Shown here: positions 1 to 64,000 of the stretch, piece after piece
Layout of the letters: each line of letters begins with the position of its first letter
How positions within the stretch are numbered: position 1 is the stretch's first letter
Assembly (NCBI GenBank): GCA_002179805.1
Contig: NAVB01000204.1
Location: 1-64,000 of the forward strand
Source: Acanthamoeba lenticulata
Lineage: Eukaryota > Discosea > Longamoebia > Acanthamoebidae
Length of the DNA: 64,000 bases
Direction: 5' to 3'
Program-made: the position numbers and the translations under genes
Notes under the pieces: generated by a model
What the model was told of the DNA's origin: nothing
What the model saw: only the letters and a program-made list of their open reading frames with translations
Databases searched by the model: none

Positions 1-63
1 ACAAACAAACAATTAAAAAACAAAACAAAAACAAAAACAAAAAACCATAAAAATTGCAAACAG

Positions 64-2295
64 GCTGACGACGTGGTCCAAGGGGCGGCTGGAGCGCGAG
101 GGCCAAACGATCTTTGGGCTGTGCGCGCGGCCCGTGGGCCACCTGTTCCGCGAGGAGATTCTCCAGTTTGCGCCAGAGACGTCGGGCGAGCTCATGCCCC
201 ACCACCGGTTCACGCACGGCGACATGGTCCTCATCTCGCGCTCCAACCCGCTCCATGAGAAGCCCATCGAGGGCGTCGTCCTCGACAAGAGCAAGTCGCG
301 CCTTCAGGTCGTCGTCAAAGACTATCCGGCCAACATCACCGAGGGCATCTGGGTCCGCCGCCATTTTTATTTCATAATCTATTCATTTTCTATTTTATTT
401 TATTTTACCAAGTTAACTTTAATTATTTTCTTATTTTGCAGCGGCTGGACAAGGGGGCCAATCGAGTGTCGCATGACCGCATGATCGACGCCCTCAACAA
501 GTTCACCAGCAACCAGCACATTCCGCTCCCTGAAAATGGTGTGCGACACCTTCCTGTTTTGCGCGCGTGCTCAACAACAAGTTCCTGACGCGCGTGTGTC
601 TTGTGCGGTGGTCGACGCTTCGACCGAACGTGCAGTCAAGCCGATACCGGGCGGGACCCTCCTGCGCGACCTGATCCTGGGCAACGTCAAGGACCCCAAG
701 GCCTGGGCCGCACAGCCGCCCCCCAAGGTCCGCCCTCCCGCGCGTGTTCCGCCCTTGTCCGCCGCACACACGCGTGACACGCGCGCGCGCATGCTTGGCA
801 TTCCTCAGGAACTGGTAGAGCGCTACGCACGCAAGAATTTCCCCAAGAATTTCGACGCCTGGAAACTCAACGACAGTCAACGCAAAGTCATCACGACGAT
901 CCTCACGAGGAAGCTGACGCTGGTCCAGGGCCCGCCCGGCACGGGCAAGACCACGCTGGCGATCCACCTGATGAAGCTGCTCGTCCACCTGTGCCGCGGC
1001 CACGCGCCCATCCTGTGCACGGCCGACACCAACGTCGCCGTGGACAACCTGCTCGAGGGCCTGGCCGACTCGGGCGTGCGCGCCGTCCGCGTCGGGCGTC
1101 CGGTCAAGATCCGCGAGGAGCTGCGTGACCTCTCGCTCGAGGCCCTCATGCAGGAGCACGCCGCCAACAACAAGCTCGACGCCCTCCGCCAGGACCTCGT
1201 CGAGCTCGCCCACGGCAAGACGCCTGAGGAACGGTTCGCCGCGACTCTGCCCGCGCGCGTGTCGTGCGCTCGTGTCGTGTCGTGCGGCTGAAGCGTGTGT
1301 GTCGTGTGTGCGGACAGGACGGCGGCCAAGCGGGAGAGCGCAGTGCTGCATCAGAACATCAAGCGGCTGGAGGATTACATCCACAACGACGTGCTGGGCA
1401 AGGCCGACGTCATCTGCGCGACCTGCATCGGCGCTGGCCACGAGCTCCTCGCCTCGCGCGCCTTCCCCATCGTCATCCTCGACGGTACGCCGACACCGCA
1501 CACGCGCGCATGGCACACACGCTCATGATCACGGACACGACACGACACGACACGCGCGCAGAGTCGACGCAGGCCACGGAGCCGGCCTCGCTGTGCGCGC
1601 TGGTGCACAACTCGCAGCACATCGTCCTGCTGGGCGATCACTACCAGCTGCCGCCGACGGTGACGTCGCCCGAGGCCGCGCAGGGAGGGCTCTCCGAGAG
1701 CCTTTTTGCTCGGATGATCGCGATGGGAATCGAACCCCACATGCTCGAAATCCAGTACCGGATGCACCCGATTATCTCCGAGTTTCCCAGCGTCCATTTC
1801 TACGGCGGCAAGATCAAGGACGGGATCGTCGCGGCCGACCGGCCGTCGCCGACGGGCCTGGCGTGGCCGCGGCCCGGCCAGCCAATCGCATTTGTCGACG
1901 TTCGGGACGGCCGCGAGTCACGGAGCGCCGACGGCAACTCGTTCCTGAACGCGGCCGAGGCCGAGGCCGTGTTCGCGCTCGTGTCGGCGTTTGACCGCCG
2001 CTCGGACGTGGGCGACGTCAAGGACATTGGCGTCATCACGCCCTACAACGGGCAGGTCAAGCACCTCACCGACCTCTTCTCGCGCCGCGGCGGCATGGCC
2101 AAGGGCGAGCCCTGGCACCGGCTCAACATCAACTCGGTCGACGGCTACCAGGGCCGCGAGAAAGAGGTCATCATCTTCACCGCCGTACGCAGCAACCCGC
2201 GCGGCGACGTTGGCTTTCTTCGCGACTGGCGTCGGTACTTTGGCGCCAAATTCTTTTCTTTTCTTTTCTTTAGTTTCTGTCTTCTGTTCACCTAG
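64..2295 (+). CDS. SF1 helicase, IGHMBP2/SMUBP-2-like, 5' partial, 3' apparently truncated
   Basis: This is a superfamily 1B nucleic-acid helicase of the IGHMBP2 (SMUBP2) group; family members unwind RNA or DNA with ATP. Phase-consistent exons are 64-352, 442-538, 636-727, 809-1260, 1318-1484 and 1562 onward. The first exon carries the N-terminal barrel (HRFTHGDMVLISR). Walker A is QGPPGTGKTT near 930-960, motif II is the DESTQATEPA segment spliced at 1484/1562, then GDHYQLPPTV, EIQYRMHPII and SVDGYQGREKEVII. The start lies left of the window. After GFLRDWRR (about 2234) the expected LNVALTRAR motif VI never appears. Instead a T-rich intron-like tract runs into the 3' end of the convergent phosphatase. 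The gene is therefore truncated, or the assembly is joined wrongly here. The end given is the in-frame stop of the unspliced last exon. Confidence 0.85.
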
Positions 2296-3460
2296 GAGCC
2301 GAGGAGTCGCTTGACCTGCGCGCGCTGGTCATGCGTCTGTGGCGACGGCACGGACGAGGCCTTGATCCCATCGACGTCGGGTCTGTGTGCGCCCCCAAGG
2401 TGGTGCACCGTCAGCAAAACGATCGTCGGCCGGCCCAGCCCCCATCAAACGCACCGGGAGTCGTGGTAAAGTTGGCACAAGTGGAGCGCCTTGTCCGCTT
2501 CGAGCCCGTAGATGCGTCCTGTGCCGCGCCAGCGCGCCCGCATGATGAGGCCTCTTTGGGGAGCAAACTTCAGGGAGAGCAAACAGACACGAACCGAGGA
2601 GGAGCGAAGCAAAGACGCCCGTGCGCCCGTGTCCGCCATAGCAGTGGACATACACGACCGCACCGCCCCTGCGCCCAGCAAGCCCAAGCCAACATCATCA
2701 TCGACATCATCACCAACACCATTGTGGGCTACGGGACGTGCAAGGAAGAGGACAGGTGTGTACTGAAGGAAGCCAAGGAGGCGTTCGAGGAGGGCGAGGG
2801 TGGCGGCGTCTGGGCCCACCATGCGGTCGGGAATTGGATGATGCACGTACACAAGTTCTTGGGGCTGCCAGAGACGACGATGAACAAGGACGTTGTTGTT
2901 CACGTGGTGGAGCCCAACTTTATGACGTCAAGGCGCACCTTCTGGTTGAACTCGGCTGGGCGGGAGTCGAGCGTGGCCTTGGCCACATCAAAGTAGTGCT
3001 TGCCGTGCTTTCCGAACTCGTGCTCCTCCATGAGGCACACGAACGTGGTCACCCCTGTGTGTGGCGGTGAAGGCCCGTCAGCGTCGAGATCTTTGTAGAG
3101 CATCAAAAGTTGCGAAGTAGTCGTTGGCACCCTGCTTGAGGATGGCCTCCACCATGTAGGGCTTTAAAGGGTAGGCGCCCACCAGCAGACTACCGCGCAC
3201 CACCCAGTTCGAGTAGGCTGCCCCCACCAGAAGTTTGAGACTAGTCTGTAGAGAGGGGGGGGGGGTGAAGTTTTCCCCGTACGGGTAGGGCCGCTCATGT
3301 CGCGCGTGAGATGGTCAGCCGGGAGCGTCTTGGGCAGTTTGGCCAGCTGGCCACCAGCTCGCAGGCCGCCCGTCGCCCCAGCAGCGCGTCCCTCTTTCTT
3401 CTCTTTTTGTTGCTGCGGTTTTGTTGACGCACCACCGGCCTTCCTGCACTCCCTCCCCAA
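2292..3460 (-). CDS. Dual-specificity (tyrosine) phosphatase-like protein, 7 exons
   Basis: This is a cysteine-based protein phosphatase of the DSP/PTP fold. Phase-consistent exons on the minus strand are 3460-3283, 3217-3131, 3054-2939, 2864-2764, 2668-2595, 2518-2455 and 2382-2292, giving 236 residues. The active-site loop VYVHCYGGHGRTG (HCxxGxxRTG) is in exon 5. Other family-like pieces are NWVVRGSLLVGAYP, GVTTFVCLMEEHE and the C-terminal SPQTHDQRAQVKRLL. The N-terminal 40 residues are basic and low-complexity. The ATG at 3460 is the first in frame in this exon, but an upstream exon cannot be excluded. All six donors have C at position +4. The stop codon overlaps the last open codons of the convergent helicase. 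The substrate is unknown. Confidence 0.85.
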
Positions 3461-3701
3461 GTGGTGGGTGAGACTCGAGGAGAAGGAAGGTCATGCTTTG
3501 AGAGGTGGAGTAGAGGTGCAGACCTGGCGCCACCCTTCTTCATCCCTTTTGCTTCTAAATTTCTTTTTATTTTAGTTTTTTAATGGCCCTGGTCCACGTC
3601 TGGGTCTCAGCACACGTATGGACTTTTCTCGCCCCGCCATTTTGCGGACACAGTTTTTTTGCTGGGTGGACAGCGCTTGTTGTGGACACAACGAAAGCAG
3701 T

Positions 3702-6700
3702 TTATTCGGAGCAAGGAGGAGAAGGAGACAGAGGGGGTGTGGTGTGAGGTGAGTGAGTGGGCGAATGATTTAGTTTACGCTTTTTGGGACGTGGCGTGCG
3801 CACAGAGTAGAAGAGAAGACGCCGGCGGGTGGAGCCAAACTGAAAGCGGGGGAAATAGGCAGGAGGAAGTGGGTCTGGGGCGTAGGAGAAGCTGAGGGAC
3901 AGGCGAGAAAAGACAGTCGAATAGATGGCATAGACAGGCTGGTTGACTGAAACACAGAGACGGTAGGTCCGCACCTCATCAGCACCAGTGGGGAAGTTGC
4001 GGCTCAAATCCCAGTCCGTCAGCTGGGCCGAGAAGAGAGAAAGAGATGTACAAAGGTAGTAGTAGTCATAGCCGCAACGGCGGCGAGAGGGAGAGTATTT
4101 CTGCCACCCAGTGGTGAAGCGCTTAAAGAACGCTTTGGAGCAGGAGAAGTTCAGGTCGGGTGGTGTGAGGGAATGGCGAGGGCGTATTTCAAGAAGAATG
4201 GAAGAAGCTATGCTGCGGATGAGAGCGTCGTGGTCGTCGTTGAGCTGAGCTTGTGCATGCTGTAGTTGGGCGGTGGTCTGCTGCAACTGGGATGCGAGAA
4301 GGTCACGGTCACGGCATAGTGCAGCAATGATTGCGGCTGGAGAGTCAGCAGGACCTGGAGGTGGTGCCGCCAGACCTCGTTCGTCTGAAATCACGTAGCC
4401 TGCAAGCCGGCTTGGCCGAACACATTCATGAGAGGTACGAAGGTTGTGAGACGACATGAAGAGGAGAGTGGTTGAAAGTGGATGTGGCCACTGACGATCT
4501 GGTAGAGAGATGCAAAGAAACAACAGACAAGTAGACAAGAAGAAGTGGGAATCAGAGGAAATAGAGACGATTCATTTACGGTGTTTTTGTTGAACAGTGG
4601 ACACTTTGTGGACAGGGTGGTGATGAGTGAGGACAGTTTTTTCACCACAAGCAAGTCGCCCCTTCTTCTGGTGCAGCCGTGTGCGTAAAGCTTCAAGTCG
4701 CTGGGCGATGGCCATAGCAGCTGAATGTCCTGCTGAAAAAGTGGAACGAGGAGGAAGAGGAGGAGCAGGAGGAGTAGAGAGATGGTCAAGGGAGGTGGAA
4801 GCGTGCTGAGCCTTGGCGAGCAAAGGCCAGATGACATCCACGTAGGGTTGCTTGTTCCGGAGGAATGAATTTGGAGGAAGCAACTGGTAGGAGGTGGCAA
4901 TCTTGCGCAGTTGGTCTACAGTGTACCGCCGACGCAAAGCAGCTTGGGTCGGGATGGACACGAGGTCATACCCCTGTGAGTACAATGAAATGAAAGAGAG
5001 AGAGAGAGTGGTTAGATGATGCTGAAGCAATACATCTGCCCCAAGTAGACGCCACCTCAAAGATGAGAGTCTGGCATGGTGTTGGGACTGTCCACTGGTC
5101 ATCAAGATTCAGGTTAGTGTTGTGTGCACAACAAACAGACAAGAGCGCCATACCTGCACCAGAAGCTTCAGGCTGCTGAGTTGCTGGTGTGTTCTCGAGG
5201 GTGTCATCCAACGTGTCCTTGTGTGCTGGACTCGTAGAAGAGGGTGAAGGAGACGTGTCGTGTTTTTGCAGAGTGGTATCCCATGTCTACATAGTGTCAA
5301 TCAACAATGAGCGCCAAGTGCAAACCAACATGAGATGCAGTACCGCCAGTTGTTCAAGAAGGGCTTGTTGCTGTGTAACGGCATCAGGGAGGTTGAGGTG
5401 CTGCTGAGGAGAGACGAACGGAAGCAGAGCGTCCTGGACGACGGCGAAGTCACTTGGAAGGTAGGTGAGACGCCACACATGGCCAGAATGGGTAGCGAAA
5501 GTGGTGAGGAAACAGGGCAAACAAAGAAGATCGTGGTCGTCCTTGTGGTGCATTGAGCATGTGATGCATTGTGCAGATTGTGCGAGGTCATCATGACATG
5601 TGGAGCAGGTCGTGAAGTGGTGAGAAACCACCATTGAGTGGATGATCTGTCCCTGTTTTTTCAACATGGTAAGCTTCCGGCTCAAGAAACCAAACGGAAG
5701 AACGTACCTTAAATGGGGAACAAGAGACTTGTAGTAGCGGAGGGCCAACAGGTGGTGATGGTGGTTGAGCGTCAGCTTCAGGCTCCTGTAGGTGTGTTAA
5801 TGAAGATCAGATCAGTTCAACCGAGATCACACTCAAGGTGGGAAGGAGATACGGTCTTAAGGCGCTTCCTGGTTGGTTGGTCATCAGGACTGTTGACTTC
5901 ATGGGCCTTTTTTGCCTTCATGTGAGCGTCGTCAGCCTTGGTCTTGTTCAGCTTGGCACGTGCTTCTTTGAGCTGTGTGCTGAGGGTGTGAATCTCTTGT
6001 TTCAGTTTGCTCTCCTATATTGTGTGCATGAATCAGAGGTGAAAAGCTGTGTTGAAAATGGTGAACTGAGGGCAACGAACCACTGCTGCAACTGCCGTGG
6101 ACCGCAGAGCAAGGTGGTGATGCATCTGCCAAGACATGATGGCAGTTGCAAGCTTGGGCTCGTTAAGAGCATCATCCCACGTCCAGTGGTTATTCTCCTT
6201 GTCAGTCCAAACCCGCTTGCGAAGGGAATGTGACTGATTGACACTAACGATGTTGTACATCTTGTGCTTGTTGGTGGTGGTGTCAGCTTATGCCGAGCAC
6301 AAGAAAAGGTTGGGCAAAGGTACCGCGGGGCTGGGGGGTGAGGGCCGATCATCTTGTTCACTGTCAATGTCGTCAGCAGCATTGAGAGTTTCGTCTTCTT
6401 CATCCTCTGAGCTGTTCTTGCTATCTCGGGAAGGTCTGGGCCTGGAGCGCTGTTTCCCTGCCTGCCGACGTGCAGTGTTGGTGGTTCGAGAGGAGAAAGG
6501 TCGGTCGTCATAGGAGTCAGGAGACCAGCCCTTATCAATGAGGGCATCACGAGCGGCAATCATGGCAGCTTCAAAGTTCTCCACCATGGGGACGTAGACA
6601 TCAACATCAGAATCTCCCCATGGAGTGAGCACAAGGACCTGAATGCCACAAAACCATTGAAGCAACAGCCTTCCCCCCCCCAACGATCAAAAAAGAGAGT

Positions 6701-7210
6701 CTGTGAAACAAAAAAGGACAGTCGTACTCATATGTGGCTGCTGTGATGACATGGCGGCCATCGTGAAGGGGACAAGACTTCGAGTTGAGCTCCCGTGAAA
6801 ACAGCTTGGACTGTACCCACAGGGGCACGTTGATGGCACTCAGCCGACGTTTCAAGAGGGTGTTGGCCAAGCTAAGTAGAAGGTCGGCGTAAGTGCAGTT
6901 GGTGATGGTTGGGTTGATGGAGTCGGCCCACGGGAGCTCGCTCAACGGGGCACAAGGGCGGAGAGGCCGGATCGCTGAGCTTTTAAACTTAGGTATCTGG
7001 CGTGCAACAATGGCACTGCGGGTGTGAGCCTGAAAAGCAATAACTAGATCAGATGCTGCTGCATATCATTCCCTGTAAGTTGGACGTACCGCATACTTTG
7101 GAAGGTCGTTAAGGTGTACACCTTCAATTTGATAGGCAGGGCTGGCTTCATGTGGCCGTGATGCTTGGCCTTCGGGAACTGCTTTGCTGAGAAGCTGTTT
7201 GTATGTTACG
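3702..7210 (-). CDS. Multi-exon protein of unknown family with coiled coils, Cys/His cluster and C-terminal NLS
   Basis: I do not recognise this gene. Open segments joined by plausible introns run leftward. They are GVHLNDLPKYA (ending at 7090, donor GTACGT), then AHTRSAIVARQIPKFK onward (from 7029), then TPWGDSDVDVYVPMVENF near 6600. Next come an acidic Ser-rich stretch, a coiled-coil segment near 5990-5840, a cluster of CxxC pairs and His (CSTCHDD, CITCSMHHKDDH, LCLPC) near 5610-5500, a segment with YTVDQLRKIATSYQLL near 4925, and a second coiled coil near 4300. The C-terminus carries RPKKRKL, a good nuclear localisation signal. The start, the exact exons and one junction near 6670-6730 are unresolved: the phases do not close, and a nine-C run sits at 6673-6681. 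The 5' end overlaps the opposite-strand gene starting near 7261. One gene or two is not certain. Confidence 0.5.
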
Positions 7211-7260
7211 TTTGTCCACAGTCACAGACAAAAATCTCAAAGCGTGATGACAATCAAGCA

Positions 7261-9101
7261 ATGGACGAGTCCGTCCTCAAGAAGAAGGTGCAGCGTACCA
7301 GTGCTGCCCTTTCAGCAATATGGGGCATCGACACCACCGACACCACCTTGTTGTCCCACGTGTTGGCCACTTACATCGCCACACTACCCTCAACTGTGTA
7401 CTCCCAGATCAGAGAGCTTTCTGGGGGTTGTCCCACAAGTGACGACCACGAGATGCAGCAGCAGCTCACCACACCTCTCCGTGGTGCTGTAGTTGTTGCA
7501 CAAGTGGGGCTCTCGTTTGAGCAATACCGGCATCTGGTTGCTCTTGTGGGCCGCGACCCCACAGATATCCGCCACCGTCCCCTCCAGCTGCCATCTGGCC
7601 AAAGGGTGCCCCGGCTTCTCCCGTCTTATGGGGTGGTGCATTCTTTCTGGCACACAGCTGTCTCTGGCGTTCCTGGTCTGTGGACGGGGACTCATGAGGG
7701 TCACACAGCAACAGTGTGGCCCCTCGAGGACATCATCAACTACATCTATACGCACCCCTTCATTACTTCCTTCTTCTTGTACCACGAACGCCTCGACATC
7801 ATTCGGAGGATGGACGAATATCCACAAGCTGGTCGTGGCGTCTACGCAGAGAGCTACTCTTTCCGCAATTTCGGTCATCTCTGCAAATGCCTTCCACTCC
7901 AGTTTCTCAGCATCATCACACACGCCACCACCCACTCAGGACACCTGGAGGCGTTGATGGCAGCCAACAACACCTACCTCGAGACTGCTCTTCGCCAGGG
8001 CTACGTCGTTGTCCAGCCACACGGCCAGCCACCACGCCACGTGCCCATCTCCCTGCGTGTGTGTGCGGATGACCCGATGCTACGCTTCTTTCTCCGCCGT
8101 GCCCCAAGCAGCTCCGAGTTTTGCTGTATCTACTGTTTGTGGATTCGGGGTGGTCCTTCAACACAAGACTCAACCTGCCTTCGTGGTTCATCGATTCAAG
8201 CTGCTTGTACCACCATCAAGTCCCTTGGTGGGTACAGTGACGCCCACAACACATCCCCCATGGTGCCGTCACTGCAGCCCTACGACACCGTCTTCTGCGT
8301 TCTACACGCACTGTCCCGTCTTGGCGAACAAGTTCTTGATGCTGTCTACGATTTCCTTTCTCATCATGAAGATGCTGATCGTATCTTTTCTCTGGTACCG
8401 CCCCTCTTCACTCATCACCACTACTCTCACTTACATCTTCTCACAGCTCCAGCCGATTCTTGAGCTTGAGGGAATCCCAATCACTCTTAACTGCAACTCA
8501 AAGCCACCACGTGGCTGGAACATGAAAGGTTGCCACGCAGCAAAACTGCTACGGGTACACAATTCCCTGTTTGCCTATCATAAGGCCATCATCTCACAGA
8601 CGTGTGTGTATTCAGGCATTCACTGAGATCGGGACGGCTCTTGGGCTCGACCCAGAAGTGATCAAGGCTGTTGCTGACGTTCGCCGTGTGTTCCACGTTC
8701 TGTACTTCTTTGATCCCCTCGATCCTGCCCATGCTGCTGATTTGTCGTGGTTTATGAGCAACGTAGACGACGTCATGCAGCGGTTCCAGTTTCATGTGGC
8801 TGATGACCACGAGAGCAACTACATCCATGAGATCAGGAAGCACGCGGCAGCTCTTCTTTCTTGTGGAGGCCTTGCTGTGTATGCCAATGATACACATGAG
8901 ACACTCCAATGTCTCCTCAAGGAAGCCTTTCACCACTTCTCCCCTCGCCATCCTTCTTCCTTACACCTGGTCTGGGAGAGGTGGTTTATGCGTCTGCATG
9001 TGCTTGTCCTTAGTGGACATACAGACGCCCGCGCTATCCCGCGCTGGACAGCGCAGACATCCGCCTGCCACAATATTCCTGACATCTTGTCTGCATCATA
9101 A
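7261..9101 (+). CDS. 575-residue protein of unknown family, possibly mobile-element-derived
   Basis: Three exons with matching phase (7261-8394, 8447-8554, 8616-9101) encode 575 residues. The ATG at 7261 is the first in the frame; the frame stays open upstream without a methionine, so an earlier exon is possible. Notable pieces are a Cys pair (FCCIYCLW), then VFCVLHALSRLGEQVLD, GWNMKGCHAAKLLR, and a region with DDHESNYIHEIRKHA followed by GGLAVYANDTHETLQ. By eye the order of these blocks recalls captured or transposon-related proteins found in many eukaryotes, in which a His-rich helix precedes a segment of the type G-L-x-x-Y-x-x-x-x-x-E. That is inference only, and no DDE triad could be assigned. 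It is divergent from the gene on its left, and the two overlap at their 5' ends. Third codon positions are less GC-biased than in flanking genes. Confidence 0.65.
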
Positions 9102-9155
9102 AAGTCGCCTCTCCTTCTCCAGCTTTCCTTGAGTTTGTCCTCATGATGGCCCAAG

Positions 9156-9654
9156 ATGGCTGCTCAGTCGTTTGCAAGCCTTTCCCCCTTGTTGTAAGTT
9201 ACGCTTTTGCTTGACTGCACACAGACACATGTCTACACCTCCCCACCTGGATGATGACGCCTATGCTGCTCTGGTGTGTAACTTTATTAACACCAGCGAA
9301 GCAGGCGCACAGGCCTTCAAGAGAGTGGCGTACTTGCACCATGACCAGTACTCCTGGAAAGACAACTTTATCGTCATGCTGCTTCCTCATCTTCCCACTC
9401 TTCCTGGCGATCCTGTCGCCTTCGTTCACATGGACCACGTTGACCTGCTTTCTCTTCAAACGGGCTTCCCTCCTATTGACACGGACAAGTGCCCACTTGA
9501 TGCCGAGTTGGCCTCCTATGTCGAGTCCATGTATGCTCTTCAACCAGAAGGCTACTACGCTCTGGTCGTGATGAACGACGCCGAGCACCGAGCCTTGGTC
9601 ACGTGGGTACCCGCGCCAGTGGATGTCCGTCGTCCGGACCATTCAAAACAATAA
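9156..9654 (+). CDS. Small two-exon protein, unknown function
   Basis: Exons 9156-9193 and 9225-9654 join in phase through a 31-nt GTAAGT...CACAG intron to give 155 residues beginning MAAQSFASLSPLL. It is the only donor of the 26 phase-checked ones with A at +4. The protein has no signal peptide or membrane segment and no motif I recognise. Recurring features are acidic and aromatic patches (HLDDDAYAALV, HHDQYSWKDNF, VMNDAEHRALVTWVP). It begins 54 nt after the stop of the preceding gene on the same strand, and AATAAA overlaps its stop codon. The spacing and similar base composition suggest it belongs to the same island as its two left neighbours. Confidence 0.6.
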
Positions 9655-9762
9655 ATTTTTTTTGTCCAGCCCAATCTGGCACCAAACCTCCTTTGTCTGC
9701 CAGCGCGCCACAAATGTCGTGCGTGACAACGTTGGCCTGGGAATCAAATAGAAAATGGACGT

Positions 9763-10650
9763 TTAGGGCGAGGAAGAGGTGTCGCGCTTGGGCGAGGCCG
9801 TCGTGGACAGCCGATTGGCCCAAGCAGGCGTATTGGGGAGGGTGAAGCCCTTCATGGCTTCCTTGATGTCGTTGATGTGAGCTGTTTCGGCAAACGTCCA
9901 GTTGTTGTAAGCACCAAGTAGAACATGCACTTGGGCTACATGGTGAAGCAAACGCACCTTCGGAGAACTCGGGGAAGGCGGAGCCTCGCGAGGTGTCGGC
10001 GCCAACTGGGCTCATCTCGCGGTGGTACCGCTCGTCGAAGGCGGCCATGGCCTCTGTCCTGTTCAAGAGGGTCAGTCATGTGCGGCCGTAGCCTGGGCCG
10101 ATAACCAAGACAAGAGAGCAGTACCGACGCTTCTGCGACTCCTCCTCGGAGACGTGGAGCGCAACGCCAATGCGAGCCATCTGGGCGTGCACTTCGAGCC
10201 GCTCGAGGCCTGCAGGCGGCATCAGGCGAAGAGGGGTGTTTAGACAAAAAGGGCACCAACTCGAGCACAAAACAGAGACAGACGCCACCTTGGGTGACGT
10301 TCGAAACCTCAGCTTCCTTTGCTTCTTCGTCATGGCCACCGCTGTTCAGCGGCGCGTAGCCGCTGTGTTCCTCGTCCTCTTGCTGCTGCTGGTCGTCGCC
10401 ATCCCCCAGCATCACGTAGCCGCTGTATTCTTCACCTTCCTCCTCTTCCTCCCCCTCTACTTCTTCACCCTTTCGCAGTTGTTCCTCCCCTACAGCAGCA
10501 AGAAGTAGGCTTAAGACCCGACTTCGTCACGAGGCCAGTGGAGAGGCGGTGCGTACATGTGGCATCATCCGCTGAGAGGAGCGACGGGGAGGCAGGCACA
10601 TGTAGCGTTTCTTGGCTGGCGGCCTTGTCGTCCTGCTTCGTGGCGTCCAT
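9763..10650 (-). CDS. MEA1-like (male-enhanced antigen 1 family) protein
   Basis: This is a short acidic multi-exon protein. Exon 1 starts at the ATG at 10650 (MDATKQDDKAASQ). A 41-nt intron leads to an acidic stretch holding EEYSGYVMLGDGDD and EEHSGYAPLNSGG. Further exons carry LERLEVHAQMARIGVALHV, AMAAFDERYHREMSPVGAD and a C-terminal HINDIKEAMKGFTLPNTPAW. An acidic N-terminus with a GYxPLN block, a middle helix, and a C-terminal helix ending in SLP...PAWA match my memory of the MEA1 family, whose function is poorly known. The assignment is by pattern only. It lies head-to-head with the exonuclease-ligase gene, with about 150 nt between the start codons, so the two probably share a promoter region. 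Confidence 0.5.
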
Positions 10651-10800
10651 CTTGTTTATCTGTGGTGTACTCGCTGTGCTGGTGTGTTCAAAACCAGCCC
10701 CGCCAGCCAAAACCAGGAAGAGGTCTATCCTGGCAAGACTGACCACTAGCAAAATCCTGTGGGCCACTTCACCGAAGAGCCACAAAGAGAGAAGATCGAG

Positions 10801-13800
10801 ATGGAAGCGGCCAGCACAGATGGCGCTGCCCCGGCCTCTCAGTCCTTCCGCTTCTTGGTGGTGTTGGACTTGGAGGCCACGTGCGAGGAGGTACGCGGCC
10901 CGACCGCCCCGCGGCTGCAGCACGAGATCATCGAATTCCCCTGGGCCGTTGTCGATTTGCAGGGACTGCCCGGGCAACAGGTCATCGCCCAGCGCCAACT
11001 CTACGTGCGGCCCGAGTGGGAGGCCAACCGTCGGCTCACGGCCTTTTGCACCAAGCTCACTGGCATCACCGACGACCTACTCGCCGCGCAGGGCCGCCCG
11101 CTGGCCGAGTGCCTGGCCCTCTTTGACGAGGCCATGCAGGCGCTGCAGGCCGAGCACGGCGTCGGCCCCGACGCCCTCTGCGTGGCCACCGACGGCGGCT
11201 GGGACCTTGGGATCCAGCTCCGGGCCGAGGCCGCGGCCAAGGGCCTGGCCGTGCCGCCGCTCCTGCGGCAGCGCTACATCGACATGCGCGAGGAGGTGGC
11301 CCACTTCTACAAGCCCGGACGCGAGCACCACATCCGAGGCCTCAAGTCGCTGCTTCGCTACCTCGGCCTGCCTCACCAGGGCCGCCACCACTCGGGCATC
11401 GATGACGTCCTCAACATCTGCCAGATCGTGCTGCGCCTCGCGGCCGACGGTCACACCTTCACGCCCGAGCGGGCCAAGGCCGTCGTGGAGCCGGGCCAGG
11501 ACACCTCGGCCTCAGCCGCTGCGGTCGTCCTCGCGCCTGAAGTCGACTTTGAAAAATGGTGGAGCGCCGAAGAGCTCAAGCTGGAGACACTGTGCGCGCT
11601 CCTGGCCTTCAGGCCTGACGAAGGTGCAGTCCTCTACTCGCTCAACAACCCAAAACGGATTGGAATTTGATGAATTACGCGCTCTATGCTGTTGGCATAC
11701 CACGAATGCCTCATCTGGTGATGGGCTTGGTGTTGATGTAGTGCTCAACGTGTACCAGTTCGGAAGCCGCGTGTACGAGTGCGGTGACGACGTCGATGCC
11801 CACTGGTCGTTTATTATCGCCATGCACGATGACTACAAGGGCCCGGCCAACTTCACGCGTGGCAACGTTCATGCGCGGGTGAGCCCCCTCTGGCGCTTTG
11901 AGGAAAGCCTGCGGCACAACGACCTGCACCAGATCACGTCGCTCTCCCTGCCGGACCGGTTCGTGTGGAAGGAGACCGTCCACTTCAACCTTGACGACCG
12001 CCTCAACCTGCGCAAGCTGGCCCGCTCCGTGCTCGAGCAGTTCCACGGTCAGACCCGCGCCAAGCTCGGCCGCCTGTTCAAAGTCGAAGGCGCCAAGCTC
12101 TTTGTCAAAGAGCTTCTCCGCATGTTCAGGGCGGTCATGTTTGGGCTGCAGCTCATTGAGGCCGGACGGGTGGTGGACTACCGCCAGGCCAACTGCTTCC
12201 AGCGCGAGATCGAGGACGCCCTGGGCCTGCTCGGCCAGGACTGGTCGGGCGTCATCGACCTCTACAAGGTGCGCCACCGTCGTCGCCGCTCTCTTGGCCG
12301 GGCCTCAGGACTGACGCGCGTGTACATGTCCGCCAGCCCGAGTTGGATCGACTTCTGGACGAGTTCAGGCGCAGGATCGAGGCCGAGGAGGAGGCCTTTG
12401 AGCGCCTCGTCGCCGAGCACTTGACGACCTTCCGCGCCTACCGTCAACACAACGACGATGGCGACGACGGTGAACACGATGACGATGTCATGGGCGTCCG
12501 CGTGCTGCGCGAGATCGTCAGGGACAAGGGCGCGGGATTCCTCGCGCGTCACCTGCCGGTTGTCGTCCGCCGCGGCGGCGACGGTGACGCCCTCGTCCAG
12601 CTCTGCTGCGACGTCGACGAGCTCGAGCGTTACGAGATCGGCGAATACGACGACGACGGCGGCGGCGAGGACGGCCAAGGCGACGAGCAGCGCCCGCCAG
12701 ACCTGCTCTTTGAGGACGCGGCTCTCCTGGCGCTGGCCCGGCGCCGTGCCGCGCTGCCGGCGGCCGTGGCGCTGGTCGCCCGGCAGTGCCACGGCATCAT
12801 CTTTGACGCGCTCGGCCGCGTGGTCGCCCTCCCCTTTGCCCGCGTCGCGCGGCGCAAGCCCGGCCTGCCCGACGAGGCGATCGCCGCCATCATCAAGCCG
12901 CCCGTGACCGTGACCACCAAGCTCACAGGCGCGCTCTGCGTGCTTTACGCCGTCGATAAGAATGACAAGAATGCCGACGGCGGCGAAGGCCAAGGCCGAT
13001 GGGCCGTGGCCTCGACCACCTCGGTCGAGGCAGACGACGAAATCGTGGGCGCCATCGGAAACCACCGGCGGCTGCGAGACCTGTTCTGGGCGCTGTGGCG
13101 CGCGCAAGGCTTCGAGCTGCCCAAGGCTCCAGCAGACGCGCTCGGGGGCCGCCGCGAGTGCTACCTGTTCCACATGGCGGCCGAGGGCCTGGGCCCCTTT
13201 GCGGGCATCCAGAACGAGGCGCCCCCGCGCCTCTACTTTGTGGGCGTCGGTTGTCTCGAGACGCTGCGCCGTCGTTTGAGCGTCGACTGTGCCATCAGTG
13301 ACGTACGTCGCCCTCAACTCATGATATGTCGCTGTCATCTTCATCATCGTCGCCGTCAAACTCACGCACACGTCGAATGTCCTGCGTGCGCAGTACCCGA
13401 CGAGCTGGGAGCGGCCGCCGCTGGTGGAGGGCGTCGACGGGCCGGAGGCCCTGGAAGCCCACCTGCAGAGGCTGCCGCCCACCACCGCCTCTGGCCTCGT
13501 CATCAGCGCCGACCAAGGCCGGCGGTTCGTTATCCTCTTTATTATCATTTTTTAAATTTATTTTCAATAATTACGAAACGTTTGCGAAACATTTTATTCA
13601 TTTCTTTATTCATTTTAGGGTTTGGTGGCTGGCGAGCCCGGCCCACGTTCGGCTGCGGCGCGCGGTGCGGCAGCTGCGCGGGGAGCCCAGCGAAGAGGCC
13701 ATGCTCGACGTCCTCCGGCGGCGCATGGACGGCCCGCGGGACGCGGCCGCGCCCCACCTGGGCCGCTTCCCGCACCTCGCGGTCCTCTACGCCGGCGTCG

Positions 13801-14138
13801 GCCGCCGGCTGTGGGCCTTGATCGACCACGTCGACGCCGAGTACCAGCGGATCGACCGCGCGTGCGCCGCCGCCGCCGTCGCCGGCACGAGCCAGGAGGA
13901 CGGCGGCGACGAAGCCAAGGCCAGGCGGGACCGGGGCGCGGCCCTGTTTGCGCGACAGGTGGGCGGGCGGCATCCGTTCAAGCAGGTCCTCTTTGCCATG
14001 CGGCGGGACCGCATCAGCGCCGCCGCCTACTTCCGGACCTGCCCGCTCAAAGTCCTCTTGTTGAACCTCCGCGACGTCCCCGCGAGCGCGACCTCGGCCC
14101 AAGCGGCCCAGCGAGCCGAGGCGGCCGCCCAAACGTGA
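10801..14138 (+). CDS. ERI1-type 3'-5' exonuclease / nucleotidyltransferase / Rnl1-type RNA ligase fusion
   Basis: Five phase-consistent exons (10801-11623, 11742-12268, 12337-13302, 13394-13524, 13619-14138) encode 988 residues. Residues about 1-275 form a DEDDh exonuclease of the ERI1 group: VVLDLEATCEE, ATDGGWDLGIQL, HHSGIDDVLNI. Next is a polymerase-beta-like nucleotidyltransferase segment with FGSRVYECGDDVDAHWSF (GS plus DxD). The second half resembles T4 Rnl1-type RNA ligase: CHGIIFDALGRVVALPFARV precedes the motif I lysine in VTTKLTG, then CYLFHMAAEG. The expected motif IV glutamate is Ser (TASGLVI) and the motif V lysines are not seen (RVWWLASPAHVRLRR), so ligase activity is doubtful. 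Read unspliced, the exonuclease frame ends at 11670; a 118-nt intron (donor GTGCAG, acceptor GATGTAG) restores the frame. A role in RNA trimming or repair is inferred. Confidence 0.75.
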
Positions 14139-15294
14139 AGCTGGGGTGGTCCTTGAGCCGAGCCTCCGGGAAGCAGACTTCTTCTTCTTCTTCTTCTCCT
14201 TCTAGGACTACTGCTCCTGGCTCTTCTTGAGGCTGATGAGCAACATGGTGGTGGCGGTGGATGTCATTGCTCATAAAGCGGTAACTGGCAAGGCACCAGC
14301 GCCCAACCTGCAACCGGGAGGCGATGGGCTTGGCCTAACTTGCCAAACGATTGACGACTACATCGATGGGCCGAGATCCGACGGCTGTCGCCTCGGCGTG
14401 AGCTGTACGTGAGGTCACGGGCGGATGACCGGATTTTATGCTGATTGGTCCGTTTTATTTCTCGACTTGCTCCTCGAAACGGCGAGAGGCTCGCAACCAA
14501 TCGCTCACTTTCTGGATAAAATGGACGAACAGGAATTTTGCATGGTGAAAGCACGAGCACAAGGCCCAGGGTTCTGGGAACACACCAAAACCTTCCAGGC
14601 CTATCGCCTGCTTCTGGGCCTATCCTCCGGGCGAGCCTGGCCGAGCAGCGAACTGGGACCTCGGCGCCAACCACGTATCTCTCCGGTAGCACGCTTGAAA
14701 AGCCAACAACCGCCGCCAGTTCTCTTCTTCTACAACAACGCACTTCTACTCCATTGCTCACAACAACAACAACTAGAAGCACTCTCCAAAGTGCCAACTC
14801 ACAACATTCAAGTTTCATCAGCCAGTTCCAATCTGTTGATTACTTCTTCCAGATATCTTACCAGCTACATCTTGCTACACAACCATGGTACGCCTTGATC
14901 TTTCTTTCGTCAACAGAGTCGCCCCTTACGCGATCACACTCCCATCATACTGCACATACTGGCCGTCACATTGTGACGGACTGGGGCAGTTTCCGTCAAT
15001 CGCAGTTTTTGTCATGAATCCGCGTCCCGCAAAAATGGCTGACTTTTCTCTCATTATTGTGTGATTGGGCCGCAGTCCGCCCAAATGAGCTCCGCCCCGA
15101 CTGGCCCTGGCTTCGCCTCTGATAAAACGACGTCCAAACACCAACATTTCAACAACAACAACAAACTCGCCAGCACCCCCAGCACCACCACTTGCAAGGT
15201 ACCTTGGCAGCTCCTGGACTTGTTGTTTGGCCACAGCCCTGGGAACACCTTTTCCCCAACTTTTTTGTGCCAAACAAACAAACTAAAGGGCATC
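14139..15294. other. Intergenic region, 1.16 kb
   Basis: No gene could be supported here. The region has a CTT run (14164-14200), several CAA-rich stretches typical of leaders in this window (around 14760 and 15145), and an ATG directly followed by GTACG near 14883 that could be a tiny first exon. Open frames such as 14425-14898 lack any recognisable motif. It probably holds the promoter and 5' leader of the stress-protein gene to its right. Confidence 0.5.
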
Positions 15295-16236
15295 ATGTCC
15301 GCCATCGCCGCCAAAATTCTGGGCAAGGACCACCACCACGTCTACCGCGAGGTCGAGGCGCGGCACCGCCTGTCCTACGCCGACCTCGACAAGCTGCTCG
15401 ACCGCGAGGAGCACGAGCTCCTCGCCGCGCAGGAGCGCGAGCGCCAGCTCAAGGCCGGCATCGCCACTCCGACGACCACGACCACGACCTCGACCGCGAT
15501 GGCGGGCGAGACGGCGGTGGCCGTCGAGGGCTCGATGGGGTCGAGGTCGAGCAGCAGCAGCAGCTCCGGGAGCGAGGACGAGGCCGACTGGCACTTTAAC
15601 GGCGAGCACGAGGAGGACCTCCTGCTGGAGCTGGAGGAGTCGAGCACGGATAGCATCCTGACCGTGAGCGGGGCCGAGGACCACCTCGTCAAGGAAATCG
15701 ACCACATCGTGCACGACGACATCACCGACGTGCAGCTGGAGCGGATGAAAAAGCTGCTCAATGTCAACTGCCTCCACCGCGGCGAGATCGAGAGCGTCCG
15801 GGGCAAGCGCTGGCTGGTGGCCGTCGACGGCTCCGAGGCCTCGCGGCGCGCCTGGACCGGCGCGCTCAAGATGCTCGAGCCCGAGGACCACCTCCTCGTC
15901 GTCACCGTCCGCGACAAGAACCTTCCGCGCAAGTTTGCGCTCAGCCCGAGCGAGGAGACGCAGCTGCGCTTCGAGCTCTGGAAGTCGGCGCGCCACATCG
16001 TCAAGCCCTTCATGGACGAGGTCGCCAAGCGCCTCGCCCCGTCGCAGTACACGGTGATGATCCCCGACGCGTGGGACGCGCGCCGCATGCTCTGCAATCT
16101 GTGCAAGCGATACAACGTCGACACCCTGTGCGTGGGCAAGCACGCCAAGGGCGAGCACAACCACCACCATCACCACCTTCGCTCGCTCCATTCCTACACC
16201 AGCAAGCACGCCCACTGCCAGGTCATCGTCTTCTAG
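15295..16236 (+). CDS. Universal stress protein (UspA) domain protein
   Basis: A single exon of 313 residues. The ATG at 15295 begins MSAIAAKILGKDHHHVYREV; the frame is open further upstream but has no better start. The N-terminal half is helical and charged, with a Thr-rich patch and a Ser-rich run (residues about 55-95). The C-terminal half is a Usp fold: KRWLVAVDGSEASRRAW is the first strand and helix, HLLVVTVRD the second strand, YNVDTLCVGKHAKG the penultimate strand, and HCQVIVF the last. A His-rich loop (HNHHHHHLRS) replaces the usual Gly-rich ATP-binding segment near the C-terminus, so nucleotide binding is uncertain. Usp proteins act in stress responses, but nothing here fixes the role. 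Confidence 0.8.
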   Translation: MSAIAAKILGKDHHHVYREVEARHRLSYADLDKLLDREEHELLAAQERERQLKAGIATPTTTTTTSTAMAGETAVAVEGSMGSRSSSSSSSGSEDEADWHFNGEHEEDLLLELEESSTDSILTVSGAEDHLVKEIDHIVHDDITDVQLERMKKLLNVNCLHRGEIESVRGKRWLVAVDGSEASRRAWTGALKMLEPEDHLLVVTVRDKNLPRKFALSPSEETQLRFELWKSARHIVKPFMDEVAKRLAPSQYTVMIPDAWDARRMLCNLCKRYNVDTLCVGKHAKGEHNHHHHHLRSLHSYTSKHAHCQVIVF

Positions 16237-16424
16237 AAAAGAGCAGCTGCACCAGAGGAAGGCGGGAGCCCGCACTTTCCCTCCCCCTCTTCGCCTTCAT
16301 TTTTGTCATTTCGTCGCCTTCGTTCTTCTTGTTGTGCACAGGCACAGCAAGTTGTTGTTTTTTTGTAACCAAACCAACCCAACATAAACGCACACCGTTC
16401 CAAGCTATTTCCTTTCCTCCTCTT

Positions 16425-17347
16425 CTAACCGCGGCGCTTGGTGAGGGTCTGGCCGGAGGGGACGAGCGGCTCCAAGGCGATGCTGTCCTTCTCGGGGGTG
16501 AGTGCGCCAATGTCGGCGGCAAACTCCTCGATGCCCTCATAGGGCTTCGCGCACAGGGCCGCGGTGGTCATCAAGCCAATGACCAGCACTGGCACCACGA
16601 TGAGCACCGCCCACATGGGCTTCTTCACGAACCTGAGCAACGGGTGATAGCCTGGGGGTGCACCGCCCTTCAGTCTGTGCCAGACTTCAAGCGAGAGGCG
16701 TGTTCATTCATACCCGTCTCGATGAAATCTATGAAGCTCTGCACGTCGCGTTTGCCTTCAAACGTGTAGACCTCGCCATCCCTGAACCTGTGATGATGAC
16801 GTCCCGAAGGTGAACCAACAGGTAAAGAAGACGATTGTTGAGAACGACGTACAAGAGGAAGGTGGGCGTTCCCTCCACGTCGTACTTGTTTGCGATCTCT
16901 GGTAGAAGAAGAAGAAGAAGAAGAAGGAGGTGAGCCTAGGTCAAGAGGGCGATCATCTGGTATCTGTCATTGGGTACCTCGACCACCGTCGTTGAGGTTG
17001 ACTCGGCCAAATTTGGTGTCCCCCTCGTACTGCGCGACGAGCTCGTCCCACGCGGGCTTCACCTTGGAGCAATGGGCACAATTGTCTCGGTAGCTGGCGC
17101 TCATCGAACAGAGAGACCGTTTGTCATTATCATCATCACCACCACAAAGCACCCCCTCCACTTTCGGGAACGCAAAGACGTACAACTGGATGAACCAACT
17201 GGGGTTCTGTGACAGCTGCTGTAAGAAGACGTTGCTGTTGGAGAACTCATACGACTTGCCGGCCGAGCTGATGCCCACCAACGCCAGCACCACCAAGACC
17301 ACGAGCAAAGCATGCCGGGGAACGCCCATCTTCGGCTGGAACAACAT
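16425..17347 (-). CDS. TMX-like transmembrane thioredoxin (PDI family)
   Basis: This is an ER-type membrane thioredoxin spread over several exons. The ATG at 17347 (or the internal one giving MGVPRHALLVV) opens a signal peptide ending near VGISSAG. Then come NVFLQQLSQNPSWFIQLY and, after an intron, ASYRDNCAHCSKVKPAWDEL, whose CAHC is the redox site. The next exons supply EIANKYDVEGTPTFLL with the cis-proline and RDGEVYTFEGKRDVQSFIDF. The final exon has a membrane span (MWAVLIVVPVLVIGLMTTA) and a short tail ending KRRG. This layout matches single-span TMX proteins that form or break disulfides in the ER lumen. Introns include a (TTC)n-bearing one near 16910. The exact exon edges were not all checked. 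Confidence 0.8.
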
Positions 17348-17644
17348 CACAAGATTGGATATTCGCCATGGTCAACCAAACCAAACAATTTTCCTTCTTT
17401 TGCTAAAGTTTTCAGGAAGAGAACAGGGGACATACCACTGAGGGGAGGAGATGAAGATGGCAGCGGGCTCTGCAACGAAAAGAAAAGCACCAGGAGAAAA
17501 AAGAAAACAACGCAGTCGTGGAGGTGCTCGATTGGGTCGTTTGGCGGAAAACTCGAACTTCCTTTTTGCGAACATTCTTTCCAAGTTTGGTGTTGCACGC
17601 CAACGTTTTTTAACTTGTCATACCACCGCCACACGAGTGTTGCT

Positions 17645-18707
17645 TCAGAGGAAGCGGTTACCGGACTGGGCCGAGAAGCGCGAGTGAAAGTCCTTGGCCT
17701 TGCGCAGCACGCTGGCGCGGGCGTCGGCGGGCAGCTGCCGCATGCCCATCTCCTCCCGGTTCCACGGCGTCCACTCCTCGTCCTCCTTCTTGGCGGCCTT
17801 CTCGGCCTGCTTCTCCTTGAGGGACTTGCTGTGCTGCGCCACGAGCGACTCGGGCCGGTTTTGCTCCTGTTGTTGTTCTTGTTAGTCGAGGAGGACGATG
17901 ACAATCGTGATGATGGTGATGAGGAAGTCATTGGGGACGCACGTTGTAGAGCACCAAAAAGTCTTCCACGATCTTGTCCTTCCCCGTCGCGGCCGTCTTT
18001 TGCTTCTACACGACGTTGACAGTGATGTTGTCAGAGGTCTGAAGAAGAAGAAGGAGAAGGAGAAGAAAGAGGGAGGAGCACCTTGTCGGCGGGCTCGCCC
18101 TTCTTGCGCCCCTCGATGATGTCCCGCTTGGTGCGCTGCTTGCGCTCCTCGGGGTCGAGCGAGTAGGCGGGCGCGGTTGGTAGAGCTGCTCGCTTGGCTT
18201 GTGGCTTGCGTGCTCGCGGGTCTGGCAGCGATAAGCGGTGGTGTTAGACAACAACTGTTTCATATTTATTTAATTTTTTAAAAAAAATGTAATAAATATG
18301 TTTATTAAAACAAAATGTAAAAAGAAATGTGTTGTACCATCTGGTCGCAGCGGGCCGAGGATCTCTACGGGTTGCTTTTCTTCCTCTTCATCGTTTGCAT
18401 CATCTTGCGTTGGTGCGGGTTCAGCTACCAAATCTTCGAGAGAGGGACCGACGACACGTCGGCGCGGCGGTGCAGCGGCTGCTTCCTGTTTTTTACGTTC
18501 CTCCTCTTCTTCCCGCTTCCTCCTTTCTTCAAGCAGGTGCGGAGGCAGCGCTGCCCCAAACACAAGGGCAGATGGGGCCTCCTCTTCTTTAGTTTCTTCA
18601 ATTTCTTGTTTGGGTGGTCCTGCATCGGCCTCATCTGTGGTCTTTGGTGCCTCTTCCTGTCGCTGCCGCTGAAGATGAGGAGGGAGGGCTGGCCCTACAT
18701 GCGCCAT
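17645..18707 (-). CDS. GPALPP motif-containing protein
   Basis: A charged nuclear-type protein with start ATG at 18707 (MAHVGPALPPHLQRQRQEE). The first exon has VGPALPPHL and VFGAALPPHL, a GPSLEDLV segment and long Glu/Lys runs. After a phase-consistent intron comes AYSLDPEERKQRTKRDIIEG, then short exons, and a last exon with HSKSLKEKQAEKAAKK and EWTPWNREEMGMRQLPAD. GPALPP repeats plus a C-terminal W-x-R-E-x-D/E-x-like block followed by an F-S-x-R-F-like block define the GPALPP1/DUF3752 family, whose function is not established. It shares strand with the thioredoxin gene to its left, about 300 nt away. Confidence 0.75.
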
Positions 18708-18967
18708 GTTGATTTTTGAACTAACGTCGTTAGGTACCGAAATTTCAGTGCGAAATTCGGCAGCTAAAGAACTCTCAGAATCCGCGAAAAAGTCGGTGCA
18801 GAACATGATTCAGGCTTTTTTCCTTGGTTGGGCTCGGCAGACCAACAAATACTGCGCTGACGCTGGCATCTAATCAAACAACAACGACTCAAGCCGCTAC
18901 GCCTCCTCTCTCTTTCTGCCTCTTCGCCACTTCCACCGCACGTTTATAGTAATAATCTACCGAGAAA

Positions 18968-19429
18968 ATGAGCCAAGACTGGAACACGATCGTCTTCAAG
19001 AGCAAGACTCCCAGCGCGAAGGATCCTAAGGCCCTCGCGAACGCGCAGCGCACCGGTGGTGCCATCGAAACATCAAAGAAGGGGACAACCAACAAGACCA
19101 CAACTACTCAAGGCGTTGCCGCTCGCCGCCTTGAATCGGACATCACGAAAGGCATTGATGAAGAGCCCGACAAGCTCGCCCCTAAGACTGTGGGCCCGCA
19201 GGTTGGACGTGCTATTCAGACTGCCCGTGCCGCTAAGGGCATGACGCAGGCCCAGTTGGCCCAGCGCCTGAACCAGAAGGCGTCCGTGGTGAACGAGCTC
19301 GAGCAGGGCAAGGCCCTCTCCAATGATAGACTTCTCGCGCAGCTTGAACGGGAGCTTGGCGTGAAGCTGAGGGGTGACAAGGCCCTCATCGGCACGCCAC
19401 TCGAGCCGAGGACCTTCAAGAAGAAGTAA
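18968..19429 (+). CDS. MBF1: Multiprotein bridging factor 1 (MBF1/EDF1)
   Basis: An uninterrupted 153-residue frame starting MSQDWNTIVFKSKTP. MBF1 is a small conserved coactivator that bridges regulatory transcription factors and TBP, and in yeast it also guards against frameshifting on collided ribosomes. The N-terminal MBF1 domain is present (DWNTIVFKSK to the VAARRLESD segment). It is followed by a Cro/C1-type helix-turn-helix, VGRAIQTARAAKGMTQAQLA through ASVVNELEQGKAL, and the usual ending GTPLEPRTFKKK. Length and domain order are normal. It is divergent from the GPALPP gene, with 260 nt between the starts. Confidence 0.95.
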   Translation: MSQDWNTIVFKSKTPSAKDPKALANAQRTGGAIETSKKGTTNKTTTTQGVAARRLESDITKGIDEEPDKLAPKTVGPQVGRAIQTARAAKGMTQAQLAQRLNQKASVVNELEQGKALSNDRLLAQLERELGVKLRGDKALIGTPLEPRTFKKK

Positions 19430-19745
19430 ACTCTTTTCTGCGACTTCTTGTTCATAAATTGTACAAACAATGCGCTCCTCCGAATCCTCACTTGATTGCC
19501 CTTTTTGTGTCATTTTTAGATTCTCTTTTTATTTTCTTTATTTCACTCCGCGGCCACCTCGTGGTGCGGACGGTGGTGTTGGTGGTGACGATGATACCGA
19601 CCACGCGATTGAGGCGGGTGGGTTCGGTGCAGCTGCTGGTGCGGTGGCTGTGGACGAAGCCACGACAGTACCAGCTTCGCGGGGACCACCCTGAGAGCGG
19701 TTGGTAGCGTGAGACACGGTGCGCTGCGTGGTGCACAACTTGTAC

Positions 19746-20461
19746 TACTCGCGACAGGCACTGATGGTGCGGTGGTTGCCGTACCGAAGGATGGTGTTGC
19801 CAACGGCAGTTCCGCTAAGGCCGTGGGCGGCGCTGGCGGCCTGAGGCGTTTCAAACTCAATGAGCGCTACGCGCTTCGCGCCCTCCCCGACCACGAGCAT
19901 GTTGGCGATGGTCCCGCACAGGCCGAACAGCTTACGAATGTGTGCCTCCTTGAGCTGTGGCGGACACAGTCATGGTGTGAATTGTGTGCGCCAACCAGGG
20001 CTGTTCATGAGGACTGCACGTACCTGCTGATCGATGCATGCGACGTGCACCATGCGGTCGCCGAGGGTCAGGACGTCGCGCGGCTGTTGCGCGGTCGGGT
20101 TGGTGGGCCCTGAGAGCGGCGTGTGGGAGAGAACGACGTGCAGCACTGCGTCGCTGTCCTTTAACTTGGTGCCGCTCATGGCACATGCGGCGCGCGCCGC
20201 CTCTGCTGAGTCAAATTCAATGAAGGCGTATTGGCTCGTGGTCCCCTCTTCTCTGATAGCAAAAGAAAGCACCCGCGATGAAGCGGTGAGAACGATGACG
20301 GAAAAATCACAATTAGAGCACGCCGATTACCCGCTAACCATCGACTGTGAAATAGCACCACAAGGGGCAAAGACATCTGTCAAAGCTTTCACACTCAGTC
20401 CGGGCGGTACGCCTCCCACAAATACTGTTCGCGGCCCATCTCCGTAAGCTTGGTGTTCCAT
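19746..20461 (-). CDS. Two-RRM RNA-binding protein
   Basis: This is a multi-exon RNA-recognition-motif protein with start ATG at 20461. Exon 1 has TVFVGGVPPGLSVKALTDVF (RNP2-like strand). Exon 2 has REEGTTSQYAFIEFDSAEAA (RNP1-like) and continues through SDAVLHVVLSHTPLS. The last exon carries a second domain: LKEAHIRKLFGLCGTIANM and KRVALIEFETPQAASAAHGL, ending CRE. Aromatic RNP positions are partly lost in the second domain (VALIEFE). The target RNA is unknown. The gene lies 120 nt downstream of the F-box gene on the same strand; no operon is implied. Confidence 0.75.
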
Positions 20462-20580
20462 TTTCCCAACGATGTATGACCTAGGGTCAACGATGATGTG
20501 TTGGCCAAAGAAAACACCCAAAGAAAAAACAAACAAATGATTTTGTACAATTTTTCTGATTACCTCTTTTCTTTATCACA

Positions 20581-21734
20581 TCACATGTCGATAAGAAATT
20601 GGCGCGAAAGGAGGCAGGTCCCTACGCAGCCATCAATGAGGAAGTGGCCCACGCGTTCGTCCTTGGGTCCGAGCGAGTTGATGTAGTAGGTAACAATGGG
20701 TGGATTGAGTCTGTTATTTTCCACCCGCTGATGCGGCCCATCCCCGTCTTCCACCACGACCACAGCCATCGTATGACGTTGATGGCGACGTGCCTCCATC
20801 GCCTGATGGTACTTCAAGCGCGCTTGGCGTTGTTGTCTTCTCTCGTGTCGGAAGAGACGCCGTACGTGATTAATCTCCTCCAGGCCGACCGAGGTGGGAG
20901 CGAAAGGAAGCTGGTGCGATCGTATCACTCTTTCTTCGTGCGCTTCCAACTCGAGCCAACGCTGGTATGACAGCTCGAAGTCGTCTCGCACATCACTCTG
21001 TCGACTGTCTTGCGCTGATGGGGCCTCGATGAAGGAGAAGATCAATTTCTGGGGTACGGCGATGTTGAAGGCGCGGCTGGCCTTCTTGAGCAGTTTCCTC
21101 ATCGAATCTCGCACATTGACCACCACCTCGGCCATCTCACTACGCTGCGTCCCTTGTTGGCGAAGGTACACTTTGATGTCGCGTGACGATGAGCTGACGC
21201 AATGCTGGAACTCCTGCCTCCATTTCAGCTCTTGGCGCAGCCGCAGATGGTAGAATCGGTTCGCTTTGTCCTCGAGCTCCTCTTCAAAGTGCTTGGCGAA
21301 CAGTCTGAGCGAAACGAGCACATTTTTTAAGTCACGTGCTACGCGAGATGAAGAGAATGATGATGTTGATGGGACGAGCAGAAGGAAGAGCACCTCTGCC
21401 AGAGTGCCTGGTCGAGAGTGAGACTGCACCAGGCGCGGCAGGTGAGCGCCGCCTGCAAGCACACCACCCGGACCGGGAGAAGCGAGAAGATCTCAATCAG
21501 CAGCTCTTGTGGAAGGCGGGCAGTGATGAGGCCTCGGCAGCACGCGCAAAACGGCTCGTGCGCTCCATCATCGGCAGTGGCCTCTTCTAGCGCCTCATCC
21601 TCTTCCTCCTTGATGACGACTCCCTCAGTGGGCACCCCCGTAGGGCAGCCGAGTAGCGCCTCTTCTTGGTCTGCGCAGAGTTCTTCATCTTGTCTTGGCT
21701 TGTACCGAGCCATCGCCACTGCCGTTGATGCCAT
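20581..21734 (-). CDS. F-box protein
   Basis: Two exons. Exon 1 (from ATG 21734, MASTAVAMARYKPRQDEELC) ends with an F-box: ITARLPQELLIEIFSLLPVR, then TCRAWCSLTLDQALWQ. The donor is GTGCTC near 21390, and the second exon continues LFAKHFEEELEDKANRFYHL. It holds a long charged helical region (RRQQRQARLKYHQAMEARR) and a tail with PPIVTYYINSLGPKDERV. F-box proteins are substrate receptors of SCF ubiquitin ligases. No known substrate-binding repeat is visible after the F-box, so the target is open. Confidence 0.75.
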
Positions 21735-22512
21735 CCGCGCTCGCGTGTCGTGTCTTCCCCTCCAGGGTCAGTCTTGCATCTACCGTACCGTCTCGTGGCG
21801 AACTCCTCTTCCTTGCTTGAGGACCCGCTCCCTCTCGTCAGACGCGCCCCTCCGCTGTCAGACCCCAAAAGGAGTCCCTCCCCAGCTCCCAGCTCCGCTT
21901 CCGAGCCGCGCGTTGCTCAGTCTCCTCGCAAGTCTCTCTTCCTCCTGTTCTGCGGAACGCCTTGCCCGAGCAACCAAGCGAACGCGCTACGTGTTGTGCT
22001 TGGCAAGTTGATGCCAACATTTCTTCCTGCGGTTCTCAGATAAGTACCATCGAACACAACAACACAAAGCATTCACTCACTGTTTATTGTTGTTAAAACA
22101 AAGCCAATAAAGAGCAAGCATTCCTCAAATGAAGAGAACGTTCTTTCGACCAATGGAAGGCGGAGAGTACTTCTGGTTGCAATCCCACAGCGATCATGTT
22201 TATGACAGGCAACTCCGTGATCCTTTTGCGTCCTCATATTTTTAGCCATGTAATCATTTTAGGGCGAGAGGCAACTGGGACATGAGCTCACACCAATCCC
22301 CAGGCATTGCATGCCTCGACCTGATTTAACCTCTCCAGGGACTGGAACGCCGAACACCCTGCTACAAGTTACCCCTTGGACACGCTGCAACGCACTTCCA
22401 CATAAAACGGACGCACATCGCACATCCATACATAAATCACACTTGTACAAGCAACTACCACACACACTCCCGTAACATCAATACTACCAACAACATCAAC
22501 TTCAACATCAAC
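21735..22512. other. Intergenic region, 0.78 kb
   Basis: No gene supported. The right end is a CAA/ATC-rich leader immediately before the ATG at 22513 (repeated ACATCAAC-type words at 22485-22512). The rest probably holds the divergent promoters of the F-box gene and the secreted-protein gene. Confidence 0.5.
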
Positions 22513-23214
22513 ATGAACGCCGCTGTGCTCGCTTGCCTTGCCGCGGTTCTGGTGGCGATGATGGCCAGCCCGAGCGCGGCCTACATCTCCGGCTACGACA
22601 TGCCGCTCAAGTACCAGGTGGACGGCTTCACGCTCTTCAACATGAACACGTCGGCCTACTGCTACTACGACTGCGACCCGACCCTGCTCTACCCGGCCAA
22701 GTGCCCGATGTCGTGCATGCCCTCCAACCGGACGAACCTGCAGCTGTTCAACATCGTGTCCAACCTCAACAAGGACATCCAGAAGAACTGCTGGGTGCGT
22801 CCTCGCTCGGTCCCCGGCCAGCTGAGCCCGTACGACGGCAAGAAGCTGTGCTTCCCCAAGAACGCGTCGGGCGTGGGCGGCCTGCCGGCCCAGGACGGCG
22901 ACGTCCACTGCAACTTTGTCGTCGGCAACAACCCGCTCAGGCAGTGGGACTGGTTCCAGTTGGAGAAGTTCGGAGGCGGCATCACTGCCGGGCTGGACAA
23001 CATCTATCCTGGCGACTTCGTCCGCCTCAAGTACAACCGCACGGCCATCATCCCCAACGACGGCGGCTACTGCCGCGGCTTCATCAACGAGTCGCGCTTC
23101 AACTGCAAGATCCAGAACGCGTGGCAAGCCGACGTCTTCCAGTTGGGCTTCTACTCCAACCTCGACCACTACAACGGCGACAACAACTGCTGCTGTCAGC
23201 CCGACTCTTGGTAA
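22513..23214 (+). CDS. Secreted cysteine-rich protein, unknown family
   Basis: An uninterrupted 233-residue frame. The N-terminus (MNAAVLACLAAVLVAMMASP) is a clear signal peptide cleaved near SAA. The mature part has about 13 cysteines in groups (AYCYYDCDP, KCPMSCMPSN, NCWVRP, LCFPKN, HCNF, YCRGF, NCKI) and ends with a CCC triplet (NNCCCQPDSW). At least four N-glycosylation sequons are present (NTS, NRT, NAS, NES). Tyr/Asn/Asp-rich composition fits a secreted or wall protein. The gene is very GC-biased in third positions and has a CAA-rich 5' leader. I recognise no family. Confidence 0.8.
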   Translation: MNAAVLACLAAVLVAMMASPSAAYISGYDMPLKYQVDGFTLFNMNTSAYCYYDCDPTLLYPAKCPMSCMPSNRTNLQLFNIVSNLNKDIQKNCWVRPRSVPGQLSPYDGKKLCFPKNASGVGGLPAQDGDVHCNFVVGNNPLRQWDWFQLEKFGGGITAGLDNIYPGDFVRLKYNRTAIIPNDGGYCRGFINESRFNCKIQNAWQADVFQLGFYSNLDHYNGDNNCCCQPDSW

Positions 23215-23375
23215 GAAGGCTTTTGGCCATTTAACGACCCCGAATGTTGAACATACAATGTAAGATATAAATGTTGTATCTCCACACATTCAAGGCATTT
23301 TCCTTGGCTTCGTCTTTGCATGAGAGACACCACATCAATCACTAAAATGAACGAGATCTCACCAGCGAAAGCTCG

Positions 23376-25209
23376 TTAATAGAAACAGTCGTTCTCGTGG
23401 CCGGTGGGACAGTGAATAAAGGGCTGCAGGCAGGCGAAGCCCTGCGCATCATACGAGGCCATCATCACGGACATGTCCACCGGGCTGGGGAATTGGTCAA
23501 AGTCTGTTGTGCAGCACCACAACAACAACAAGAACGCGCCCCAATAGGTTGAGCAACCAACAACGTGTAAACGTCTTCCCCTTGCGCCCATGCAGGAGAT
23601 CTCGTACGTGTGCCTTGGCCGAGCATGGGCAACCGCGTGTCCTGAACATGAAGCGCGTCCACCAAGGCCAGGCTGGGCAGGCTTGGGTTGACGTACACCG
23701 CGTAGATCGTGAACCCTAGAGAGAGCAGACACCACATGAACGTGAATAGCATGGGAATAAGATTACTTGAGCAGTCGTTCTACACGCACCTGGTTGGCCC
23801 AACGTCTTGTTGCTTGCGGTGATCATCATAGACTCCTGGCCCTGCCTCTGCTTCCAGCCAAAGGCGTGCGCGCCCCACCTCGTCTGGCGTTCCACCAAAC
23901 AAAGAAACACAACAAAAACAACAACAGCAAACAGACGTCATCTTCACTCTCCTCACATGGCGGTCGCCAACAAAGAGGCGACTCGACTACGTTTGCCGTA
24001 AAGTTGTGCTCGGCGAAGCGGAAGAAGCGGGGCGCCTGGAGGCTGTAGTCGTAGAGGAGTCCGCGCGTGCTGCCCTGCGTGCTGTTCCAGTCGGGTACCA
24101 CCTGCGTCCAGTAGAGCTGCGTCGAGTCGTCGTTGAGGAACATCGTGTCGGACTCACCCTGCAGGAACGTCACGTGGCCGAACCTCGGCACAGGACCCTG
24201 CACCATGCCATATTTTACAGATAGAAATAAAAATTATTATAAATTTATAAAAATATAAAGATAAATAGAATAAAAAGTTATCAGCGATGGTGAGTACCAT
24301 ACCGACCAATCACACAACAACAAAAGGTTTACCTTTTCGATGAAAAAGTTGAGCATCTCCGAGGGCTGGCCGGGGCTGCGGCTGCCGCGGATGACGAAGA
24401 GCTCGTCTCCTGCACCTCCGCTGGACCGATAGGTCAGGTCCACCACATAGGGCTTGTCCAGCGTCGACGCAGGCAGCTGTGGGCGTCTTCATCAGCCATC
24501 ATCTCCATCATCACCATCTTCTTCTTCTTCTTGAGGTTTACCTTGGCGAGGTAGACGGGCTGGATGTCGCTGAGGGAGACGATGGCGAGGTGCGTGGAGG
24601 AGATAAGGTAGAGGAACTTGACCGCGCTCATGTCGGCGTTGTTGTCCGACACGATCTTGCTCCAGAGCGGCAGCGCCGGGTCGTCGAAGCAGTACGTGTG
24701 GTACAGCAGCGGGCCGTCCGGCTGCAGGCGCGGGAGGTAGTAGTCGTAGAGGCAGTTGCGCGCGTCCAGGAGCAGCACGCGGACCATCAGGTCCTGCGTG
24801 ACCCACCCGAGCACGAGTCCGTTCACGGGCTTCACGCCGCGGGGGAGTTTGTAGTGCGACGTCTCCGTCACATGCGCTCTGCAGCGTCGGGCAATTAACA
24901 TGAATATTAGTATTAAAAAATCCAGAAATATATATATTTTGAGATAAATATGTTTGAAAAAAGGGCAGATAGAGAAGGTACTCACTCGATGTTGGACTCG
25001 TAGACAAAGGACTGGGTGAGCCAGTACTGGTAGAGGCTGCCACGCTGGTAGCCCGGGCCCCGGACCACGGAGAGCCAGGGCGAGGTGTCCTGCGTGTTGA
25101 GGCCGATGCAGCCCAGCGGGGCTCGAATGATGCCCCCCGCCACCAAGACGATGCTCGTGGAGGCCAACATCAACAAGAGGACGAGGGAAAGAAAGAGATG
25201 CGGCTTCAT
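23376..25209 (-). CDS. Secreted or lumenal protein, unknown family, multi-exon
   Basis: Start ATG 25209 opens a signal peptide (MKPHLFLSLVLLLMLASTSI). Exons then encode a beta-rich chain with pieces such as CIGLNTQDTSPWLSVVRGPG, VNGLVLGWVTQDLMVRVLLL, TYCFDDPALPLWSKIV and VKFLYLISSTHLAIVSL. These are followed by YVVDLTYRSSGG, RFGHVTFLQGESDTMFLNDD and LYDYSLQAPRFFRFAEHNFT. The last exons hold GWKQRQGQESMMI and a tail ending PTGHENDCFY. Sequons are present (NST, NFT). Repeated strand-like blocks suggest a propeller or beta-sandwich, but I do not recognise the family. Exon edges near 23900-24000 and 23500 are approximate. Confidence 0.65.
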
Positions 25210-25350
25210 GAAGGCCACCCACAGCAAGAGATGCGGCAGTGCAAAAAGTTTTCGTGCTTGTCCCCGACTTTTTAGATACGCAATAGAATTTTAAGCTCAA
25301 CGAGCAGCTTCCTATTGGGTCTAGGTTTCTGCCCATTGGCTGGTGACTTT

Positions 25351-27643
25351 TTATTGACCCAAAAAGACCCGCTTGTGCACCTCTTCGGCTGTGGCGAAGC
25401 GAAAGAGGCTCGCCTTTGAGGCGCCTTTGCCCATCAGAGCAGCCTTGGCTTCCTCCGGCATATCGAGGCTCAGCTTGACCTTGGCTTTGGCTTTGGTCTT
25501 GGCCTTGGGCCTGTCACCATCATCATGATGTTGACGATCGAGAAAGATCGCGTTCTTCTGGTCGCCCTCGCCCTGGACGAGGAAGAGGAACGGGCAGTCG
25601 GCGGGGACGTGCTTGCCCCCGGCCAGCCGCAGCCGCCCGGTCTCGGGCTCAAAGCGCTTGATTTCGCCCACGGGCGCCACCAGCTTGTCCTGCCGCGCCA
25701 GCAGGTCTGCAACACGACGACGACAACAACCAACACAACCACGACCACAACAAGACGACAGACAACACAATGAGCTTCCGTGTCGCCCGCGACGAATGGG
25801 GTCATTATGTCATGAGACAGAGCACGCACGGAGGAAGCCCGCGATGATCTCCTCCGGCGGCTCCAGGCCGATGGCCACCCGGACCCAGTGCCCGAGCAAG
25901 GCCGGCACGTCCCGCCCTTTAGGCCGTTGCGTCGCGTGCGTGTTCACGACGTCGTCGGCAAACACGGGAGACGAGGCGCCGGAGACGGCGTAGAGCAGGG
26001 TGTGGGCCTCGCCCAGCGACACGGCGTGGATGAACGGGTGCGGGTCGTCCAGCATCGCCGCCACGCACGGCCAGTCCACCGCCAAGTGGAACCGCAGCAC
26101 CGCCCCGCAGTTCTCCTGTTCGCCGTGTGCGTTCGTAAGTGTTGGAATTCAAAGCACGCGCGCATTCTTCGCGAGTGTAGACGAGCGCGCGCGCACCAGG
26201 CCAAAGTAGCGGAGGGCGCGGTCGTGGCTCGGGTGGCTCGGCAGCCCGGCAAAGACGACGCGCGTGACGCACGGGACGGACTGCTCAAGGAAGCGCGCCA
26301 CGGCCAGCGCGCTGGTCGTCGCCTGGCGCATGCGCAGGTGCAGGGTCTGCAGGCCCTGGCCCACGAGCCAGCAGGACATGGGCGACGGCGACCCGCCCGC
26401 GATCGAGCGCCACCGCCGCACGCGCTGCGTGATCCCGCTCAGGACCGGATCGCCGCCCTTGTCCTCTGGAATTTCACATATGTAAAAGAATTGATTTAAT
26501 AAATATAAAATAAATAGAGAAAGAAAGATGTACCGACGCGCTTCTGCCTGAAGACGACGGCCCCGAGCAGGACGTCTCCCTTCCCGCTCAGGTACTTGGT
26601 CCCGGACTCGACCACGATATCTGGCGCGTTGCTGACGTCATCAGTTCCCTTTAAGGTGACGGCAAGTGGTACGCAAAGGGGAAGAGGAAGGGCACCGGCG
26701 CCGTGGTCGAGCGGCCGGAAGAGGACGGGCGAGAGGAAGGTGTTGTCGACCACCACGAGGCACTGCGGGTTGGCCGCCTTGACGCGCGGGATGAGCTCGT
26801 CAAAGTCGGGCACCTTGCTGTTGGGGTTGGACGCCGTCTCCATGTACAGCATCCGCACGTTCTCCTGCGCATCCAAGAGGTCAACAACGACGACGACGAC
26901 GATGGTGACGATGATGATGATGATGATGATGAAGATGATGAAGATGCCGCAATCGTGGCGGGGAGGGATGGGATGGACCTGGGCCACGCGCTCAACGACA
27001 GCGTCGGTGTCGCAGATGTCAACCGTGACCACCACCGTGTCACTCATGTCGTGCATCTCTTGCAACAGCCGCGGGACGTCGTTGTACACCTCGTCCGCAA
27101 TCACGATTGCCCTGCAGCGAATTATTATTATTCAGTTCATAATTTTAAATAAAAAAAAGAAAAGAAAAAGGGTCAACCTGTTCTTCTTGACCAAGGAGAG
27201 CAGCACGGCCGAGATGGCGGCCATGCCTGTGGCAAACACCACCGCCGACGAACCTGACCGAGGGCACGCGCACGTTGAGAAGCTGGCGGTGCCGAGTGGC
27301 GCAAGCTGGGAGGAGGTGGCAAGATATAGGCACCATGGTGAAGGCGTGTGAGCTCCTCCTCGAGGAGGACGTAGTTTGGGTTGTCTGAGCGCGAGTAGTA
27401 GTACAGGGCCTGGTCGGCCTCGCCTCCAGCCGGCTGCCCACTGCCGCCTCTTGGCCCAGGGGACGACGACGACGACGATGGCCAGTGGTAGTTGGTGGTC
27501 AGCGCGATGGGCGGGTTGACCCCCGAGTAGCGAGTCAGCCGCATCTGGTGGCCCGCGGGCGCCTCGAGCTCTCTCGGGCCGTGCCGTGGGCGCAAGGCAT
27601 TCCACATGGCCGCCCCGCCCTTTGCCCCTCCTTGCGCGTCCAT
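25351..27643 (-). CDS. Cys/Met-metabolism PLP-dependent enzyme (trans-sulfuration family)
   Basis: This is a fold-type I pyridoxal-phosphate enzyme of the cystathionine gamma-synthase / beta-lyase / methionine gamma-lyase group. Start ATG 27643 (MDAQGGAKGGAAMWN). Exons supply YSRSDNPNYVLLEEEL (family Y-S-R-x-x-N-P), SAVVFATGMAAISAVLLSLV (the G-M-A-A-I loop), YMETASNPNSKVPDF, LVVVDNTFLSPVLFRPLDHG and SGTKYLSGKGDVLLGAVVF, whose TK lysine near 26590 should bind PLP. C-terminal exons contain LGEAHTLLYAVSGASSP and HWVRVAIGLEPPEEIIAGFL. An extra tail follows, ending in a Lys/Ala run and KRVFLGQ, which is unusual for the family. The precise reaction cannot be fixed. Introns hold GAT-type microsatellites. 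Confidence 0.85.
26905..26950. repeat. GAT-type microsatellite in an intron
   Basis: A run of GATGAT with GAAGAT variants inside an intron of the PLP-enzyme gene. A similar GAAGATGAAGATGA tract sits at 28268-28330 in a CDC123 intron. Simple-sequence expansion only. Confidence 0.8.
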
Positions 27644-27751
27644 GTCCCAAGCGTTGTTGAGCACTTTTTCACGGATGTTAATTTTTTTTAAAAAAATAAA
27701 AATACATGTTTTTAAAAAAGTTAAGGAACGTTGGCAACGGACACCAAGAGG

Positions 27752-29398
27752 TCAAGACAAGAGGCAGCCGCCCTCGGCAGGTTGTTCTTTGTTGTTCTTC
27801 TTCTTCTTCTTCTCTTCATCGTCGTCCTCTTCCTTCTCGAAGCAGGAGTCGATGAAGCGGACCCAGAAGGACGGGAGGATCTCCTTTGGGTTCTCCTTGA
27901 GCTCCTTCGTAATGCGCAGCTCGAACGGGCCGTGCAGGAACCGCTCCCTGTCCTTGGCCCAGCTGAACAGGGCCGCACCTGCGCGCGCGCGTTGTCGTGC
28001 TCTTGTGAGCAAGATGATGAAGATGATAATGAAGAAGAAGGGCCGCACCAGCGCCGTTGTGAAAGGGGTTGAGCTCGATGATGAGGACCTGCCCGTTGCG
28101 GGCCAGGTAGAAGTCGATGACGTAGCTGGCGTGCTCGATCTTGTCCTTGATGCTCTCGTGGAAGTCCCGGATCGTCCGCTCCACCGTCGCCTCCCGCGCG
28201 ATCAGGTCCTCGTCTGGTGTCGTCATCAAAGCCCACCAGAACGCGACGACGTCAACGACATGTGGGTGTTTGATGAAGATGAAGATGACGAAGGTGATGA
28301 AGATGATCATGAAGATGAAGATGACGTGACATACAACGACAGAAGCAAAAATATTGGGACATGGCGTTGAGCTGGTTCTGGTGGACAAAGGCGCGGAACT
28401 CGTATTGGGGCCGCTCGATGACTTCGTCGACCCACTCGCGCAGGATGAGGTTGAGCTCGAAGAAGGCCTCGCCGTAGGGCAGGATCCTGTTGAGGTCCTC
28501 GCAGATGCGGTCGCTCCGGGCCAGCAGGTAGAGCGCCTCCTCCCCGTTCGTGACCCGCATCGCGCGGTTGGTGGCCACCACGAACGCGCTCGTCTCTGCG
28601 TTGTCGTCCCGCCTGGCCCGCGGCACTGCCAAAAGCCCGGCCTGGTCCTGCTGACGTCACGCCACGTCAGGGCTGCCGATGGCGGTGATGCTGACGTCAC
28701 GCGCTCATGGTAGGGGAGGCCTTGGGGGGCGGACCGAGGAGCCGCCGCTGGCGGGGTGGAGGTCGCCGTCGTCCAGCTGCTTGGTCGATTCGGGCTTGCG
28801 CGGGCCGGCGTAGAGGTCGGCCAACTCGCGGCGGACGAGCTCCTGCACGTCCTTGTTCTCAAAGTCGTAGAGGACGACGTCCTGCAAGTTACAAATAGGG
28901 TTGAGGGCCACGACGACGTGGCGACGACGCGGGAGGAGCTGGGCGTGCCTTGGGGCTGCGCGTGTTGAGCTTGACGAAGGCGCCGTTGGTCGCCAGCCGC
29001 TCGTCGGACCGGATGGCGTCATCGAGACGCGCCTTCAGGTCCTCGACCAGCTTCGTCTCCTAAAAGTCAAAGTCGCGGAGGTTGTGAAAACTGCCAAAGT
29101 TGATGTCGCAGGGAAGGACGGGAGCTACGTCGTCGGTGAGGGCTTGGCGCTGGTGCTTGGAGAGGGAGTAGTGGTACTTATTGAGGGCCTTGGCCTCGAG
29201 GAACGACAGCGGGATCGACTTGGTGTAGAACGTGTGCTCCTTCAGAGACTCGTACCTGGAAGTGTGCAAGTGGGGTGAGCCGGGGGTGAGGGGACCTGAA
29301 GAAGAGAGAAAAGCGCCACCAGGACTCGATGCCAAACGCGGCTTGGTAGCGCTGCCGTCTGAACTGCTCCACATCAGACTCCTTTATCCCTGTTGTTG
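27752..29398 (-). CDS. CDC123: CDC123 (D123) family protein, eIF2 assembly chaperone
   Basis: This is an ATP-grasp-related protein that in other eukaryotes helps assemble the eIF2 complex. Exons on the minus strand give QFRRQRYQAAFGIESWW, YESLKEHTFYTKSIPLSFLE, FVKLNTRSPK, DVVLYDFENKDVQELVRREL, FVVATNRAMRVTNGEEALYL, YEFRAFVHQNQLNAMSQ, VIDFYLARNGQVLIIELNPF and SWAKDRERFLHGPFELRI. These match the family's conserved blocks in order. The tail is Lys/Glu-rich. The initiator is not seen: the first exon found begins within ATAAAGGAGTCTGATG at an acceptor near 29390, so a short 5' exon is missing. The junction 28948/28881 looks like a GC-AG intron (GCACGC donor). Confidence 0.85.
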
Positions 29399-29644
29399 TG
29401 GTCAACAGGAAACGTTGGCAAAGTCGTTTTTATGCATAATAAATGCATTTTTAGAAAAGTGGGGTTGATGTGCACCAAGAGCAAGTATCTCTTGGTCAGA
29501 GAGGAGAAGGTGCGACGTGAAACGGGAGGGCTGCGTGGCCTCTTGCATGGACAACAGTTTTATGTTATGAAAGTTGGCAAAAGAAAAAGACATGAAATCA
29601 AAAAAAGGCGCCAAAAAAGTAGATAATAGCAGCAAGAAGAAGCT

Positions 29645-30537
29645 TAATGGGCGGCAGCTTGGCTGTAGGTCCGCTGGCGCTCAGTGGCAGAGGGAGCTTC
29701 GCCCTTGTGCTCCCACTGGCGCAGGTCCTCCTCATTGCGCTTCATGAGGGAGAGCACCTCCTCGTCCTCCGTTTGATCAAATCTTTCGTAGAACTGTAGA
29801 GCGGAGATGTTACATCTCGACGTAAGAGGCGACGTTTTTGACGTAAAGCACGAATCTGCAAGGCCGACTACGCACCTGTCCGACGGCGTGGAAGTCGCGG
29901 GGCGCCTGGACGAAGATGAGCTCGTCGACCATCGACTGGAAGGCGCGCACGCGGTCGGCCGGCATCACGGGCACCGCCAGCACCACCTTCTTGCAGTTGC
30001 CTGGCCACAAGTGGTCAAATTGAGTACGATTTGAAATCAACTGTATGTAGAGGTAGAAGATGACGCACTCTTCTGGAGCATGCGCAACGAGGCTTTGGCC
30101 GTGGAGCCCGTGGCGATGCCGTCATCGACCAGGATGGCAATCTTGCCCGCGAGGTCGAGCGGCGGCCGATTGCCACGGTAGGCCTTGAGCCGCCTCTGGG
30201 CCTCAAGGCGCTCGCGTTCGATCGTGGGCCCGAGGTGCCGCTCGGACAGGCCCAGCGACCTCAAGGCGTCGTGCTCGAGCTCGACGCTGCCGTCCTGGGC
30301 CAGGGCGCCCACGGCGTACTCCTCGTGGCCCGGGCAGCCGATCTTGCGCGAGACGATCATGTCGAGCGGCAGGCGCAGCTCGCGGGCGACGTGATAACCC
30401 ACGACGATGCCGCCGCGCGGCAGGCCCAGCACGATGGCCTCGTCGCGCATGTCGCGGTAGGCCGTCAGCTTGCGGGCCAGCTGCACCCCGGCGTCGGCCC
30501 GGTCCCGCAGGAAGCGGTTGGACATGAAGTAGGACAT
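29645..30537 (-). CDS. Bacterial-type phosphoribosyltransferase-domain protein
   Basis: This is a type I PRTase-fold protein like the stand-alone predicted phosphoribosyltransferases of bacteria. Start ATG 30537 (MSYFMSNRFLRDRADAGVQL). The PRPP loop region reads AILVDDGIATGSTAKASLRM. Upstream strands are AIVLGLPRGGIVVGYHVA and DMIVSRKIGCPGHEEYAVGA. After introns come KKVVLAVPVMPADRV, VDELIFVQAPRDFHAVGQ and a C-terminal FYERFDQTEDEEVLSLMKRN. The domain order is normal for the family. The frame stays open upstream with a hydrophobic stretch but no ATG. The substrate is unknown. Introns in a bacterial-type gene suggest old acquisition, but that is inference. Confidence 0.85.
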
Positions 30538-31094
30538 GTCACCGTGTTGTAGTTGTTGTTGTTGATGATGTTGTTGAAGTTGTTGGTCGTCGGAGAAGAC
30601 AAAGCTGCTGTGGTGGTGATGTTGCTGGAAGGAGGCAGCAAGAAACAGCAGAAGAAGGACGATGAAGCAGAGGTGGAGGCAAGTCACTTGTGGCTGTGGC
30701 GATGAGATGACGAGGAAAGAACACGAGACTGTAACGTGTTTTGGGGGAAGGTGAAGCGCTGAAGTGGGTCGAGTGGCGCCCTCCACCCACTCGTGGGCGC
30801 GAGGGGGAAGGGCGGCCACATTCCACGACCGCACGCCACGATTCTCGTCTGCTTTCCGGCGGCCACAGAACGACAAAGCAACACCCTCGCAGAAAATGCT
30901 GCGTCATTGGTGGCGCGTTTCTGTACATAAAATCTGCTTTATTGATTGGCTGGCCGTTTAAGCGACTTGCGTCGGTTCGACAAAATGTTGGCGGAGAGAT
31001 GCGCGAAGGATGAACGAAGAAGAAGGAGGAGAAGAAGAGAAGAGAAGAGTAGGAGCTCAGCGAGCGTTCACCACGTAGAGTCAAGCAGGTGACT
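30538..31094. other. Intergenic region between PRTase and repeat-protein genes
   Basis: No gene supported. It contains GTT/TGT-rich (leader-like on the minus strand) sequence next to the phosphoribosyltransferase start and an A/G-rich tract near 31010-31055. Confidence 0.4.
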
Positions 31095-31974
31095 TTACCA
31101 CCAGCGGTACCGCGTCGTGGTCTTGTAGTCGTCCTTGGTCGTCGTCTTGGGCGGGTAGTACTCGGACGTGGTCTTGTAGTCCTCAGTAGTGGTCTTCGGC
31201 GGGTAGTACTTGGTCGTCGTCTCGTAGTCCTCCGTGGTGGTCTTGGGAGGGTAGTACTTGGTTGTCGTCTTGTAGTCCTCAGTAGTGGTCTTGTAGTCCT
31301 CCGTGGTAGTCTTGGGCGGGTAGTACTGGGAAGTGGTCTTGTAGTCCTCCGTCGTCGTCTTTGGCGGATAGTACTGCGTGGTCGTCTTGTAGTCCTCGGT
31401 CGTCGTCTTAGGAGGGTAATACTGCGTCGTGGTCTTGTAGTCCTCGGTCGTGGTCTTGGGAGGGTAGTACTTGGTGGTCGTCTTGTAGTCCTCCGTCGTC
31501 GTCTTGGGAGGGTAGTACTTGGTCGTGGTCTTGTAGTCCTCCGTCGTCGTCTTCGGGGGGTAGTAGTCCGTGGTCGTCTTGTAGTCATTGGGCTTCAAGC
31601 AGCTCGGGTAGCACTGCTGATCATGCGGGCAGTACTTGCCAGCCGACTTGTAGACTCCATAGTTATCGGGGTAGCACCTGAACAAGAGGAGACTTGAGCA
31701 CTCTACCTGCACAACAACAACAACAAGAGAAGAGAAGCAGGGCCGAGCTGTACCCGTCAGAGTCGGCGTAGTAGATGGAGTAGCCCGCTTGCTTGGGGTA
31801 GCACTTGTTGTTGGTGTCGCGGTAGTACGGGTTGCCGTTGATGACCTGCGGGCAACAGCCGTAGGAGTCGGGCCAGAAGCCGCCCCAACAGGGGCCTTGG
31901 TCGGCCAGCGCCGCGACCGCCATCATGACCGCCACGACGGCGGTCGCCCAGAGGAGGACTCTCGACCTCGTCAT
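31095..31974 (-). CDS. Secreted Thr/Tyr/Pro-rich tandem-repeat protein
   Basis: Two phase-consistent exons. Start ATG 31974 gives a signal peptide (MTRSRVLLWATAVVAVMMAV...LADQ). A Cys-containing head follows: PCWGGFWPDSYGCCP, CYPKQAGYSIYYADSDG, CYPDNYGVYKSAGKYCP, HDQQCYPSC. The intron joins at the ggG codon of DSDG. The rest is a tandem array of a 16-residue unit close to KTTTEDYKTTTKYYPP, with nine YYPP blocks, ending KTTTRYRWW. The chain is likely an extended, heavily O-glycosylated or cross-linkable extracellular protein; that is inferred from composition. The repeated head cysteines resemble small carbohydrate-binding knots, but no family was recognised. Confidence 0.8.
31120..31590 (-). 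repeat. 48-bp in-frame tandem repeat
   Basis: Coding tandem repeat with a 48-bp unit (16 codons). There are about nine full units plus one partial expansion, where an eight-residue KTTTEDY-type half-unit is inserted near 31290. Units differ mostly at third positions and at one variable residue before YYPP (D, K, Q, S or E), so the protein sequence is better conserved than the DNA. Confidence 0.85.
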
Positions 31975-32306
31975 TGTCGTTCCAATGTTGATGTTGTTGA
32001 GCTTCTCACGCGAGCGTGTTGGTGCTCTTGGTCACTGTCCCGGTTGCTTGATCGCTGGCTGCTGGCGGACGCCTGCAGCTGGTTGTCTGCTTTGATGATT
32101 TTGTAAGCGTTGGCAGTGGTCGGTTTTAAACTGGGCGTGACACCACTGGGCACGTGCATCACTCTTGCACCACCACCACGAGACCCGTACGGAAGCGCGT
32201 AGTTCTTGGGGCCACGGCCTAAAGGGCCACCGCCGATTCCAGGAGAGGGCGCACACGTCTTGGTGCCACCTGCTTCACCGCCCCGTGGTCCTGGCCGTCT
32301 TTTCAT
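31971..32306 (-). CDS. Gly/Arg-rich ORF, doubtful
   Basis: A 111-codon frame with a true ATG (MKRRPGPRGGEAGGTKT) and a Gly-rich first half, ending just upstream of the repeat-protein start on the same strand. No motif is recognised. The region could equally be the promoter and leader of the repeat-protein gene. It is listed only because it is the sole ATG-initiated frame in this gap. Confidence 0.2.
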   Translation of the reverse strand: MKRRPGPRGGEAGGTKTCAPSPGIGGGPLGRGPKNYALPYGSRGGGARVMHVPSGVTPSLKPTTANAYKIIKADNQLQASASSQRSSNRDSDQEHQHARVRSSTTSTLERQ

Positions 32307-32531
32307 CGGTGTGCCTTGGACCTGCTGAAACGTTCAGCAGCACGAAAAGTGGGTTGGTTGATGGGCAACATGAGAACAAATGTGGGGGCTCGAGCGCCGA
32401 CGACGTCAGAGTTGAACGCGTGGACAAGAACAAAAAGTTGCTTATGTTTCAGTCTTTGAAGTTGTTGAAAAGCAGAAAAAATTGACAAGAAAAGGAAGAG
32501 GAAGAGTTGAAGAAGAGGGTGTGGCGGTGGA
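31975..32531. other. Intergenic region upstream of the repeat-protein gene
   Basis: Apart from the doubtful ORF at 31971-32306 nothing supported is seen. The left part probably holds the repeat-protein leader, and the right part the 3' end of the GLTP gene. Confidence 0.4.
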
Positions 32532-33485
32532 TCAAGGCAAGTCGAGGAGGCCGTGCTTCTCGTAGTAGGCGTACATGCGGTCGCAGGTGACGCCCAGCGA
32601 GGTCTCGATGCGGGACAGGTACTCGTCCTTCCGGTCCATGTCGACGCCCAGCTTGGCGAGGAAGGCGTTACGCTCGGGCGCCAGGTAGAGCGCGGCGCCG
32701 ACGGTCTTGCGGATGAGCCACGGGTGGTGCGGCGCGAGGACCTTGTCGTAGGCGATGCGCAGGGCGTCCTTGGTCGACAGGCTCTCGTTGGCGGCGAGCT
32801 CCTTGAGGAGGACGCGGATGAACTGGCAGCCCCACATCAGGCGCAGCAGCGTGCGGCTGCCCGAGGCCGGCGTCCGCTCGGTCTTCTCGGCCATCTCGCG
32901 CTCCACCATCTGAAACATTTATATTTTAAATTTATTCGAACGTTGATAATAATTACCAAAAAGCGAATATAATGTACAATAAATTAATTTATCACTTTAT
33001 GAGAACGAGAAAGATGGCTTGTGGCGCGGGTGTACCTGTTGAAGGGTCTGGTTGCCCTCCGGGTTCTTGTCGTAGATTTGTCGGATGATGCCGCTCTTGG
33101 TCTCGAGGTCGCTCTTGACGAAGCTGAAGCCGGCCTTGCCGAGCGAGTCGAAGAGGAGGCACACTTCGAAGATGAACTCGATGAAGGGGATCGTCTCCGG
33201 CAGTTCGTCGCCCTCCCGGAAGTTGACGCCCTCGCTCTTGGCCTGCGCGCACCACGCGAGTCAGTCCTGTGAAGCCAGACTATGGCAGATTGCAGCAGTG
33301 CCAAGCTTGCATTTTTATTTGTTTTTCCAGAGTAGGGCAGTGCATCCAGAAAACGCGGGCAAGGATTGACCGTGCGTCCATCTTCTGGATCGACGCAAAT
33401 TGCTGGTGCAGATGAATGGAGAGATGAAGAGAAGAGAAAAGCGCACCATAAATCGGTCTACGGAGAATACGGGTGCCTCAGCCAT
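32532..33485 (-). CDS. Glycolipid transfer protein (GLTP) domain protein
   Basis: This is a GLTP-fold protein, a family that moves glycolipids or ceramide-1-phosphate between membranes. Exon 1 begins at ATG 33485 (MAEAPVFSVDRFM). A short second exon (QFASIQKMDA) lies near 33385. The third has IEFIFEVCLLFDSLGKAGF followed by FSFVKSDLETKSGIIRQIYD, the conserved F-V-x-x-D block that contacts the lipid head group. The last exon has SRTLLRLMWGCQFIRVLL, with the conserved L-x-W, and APHHPWLIRKTVGAALYLAP, with the conserved H and R. It is divergent from DPH1, with 205 nt between the starts. Confidence 0.85.
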
Positions 33486-33690
33486 TGTAGTGGTTTTCTG
33501 ATGATGTTGCTTGTTGTTCTTGTGGAGTGATGGTTGAGAGCAGCAGCAGCAGTTGGCTTCGATCTCACTGTCGTGACAAAACCGCAAAAACCGGCGGTCT
33601 TTCGCTGTCGGCGAATATTTCCAATTTCTTCTGGAATTATTTGGAAACAACACAAGTTTAAAGAAAGAAATTTTAAACGATCAAGCAAAG

Positions 33691-35535
33691 ATGGAAGCTC
33701 CGGCAGCAGCATCTTGTCCGAATGACAACTGTTGTGGTCGAGATGCAGCAGTGAACACGTCCACCGGTGGCGACACAGAGCATGCCACCTCTCCTGTGGT
33801 GGACGCTGGGTCATCGGCGCCAGCACCAACTCCGAAAAAGCGACGATTTGTGGGACGCAAAGGCCGCACTGGCGCCTCCACTTCGTCCACAGTCGTTACC
33901 ACAACCACCACATCCTCTGGTACTCTTGTTTTATTTGTTATTATTTTTGTAATTATTTTCTTTTTTTAACCTGTATTTTTCTGTTTGCAGGCGGGGCGAA
34001 GAAGGTGTACAGCGTGGCGCGGGGCGTTCCACCAGAGATTGAAAATGATCCCAAGCTGCGCCAGGCCATGGAGCAGGTTCGGGCCACCCATCAAACAAAT
34101 TAATTATTATTATTATTTCTTTAAAAAAAATAAAAAACTCACTGCTCGTGGTCGATGGTCAGCTGCCGTCCAACTACAACTTTGAGATCCCGAAGACGGT
34201 GTGGCGGCTACGCGAGAAGGGCAGCAAGCGGGTCGCCCTCCAGTTCCCAGAGGGCCTCCTCGTCTACTCGTGCCTCATCGCCGACATCCTCGAGGAGTTT
34301 GCCGGCGTGGAGACCATCGTGATGGGCGACGTCACCTATGGCGCCTGCTGCATCGACGACTTCACGGCCAAGGCCCTCGACGCCGACTTTCTCGTCCACT
34401 ACGGCCACTCGTGTCTCGGTGCGTTCGCCCACCACTCGCACATCATCGTCGTCGTCGTCATGCCCGACATCGGCCCTGGCCTGACGCTCGTCCGTGCGCA
34501 CATACAACATACGCGTAGTGCCGATCGACGTGACGGAGATGAACGTGCTGTACGTGTTTGTCGACATCAAGATCGACCTCCAGCACCTGGTCGAGACCAT
34601 CCAGCTCAACTTTGCCCACGGCGCCAAGCTGGCCATGGTCGCCACGATCCAGTTCTCGACGTCGCTCCAGGCGGCCAAGCGCCTGCTGGGCGCCGATTAT
34701 GTGGTCGAGATCCCGCAGGCGCGGCCGCTGTCGCCCGGCGAGATCCTGGGCTGCACGTCGCCCAAGCTCGGCGGCCAGGGCTACGAGGCCCTGGTCTACC
34801 TGGGCGACGGGCGGTTCCACCTGGAGTCGATCATGATCGCCAACCCGCAGCTGCCGGCCTACCGGTACGACCCCTACAGCAAGGCCTTTACCATCGAGCG
34901 CTACGACCACGACGAGATGAAGCGGATCCGCGGCCAAGAGGTCGACAAGGCCCGCGCCGGCCGCAAGTGGGGCATCATCCTGGGCTCGCTCGGCCGCCAG
35001 GGCTCGCCCAACATTCTTCGGGTGCGGATGGTGATGATGAGGATGATGGTTGTGTGGGGGGGGGAGGACGACGATGAGCTCACGCGGCGAGGCGAGCAGC
35101 ATCTGGAGGGGTTGTTGCACGCGCGGCAGGTGCCCTACATGGTGGTGCTCCTCTCCGAGATCTTCCCCTCCAAGCTGGAGCTCTTCCCCGACATCGACGT
35201 GTACGAGTCATGATGGAGGCTCTCGCACTGGTGTGGTGGCGCTCACGCTGGTGGACGGGGCGGGGATCTGGCAGGTGGGTGCAAATTGCCTGCCCGCGAC
35301 TGTCGATCGATTGGGGCTACGCCTTTGCCAAGCCGCTGCTCAACCCCTACGAGGCCGAGGTTGGCTTCCTCTTCCACATTCCTTCGTTCCTCTTTTGCCT
35401 GTCTTCTCACGCCCGTGCGCATGTGGCTCGCGTGGCGGGCAGGTGGCGCTGGAGGGCATCGCCTGGCAGGAGACCTACCCCATGGACTTTTATGCCAAGG
35501 AGGGCGGCGCCTGGACCGTCTATCACAAGGCCTAA
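33691..35535 (+). CDS. DPH1: DPH1, diphthamide biosynthesis radical enzyme subunit
   Basis: With DPH2, DPH1 forms the iron-sulfur enzyme that starts diphthamide formation on elongation factor 2 using SAM. Seven phase-consistent exons (33691-33919, 33991-34076, 34163-34418, 34519-35021, 35100-35200, 35275-35359, 35443-35535) give 450 residues. The N-terminal ~75 residues are a low-complexity Thr/Ala extension with [11 protein letters not shown]. Conserved blocks: [45 protein letters not shown] (first cluster Cys), [32 protein letters not shown] and [10 protein letters not shown] (last cluster Cys). Three cysteine sites for a 4Fe-4S cluster are present. The length is normal. Confidence 0.95.
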
Positions 35536-35718
35536 GGCCGAGTGTCGTCGCTCTACAAAATAAATAAATAAATATAAAATATAAAATAAAGATTTGGGAA
35601 ATGGAAAAGCTTTTGCTTTTTACAAAGACGACGAAAGACAAAGAGATTTGAGATGCAAGTGTGTTTGGGGAGAAGAGGAAGAGGAAGATGAAGAGGGAAG
35701 AGGCGCCGAAGACAAAGA

Positions 35719-38314
35719 CTAGTCGTCGAGGGAGCGGAGGGCGTTGGTGCGGTCGATGTGGATGACGATATCAAACTGCTGCGGCAGAACGGCGTCGAAG
35801 TAGTGCGCGTGGATCTCCTTGCGCGGGTCCTTCACGTACTGCACGCCGATGGCCCGCTCGAGGCGACTCTCGCTCAGGAGCTTCACCAGCGTTCTGTCGA
35901 CTGTGTTTTGCGTCACGTGAGCGACATGAAGAAGAAGAAGAAGAAGATAATGATGAAGAGGCAGAAGCAGACGTACCGGACACTTCACGGCTGTTGCTGC
36001 GGAGGAGGACGGCAAAGTCCATCTCCTTCTCGGTCTCCATGGCCTCGGGCGCCTCCTCCGCTTCGGCTTCGGCCTGGTCGATGCCCTCGGCTTTGCTCTT
36101 GTCCTTCTGCTCGGCCGGCTTCTCCACCTTCGCTCTTTGGTCTGCTTCTGTCTCTGCAATCATGAAAGAAAAAATCATAAAATAAGCGCCAAGAAAATAT
36201 AAAGTTAGAATTCAAAAACAAAAACAAACAAAAACAAGAACAAAAAAAAAACAAAAACACGAACCCTTCATGCAGGCCTGGAGGGCGGCGTTGTGGAACA
36301 GGTGCTCGTAGGACTCGGGCCGCGCTTCGTTGATCTCCATCACCTGCGACGGCCTGGTGACGCGACACAAACGGTGTTAGCATTCCATTGATTACTATTT
36401 AAAAATAGAATAAGAAAATGGTAAATCATGAAGAGAGCTGACGTGCCTGCCCCACTTGGTGGCGGCCCGAACGGTGCCCTGGTAGGTGGAGAAGCCGATG
36501 TTGAAGCTCTTGTTGAGCCCAAACGTTTGCCGCACCTGCACTCACGCCAAAACGGCACACACATGCACTCGCACGTCAGAGGCTCCGCTCAAAAAGAGAG
36601 AGCGGGGACATGTGGAGGAGGAGACGCACGAGCTGGCCGATGTTGAACTCGCCCATCTCCGAGACCGACGTGGCGCGGGCGTCGCCCAAGTGCGAGTTGT
36701 GGGCCCACACCACTGCTCACCACAAAAGAATTAATACCAAACCATCAATTCTGATTTTTAAAAAAATAAATAAATAAAATGACAATAGGTAATAAATGCG
36801 TACCAGCTTTGGGCTTGGGCCAGCCGCGCTTCTCGTTGTAGTGCTGGAGGATCTCCTTGAGGGTGTTGTGCATGTGGCGATCGCGCAAGTTCCACGTGAC
36901 GGCGCCACCGGCGTAGGCCTTGCGGTAGTACTCCTCGGCGTCCTTCACCACGACGGCGTTCTCCTGCGCATAGAACAGCTCCTCGCCGGCCACCATGCCC
37001 CGGCTCTGCAGGTAGTCTGGACCTGTTTTGTTTAGTTTTTTAATTTTGTATTTTTGTGTCACAAAGACAAATGATATTAGCAAAATATTGTAAATGCCAA
37101 AATTGAAAAATTATTAAATAATAAGGGCAAGGGTGGGTGGGACCTTTACGGCAGATGTCGACCAGCATGTCGACGACGGCTTTCTCGCACGAGGGAGTGA
37201 TCCCGAGCATGACGGCCGCCGCGTAGTCGTGGGGCTCGTCCTTGAACTGGTCCAGCGTGCCGTACCTGCACAGCGCGAGCCCCACAGGCCCGAAAGACGT
37301 CAGAAGCTGCGGCCCGAAGCGAAGCGAAGCAAAGGGAGAGGCGCGCACCGACGGCGGGCCAGCTTGGCGGCCGGAGGGTCGACGTCGTCGAGGTAGTGAA
37401 TGACCTCGTGGGCTGACGTGAACATCGAATAGAGGTCCAGACCGTAGACGCCCACCCTGCATATGCACGCCGCCGATTATATTAATTATTTAATTAATCG
37501 CATAAACATAAAATAAAGATTTATATTTATATTTATATTTTTATTTTTTGTTACCTCTTCTTGGGGTCATCGATGCGGCTGTTGTGGTCTCGCAGCCACT
37601 CGGTGAAACCCACCATGATGTGGTTCCGCCACATCCTGTTGTGGAGCAGTTGGTCAAGAGCGTGGTGAGCGCCCTATGATCTCAGGCAACCCAGAGCCGA
37701 GCCTGAAGACGTACCAATTGGGGAAACGCTGGAAGTCGCTCAGAGCCTCGATGGCGCTGGCGTCCTCGTGCTCAGACCGCCCCAGCTGTGCATAGCTGCG
37801 TATGTGTGCGCGTTTGCGCGTGTGAGTGTGCAGTCCAGCCTGATGTCCAATCGAGCGTGAGACCACCAGGCGCGCACCGGTTGACGCGGTAGACGTCGGG
37901 CCAGTCGCCCTCGACTGCAACAAAGGAGAAGCCCTTCTCCTCGATCAGCCGCTTCGTGATCTCAGCTCTATGCATAGTGAGGGGCGAAGGGCAGCGCCAG
38001 TGAGCGCTGAACAGTGGTCGCGTAGTACAGCCATGAGGACGTGGTACCTCAGGTGGTAGAACTCTTCAGTGCCGTGTGTAGCCTCGCCAATCATGACCAC
38101 CTCGGCGTCGCCGACGGCCTCCAAGACGGACGCAAAGTTTTCTTTTGGCCGCGTCCCATAGCCAAGATCAGCTCCTCCCCAAAGCAAACAAAGAGGGCAC
38201 GAAGAGGGCTGTGCGATAAGTAGACGTAGTACCGCGCACGAGGTGAGACAAGGGAATGCCTGCGCTCGTGATGTCCTCAAATGGGAACTGCCTCGTATGG
38301 GCGGTGCGTGACAT
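35719..38314 (-). CDS. Erythromycin esterase homologue family protein
   Basis: A multi-exon member of the erythromycin-esterase-like family (EreA/EreB fold), common in bacteria. Start ATG 38314 ([20 protein letters not shown]). Exons carry [20 protein letters not shown] (the conserved GE-x-THG catalytic His region), [124 protein letters not shown] and [18 protein letters not shown] at the end. At least nine introns, many AT-rich, show a long eukaryotic history if it was acquired. The natural substrate in a protist is unknown; macrolide hydrolysis should not be assumed. Confidence 0.85.
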
Positions 38315-38598
38315 GAAGGTGCGAATTCGGTTCCAAATTTTGAAGATGAAAGAAAGCGCTTGTACTGCCTTTAGCGCGTGGGCGGGGGTGTTTAGGACTG
38401 CTTGAAATGGCAGTCCTCTCCCCACTCCCGTGGCGCGGACGGGACGGCGCTACATCCAGAGAAGAGGCGGTGAAGTCGTGCAGTTCTTGTCCTCTTCGTG
38501 TCCGAATTTCGGGCGTCTCCGGCGGGAAATTCAATACTGAAACATTATTTAAATACTTGACATGCCAACGGCATTCCGCCTTGCTCGTGGCCAGCGGC

Positions 38599-39334
38599 CT
38601 ACACGTCGTCCCTTCGTCGCTTGGCTTCTGGCTGTCCCTTGAGCCCCTTCTTGCCCTCGCTCGACTTGTTCGCTCGCTTCCTGTCCCGGCCGTACATGGA
38701 CTTCTCCTTCCTGTGTGTAACCGCTGAAGCCGTCAGCATCACTGATCAGCAGAAAGGGACAAGCATCACATTGCACGAACGCACTCGCCATGGGTCTCCT
38801 GTTGCTGTTGTCGATAGACAGCCGACCACTCAAGCGAGACCTTGTCGTGCACTTTGACTTCTTTGGGGCCATTGTGCAGCTCCTACGTTGGGATGGTGGC
38901 AGTTAGCCGGCGCTGTCGTCCACGACCGCGCCGAGAGGAGACGTACCTCGATCGCCGGATTGAACCTGCCGAAGGACATGCGCCCACTTCGCGCGCTGAC
39001 TACCTGCTCATCAGACACCACCGCCCTGAGGAGTGGGTAGACGTGTCAGCTCGAGTGTTGTACGTTCATGCAGCACAGCAGCGCGTACGTGGGCGGGAGC
39101 ACGCTGGGCCCGCCTGGTTGGCTAACAACCCAATGAGCCTCTGCCTCACGTGCAGCTTCTTCTTGCTTGTCCCGTGCCACTTGTTCTGCAAGTTGTTTCT
39201 TTTGCATGAACTGCGTAAAGATTGATTGCCCGATGTCAAGATTTTGTTAGAATCTTAAATGGGAGCAGATTTCTGGATCGAGTGAGCACCTTCATGCCCA
39301 TGAGATTGTTGGAGAGCTTCTTCGGCGTAGCCAT
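38599..39334 (-). CDS. MPHOSPH6: MPHOSPH6-like nuclear exosome cofactor
   Basis: MPHOSPH6 (Mpp6 in yeast) is an RNA-binding cofactor of the nuclear exosome used in rRNA maturation. Start ATG 39334 (MATPKKLSNNLMGMK); intron GTGCTC...ACGCAG; then FMQKKQLAEQVARDKQEEAA. A further exon has GRMSFGRFNPAIE, the family's R-M-S-F-x-x-F-N-P-x-x-E block, followed by a GTACGT donor. The last exons hold LHNGPKEVKVHDK and a basic tail KSMYGRDRKRANK ending RRRDDV. The intermediate exon near 39100 is not fully resolved. It points away from the variant U1 gene, 154 nt from its predicted start. Confidence 0.75.
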
Positions 39335-39428
39335 CTTGATCTCGAGAGATTAATTGGATCACTAAGAGAAAAGAGTGTTACCGGAAGAGAAACTGGAATG
39401 AAAAGGAGAAAAAGCGGCGGAGTTGAAT

Positions 39429-39461
39429 TCCCACAAGGCCGAGAGGGCGGGGGCAGTACAA
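39429..39461 (+). promoter_or_regulatory. snRNA-type promoter elements of the variant U1 gene
   Basis: TCCCACAA at 39429-39436 lies exactly 60 nt before the predicted RNA start, and GTACAA at 39456-39461 lies 33 nt before it. Both recur at identical distances upstream of the second U1 gene although the surrounding sequence differs, which is what a PSE-like element and a fixed start-proximal box would look like. Confidence 0.6.
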
Positions 39462-39488
39462 GATGAGGAACCGACTACCATGAAAAGC

Positions 39489-39662
39489 ATACGTACCTTG
39501 CTGGAAGAGTCTGCGATCAAGCAGGCGGCCTCTTTAGTTACTACCCCCTTCCATTGCACGTCGGTTGTGCGTGGTAGTGGCTACTGCTGCCCTACGGGGT
39601 GAGCAGACAGCATAATTTGTGGTCGAGTGGATGGTGCGCTCGTCGCCTGTCCACGCCCCCTC
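39489..39662 (+). ncRNA. U1: Variant U1 snRNA with altered 5' splice-site recognition sequence
   Basis: U1 RNA pairs with intron donors as part of the U1 snRNP. This copy begins ATACGTACCTTGC instead of the canonical ATACTTACCTGG. All core parts are retained: the stem-loop I GATCA in CTGCGATCAAGCAGG, the U1A-type loop ATTGCAC (39553-39559), the Sm site AATTTGTGG (39614-39622) and a 3' hairpin (GTGGATGG with its partner CCTGTCCAC). Relative to the other copy the 3' hairpin has one full compensatory change (G-C to A-U) plus two wobble changes, evidence of selection on structure. The 5' end would pair perfectly with AAG|GTACGTAT. The 3' end is approximate. Confidence 0.85.
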
Positions 39663-39980
39663 CAACACAAAAGAAAATCACTCATATTGCTAAGCCATTT
39701 CAGTCCAGCACATTCGATAGCTTGCGATCCTCCAACACATTTCCTACACAGCCACAACACACCATGCCTATGCGGTAGTGGCAGTGTATGATGAGACAAC
39801 ACAAGTTGTATCATGGTAAGCAAGAACATCTTTAATTTTAGCGCTCATCTTCCTCCGGTAACAACCCAATTCAATTCGCATCATCCAAATCATCCACCCA
39901 AATCAAAACGGCATCCAAAATCCCATAATAAATTTTTACCAGGCGCCGTACAAAGCCGGGATGGGACAACTGGGAAAGGC
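39663..39980. other. Spacer between the two U1 genes
   Basis: Apart from the promoter elements at 39921-39953, nothing supported. No further snRNA or tRNA was seen here. Confidence 0.5.
39921..39953 (+). promoter_or_regulatory. snRNA-type promoter elements of the canonical U1 gene
   Basis: TCCCATAA at 39921-39928 (-60) and GTACAA at 39948-39953 (-33), at the same spacing as at the variant gene. The sequence just before the start (GAAAGGC here, AAAAGC there) is also similar. Confidence 0.6.
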
Positions 39981-40154
39981 ATACTTACCTGGCTGGAAGG
40001 GCTTGCGATCAAGCAGGCGGGCTCTTTGGACGCTACCCCCTGCCATTGCACTAAGGCTGTGCGTGGTAGTGTCCAGCGCTGGCCCCAAGTGGGTGGGCGC
40101 ACAGCATAATTTGTGGTTGAGTGGGCAGAGCGCTCGTCGCCTGCCCACGCCCCC
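39981..40154 (+). ncRNA. U1: U1 snRNA, canonical 5' end
   Basis: Begins ATACTTACCTGG, the universal U1 5' end that pairs with CAG|GTAAGTAT donors. It has the stem-loop I GATCA (GCTTGCGATCAAGCAGG), the U1A-binding loop ATTGCAC (40045-40051), the Sm site AATTTGTGG (40108-40116) and a perfect 8-bp 3' hairpin (GTGGGCAG with CTGCCCAC). Predicted length is about 174 nt, slightly longer than the human RNA. It lies just downstream of the 3' end of the convergent NAXE gene. Confidence 0.92.
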
Positions 40155-40233
40155 AAGGAACTCGAAATAGCAAACGACACGAAGATGAAAGAGATTTGTT
40201 ATAAAGGTGCGTCTTCTTCTTTCTCATCGCTCC

Positions 40234-41398
40234 TCAAAGACCAGCTTTCGTGCGAGTTTCCGCGCGCTGGAGGCACACGACCTGCTCGCCGGCCGGGAAC
40301 GTGGGGAGCTGGAGCCCGAACTTGGCAGCCACCGCCCTGTCGTGGAGAAGATCAGGGAAGAGCTGAGATGAGGAGGGGATGTGGTTCACACATACGGTGG
40401 CGTGAAGCGACCACCCAGGTAGTGGTGGCCCACAAAATCCTGGGCGCACAACTTGGGGATGCCGAGAGACACTGTTGCGGCTCCCACTCGTGAGTTGTTT
40501 TTGCCCCACAAGACCAAAACCGCCGTGTAGGACCACACATGCATGAGATTGGGGGCGAGGATCGCACCGAGAAGGTCGGGCGGGTTGATGCCAATACCGT
40601 GCACGTTACCGCGATCAACGTCCCAGCCCGAGGGGACGTCAAGAGACGCAATCGCAGCGCGGCGAACTTGCTTGAGGGTCTCGATCACCGCGTCGAATGG
40701 TGCGCGGAGGGTGGTGCCCGTAAACGAGTACCCAAAGATGGCGTCCACGACCACATCGTAGGTCGCGTCGATCTCTTTCGCGGCGGGCAGGGCGTCGAGG
40801 AAGGGAAGCCCAAAGGCTTCGCACTGCTTCACCAGTTTCTGTCACGCCCACGCGGGTGAATGCCACAGGAGGGAGTCGCCCAGACGGGGAGCTTGTGCAC
40901 CTGGAAGTGCTCCTTCTGTGGCCTCTTTGGGTAGCTGCAGTCGAAGATGAGTAAAACGTAACGGCGGTGAGTGCTTTGTCGGGGCTAAAGCGAGTAGAAG
41001 GAGAAAGAGAAGCGTACAAGAGCTGTGGATGGTAGCCGAACATAGACAAGTGGCGTGCTGCAACCAACCCGTCACCGCCACTGTGCAAGAACCACCATGA
41101 ACCCTGAGCTGGGCGAGCAGGGAGAGCAAGGAGCACGTACTTGTTGCCAGGGCCGCAGATGACCAGCACGCGCGAGCTGGCCTGCACCGGGTAGACCTGG
41201 CGCACAGCTTCAGCAGCGCTAAGGCCAGCTAGCTCCATGAGTTGCTCGTTGAGGAAACCGATTTGAGGGCCCATCAGCTCGGCATCAATGGCTGCCGCCA
41301 CCTCCTGTCCAACGTACTGGCAGGACACGCTGGTGAGCTGTCACAGGTGACTTAACTCCAGTCTCATCAACTCTGCAGAGTACCTTCAGCCCTTCCAT
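40234..41398 (-). CDS. NAXE: NAD(P)H-hydrate epimerase (NAXE, YjeF N-terminal domain)
   Basis: Epimerises damaged NAD(P)HX so that the partner dehydratase can repair it. Start ATG 41398: the first exon encodes only MEGLK (GTACTC donor), then LTSVSCQYVGQEVAAAIDAE, GFLNEQLMELAGLSAAEAV, SRVLVICGPGNK and GGDGLVAARHLSMFGYHPQL. The next pieces are DVVVDAIFGYSFTGTTLRAP (the conserved D-A-I/L-F-G-x-G region; the second Gly is Ser here), AIASLDVPSGWDVDRGN, LWGKNNSRVGAATVSLGIPK and FGLQLPTFPAGEQVVCL. Substrate-binding residues around GPGNKGGDG are split by an intron. The end of the gene is close to the canonical U1 gene. Confidence 0.9.
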
Positions 41399-41614
41399 CG
41401 CAAGAGACGAATCAAGTTTGTTTCACTTCATCCAAAGCTTTTGTTTTTATTTGTTATTTGTTGGCGACACGAGGTCTGCGTGCAAGTACTCTTCTGCTTT
41501 GATCTTCTTCAACGGAACAGAACAAAAACCAACTCAGATTCAAGCCATCATCATCCCTGGTGTAGAGCAAAGAAAGGGCAAAGAAGGGACAAGGGACAAG
41601 GGACAAGGGACTCA

Positions 41615-43350
41615 TTAGCCTTGACCACAACGATGGTGATGGTGGCGGGTGATGATGGACGTACGATCGCCGCTGGGCGGGCCCTCGCCTCGGCTCTTGG
41701 ACTCGTTGAGCTCGCGGAGGACCTCGGGGCTGATGCCGTGGTGTTGCTGACGCTTGATGAGCTGCTTGATCTGTGCCTTCTGGTTGGGGGTCATGTCCTC
41801 CTTGTAGCGCTGCACAAAGACGAGTAGAGCCTGGTGCCACAGCACCGGCAGCATTCGCTCCTCCTTGATGAACCCGACAAAGTGGTCCACCAGCGCATCG
41901 ACCACCCGGTAGGGCAGCGAGTACTTCTTGTCCAGCAGAACGCGGATGAAAATGCTGTTGGCGCCAGAATACTCCATCTCGGCGATCTTGAGGAGGGCGA
42001 CGGCAGACTGGAGGGCCGGGATGGAGACCTTGACGATGATGCTCGCGATGATGGTGGCCTCGCGCAGGGTGCAGTCGCGGGCCTCGCACAGGGGCAAGAC
42101 GATGCCCTTGTAAAAGGCCGCCGGCTTGAAGACCGCCTTCTTGAGGGCCATGTACAAGTGGTAGTTGAGCTTCTTGTTGGAAGCCATGTCGTTCCGCACG
42201 TGGGGCAGGAGGATCAGGTTGTAGAATCGCTGCGCCATCTTGGCGTTCAGGTTCGACGCGAAGATCTTCGTCGCCGCCGCCACCGCGACCGGGCTCCAGT
42301 TATCTGTGCGCGTTGGGAAACCCATGTGAGCAGCTGCTGCTGTCAGTGAGGGCGTCGTCGGCGTAGGACGTACCGGGGTCGGTGAGGTAGAGGATCTCCT
42401 CCCAGTTGGTGAGGGTCGGCACCATCTTGAAGGCCTTGGGCAGCTTGCCCGACTTGTACCTGGACAACAGCCGGCCCACTCTGTACGTCATAAAGTAATG
42501 GCGCTCATGGTGAGTCACATACGTGTACGCGTTGTGTAGCGTGGCTTTGGGGCTGAGGAGTGGAGGACGCACCCGCGGTAGACCTCGACGACCTTGGGGT
42601 TGAGCCGCTGCAACACAGGCCCCTCATGTCCTGCATAAAGGGCCACGTAGAGCGTTAATTATAATAAAAAATGTAAAAATAAAATGAAATATAAAAAGAC
42701 CCAACGAGCGTACAACAACATACCCTCACGAGCCATCTCAAGCTCCTTCTCGCGAATCTTTTCCATGATGATGTCGGCCAGAGTCCTTCGCGGCTGCTCG
42801 GGAGCGCTCCACAGGGCCAGTGCCTTCTCGTCCTCGGGGTCGAGAACAACGTCCTCCACTTCATAGTCCTCCTCCTGTTCGTCATAGTCTTCCTCCTCGT
42901 CCGAGCTCGCGCTCATTTGCTTCTTGGGCGCACGAACGGCTCCCACCGCACGCTCCTTCCGTCTTTTGAAAAGAGCAAGTAAGCCATTTCGTTCCATTGT
43001 TGGCCATCCATCTGGAGAGGACCGTACTCCTCCTTGGCCTCCTCGATCTGCTGCTCCTTGGCAAGAGCTAGTGCTTTGCGGCTCAGGGTGTCGGACACGA
43101 AGCCCTTTTATAAAAAAGAAAATTTGGATGAGATGAAAATCAAGATTAAGATGAAAGTTCCCGGGCTTTGTGCAAGCCAAAGATTCACAGGTGTACGCAC
43201 CTCCTCCTCCTGCTTGCGGCTGTGTCGCGTGGCCTTCTCACGAGGCTTATTTCTCGACTGCGCAAATTGCTGTTTCTCTTCAGCCTTCGTGATTTGGGTG
43301 GCGAGCGGCTCATGCCGCTGCGTCGTCTTTGCTTTCCTCTCCTTGGGCAT
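41615..43350 (-). CDS. BYSL: Bystin (BYSL/Enp1), 40S ribosome biogenesis factor
   Basis: Bystin is needed for 18S rRNA processing and export of pre-40S particles. Start ATG 43350 ([20 protein letters not shown]). Exons continue with a basic N-terminus, [20 protein letters not shown], an acidic [17 protein letters not shown] stretch, [20 protein letters not shown], and then the bystin core: [80 protein letters not shown] and [20 protein letters not shown]. The end after [14 protein letters not shown] may include another short intron (GTACGT at about 41662), so the last 20 residues are uncertain. It is divergent from the lectin gene. Confidence 0.92.
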
Positions 43351-44014
43351 CTTGTGGGCCGTTTTTTCTTTCTCAAATGAAATCGGCTTTGGGGCTGTGG
43401 CGGGCTCGCAACCGAGATGGAATCAAAAAGGGACGGAAACAACGCAGACGAAGAAAGAAAGCGGAAGAGTATTTATGTTATTTATTTATGTACAATATTT
43501 TTTGTTTTGATTCTAGAATCCTTGCAACGAGCAAGCCGCAGGCTGCTTCTTTCTGTGGCCAACAGCTCTCTGTCTTGGCGCTGATTGCAGTACTCATTAT
43601 TCAACTGGTCCCACCCCACCTCGAACCCGTCTGGCCCGGGTTAACTGCTGTTGGTGCCAGTGCTGAAATTTCTGGTAAAGTACTGTGCAATGATAACATC
43701 AGCCAGCCACCCATTCCCCACGTCATCAGGGTGAAAGGGCTTTTTCTCAGCCAATTTTCAGGACCTCAGCAACCTGTCAAGGTGGAAATGCTGGCCGCTG
43801 AAGACATGGCCGTCATGGGTAAGCCGAGGGCGATATTCTCTGCGAATCTTCCGTGAGGCTTCTGCCACCATGGTGCTCTGCCAACTACACGCTCACATGG
43901 GGCAGCTACAAAAGGCTGATAAAGTGGCTCTTTACCATCATCAACAACAGCAGACGCGCTCTATCACCAATAACCTCACACAGCAGCTTAAGCGCGATCA
44001 AATAAACCAAGAGA
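43351..44014. other. Divergent intergenic region between bystin and the lectin
   Basis: No gene supported. The right end is a leader rich in CATCAACAAC-like words and ends GAATG at the lectin start. An AT-rich patch near 43480-43510 separates the two promoter halves. Confidence 0.5.
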
Positions 44015-45334
44015 ATGAAGTACCTCGCCCTTCTGGCCATCTTCGCGGCCTTCTTCTGCGTCTCGTCCTATGCCGACTGCAGCGTCAACATCAAGCAGAC
44101 CCTCGGCAGCGCCTGGCAGCAGGACGGCAAGAACCTGTCTCAGTGGAATGTGGCCATCACGGCCGGCTCGGAGGCCGTCAAGTCGCTCGAGCTCATCATC
44201 ACCGGCGCCACCATCAACCAGCTCTGGGAGCTGACAAACAAGTCCAACGGCGTCTTCGCCCTGCCCGACTACCGCCTCCAGAACGGCGGCATTCCGGCCG
44301 GCCAGACCCACCAGTTCGGCTACATCTGGCAGTCTGCTTCGCAGGCCACCATCGCCGTCTCCGCCATCAACTGCGGTGCCGCCGCCTCGGCTTCGCCTGC
44401 CGCGCCCTCGCCTTCGGCCTCTGCCGCCCCGGCCAGCCCGAGCGCCTCGCCCGCTGCGCCCTCGCCCTCGCCGTCGACCGTTGTCTCCACCCCTCAGCCC
44501 AGCTCGGCCCCTGCCGGCTGCAGCGTGAAGGTGGCCCAGACCACGCGCACGAGCCAGGACGGCTCGTGGACCACGGGTGACTTCAAGTTCCAGATCTACG
44601 ACCTCGTTTTCACCAACAACGGCAACCAGCCCGCCACCGGCATCCAGTTCAACGTCGCCCTCAACGCCAACCAGGAGATCTACCAGTTCTGGAACGTCGA
44701 GCGCCAGTCGGCCAACAGCAACGCCTTCAACGTGCCCACCTCGTGGGGTCCGCTCCAGGTCGGCGCCACCCTCGGCGCTGGCTACATCGTCCGCTCGCCC
44801 GTCTCGGCTGGCAACATCGCCGCCCCCGCTGTGACCATCACCTCCACCACTTGCTCTGGCTCGTCCACCGCCGCGCCCTCGCCTTCGGCCTCTCCCGCCC
44901 CGGCCAGCCCGAGCGCTTCGCCTGCCGCCCCCTCGGCCTCGCCCTCGGCTAACCCGACCATCGTCGCCACGCCGCAGCCCAGCTCGGCCAACGGCTGCAG
45001 CGCCAGCGTGAGCATCGTCGCCCGCTCGGCCGCCTCGGGTGGCGTGTGGACCGACAACGGCAACACGTTCCAGATCTTTGACATCTCGCTCCAGAACAAG
45101 GGCCAGCGCGCCATCAACGGCGGCGTGTTCACCTTTGGCCTCCAGTCCGGCGCCAGCATCAGTCAGTTCTGGGAGCTCAGCCGCCAGGGCTCCAGCAACG
45201 CCTTCAACGTGGCCTTTAACTACGGCGCGCTCCAGGCCGGCGCCAGCCAGGGCTCGGGCATCATCGTCCAGCTGGCCGGTTCGAGCCCCGCTGCTCTGCC
45301 CACCGTCACCCTCAGCTCGCTCGCTTGCCAGTAG
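44015..45334 (+). CDS. Luke-type cyst-wall lectin with three CBM49 domains
   Basis: An intronless secreted protein of 439 residues. Signal peptide MKYLALLAIFAAFFCVSSYA. Three cellulose-binding CBM49-like domains follow (about residues 21-124, 171-290, 328-439), each starting near a C-S-V/A-x-V/I core. Each has the aromatic positions W-x-x-x-G, QIYDLVFTNNGNQ or QIFDISLQNKGQ, and a Q-F-W-x-x/L block (QLWEL, QFWNVER, QFWELSR). Two Ala/Ser/Pro-rich spacers separate them (ASPAAPSPSASAAPASPSA type). This is the published architecture of Acanthamoeba Luke lectins, which bind cellulose and chitin in the cyst wall. Expression during encystation is therefore likely but is not shown by the sequence. The gene is strongly GC-biased. 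Confidence 0.9.
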   Translation: MKYLALLAIFAAFFCVSSYADCSVNIKQTLGSAWQQDGKNLSQWNVAITAGSEAVKSLELIITGATINQLWELTNKSNGVFALPDYRLQNGGIPAGQTHQFGYIWQSASQATIAVSAINCGAAASASPAAPSPSASAAPASPSASPAAPSPSPSTVVSTPQPSSAPAGCSVKVAQTTRTSQDGSWTTGDFKFQIYDLVFTNNGNQPATGIQFNVALNANQEIYQFWNVERQSANSNAFNVPTSWGPLQVGATLGAGYIVRSPVSAGNIAAPAVTITSTTCSGSSTAAPSPSASPAPASPSASPAAPSASPSANPTIVATPQPSSANGCSASVSIVARSAASGGVWTDNGNTFQIFDISLQNKGQRAINGGVFTFGLQSGASISQFWELSRQGSSNAFNVAFNYGALQAGASQGSGIIVQLAGSSPAALPTVTLSSLACQ

Positions 45335-45672
45335 ATATCTACTCGGCGCCAGTGATCTTTCCTTCCATACTCGACTCCAGGAGATATTCTCCTCACCTCT
45401 GCAAAAAACAAATACAATTTTTAATATATATCTTTTATCTATCATCTCGCCAAAGTACTTCAGGCACCCTCCGTGATGGCGATGATAATGACAATCACCA
45501 ACGAAGTGGAAAGCAGTTGACTGCCAATTCAAGCTTTTTACATTTGCCACCTTTTTGATTGGTCGATCCACCACCGGCGACTCTTGGCGTGAATGTTGAT
45601 TCGAATGCTCGTCCCTCATCACTCGCGTGCCTGTGCACAGGGAGTGTGTCACCAACTTCGTGTGCCACTTCA
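45335..45672. other. Convergent intergenic region
   Basis: Between the 3' ends of the lectin and the next gene. It includes an AT-rich stretch near 45410-45440. Nothing else supported. Confidence 0.5.
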
Positions 45673-47742
45673 CTAGCTGGGGCCTGGGTTGGCTGCTCGA
45701 AGCTTGCCGACTACCTCGCGCTCTAATCGGTTCAGTTCCTCCGTAAGCGATTTCACCTGTGCTCGCAGCTCCTTCAACTCTTCGCTCTGCTCTCGTTCAC
45801 ATCGTCGCTTGGCCTGTGGCTCCTCCTCCTCGTCCTCCTCGTTGTTTTCTCCTCGCTCGCCGTCGTCCTCCTCGGTTCGTCGGCGCTTGACGCCCGGCTC
45901 GGTGGCCACCAGGGCCGCGCCCGCCTTGTCGTCGTTCATGGGATGTGTCAATTGGACCTCGCGGTGCACGCGTCGGCCGTCGTCGGGGAAAACGGGGCCC
46001 TCCTTGACCGCGCCGGTTGCCGTCGCCGCCGCCGAGACCGGGGCCGTGTGCAGGCATCCGATGTTGCGCTCGCGCCCGTGGGGCATGAGCCCCGCGAGCG
46101 AGAGGGCGACCACTTCGAGCTTGACCGGGGCGATCAGCGCGGGCTCGCCGAGGAACTCGACCCAGATGCCGCATCGTTCCCGCAGCTCACACTGCAGCTC
46201 GGCCGCCGTCCACGTCGTCGCCGTGGCCGCCGCCGCAGACGCCTCGGGCCAGCCCCAGACGTTCCAGTGGTGGTTGAGCGCCGCCTGGACCTCGAATCGA
46301 TAGCGGCGCGGCTCGGGCTCCGCGGCTTGAACGGCGGCCGTGGGCACGAAGAGGGCGTTGAGGGCGCGGGCCAGCTGGGCTTGGCACATGTCGACGCCCT
46401 GCAAGAGGCATGGTCGGCTGAGCAGGTCGGCCGCGCTGGACAAACCGGCGGTCGTGCCGTTCTCCCACAGGACCTCGCGTCGCGAGGACCCGGCGACGTG
46501 CTTGGCGACAAGGTCGCGCAGCTTGTTGTAGGCCGCGCTGCCCTCGACCATGCGCAGCGCCGGGCGCGCGCCGATCTCGCGGCAAAACTCGTCGTACATG
46601 CGCACGACCTGTGCGACAAAGGCCAGCTTCTCCGCGGCGAGGAAGCCCACGAGGTCGTCCACCAGGCCAGTCTTGGTGTTGTTCCCCCGCTTGGAGGTCG
46701 TGGGCAGGCCCGGCTCGGTCTTCACGGCGACGCCCGGCTCGAGCTTGACCGAGGCCGGCCTGCCCAGCTTGCCGCCAGTTCCGCTGGCGCTGGCGCTGAC
46801 GCTGGCGCCTGGCCGAGCCTCTGCGCGGTCAGAGAGGGCCTTCCACGCGCTCGAGCGCAGGAGGTCAATGGTGGTGATCATGACGGTCTTGCTGGCGGCG
46901 TCGACGCCGCTCGAAGAGGCCGCGGCAGCGGCCATGACGGCGCGGTAGGTCGCGATGGCGGCGGCGGCCGTGGCATTGGAGACGGTCCGCGCGTAGAAGG
47001 TGAGGCGGGCCATGAGGGTGAGCCGCGTGAACCGCTCGCGCATCTGGTGGGCCATGGCCTCGCTGTTGACCATGACCTCGAGCGGGAAGCGGCAGCCCGT
47101 CGTGAGGGCCGGCACGCACGAGTTGTAGAAGGTGATGCCCAGTTTGTCCAGCGGCAGTGGATCCACCACGCGCCAGCTCACCTTGGCCACGGGCAGCGGC
47201 CGCACGTTGGTGGGCTTCAGGGCCGAGAACTCGGCCGCGGGCAGCACGCCCTCGAGTGCGGCCAATGCCATGCGGTGGACCGCGGGCGGATCAAACTCGG
47301 ACATGAGGCTCACTTTGTAAAACTCGCCCACGAGCTTCACGAGCCTGGTGTCGGGCACGTTCGACGATCCGTCGCTGTGACGTACGACGGCCAACGGCGG
47401 CGCATAGTAAAAGCGGCGGTCGTTTGGTGGTGCAAAGGCGTTGTAGACACAGGCAAACACTTCACATCGATAGCCCAGGTAGTCGAAGACGGCCACGGCT
47501 GTGGCCAGGAGGATGACACTCGCTGGAATTTGCGCCTGTGTAGCGGTGCTGTTGCTGTTTGTTGCCACGTCGAGAAGTGGCATTTCTCCCGAAGTGCGAG
47601 TTGTAGGAGCAGTGCCACTACTACTCGGCATAAGATGGCGGCCTTGGTTTGTTGTCGATCCACTTGCTCTTCCCTCTAGAGCCTCGTCCTCGTATCGGCT
47701 GGCCTGACCAAAGGTGTCGGTTGTAGGGGAAGAATCTGCCAT
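45673..47742 (-). CDS. Nuclear-type acidic protein with leucine-zipper-like tail, unknown function
   Basis: An uninterrupted frame of 689 residues from ATG 47742 (MADSSPTTDTFGQASRYEDE). The N-terminal ~400 residues look globular, with GYRCEVFACVYNAFAPPNDR and FPLEVMVNSEAMAHQMRERF. In the middle are two SUMO-type consensus sites in a row, VKLEPG and VKTEPG. A second globular part has FRFEVQ-like RYRFEVQAALNHHWNVWGWP and CGIWVEFLGEPALIAPVKLE. The tail has the basic signal VKRRRTEEDD, an acidic run, QAKRRCE, and then a heptad-like coiled coil, LKELRAQVKSLTEELNRLE. NLS, SUMO sites and coiled coil suggest a chromatin or transcription protein; no DNA-binding fold was recognised. Confidence 0.7.
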   Translation of the reverse strand: MADSSPTTDTFGQASRYEDEALEGRASGSTTNQGRHLMPSSSGTAPTTRTSGEMPLLDVATNSNSTATQAQIPASVILLATAVAVFDYLGYRCEVFACVYNAFAPPNDRRFYYAPPLAVVRHSDGSSNVPDTRLVKLVGEFYKVSLMSEFDPPAVHRMALAALEGVLPAAEFSALKPTNVRPLPVAKVSWRVVDPLPLDKLGITFYNSCVPALTTGCRFPLEVMVNSEAMAHQMRERFTRLTLMARLTFYARTVSNATAAAAIATYRAVMAAAAASSSGVDAASKTVMITTIDLLRSSAWKALSDRAEARPGASVSASASGTGGKLGRPASVKLEPGVAVKTEPGLPTTSKRGNNTKTGLVDDLVGFLAAEKLAFVAQVVRMYDEFCREIGARPALRMVEGSAAYNKLRDLVAKHVAGSSRREVLWENGTTAGLSSAADLLSRPCLLQGVDMCQAQLARALNALFVPTAAVQAAEPEPRRYRFEVQAALNHHWNVWGWPEASAAAATATTWTAAELQCELRERCGIWVEFLGEPALIAPVKLEVVALSLAGLMPHGRERNIGCLHTAPVSAAATATGAVKEGPVFPDDGRRVHREVQLTHPMNDDKAGAALVATEPGVKRRRTEEDDGERGENNEEDEEEEPQAKRRCEREQSEELKELRAQVKSLTEELNRLEREVVGKLRAANPGPS

Positions 47743-48153
47743 GTGCAGATTGTCATGAAGGCAGAACAAGCTGGCTGCTGCGCTGGCCTCGGCCTTACTG
47801 CTGTGTAGTGTCCAATCCGCACAGACCTGTCTTTAACAAGTTCTTCTTCTGCTTGGACTTACGCTGTTGGTTCGCCAGTACAAACAACTGGCATCATTGG
47901 TTGAAGGCCGGGTGAACCGTAGTCGCTGACGAGGGTCCAACTGGTGCCATTGGTCCATTTCTGAAGAACTGCCATCATTGGTTACAACACTAGCCAATAG
48001 TAATTAAGAACCCCGAAATTCAAGTGAATGGTGACAAGCTTTATTCGGTCGAACTGGAAAGATCTCGTGCCCAACAAAAAGTACCAATGTAAAGGAATGT
48101 GGGTCATGCTGGACAGGTCAATTTGCGACAAACTTCCTCAAGGAGGGACAACA
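47743..48153. other. Divergent promoter region
   Basis: Separates the starts of the acidic protein and the GH79 gene. An in-frame ATG at 48028 would extend the glycosidase N-terminus but would bury its signal peptide, so it is treated as leader. Confidence 0.5.
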
Positions 48154-49842
48154 ATGCGCCAGTTGTACCTGCTCCAGCTTGGGCTTCTTTTAGTGGTGGC
48201 GTTGTCGCCCGCATCGTCCTTGCGAACCCAAAGTGGCCAGCTGAATGTGGAGGTCGACATTCTGTTGCACACTGAGCGGGAGCCGTCCCACATGGCCGTC
48301 GGACCGCTGAACCCTGCGTTTGCAGGTTTTTCAGTGGAGTGGTCCCTTGACCGCCTCTTCCTGCCCGAGGCGCAGGACGGCTTGTACAACACCACCCTCC
48401 AGCTCTTTCGCAACCTGCAAGAGGCCACAGGCGCCGCTCCTCCTTTGCGTGTTGGTGGCAACTCTGCCGACGCAACGTGGTATGTTCTACTGCCCCAAGC
48501 CTTTTATTAAAGCAAATTATTAAAGCAAAAAACAACAATGTATCAAAACAGGTGGCGGCCCCCAGGCGTGACGCCGCCTTCGTGGGTCCACAAGGACATC
48601 GCAAGTCCGCCCAACTTGATCGACCAGCTGGCCGCCTTCTTCGAGGAGCTCGATGCTGGGAACGTTCATGCCCCCGAGCCCAACCTCGTGCTCGACCTCA
48701 ACTTTCGTGAGGGCGATGCCGAGCTGGCCGTCAACGAGGCCAAGTACCTGGCCGCCCAGTTTGGCGCCCGCCGCTGGCGGCACGTCAAGGCCTTCGAGAT
48801 TGGGAACGAGTGCGACCTCTACGCATCGAAGAAAGAAGCCTACCGCAACGCCTCCTCATGGAGCCCCGTCCTGTACACCGCTCAGTGGTCGCGGTTCGCA
48901 CAGGCCGTGGCTTCTGCGGTCGAACGCTATGGGCCGGTCCGGTTCCAGGGCGCTACGTTCTGCTGCCAAAAGGACTGGTTCGCGTTCTTGCCCAAGTTTG
49001 TAGAGGCCAACGCCGCAAGGCTGGCCTCTGTGTCGGTCCACCTCTACCCGCTAGCCGTGTGCAACGGGAGGAACGTGAGCCTTGAGCAGCTTCTCATGCA
49101 CCTCTTGCCCGATGGCGCCCAGCTCGACGGGCTGGCGGCAGCGCGGGCCCGCGGCGTCGAGTACTGGCTGGCCGAGACCAACAGCGTCGCCTGCGGGGGC
49201 GAGCACGGCGTGTCCGACGTGTTTGGCTCGGCCTTGTGGGCCATCGACTGGCTCTTCAACGGGGCGGCGCTGGGCTACCGCGGGATGAACTTCCACGGCG
49301 CTGGGAGCGGGGCCGCCTACGCGCCCTGGAGCTACGTCTGGCGCCAGCCCGCCGACCGCGCGCTCACCGTGCACCCGCTCTACTACGCCATGTTGGCCTT
49401 TGCCCGCACCCTGGGCGGGCCACAGGCCTACATCTTGCCCTTGAACTCGCCGCTGCTCGAGGTCAAGACGTCGCCGCCGTCGTTCTCGTCGCTGAGCGTC
49501 TGGAGCGTGGGCGACGCCTCGTCGGGCGCGCGCAAGCTGGTGATCAACCATCGCGGCATCGCTCCAGGAACGCCCAACGCCACCGTGACGGTGCGGCTGA
49601 CCACAGGCGGCTGGCACAAGGCCGCGAGGTTAACCGTCCTCGAGGCCCCCTCAGCCTATGCGACGACGGGCGTGCGGCTGGGCGGCCAGACCTTTGACGG
49701 GTCTTCGGACGGGCGGCCTCGTGGCACAGCGCATGTGACGTGGCTCTACAGCGCCACAGCCGTGGAGTGGCGCTTCGAGGTGCAAGCGGGCTCAACGGCC
49801 TTCTTCACCGTCTGCCCCGACAGAGGTTCAGCCACGTGCTGA
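48154..49842 (+). CDS. Glycoside hydrolase family 79 (beta-glucuronidase/heparanase-like), secreted
   Basis: Exons 48154-48479 and 48552-49842 join in phase (tg|g, Trp) to give 538 residues. Signal peptide MRQLYLLQLGLLLVVALSPA. Early block FAGFSVEWSLDRLF and PLRVGGNSADATWW. The catalytic acid/base is the Glu in FEIGNECDLY, and the nucleophile Glu is in YWLAETNSVACGG, with AIDWLFNGAALGYRGMNFHG and YYAMLAFARTLG after it. The C-terminal beta-domain has LVINHRG and VEWRFEVQAGSTAFF. GH79 enzymes cut glucuronides or heparan-type chains, so the target could be wall or matrix glycan or prey polysaccharide. Its nearness to the lectin suggests a surface or matrix role, but that is inference. Confidence 0.85.
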
Positions 49843-50224
49843 CCAAGGAAGTTGTGCGGCGAGGGTGCGTCGACCGCAGCAACAACAACACGTAGTGTAG
49901 CATAAGTCCAAGTAGAAGAAGAAATTGAATTTTTGTTTTCAATGGTCTTCTCCATGCACACCACCACAAGAGGTGCGCGGCACGATGCCGCACCACCACA
50001 GCCTCTGGACAGTTGTTGTCCATCATCGAGCATGTGGTGGTGGCTCTCTTTGGTAAAACGTAGAGAGAGGAGGCTCCCGTCCCTTCCCCCCTTGCCTCTC
50101 TCCTGGCCAGGAGGAGGATGAGGAGGAAGCGACGACGCGCCAGAGGCCTCCAGACGAAGACGCACAGAGGAAAGGGTGTTGCAACACCACCATCATCACC
50201 AAAGTCTGGTGCCGCTTCGTCTTT
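49843..50224. other. Convergent intergenic region
   Basis: No gene supported. It contains CAA-rich and GAGG-rich simple stretches. Confidence 0.4.
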
Positions 50225-52619
50225 TTACTCAAAGCTAAACTGCGTGCGCGTTTCGCAGAAGTTGACACCGTCATTCGTAACGCTGCACGACATGATGGTA
50301 AGGACGGTGAGAAGAAACATCATGGTCTCTCCAAGGTGGTGCACGACATGGTGGTGATGCTGACGAAAGCGAAAGAGCAGGTGCGCACCTCACGAGCGCC
50401 ATGCCTCGACTACGCGCCGGCGTCACACAGATGAGCGTCCCCGCCTCGTGGAACGTCGCTGGCACCACCATGTCCCCAAATCGCACCTGCGCAACTCAAG
50501 ACGATGAGTCTCATGATCTATCGGCGCAAGAACAGGGCAGGGACGAGCCGCGCACCTTCAAGTTGGACGAGTTGATGAAGTTGCTTCCCAAAATTACAAT
50601 CCGCGTTCCACCGCTGACCGGCCCCATCGAGGGCAGCACCTCGAGCACAACTGGCGGCGGAGGGCCTGAAGCAGCAGCAGCCATTGAGCTCTCGCGTCAG
50701 AGGAGGGAACGCGTGCAGTGGTGTCGGTAGAAAGACGTACTGTCCTGCTTCTCGTTGAGGTACTGCGTATGCGAGAAGACCTCGATAGGATTCGAGATCA
50801 CCGTGCAGCCCGGAATGTCCTCAAACGCTGCCTGCGCGCCAGCATACCTGCAGGTGGACAACCCTTGTAAGGCTTCTTCCTCTCTATCTTGCGTGGAAAG
50901 CATCTTGGGCGTACTTCTTGAGGGTAAACCGAAGTCGGAAGAGGGTGCCCTGCTGCTGCGAAGTCGAGAGGATCTTGAGCTTCTTGAATGCTGCAAACAC
51001 ACCGTTTGTGATTCTAACGATGCGGTTCCCGTCTACGCACTGCGGCAATGGCGTCTGGTCGATGGACAGACATAGGCGTGCGTGCGTGATGATAAGGCCT
51101 ACTTCGTGATGCGGAACGATGAAGGGTTTCTGTGTTTGCATACCTCATTGTCGCTTCGGATCAAAGTTGCCTCTACAAAAAGATTGGAGTCGTTGTCTTG
51201 GCCCGAGAGCAGCATGACCGTGGGGAAAGGCTTGAGTATGCGCTGATAGACTGTCTTGGATGGTGGTTGCCGCGCTATCCGAATCTGGAATCTGTTGTCG
51301 AAGGCGTAATTAGGAGGGAAGAAGGACAAAATTCTCAATCAAATCATAAAAGGAGAGAAAGGGGAAAGATTAACGCACCGCTGTGCAGTGCCGTCAGCAG
51401 CTACTGAGTGGCCCGCACCGTCGTGCACACCGTCTGCCGTTGTTGTGGTGGGGGCGGAGTCCATGCCCATGGAGCTCATCGTGAGCGGGCTGGTAGGGGC
51501 GGACGAGGTAGGCTGCACGGAGAGCAGAGGTGGGCCTTCATGATTGTCGAGGAGGAACCCCTGCGCGCCGGCCACATCCATTGTGTAGCCATCGCCAATG
51601 AGGTCTAATTCGTCCTGAATGGCCTGCAATTCGTCGTCGGCGGGACGTTTTCTGCCTCTTCGAATTGAGGAGGCAGACGTAGCTGGTGTCGTAGGTACAG
51701 AGGAGGAGCCTGGGGTAGAAGGTGGAAGTGGTGTGGATGGGGTAGATGGAGAAGGAACATAGGAAGGAGTGGGAGTGGTGGCAGTCTTGACAGAAACCGC
51801 AGACGTTGTGAGGCCCGCAGCAGAAGCCCCAAGGGCGTGCGAAGCGGAGGCTATCCGTCGCTTTATCTCGAGGAGGGTGGAGGATTCGATTTGCAGCAGC
51901 TGAATTAGCACCCGCATCTGCTGCGTAGAGAGTTTCGAAAGCCAGCTGTGTAGAGAGAAGAGCTCATCAACGGGCAGTTTAAGCAGCTCGATGAGGAGGT
52001 GAAGCAACTCCCAGGGGAGGCCCGGCTCGAGCTGGAGCAGCTGCTGACGCTCCAGGTGAAGGGGCGTCTCCGAGAGGATGGAGTGATAGCGCTTCATTGT
52101 GTCAAAAGACCACGACTGGAATACCTCTTGCACCTAGATGGATGTGTCACACACGTTCCAAGGAGAGAGCGTGTAAGCTAGCGAAGTGCAAGGGGATTGA
52201 AATTGAAAGAGAGGGGGGGGGAACAAGAGTAATAAACCACAATGTACCTTCTTCAAGAACGCTTCCTGACTCTCGAGGGAACCGGGTGGGATTGTGTTAT
52301 TCGTGAGATGGAGCAGCTGTAGCACTGTGATCTGCTGCAGCAACTGCTGAATGCCGAGAAGGTCGATGAGGATGCGCAGCGGCACAGCATCGGCGGGCGG
52401 GTCCTTAATGAGGTGCTGAAGCTTGAGGGGCTCGATCTTGGACAAGAATGGCGGCAGCTTCTCGAACATTTGACCGAGGAAAGGGATTATGAGGTTCTGC
52501 GGCAGCTTGGGCTGGGCGACCTGCGTCAGGTAGATTAAGACCTGCGGATGGTCCTGGCCCAGCTGGTGCAGCTTCACCAACAGCCCATGGAGCTGCTGAT
52601 TGATTGTTTGGTGGTTCAT
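50225..52619 (-). CDS. CudA-like transcription factor: helical N-terminus, STAT/Rel-like DNA-binding region, IPT/TIG domain
   Basis: Multi-exon. Exon 1 (52619-52248) and exon 2 (52133-51379) encode long Leu/Gln-rich helices (HQTINQQLHGLLVKLHQLGQ; LPWELLHLLIELLKLPVDEL) and a Pro/Thr/Ser linker with RRGRKRPADDE (NLS). Exon 3 (51291-51144) has IRIARQPPSKTVYQRILKPF and LFVEATLIRSDNE. Later exons give VDGNRIVRITNGVFAAFKKL, KILSTSQQQGTLFRLRFTLK and VISNPIEVFSHTQYL. These resemble the amoebozoan CudA core, a region related to STAT DNA-binding domains (from memory, not searched). The last exons form an IPT fold: PVVLEVLPSMGPVSGGTRI, VILGSNF, VRFGDMVVPATFHEAGTLIC, VTNDGVNFCETRTQFSFE. The splices into the last two exons were phase-checked. 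Exon 4-5 edges are approximate. Confidence 0.7.
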
Positions 52620-53039
52620 TTTACGCTGAGCGGCACGAATGGGATTCGAATTGAATGGCCCCTACGACCGTTGAGGAGGGACTTCGGAGCGAAGTTGCCC
52701 GTGGCAAGTATTAAGTCTCGGAAAATCTAGGGGCCTGGTGGTCTTTAAACGCGAACCAGATCACCCTCGTCTTCGCCGACCCGAGAGACACTTGGTTGGA
52801 TCAAATCTCTCTCTTCTTCACGCCAGCTGCTTGCTGCTGGTCGTGCCGCGACAGAAAACACTGTGCAATCGCTGAACCACCCAGCCAGCAGTGTCGAATC
52901 CACCCAATTTCCCGCTTCGCCCGTTCCGTCGGTTTGTCACGAGCCTGCCGCTCAGCTTGCGGCCTCGAAATTTCACGACAGCCCAACAGCAACATCTGAT
53001 TGACCTTGGGGCTTCGTCCTCCGGAGGCTTGTGGGCAAG
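52620..53039. other. Divergent promoter region
   Basis: Between the transcription-factor start and the ABC-transporter start. No supported gene; the 137-codon frame beginning 52891 is only the transporter exon read through its first intron. Confidence 0.5.
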
Positions 53040-55989
53040 ATGGAGACGGAAATGGAAGAGGATATTGAGGTGCACTCGGGTGTTATTGTATTGTTGTTGC
53101 GGCACTGACGCACTCACGAATTCGTTCAATTGTCAGGTCTTGCGCGACTACTCTTTCGTGCAGCACTGCCGTGAGATGTGGTACCAATGTCAAGGCTTTC
53201 ACCGGGAGGTGGTCACATACATCCTCCTTTCCGTCGTCATGTCCTTCTTCGGCATGGCCCCGCCCTACCTCATCTCCTACTACACCAACAAGCTCACCCA
53301 GTGAGTAGAGACCACTTCTCCCTCCACGAGTCTCGCCTTCGAAGGTTCTCATGTTTCTACTCTGCACCGCAGAGAAGAATACACGGACCTGACCCAGCTG
53401 GTGGTCTTAGCCTTGGCCTGTAACCTGGCCTACTACGTCTGCGATGCCTTCGTGGTGTACCAGACTTCCGTGCTGGCCGAAAACGTGGCCTGCCAGGTCC
53501 GCCTCAAGGCCTGGCGCGAGCTGCTCAAGGTACGGCGCAGGTTCTCGCTGAAGGGGCGACGGGCCCTGCCTCACGTACGACCTGTTTTGGTCACGTGCAG
53601 ACCCAGTACCAGCTGTTCGAGCGGCACCCACAGGGCATCCTGTCCACGCGCGTTGAGGTTATAACCGCTCACGGCCCATTGGCTCATGCTCCGCTCACTA
53701 ACACATCATCAACAATTGGCGATGATGATGCCTCTCGCAGCACGGGGCCTCGGCCGTGGACACCTTCATCCGGTTCCTCTTCCGAGTCGGCGCCATCAAG
53801 GACTTCCTCAGCACCATCTCCTCCTTTGGCTTCATCTTCTACCTGTACAGGACGACGCCTATCTCCTATCGCCCACGACTTGTCGTTGTTGTTGTCCCAT
53901 TTATCTCAGCTCTCCCTCACCACAGGAACTGGCAGATCGGGCTGGTCACCTTCTTCGCCTCCGTCTTCTACGTGGTCCACTTCATCTACATCAAGAACAA
54001 GTGCGTCGCGCCTCGTTCTTGCATCTCGATCGGGACGGGCTGGAGCTGAACTGACCCGCGCGCACGCGGCCGGGAACACGAAGGATCGTGATCTACCGGA
54101 ACTCGTTCCTGCAGAAGACCGAGGCCACGACGGGCAGCGTGTGGGGCTACTTTTCGCATATCCTCGTGCTCAAGCTCCTTAACATGATGGACCGGATCAT
54201 ACCCACCCTCGACGCCTACGTGCGCGACGCCCTCTACGCCCGCCGCAACATCTTGTGCGTCGCCGCCCCGGCCCTGGCCTGGCCTCGGCTCTGGTCCTCA
54301 TCCGTCCATTGATCAACGCAGGTTTTGGGACCGGTACAAGGAGGCTGTTGGCCACGTGTGCAACAACGTGAGCGAGCTGCTCGTCCTGGTCATCATGACG
54401 GGCAGCCTGATCTCCGGCGGGACGAACCTGGGCGACCTCCTGCTCATGCAAAAATACTACGCCAATTACAACCGGTTCGGCGCGCGCTCTGCACGCGTCC
54501 TCTTCAGCAGACTCCTTCTCATTGCCGTGTGCCGTGTGGTGTCCAGCCACCTGCGCGATATGACCAACCACTATGACATCTACCTCAAGACCTGCACCAA
54601 GATGTACCGCTTCTCGCGCCTCATGCAGGTACGTCGACCAACACCATCCCCTCTCCCCCCCAAAGTGAAACCGCGCTTCAATGTGTCTGCGCGCTTTCGT
54701 CCCCAGGAATGTCGTGCGTTGCGGCAGGCCGAGCCAGAGGTCCCGCGTAACGTGCCGCCACACTGGAACGAGATCAAGGTCGGCCTTCTCATTTTTTTTT
54801 CATTTTAAAAATAATAATACTAAATTATAAAGTGTTTGATTATTCTTTATTTCTTCTTTTTATTTCCTTTTTTTTTAGTTTTCCGAGGTGAGCTTTGCGT
54901 ACGAGTCGCTGCTCGACAAGACGCGGCCCGCGCTCGACCGGGTCTCGTTCAGCATCGCCAAGGGCGAGAAGGTGGCCATCGTGGGCCGGTCGGGCTCGGG
55001 CAAGAGCACGCTGGTCAAGATCCTGCTGCGGCTCTACCAGCCGCAGGCGGGCAAAGTGACGATCGGGGAGACCGACATCGCCGACATCATCCCCGGCGAG
55101 CTCTACGAGTGCCTCAAGGTCGTGCCCCAGGACGACGAGCTGCTCAACTGCTCGCTCTTCCAGAACCTAGCCTACGCGGTGGCAGCACCGGTGACCGAGG
55201 CCGACGTCATTGAAGCCCTCCGCAAGGCCGACGCCTGGCACTTTATCAAGGTTTGCTTGCGTAATCTTTTTTATTTATTTATTGTTGATATAAAATTATT
55301 TTTTTTGGGAAATAATGTGGTGTGCTGTTTTGTGTTGCAGGAGCTGCCCAACCAACTGCAGTCGGTGATCGGCCCGGGCGGAGTGCAGCTGAGCGGTGGC
55401 GAGACCCAGCGCGTGTGCATCGCTCGTGCGCTCATCTCCAGGCACGCCAGGCATCCTTTATTAATTCGATATTTATTCATTTATTTAATATTATTTTGTT
55501 GATTAATATTTCATTTTAACATCTCCTTGCAGCCCACAGGTGATCGTGCTGGACGAGGCGACGTCGTCGTTGGACGTCATGACAGAGCAGCGGGTGCACG
55601 CCACCATGGCCTCGCTCGTCAGGAACACCACGAGTGCGGTCATCCTGTGCCCTCGATTGCCACACAGCGGTGACTGACTCGAGAGCTTGGGGTGATGTTT
55701 GTTGGGGGGGAGTTTAGTCATCGCCGTGACGCATCGGATCTCGTCTCTTCACCTGTTCGACCGCATCTTGGTCATGCACCAGGGCAAGGTGATGAACATC
55801 TCCACTTGCTTGCTCGTTGCTCTTGACGTTGATGCTGATGTGCCCCCCAATAATATCATGATGCAGTTGGTCGGTGATGGCACGCACGCCCAGCTGCTGG
55901 AGGAGAACCAGTATTATCAACGACTGCAACAGGCCCACCACGCAGAAGAGCACCAGCTGGACGACCTTGCAGGGAAGAAGGCAGTTTAA
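53040..55989 (+). CDS. ABC half-transporter, ABCB-type (TMD-NBD)
   Basis: A membrane exporter half-molecule in about a dozen exons. Exon 1 is short (METEMEEDIE, ATG 53040); the next begins VLRDYSFVQHCREMWY and has the first span, VTYILLSVVMSFFGMAPPYL. More spans follow in VVLALACNLAYYVCDAFVVY, DFLSTISSFGFIFYLYR, WQIGLVTFFASVFYVVHFIY and SELLVLVIMTGSLISGG. The nucleotide-binding domain begins FSEVSFAYESLLDK. It has Walker A VGRSGSGKST, Q-loop VVPQDDE, signature QLSGGETQRVCIARAL, Walker B VIVLDEATSSLD and H-loop VTHR, so it should bind and hydrolyse ATP as a dimer. The substrate and organelle are unknown. The exons near 53590-53760 and 55660-55720 need confirming. Confidence 0.85.
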
Positions 55990-56476
55990 CAAGCTCCACC
56001 ACTTCATGATACAGGGTGAAAGGCGAGCCCAGAAGGGTGAGCAGCATCATCATAATGATTGTCGTTGAGCTTGTTGGGGAGGCCCGAAGGCCGATGTTGT
56101 CAGAAATTGGGTGCTGGCTTGCGCCAGGACACCACCAACTGGCAAACGGATTTAGTTGCCAATCAGGCAACTGGCACGTGCATACCCCTGGAGGTCAGAG
56201 CAATCGTGCATATCCGAGCGCAAGGCTGTGATGCTCCTGCACCTGATCCGGCCTCTTTTTATACCCGCCGCGACCGCAGTTTGGAGGATGGCGAGGAAAA
56301 AGAGTTGACCCTGCCCAAACCTTTCTGTGCTTGTTCGTGGAATGTCACGTTTTATTATTTTTTAAATTTGTTATTCAAATATAAAATCAAGTCATGGTAT
56401 GGCCAAAGAAAGGACAAATCAAAAAACTGGGGCTGTCAGTAGGCAGACTGCATTTCTGTCACGACGTCACACAGGC
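55990..56476. other. Convergent intergenic region
   Basis: No gene supported. AT-rich stretch near 56340-56400. Confidence 0.4.
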
Positions 56477-59400
56477 TCACCGAGAGGAGTCTCTGCAATC
56501 TCTTTTGCTGCACATCACGAGAAAATCAACAAGAACGTGGCAATCAGCACAAACACGAACAGAAAAGAGAATAAACGGCTTATGGTGGCAAAGCACCAGT
56601 TCGGCGTTGGTGAAGGAGGCGGTCCACAGCTGTGGAAGGAAGGCGAGGAGAGCCTGCTTGATGTTGTTGAGCGACGTGAGGGACTTCAGCTGCACGGTGG
56701 CCATGTCGTGAATGGTCCGCCCGCTCGTGCGTGCCTTGTGGCCGATCATGCGCGCCAGCTTCTCCTCGTCCTTGTTGGTGTGGTATCGCGTTAGGGCAGT
56801 GCACCTCATGGGCCCCGCTGAGTGGTGTGCGTACGACGAGGTCGCGCATGAACTGCTGGACGACGTTGACGTTGTAGGTGGAGATGAACGCGTTCATGGG
56901 CGTCATGTAGGGCTCCTTGTCCCCAAAGGGCACGTTGTTCATGAGATTGTACACCGACTTGGACACCAGTGTCAACGTCCGCTGCTCGCTCGGACTTCGC
57001 ACTGCGCGCGAACAGAGGAAGCATCAGCCACACAAGACGACAAACAAACAAAGCAAGAGGACGGCGAGGCGAGTACTCTGGCCAGGCTTGGGCGTGACGA
57101 TAGAGGGCGAAAGGAAGCGCAAAAAGAGGAGATTGGCGATCGATTGGAGGTACAGCCCGGGAAGCCGCCGCGCCACCTCGGCGCTGATCACCGAGAAGGC
57201 CCGTCGCACCGTCCTGTCGCCATTCCACGTCAAACGTGAAAGCACTGATCAGTTGGGCGCATATCGGCGTCGGGGCAGAGAAGAGGAAAGGTCTCGAGGG
57301 AGGTGTTGTACGGTGGGCAGTAGTCGGCCGAGCGGCACACGTGGCTCACGAAGCTTTGGCACATCTCGAGCAGTTGCGCCGCGTTGGCCGCGCACTCAGC
57401 CTCGGGCACCCGCATGGGGTTCAACTGGGGGGCGGGCATGGGCCGAGCCACCCTTCGTGAGCCAGCGGCCATGCTCCAGCAGCAGACGGGCGGGCGTGTG
57501 GGCGGGTGAAGGTACCTCGAGGGGTTTGGTGAGCGCGCGGGCGGCCTCGAGCAGCGGCTGCGTGCAGTGCTGGAGGTAGTACGAGGCCTCCAGGTTGAGG
57601 AACGTCACAAACAGCCGCACGCCGGGGCTCTCCTCGCGGAACACCACTTGGCCGCTCTCCTCCTCCGAGGCTGGTCGCACACATGTGGCGGCATTCATGA
57701 GCCAATAAATAAATGAATGAATAAATAAATAAATAAAACAAAAACAAAGACCGAGGCCAAAGCCTTTGGTGGAAAGGCGCAGGGCGGTACAGGGCGGGAT
57801 GGCCTCGAGGTCGTCCTGGATGAGGGCGGCCAGGAGGAGCGGGAACTTGCCCATGACCGAGTAGAACACCGACATGGCCTCGTACAGGGGCGCCCGCACC
57901 TTCTCCTCCTCGTGCAGGCCGATCTGGAGGAGCGCCTTGGCCAGGACGAACCGCCCGTCCCACGAGTCCTCGAGCAGCAACTGTGATAACACAGCCAATT
58001 ATTTAGTATTGAATTAAAAATCAAATAAAACACTAAAAAACGAATAAAAAACGAATAAAAAAGGACAGACCTCGATGAAGGCGTGAAGGAGGCGATTGCT
58101 GTTGAAGTGGCTGTGGTAGTGGCTCTGCGGCGGGATCGGGATGAGCGTCTCTGGCATCATGGCGTTGTCGTCCCGAGTCCCTCGGACCGGACTCTGCCCT
58201 CCGGCCGGTGGCGGCGGCGCGGGCGACTTGCTGAAAATCTTGCTGCTGCGACTGCTGCCCTTGTCGCCGCGCCGGAGGTCCGAGTCGCGCCTCTTGGGCA
58301 GCGGGACGGCTGAGTCGTCGGCGCTGCTGGCGGTGGTGGTGACCGCCGCATCCGAGCGCGTCAGCGACGATGAGGTCTCGCGCGCCGTCTGCGGGCCGCT
58401 GCCGACCGTCGAGGCCGACGACAGGAAGTAGAAGCCCCGCTTGGGCCTCTTCTGCGGCTGCTGCGGCGACGGCCCCTCCTCGGCGCCACTTGTTCGCACC
58501 TCTGCTCCCTCAGGGTGATCTGTTGTGTGTTCAGAAAAATAAATATATTAAATACAAGAAATGCATATTTATTAGAAAATTCATATTTATATAAAAATAA
58601 ATCAAATAAATTACATAAATAAATTGATAACACGAACCTTGGTAGCTGGTCTTGACGTCGGGGAGGCTCCCCGTCTTGGTGAGGCGACGCTTGCCGCCCT
58701 CCTGCTCCTCCTCGCGGACGGCCTGCTCGCGGCCCTTCTTCTCCTTGCCGGACAAGCGCCGCTGCTTGGGCTCTGTGGCGAGGCCGGCGGGCGGGGGGAC
58801 GCCGCCAGAGGTCTCCATCGCTGATGGCGGGGCCTCTGTCGCGGCGGGCGGCGGGACTCCTCCAGAGCCGTCCGGGCTGTCGTGCAGAAGTCGCTCGCGG
58901 TCCTCGCGGGACAGCTTGTCGCGCTCCTGGCGCGAGACGTGGAAGATGGACTTGAACAGCCTCTTCTTGGGCAGATGCGCGTCCCCGCTGGTGGTCAACA
59001 GGGCCGTGGTGTCGCGTTGGCTGTCGACCGCAGCGCGCTCACCGCTGCTCCCGGGGTCATCCGATTCGGCGGCCGCAGCGGTCATCATGGCGGTGCTGTT
59101 GTCCGGCGGCGAGCTTTCGCTGCTGTCCGACGCCTCGCTTGCCGCGTCCTCGTCCTGTTGCAAGTGAACGAGCCCACGACATCAGCCGATGTGTTTACGC
59201 GTGTGGCTTGGGCGCGGGGGCCTTACGCGAGACTCGGAAAGTCGCGAGGCCTCGAGCAGGGAGAAGTCTGACCGCTGCAGATCAAGCGCCCTAGTCGGGA
59301 AGGCACGCATGAGACAAAGTCAGCCAGCGCCCGAGCGCCGAGCTCGGTCAATTGCGGGGAGGAGGGAGAAGAGGGAGTTCTGCATGCTTTAGATCGTTGG

Positions 59401-60814
59401 CAGAGGTGACCACCGGCGCGCAGATGAAGCACATGATTGCCTTGGACGTGAGGTAGAGCATCTGCGCCCAGCCCAACCCCGCGCATGAGGTAAAAACGAA
59501 AGAAGAGGAATGAGATGAGGACGAGAGGCTGCGGTACCTGACCGTGCAGGTCAGGTCCGGCCGAGCCTTGCTCGCCGGACGACCCTCCACGCTTGCAGGT
59601 GAGAGTGAAGAGCGTCGAGTGGCGCTGGTGGTGGATGGACCGAAAATTGGAGAAGGAGAGGTCCGCGGGCGCCTTCAGGGCAAAGTACTTGGACATGTGC
59701 GCTCCGAGCTCGACGCGCATCAACTTCTGCAAGGACTGTGGTTTATGGCCGACGACGACGACGACAAACATGAGTCAAGTCCCGGGCGGGCGAGTAGGAG
59801 GAGGAGAGGTACAGGTCCGGTTTGAATGATGTTACAGTCGCGGTCAAACATGATGTGGAACGGATGCAACCGGCACAGGTAGCGCCCGCTGAGTCCCTCT
59901 TTCACGCCTCCCTCGCCGATGTCGGACGCGGACTAACCAACCAGCGACGACGATGTCAGCTGGGGGAAGGCGTGTGAAAGGAGACTATCCTCCATCGGCC
60001 TGGAGGAGGGGCAAGAGCGAACCAGTGGCGTCCATGAGAGAACGTGTTCATCGCGGTTGTCTTTGTTGGGGAAGGGCCGGCTGGCCAACTCTTTGGCCCG
60101 GCACAGCTCGGTGGCAAAGCCCTTGAGCACTCCCAGGAAGAAGAGGGAGCTGGCAGGAGGCCAGGCGCTGGCCGGGAAGTGAATATGGCACCAAGTGGAC
60201 TTCTTGACGCTCAGCTGCAGAAGGAGCCAGTGGGTAAGAGAAGGCGCTACACGCAACGAGGCAGGTGACAGAGAAAGGAGTGAATGCCTCAATTTTCGGG
60301 ACTACGCCCAGGAGGTGACCACAAAAGGGCGCAAAGTAGGACAGGAACACATCGGGATCGCTGCTCCTGTGGGGCCGTAACAAGTGATCGTAGCCCTGTG
60401 CAGCCACGAATGAATGACAGACTGCTTCATGCGCAGAGAAGGCGATGGAGCAGCTGTGGTACCTCCTTGGAGAGGACATAGGACACGAAACGGGGCCCCA
60501 GCTCCTCGAACACGCTCTCGACCTTCATGCCCATCACCTCGGTGCAGGCTTTGATGAGTCGGAAGAAGGCGACATCCTCGTAAACCTGCTTAGCGACAAA
60601 CTCTTCCGGAACGCTTGCCCGACTCGCCACAAGGGACCACTCAGGCTTTGTGGAGTGAAACAGGACCCACTCCTGAGGAAGACGCCCACCACAGGAGGAA
60701 GGAGTAAGTGGGCAGAAGATACGCGAGAAGGACTGAGATGGGAAGTGATGAGGGAGGCGAGATAAAGGAGACTTGAAGCGCTACCTTGACGGCAAGGAAC
60801 ACTGCGCCGTACAT
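56477..60814 (-). CDS. H-NOX / HNOBA sensor fused to a RasGAP domain
   Basis: One multi-exon gene by continuous splicing. H-NOX part: MYGAVFLAVK (ATG 60814), EWVLFHSTKPEWSLVA, YEDVAFFRLIKACTEVMGMK, GYDHLLRPHRSSDPDVFLSY, FAPFCGHLLG, then FLGVLKGFATELCRAKEL. HNOBA part: GRYLCRLHPFHIMFDRDCN (near 59850), MSKYFALKAPADLSFSNFRS, HHQRHSTLFTLTCKRGG, MLYLTSKAIMCFICAPVVTS and LQRSDFSLLEASRLSES. A charged Ser/Pro linker (59160-58500) follows. RasGAP part: EDSWDGRFVLAKALLQIGLH, LNLEASYYLQHCTQPLLEAA, NLLFLRFLSPSIVTPKPGQ (57095-57125), TLVSKSVYNLMNNVPFGDKE and PYMTPMNAFI. H-NOX/HNOBA normally sense NO in guanylate cyclases; RasGAP switches Ras off. The proximal heme His and the YxSxR motif seem replaced. 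NO control of Ras is inference. Confidence 0.8.
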
Positions 60815-61057
60815 CAATCAACTGATGTGTAGCTGCAGAAAGTGCAGCTGTTTTCCTTTTCTTCTTTTCTTGAACTGTGCTGTGCGCCAAGGCTGCCAGG
60901 TATGGGTTGATGTAGGCGCTTCAATGGAAGGGGGCAACCACCATAAAAGGAACCTTTCTGTTTTGAGCTTTTCCATCATGTACAAAATTCATGGTATGTT
61001 GAAAATAAATAAACAAAATAAAAATAAAAACACACACAAACCTCTACACAGGAACGT

Positions 61058-62162
61058 TCAGGCGCTAAGAAGCGTTCGCAGCCGCTCATTGTCGGTGAGC
61101 TCTGCAGGCAGAGTTCCATCGTTGTCAGCGATCGACTTGTCGGCTCCATGCTGCAGCAGCAGTTGCAGCAACTCCTCGTTTTCGTTCAGGGCAGCATAGT
61201 GCAAGACGGTCTGGTTGGCACATAAATAAATAAATTTGCTCTACAAAGAATAAACAGACGAAGATGGCGACATACCTGCCCATCTACGTCACTGACATTA
61301 ATCGCAGCTCCGCGCTGTAGCAGCTCTGTGGCCAGGACGACGCGCCCTGCAAGTCAAGCGCGGAGGCAGACACCAGATCAGTATGTTGAGCGGAGACAAG
61401 AGACGATGCACGCACCCTTATCAACAGCCCACATGAGTGGCGTTCGGCCATCTTCGTCTGCCTGGTCGATCGTGTAGTCGCCCGATTCTAGTAAGGCGAC
61501 CACTTGAGCCTGGTCACCAGCACTCACGAAATACCAGATGTCCTTTTCGCCCTCTTCGTCCTCATCCCTGCGGCAGAGAGTGTCAAAAATGCACTAGAAA
61601 CCTTGTGTAAAAAGTGAGGTCTACGGCGCACTCTGAGTCAGGCACGACGGGCTGGCTGAAGACAACCATCCCTGACTTGTTGCCGCTGCCCGCCTGTTTG
61701 GAACGTGGCGCTTCTTCGGCCTCTTCAACGTTGGTCTTGGCTTGCACCCCTTCCTGTTCAAAGAGAACCAGCATGTGAGCAGCAGACACCCCGAAGGAGG
61801 TCACAACTTGAGGTAAGGGACCTTGGCGCTGTTGTCCCAGCCCGGCACTAACTTGCTCACCAATTCCGCGTATCGCTGCATGGCCTCCTGTTGCGTAATT
61901 TGACCCAAATCGTTCCAGGCCGTCCTGCGTTTGTATGTGGTGAGACCAGTAAAACTGAGAGCCACGCAAGTGGGAAGTGGAACCATTTCGCTCGCTCTGT
62001 CATGCTGAAAATGGAGGGCTTGGACGTGTTGCACGGGCCCTGGTTGGCCTGCTTGAACAATCCATATAAGGCCAGCTGCTGAGTCTGGTCAAAAGACAAC
62101 TTGCTCTTGTTATCCGCCAGGTACTGGACGGCAGCATCGAACCTTGCCTTGGCTACGTCCAT
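61058..62162 (-). CDS. Acyl-CoA-binding protein with ankyrin repeats (ACBD6-like)
   Basis: Start ATG 62162 (MDVAKARFDAAVQYLADNKS). The acyl-CoA-binding fold is recognisable: LSFDQTQQLALYGLFKQANQ, GPCNTSKPSIFSMTERAKW and, after an intron, AWNDLGQITQQEAMQRYAEL followed by VSKLVPGW. A linker with VVFSQPVVPDSE follows. Ankyrin repeats then start at DIWYFVSAGDQAQVVALLES, then ADEDGRTPLMWAVDKG, RVVLATELLQRGAAINVSDV and TVLHYAALNENEELLQLLLQ. The end is LTDNERLRTLLSA. ACBP plus C-terminal ankyrins is the ACBD6 layout; family members bind long-chain acyl-CoA. It is divergent from the EGF-repeat gene, with about 250 nt between starts. Confidence 0.88.
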
Positions 62163-62410
62163 CACTCGCCAGATTGACGCAGTAAGAAAACACGACGGAA
62201 ATGGTTTCTTTTTGGTTGGGCCAAAGGCGGGAAAAAGCTGGAGCGTCAACCGTCAACGCAGGCACGTCGACACTATTAAGAAAAAATTGGGCTTCCAGCC
62301 AACGGTGCCTCCTTTGGCGCCCTTTGTACTCCGCACCCGTCGCTCGCGCATCATCACACGGCGAGGGAAGATAATTGAAGCCTTGACAGAAAAACGAATC
62401 GCGGTCCCTG

Positions 62411-63920
62411 ATGAGGCTGCTCTTCTTCTTCACTGCGGCGTTCGTCCTCTTCGCGCTGCTTTCCAGCGGTCAGCGGGTTACGGCTCAGGCCGTGGACGAT
62501 GATTACCCCCATCATGATGCCGATATCGTGACTCATGCCGCCCATTCTTCGGTGCCAGTCAGTGCGGTGCCACTGACTGTGGCGAACGGGTGCAGCAACG
62601 ATACGCACGCGTGTGTCGAGTTCGCGGAATGCGTGCTCGGCGATTCCGGCTACGAATGCCGATGCCGTACCGGCTACGAGGGAGATGCCTACACGCTGTG
62701 CGAGGACGTTGACGAGTGTGTTAATAACCCCTGCCACGAGAGCGCCACGTGCGTCAACACGGAGGGAGGATTCCGTTGCGTCTGCCCCGAACAGGGTTCT
62801 CAGTACTCGGCCACGAGCGGCTGCTCGATTGGTCTTTTCCGTCCCCGACCGGACGAAGACGACACCACGCTAGAGCCCATTAAGGCGCCTGGCCTCTACC
62901 TCACCCTGGGCGGAGGCGATACGATCACGATTGATCAGAAGCAGGCCACGACCTACAAGGATCCTGGCTGGAATGTGTTCAGGGAGGGCGGCGCGGCCAC
63001 CGAGGCCGAGGTCGAGTACGAGCTGCCCCAGGATCTCAACGCCGGTATGGTCGGTACCTACAAGATTAAGTACCAGGCGCGCGACAAGGAAGGCAACACT
63101 GTTGAAGCCTACCGAACCGTTGAAGTGACCGACATCGACGAATGCGAATTGGGCGAGCACGCCTGCTCGGAGAACGCAGACTGCATCAACACGAACGGCG
63201 GCTACGACTGCGTCTGTAAGGTGGGTTTCGATGGAGATGGCTTCAAATGCCACGATGTCGATGAGTGCGCGCTCGGCACGCACAACTGTAGCGACAAGGC
63301 CAACTGCACCAACACCATCGGCAGCTTCAAGTGTACGTGCTTCCCCGGCTACGAGGGAGACGGCACTGTCTGCGTCGACATCGACGAGTGCGCTCGCGGC
63401 ACGCACGGTTGCTCCCACAACGCCATCTGTACCAACACCGAGGGCAGCTACGAGTGCGAGTGCGAAAAGGGCTACAAGGGCGACGGCTTCCACTGCGAGC
63501 CCATCAACAGCTGCGAGGAGGGCACCCACGACTGCGATGAGAACGCCGAGTGTACCAAGACCGATGACACTCCCGAAGGCTACCGCTGCAAGTGCAAGCA
63601 CGGCTTTGTCGGCAACGGCCACCACTGCGAGGACGTCGATGAGTGCGCCGAGGGCCTCGCCCGCTGCCCCGCCAACAGCCACTGCGTCAACACCATCGGC
63701 GCCTACCGCTGCGACTGCGATCCGGGCTATGAAAAGGCCGAGGATGACTACACTTGCCGCGATATTGACGAGTGTCTGCGCGAGATCGACGACTGCTCGC
63801 CCCACGCGATCTGTACCAACGTCGAAGGCTCCTACGAGTGCACGTGCAAGCCCAACTTTGAGGGTAACGGCAAGATCTGCCACCCGGCCCACTCAGGCCA
63901 CCCTGACATTCAGCTTGATG
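62411..63920 (+). CDS. Secreted/surface protein with calcium-binding EGF repeats and a DUF5011-like Ig domain, 3' partial
   Basis: The first exon runs from ATG 62411 to a GTACGA donor at 63921; the gene continues beyond the window. Signal peptide MRLLFFFTAAFVLFALLSSG. Two EGF modules (CVEFAECVLGDSGYECRC; DVDECVNNPCHESATCVN) are followed by an Ig-like segment, LTLGGGDTITIDQKQATTYK to VGTYKIKYQARDKEGNTVEA, of the DUF5011 type. Six more EGF modules follow, most starting D-V/I-D-E-C (DIDECELGEHACSENADCIN; DVDECALGTHNC; DIDECARGTHGC; DVDECAEGLARC; DIDECLREIDDC) with the calcium-binding and Asn/Asp hydroxylation-type pattern. A bacterial-style Ig domain inserted between cbEGF repeats is unusual. 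Adhesion is the likely role, by inference. No membrane span is reached in this window. Confidence 0.85.
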
Positions 63921-64000
63921 GTACGAAAGCTCTCTTACTTTTCTTCTTGAGGCAGTTTCTCGTTAAATGAGGCCGCTTGACGTCGTGGACTTACCTTATC

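Follow-up and report, generated by a model that had tools for sequence, protein, structure and literature searches.

In fungi, a switch of the +4 base of the 5' splice site (donor) from A to U has been linked to the loss of METTL16 (PMC10581693). In the accessible text of that survey of 240 fungal genomes, position 5 of U1 snRNA is named as a possible compensator for a change at +4 and was found to be invariant; +4 switches occurred without change in U1 or U6, and the sequence ACUUACC was invariant wherever U1 was found (PMC10581693). A recent review, in the sections available, favours U6 as the decider of the +4 base (PMC11732430). As far as the accessible accounts go, planarian U1 paralogues, U1C1 and U1C2, carry a changed base in the recognition motif and exist beside canonical U1 (PMC6312358), and the human vU1 genes are U1-like, with bases changed in protein- or donor-binding regions (PMC5159530).

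Acanthamoeba castellanii is reported to have 6.2 introns per gene, and the available intron and splice-site text of its genome paper gives neither a donor consensus nor a U1 (PMC4053784). U11, U6atac and U12 have been reported from the same species, according to the accessible part of that study (PMC2846911). In the Acanthamoeba lenticulata DNA analysed here, a stretch of 64,000 nucleotides (the window) that forms part of contig C185, a U1 gene with an altered 5' end lies beside a canonical one, and the altered base is complementary to the base that prevails at +4 of the donors.

U1 genes in the window and across the genome

Both U1 matches in the window exceed the RF00003 cut-off of 69.5 bits (cmscan; Table 1), and U1 was the sole family matched when the window was scanned against all of Rfam. 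The variant gene, aligned over model positions 1-166, has G rather than U at position 5, as had been predicted from the letters. The span originally predicted, 39489..39662, has the right start, but Rfam ends the RNA at 39655. The canonical gene begins 0.3 kb downstream.

Table 1. Features of the window, with strand and supporting evidence
Feature	Position	Strand	Evidence
Variant U1 snRNA gene, 5' end ATACGTACCTTG	39489..39655	+	RF00003, 75.5 bits; identical RNA body on C298 and C818, a diverged one on C158
U1 position 5 = G (canonical: U), complementary to +4C	39493..39493	+	sequence
U1 position 11 = U (canonical: G), would pair with -3A; donors show no such preference	39499..39499	+	
U1A-type loop sequence ATTGCAC	39553..39559	+	sequence
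Promoter box TCCCACAA, 60 nt upstream of variant U1	39429..39436	+	sequence
Second upstream box GTACAA, at -33 of variant U1	39456..39461	+	sequence
Canonical U1 snRNA gene, 5' end ATACTTACCTGG	39981..40149	+	RF00003, 100.6 bits; TCCCATAA at -60, GTACAA at -33
Erythromycin-esterase-family (PF05139) gene	35901..38232	-	12 protein-supported donors: +4C 10, A 2
Bystin gene	42304..43027	-	4 protein-supported donors: +4C 3, +4T 1

The canonical and variant RNAs of C185 differ at 33 columns, and the stem-loops are kept with compensatory change. Standard pairing is retained at 40 of the 46 model pairs, unchanged ones included (32 unchanged, five kept through two-sided and three through one-sided changes), and the other six are non-standard or gapped. 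Among the changes is the G-C to A-U replacement in the 3' hairpin that had been noticed at the outset, now located at columns 146/165. The Sm site, U1A loop and stem-loop I had been described as intact, and the corresponding putative protein-binding sequences are present: a Sm-like site, ATAATTTGTGG, the U1A-type ATTGCAC, and a stem-loop I loop reading GATCAAGCAG. Single-sequence folding was of little use, with z values of -0.4 for the variant, -0.8 for the canonical RNA and -2.6 for the variant copy on contig C158.

The search of the genome (48.5 Mb in 1825 contigs) revealed at least seven U1 genes, a lower bound, as 41 of 880 first-look candidates were scored. All seven lie above the curated Rfam cut-off, three being canonical (C185, C505 and C968) and four variant (C185, C298, C818 and C158), the other variant copies scoring 75.5, 75.5 and 75.1 bits over the whole model. 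The variant RNA sequence is identical in C185, C298 and C818 and stands in different flanks, with the likeness stopping about 200 nt around the gene. The C158 copy (L007, C158:47796-47963) shows 19 differences from it over 170 columns, with two base pairs kept by two-sided compensation, and it has AATTTATGG for AATTTGTGG, a G-to-A change at the Sm-like site, yet its ATACGTACCTTG 5' end is unchanged. A genome in which all other U1 copies are canonical was therefore not what was found, four of the seven listed being variant. A pseudogene family was rejected, as no degraded U1 copies were present among the matches listed at E<=1. A search for relatives elsewhere gave zero matches in viral contigs and genome contigs, collections without eukaryote genomes as such.

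Over a stretch of 3 kb, the similarity between C505 and C968 is 96.8%, so that the two may be a haplotype pair. Single-copy-type genes that are doubled at near-identical scores (C505/C968, C73/C729 and C1602/C10) suggest that two haplotypes were assembled apart.

The letters of the dictyostelid DUSE promoter box resemble TTCCCATAA. In the accessible account of these elements, many small-RNA genes, spliceosomal RNAs among them, have the box some 60 nt upstream, and those Class I RNA genes that lack it were unexpressed (PMC7919456). In A. lenticulata, TCCCAYAA is found at -60 to -63 in all seven U1 genes, variant and canonical, and TCCCACAA at -64/-65 in all six U6 genes; the background frequency of CCCAYAA in the sampled DNA is about 0.011 per 100 nt. 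A second box at about -33 reads GTACAA in four of the U1 genes, with a related sequence in the remaining three. Since the promoter box stands at the right distance in seven of seven copies, the variant U1 genes look equipped for transcription, and presumably they are transcribed.

Base preference at donor position +4

Gene models were trained on 332,913 bases, taken from the window plus 42 other loci that include near-duplicates, with only the GT and AG intron ends imposed. A flat-start model gave 607 introns, whose donors had G at -1 (0.58), A at +3 (0.51), C at +4 (0.67), G at +5 (0.57) and T at +6 (0.43). The frequency of +4C was already 0.44 in the first pass, with zero donor information (291 introns), and the donor model converged on it both from a start without preference (0.64) and from a CAG/GTAAGT start (0.65). 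With the decoy first dinucleotides GA, TG, CT and GC, composition drift was seen (largest single frequency 0.48) and no pattern of G at -1 and +5 emerged. Read on the opposite strand, the 5' end of the variant U1 (window 39501-39489, - strand) matches the donor consensus perfectly, and the gene model falsely called it as a donor.

A further model was kept blind to +4, this position being excluded and the U1 5' ends masked. It yielded 535 introns with +4C at 0.484; among its 350 introns of 45-150 nt, a set that includes false calls, C stood at 0.571 and A at 0.151. The counts were C 42, A 12, T 12 and G 12 in the window (n=78), and C 158, A 41, T 40 and G 33 outside it (n=272). C exceeded A in 36 of 40 loci and A exceeded C in one. 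In the 118 strong donors of this set, those with G at both -1 and +5, the +4 base was C in 78, T in 24, G in nine and A in seven, against 0.263 C and 0.217 A at every site of that pattern in the same DNA, donors included (n=2597; Fisher tests on rounded background fractions gave p 1.5e-18 for the C excess and 7.6e-6 for A). The background at +4 after GT is 0.279 C and 0.376 G. A majority of +4A, which would have spoken against the original prediction, was looked for in this 333 kb sample and is absent.

Several donors had been predicted to read exactly GTACGT, and this proved to be the commonest donor hexamer of the +4-blind set (36 of 350), with GTAAGT found once. Of all such hexamers in the sampled DNA, 40 of 159 GTACGT and 3 of 53 GTAAGT were called as donors; for the longer words the numbers are small (3 of 8 for AGGTACGT, 2 of 10 for AGGTAAGT). 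Genome-wide, the 8-mer AGGTACGT occurs 1412 times, barely more than its reversed control (1338), a word that is common for reasons of its own. The word normally typical of strong donors, AGGTAAGT, is not enriched, occurring 598 times and so less often than its reversed control (909).

Three genes, two in the window and one in locus L047, were spliced-aligned with orthologous proteins, with no donor preference beyond GT. The reference proteins come from relatives and are probably transcript-derived, as many of them are single open reading frames filling contigs of about 1.4-1.8 kb. Donors were counted by hand where at least three reference proteins supported each; those with fewer were excluded (window 43200, 43188, 42946, 42729, 36395 and 36260; L047 3133 and 5237). 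The 24 counted donors had C at +4 in 18, A in four, T in one and G in one (binomial p 2.3e-6 for C against the 0.279 background), the L047 gene contributing eight (C 5, A 2, G 1). The four +4A donors were GTAACA twice, GTCAGC and GTGATG, with no GTAAGT among them. The first reading of the window, 26 donors with 21 +4C and one A, was right in direction and somewhat optimistic.

The bystin of the window has as its best match a partial bystin of A. castellanii Neff (90% identity over 74% of the query), followed by Balamuthia bystin at 63%. The 5S rRNA agrees with that of A. castellanii; both results place the DNA in Acanthamoeba, and the 90% bystin identity suggests a strain other than Neff. Comparisons with solved structures served as by-eye checks of junctions, no donor being counted from them, and exposed model errors such as an ABC transporter model without residues at one junction. 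A predicted secreted protein (window 43133-45723, + strand) has repeated domains that by eye resemble the cellulose-binding modules of amoebozoan coat proteins.

Fit between the U1 forms and the donors

Duplex energies were better with the variant U1 for 99 of the 118 strong donors (means -8.7 vs -5.8 kcal/mol), compared with 1310 of the 2597 matched sites. In the full set of 350 donors, 268 favoured the variant and 78 the canonical form, and for 3000 random GT sites the figures were 2090 and 750; this second comparison says little because the variant is in any case the better binder of GC-rich DNA. The whole 5' end had been thought complementary to AAG-type donors. Position 5 bears this out, G5 facing the prevailing +4C, but the U at position 11 does not, as the donors prefer C over A at -3 (0.37 vs 0.21; n=533, model blind to -3). 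Because U at position 11 mismatches this -3C preference, the variant's fit to the donors rests on position 5.

No association was found in the donors between A or C at -3 and C or A at +4 (Fisher p=0.23), nor between +4 and -3, -2, -1 or +6 (p 0.20, 0.48, 0.86 and 0.29). The association of +4 with +3 is weak (p 0.017) and that with +5 strong (p 1.4e-9), the latter arising from +4A with +5A in donors that may be misplaced. A division of the donors into two classes, one for each U1 form, was considered and rejected, as the position-pair statistics reveal no second class.

U6, METTL16 and other spliceosomal RNAs

The adenosine of the U6 ACAGAGA sequence that faces +4 in spliceosome structures cannot form a Watson-Crick pair with C. 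ACAGAGA is kept in all six U6 genes above cut-off, and a compensating change in U6 was accordingly rejected. Between U6 and the variant U1, Watson-Crick pairing with +4C is possible for the variant U1 only. Thus U1 is the simplest source of the +4C preference, as U6 keeps its ACAGAGA with an A facing +4 that is unable to form a Watson-Crick pair with C. A profile search for the METTL16 domain (PF05971) gave zero matches genome-wide, with the comparison domains MT-A70 (6), SNRNP27 (2) and zf-U1 (3) found in this same, intron-bearing genome.

One U6 copy (L013, C354:15790-15901) has CCCTCACAGAGA in place of NATACAGAGA just upstream of ACAGAGA. The copy on C354 also has changes near its 3' part (ATGTACAATCG), and its promoter box is still at -64. 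U2 snRNA is represented by 22 matches above cut-off (C597, C161, C449, C1043, C1601 and others) in at least two length groups, of about 218 and 207 nt, which differ in their upstream sequences; GTAGTA is kept in all 12 of the U2 genes examined (L017-L028).

Competing explanations

Judged from sequence, the variant locus is probably a functional U1 paralogue that is co-adapted with +4C donors. The original prediction of a U1 isoform that co-evolved with non-standard donors is supported on both counts, by the share of variant genes among the U1 copies and by the dominance of +4C across 333 kb. The variant U1 would be transcribed and then assembled into a U1 snRNP, and it would recognise GTNCG donors through a G5:C+4 pair and the +4T minority through a G5.U+4 wobble, with canonical U1 retained for donors of other kinds or for further U1 functions. 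The likely order of events would be the loss of METTL16, relaxing the usual +4A preference, and then a joint shift of a duplicated U1 carrying G5 and of the donors, +4A having been stripped of U6 support and +4C being supported by U1. That the duplicated G5 U1 took over most introns after METTL16 loss and drew the donors to +4C, U1 rather than U6 fixing the +4 base, is a serious but still tentative proposal.

The match between G5 and +4C might instead be coincidental, the variant genes being little or never transcribed, or regulatory isoforms, and canonical U1 reading +4C despite mismatching it at position 5. In many eukaryotes an unchanging U1 copes with variation at +4, as the accessible text on the surveyed fungi illustrates with its unvarying ACUUACC (PMC10581693), and Rfam scores are higher for the canonical copies. 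This reading is rather unlikely, as the same 5' end and promoter box recur in four of the seven listed copies, the C158 gene retains that end despite its divergence, and, of the three bases that could replace U at position 5, G is the complement of the donors' C. The retention of both U1 forms side by side, with promoter elements alike, and the existence of a +4A minority (4 of 24 protein-guided and 7 of 118 strong donors) could also point to two-channel splicing, in which each form has its own donors and the ratio of the forms regulates splicing. Such an arrangement is very doubtful in view of the absent covariation of -3 and +4 (p=0.23) and of the +4A donors themselves, which are not GTAAGT when placed by proteins and almost never so in the ab initio set (1 of 350). 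Finally, the introns are all either ab initio or homology-guided, and the ab initio sets contain false ones, of which the U1 5'-end antisense is an example, yet it is scarcely credible that the +4C excess is a gene-modelling artefact in GC-rich DNA: the +4-blind and canonical-start models concur, C is less common than G in the background after GT, and the protein-guided donors agree with the +4-blind run, in which the U1 5' ends were masked.

Comparison with known systems

Searches of an open-access library brought up no report of this U1 or, for Acanthamoeba, of donors with +4C; the original spliceosomal-RNA screens are among the subscription papers outside it, so that priority is not established. 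U1 variants with altered 5' ends are already known, and none in the accessible parts of the literature compared matches the prevailing donor consensus of its own genome. If the interpretation of a co-adapted U1 is true, Acanthamoeba offers a direct test of which pairing, that of U1 or that of U6, determines the +4 base, and introns in its genome will be misplaced by gene finders that were trained on GTAAGT donors.

With canonical U1 (RF00003) the variant shares a whole-length match, the four-helix core and 3' hairpin, the U1A loop and the Sm-like site; it differs in its donor-pairing end, where positions 5 and 11 are G and U instead of U and G. U11 snRNA (RF00548) is likewise a donor-pairing snRNA, but the variant matches U1 and not U11; a minor-spliceosome origin was rejected, the genome's single U11 above cut-off being a separate gene on C1732. 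Fritillaria borealis likewise deviates from the usual donor throughout its genome; the 5' ends of its two U1 versions are identical, and a divergent U1 was not its route according to the authors, in the text available (PMC13326754).

The planarian variants have a changed donor-pairing base beside canonical copies, as is found on C185, where both kinds occur. In the accessible descriptions, no genome-wide donor shift matching either the planarian or the human variants is given (PMC6312358, PMC5159530). The planarian change is C to U, faces -1, is stem-cell enriched and has no matching donor consensus described, whereas the Acanthamoeba change is at position 5, faces +4 and fits the prevailing donors (PMC6312358). 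Human vU1 genes are proposed, in the text at hand, to act on select genes, in contrast to a change that fits the commonest donor type (PMC5159530). The fungal +4 switch shares with Acanthamoeba a preference away from A and, as the METTL16 domain was not found in the profile search of this genome, possibly its setting; however, the U1 and U6 pairing sequences are invariant in the accessible fungal account, while in Acanthamoeba position 5 of U1 is changed and the donor base is C (PMC10581693).
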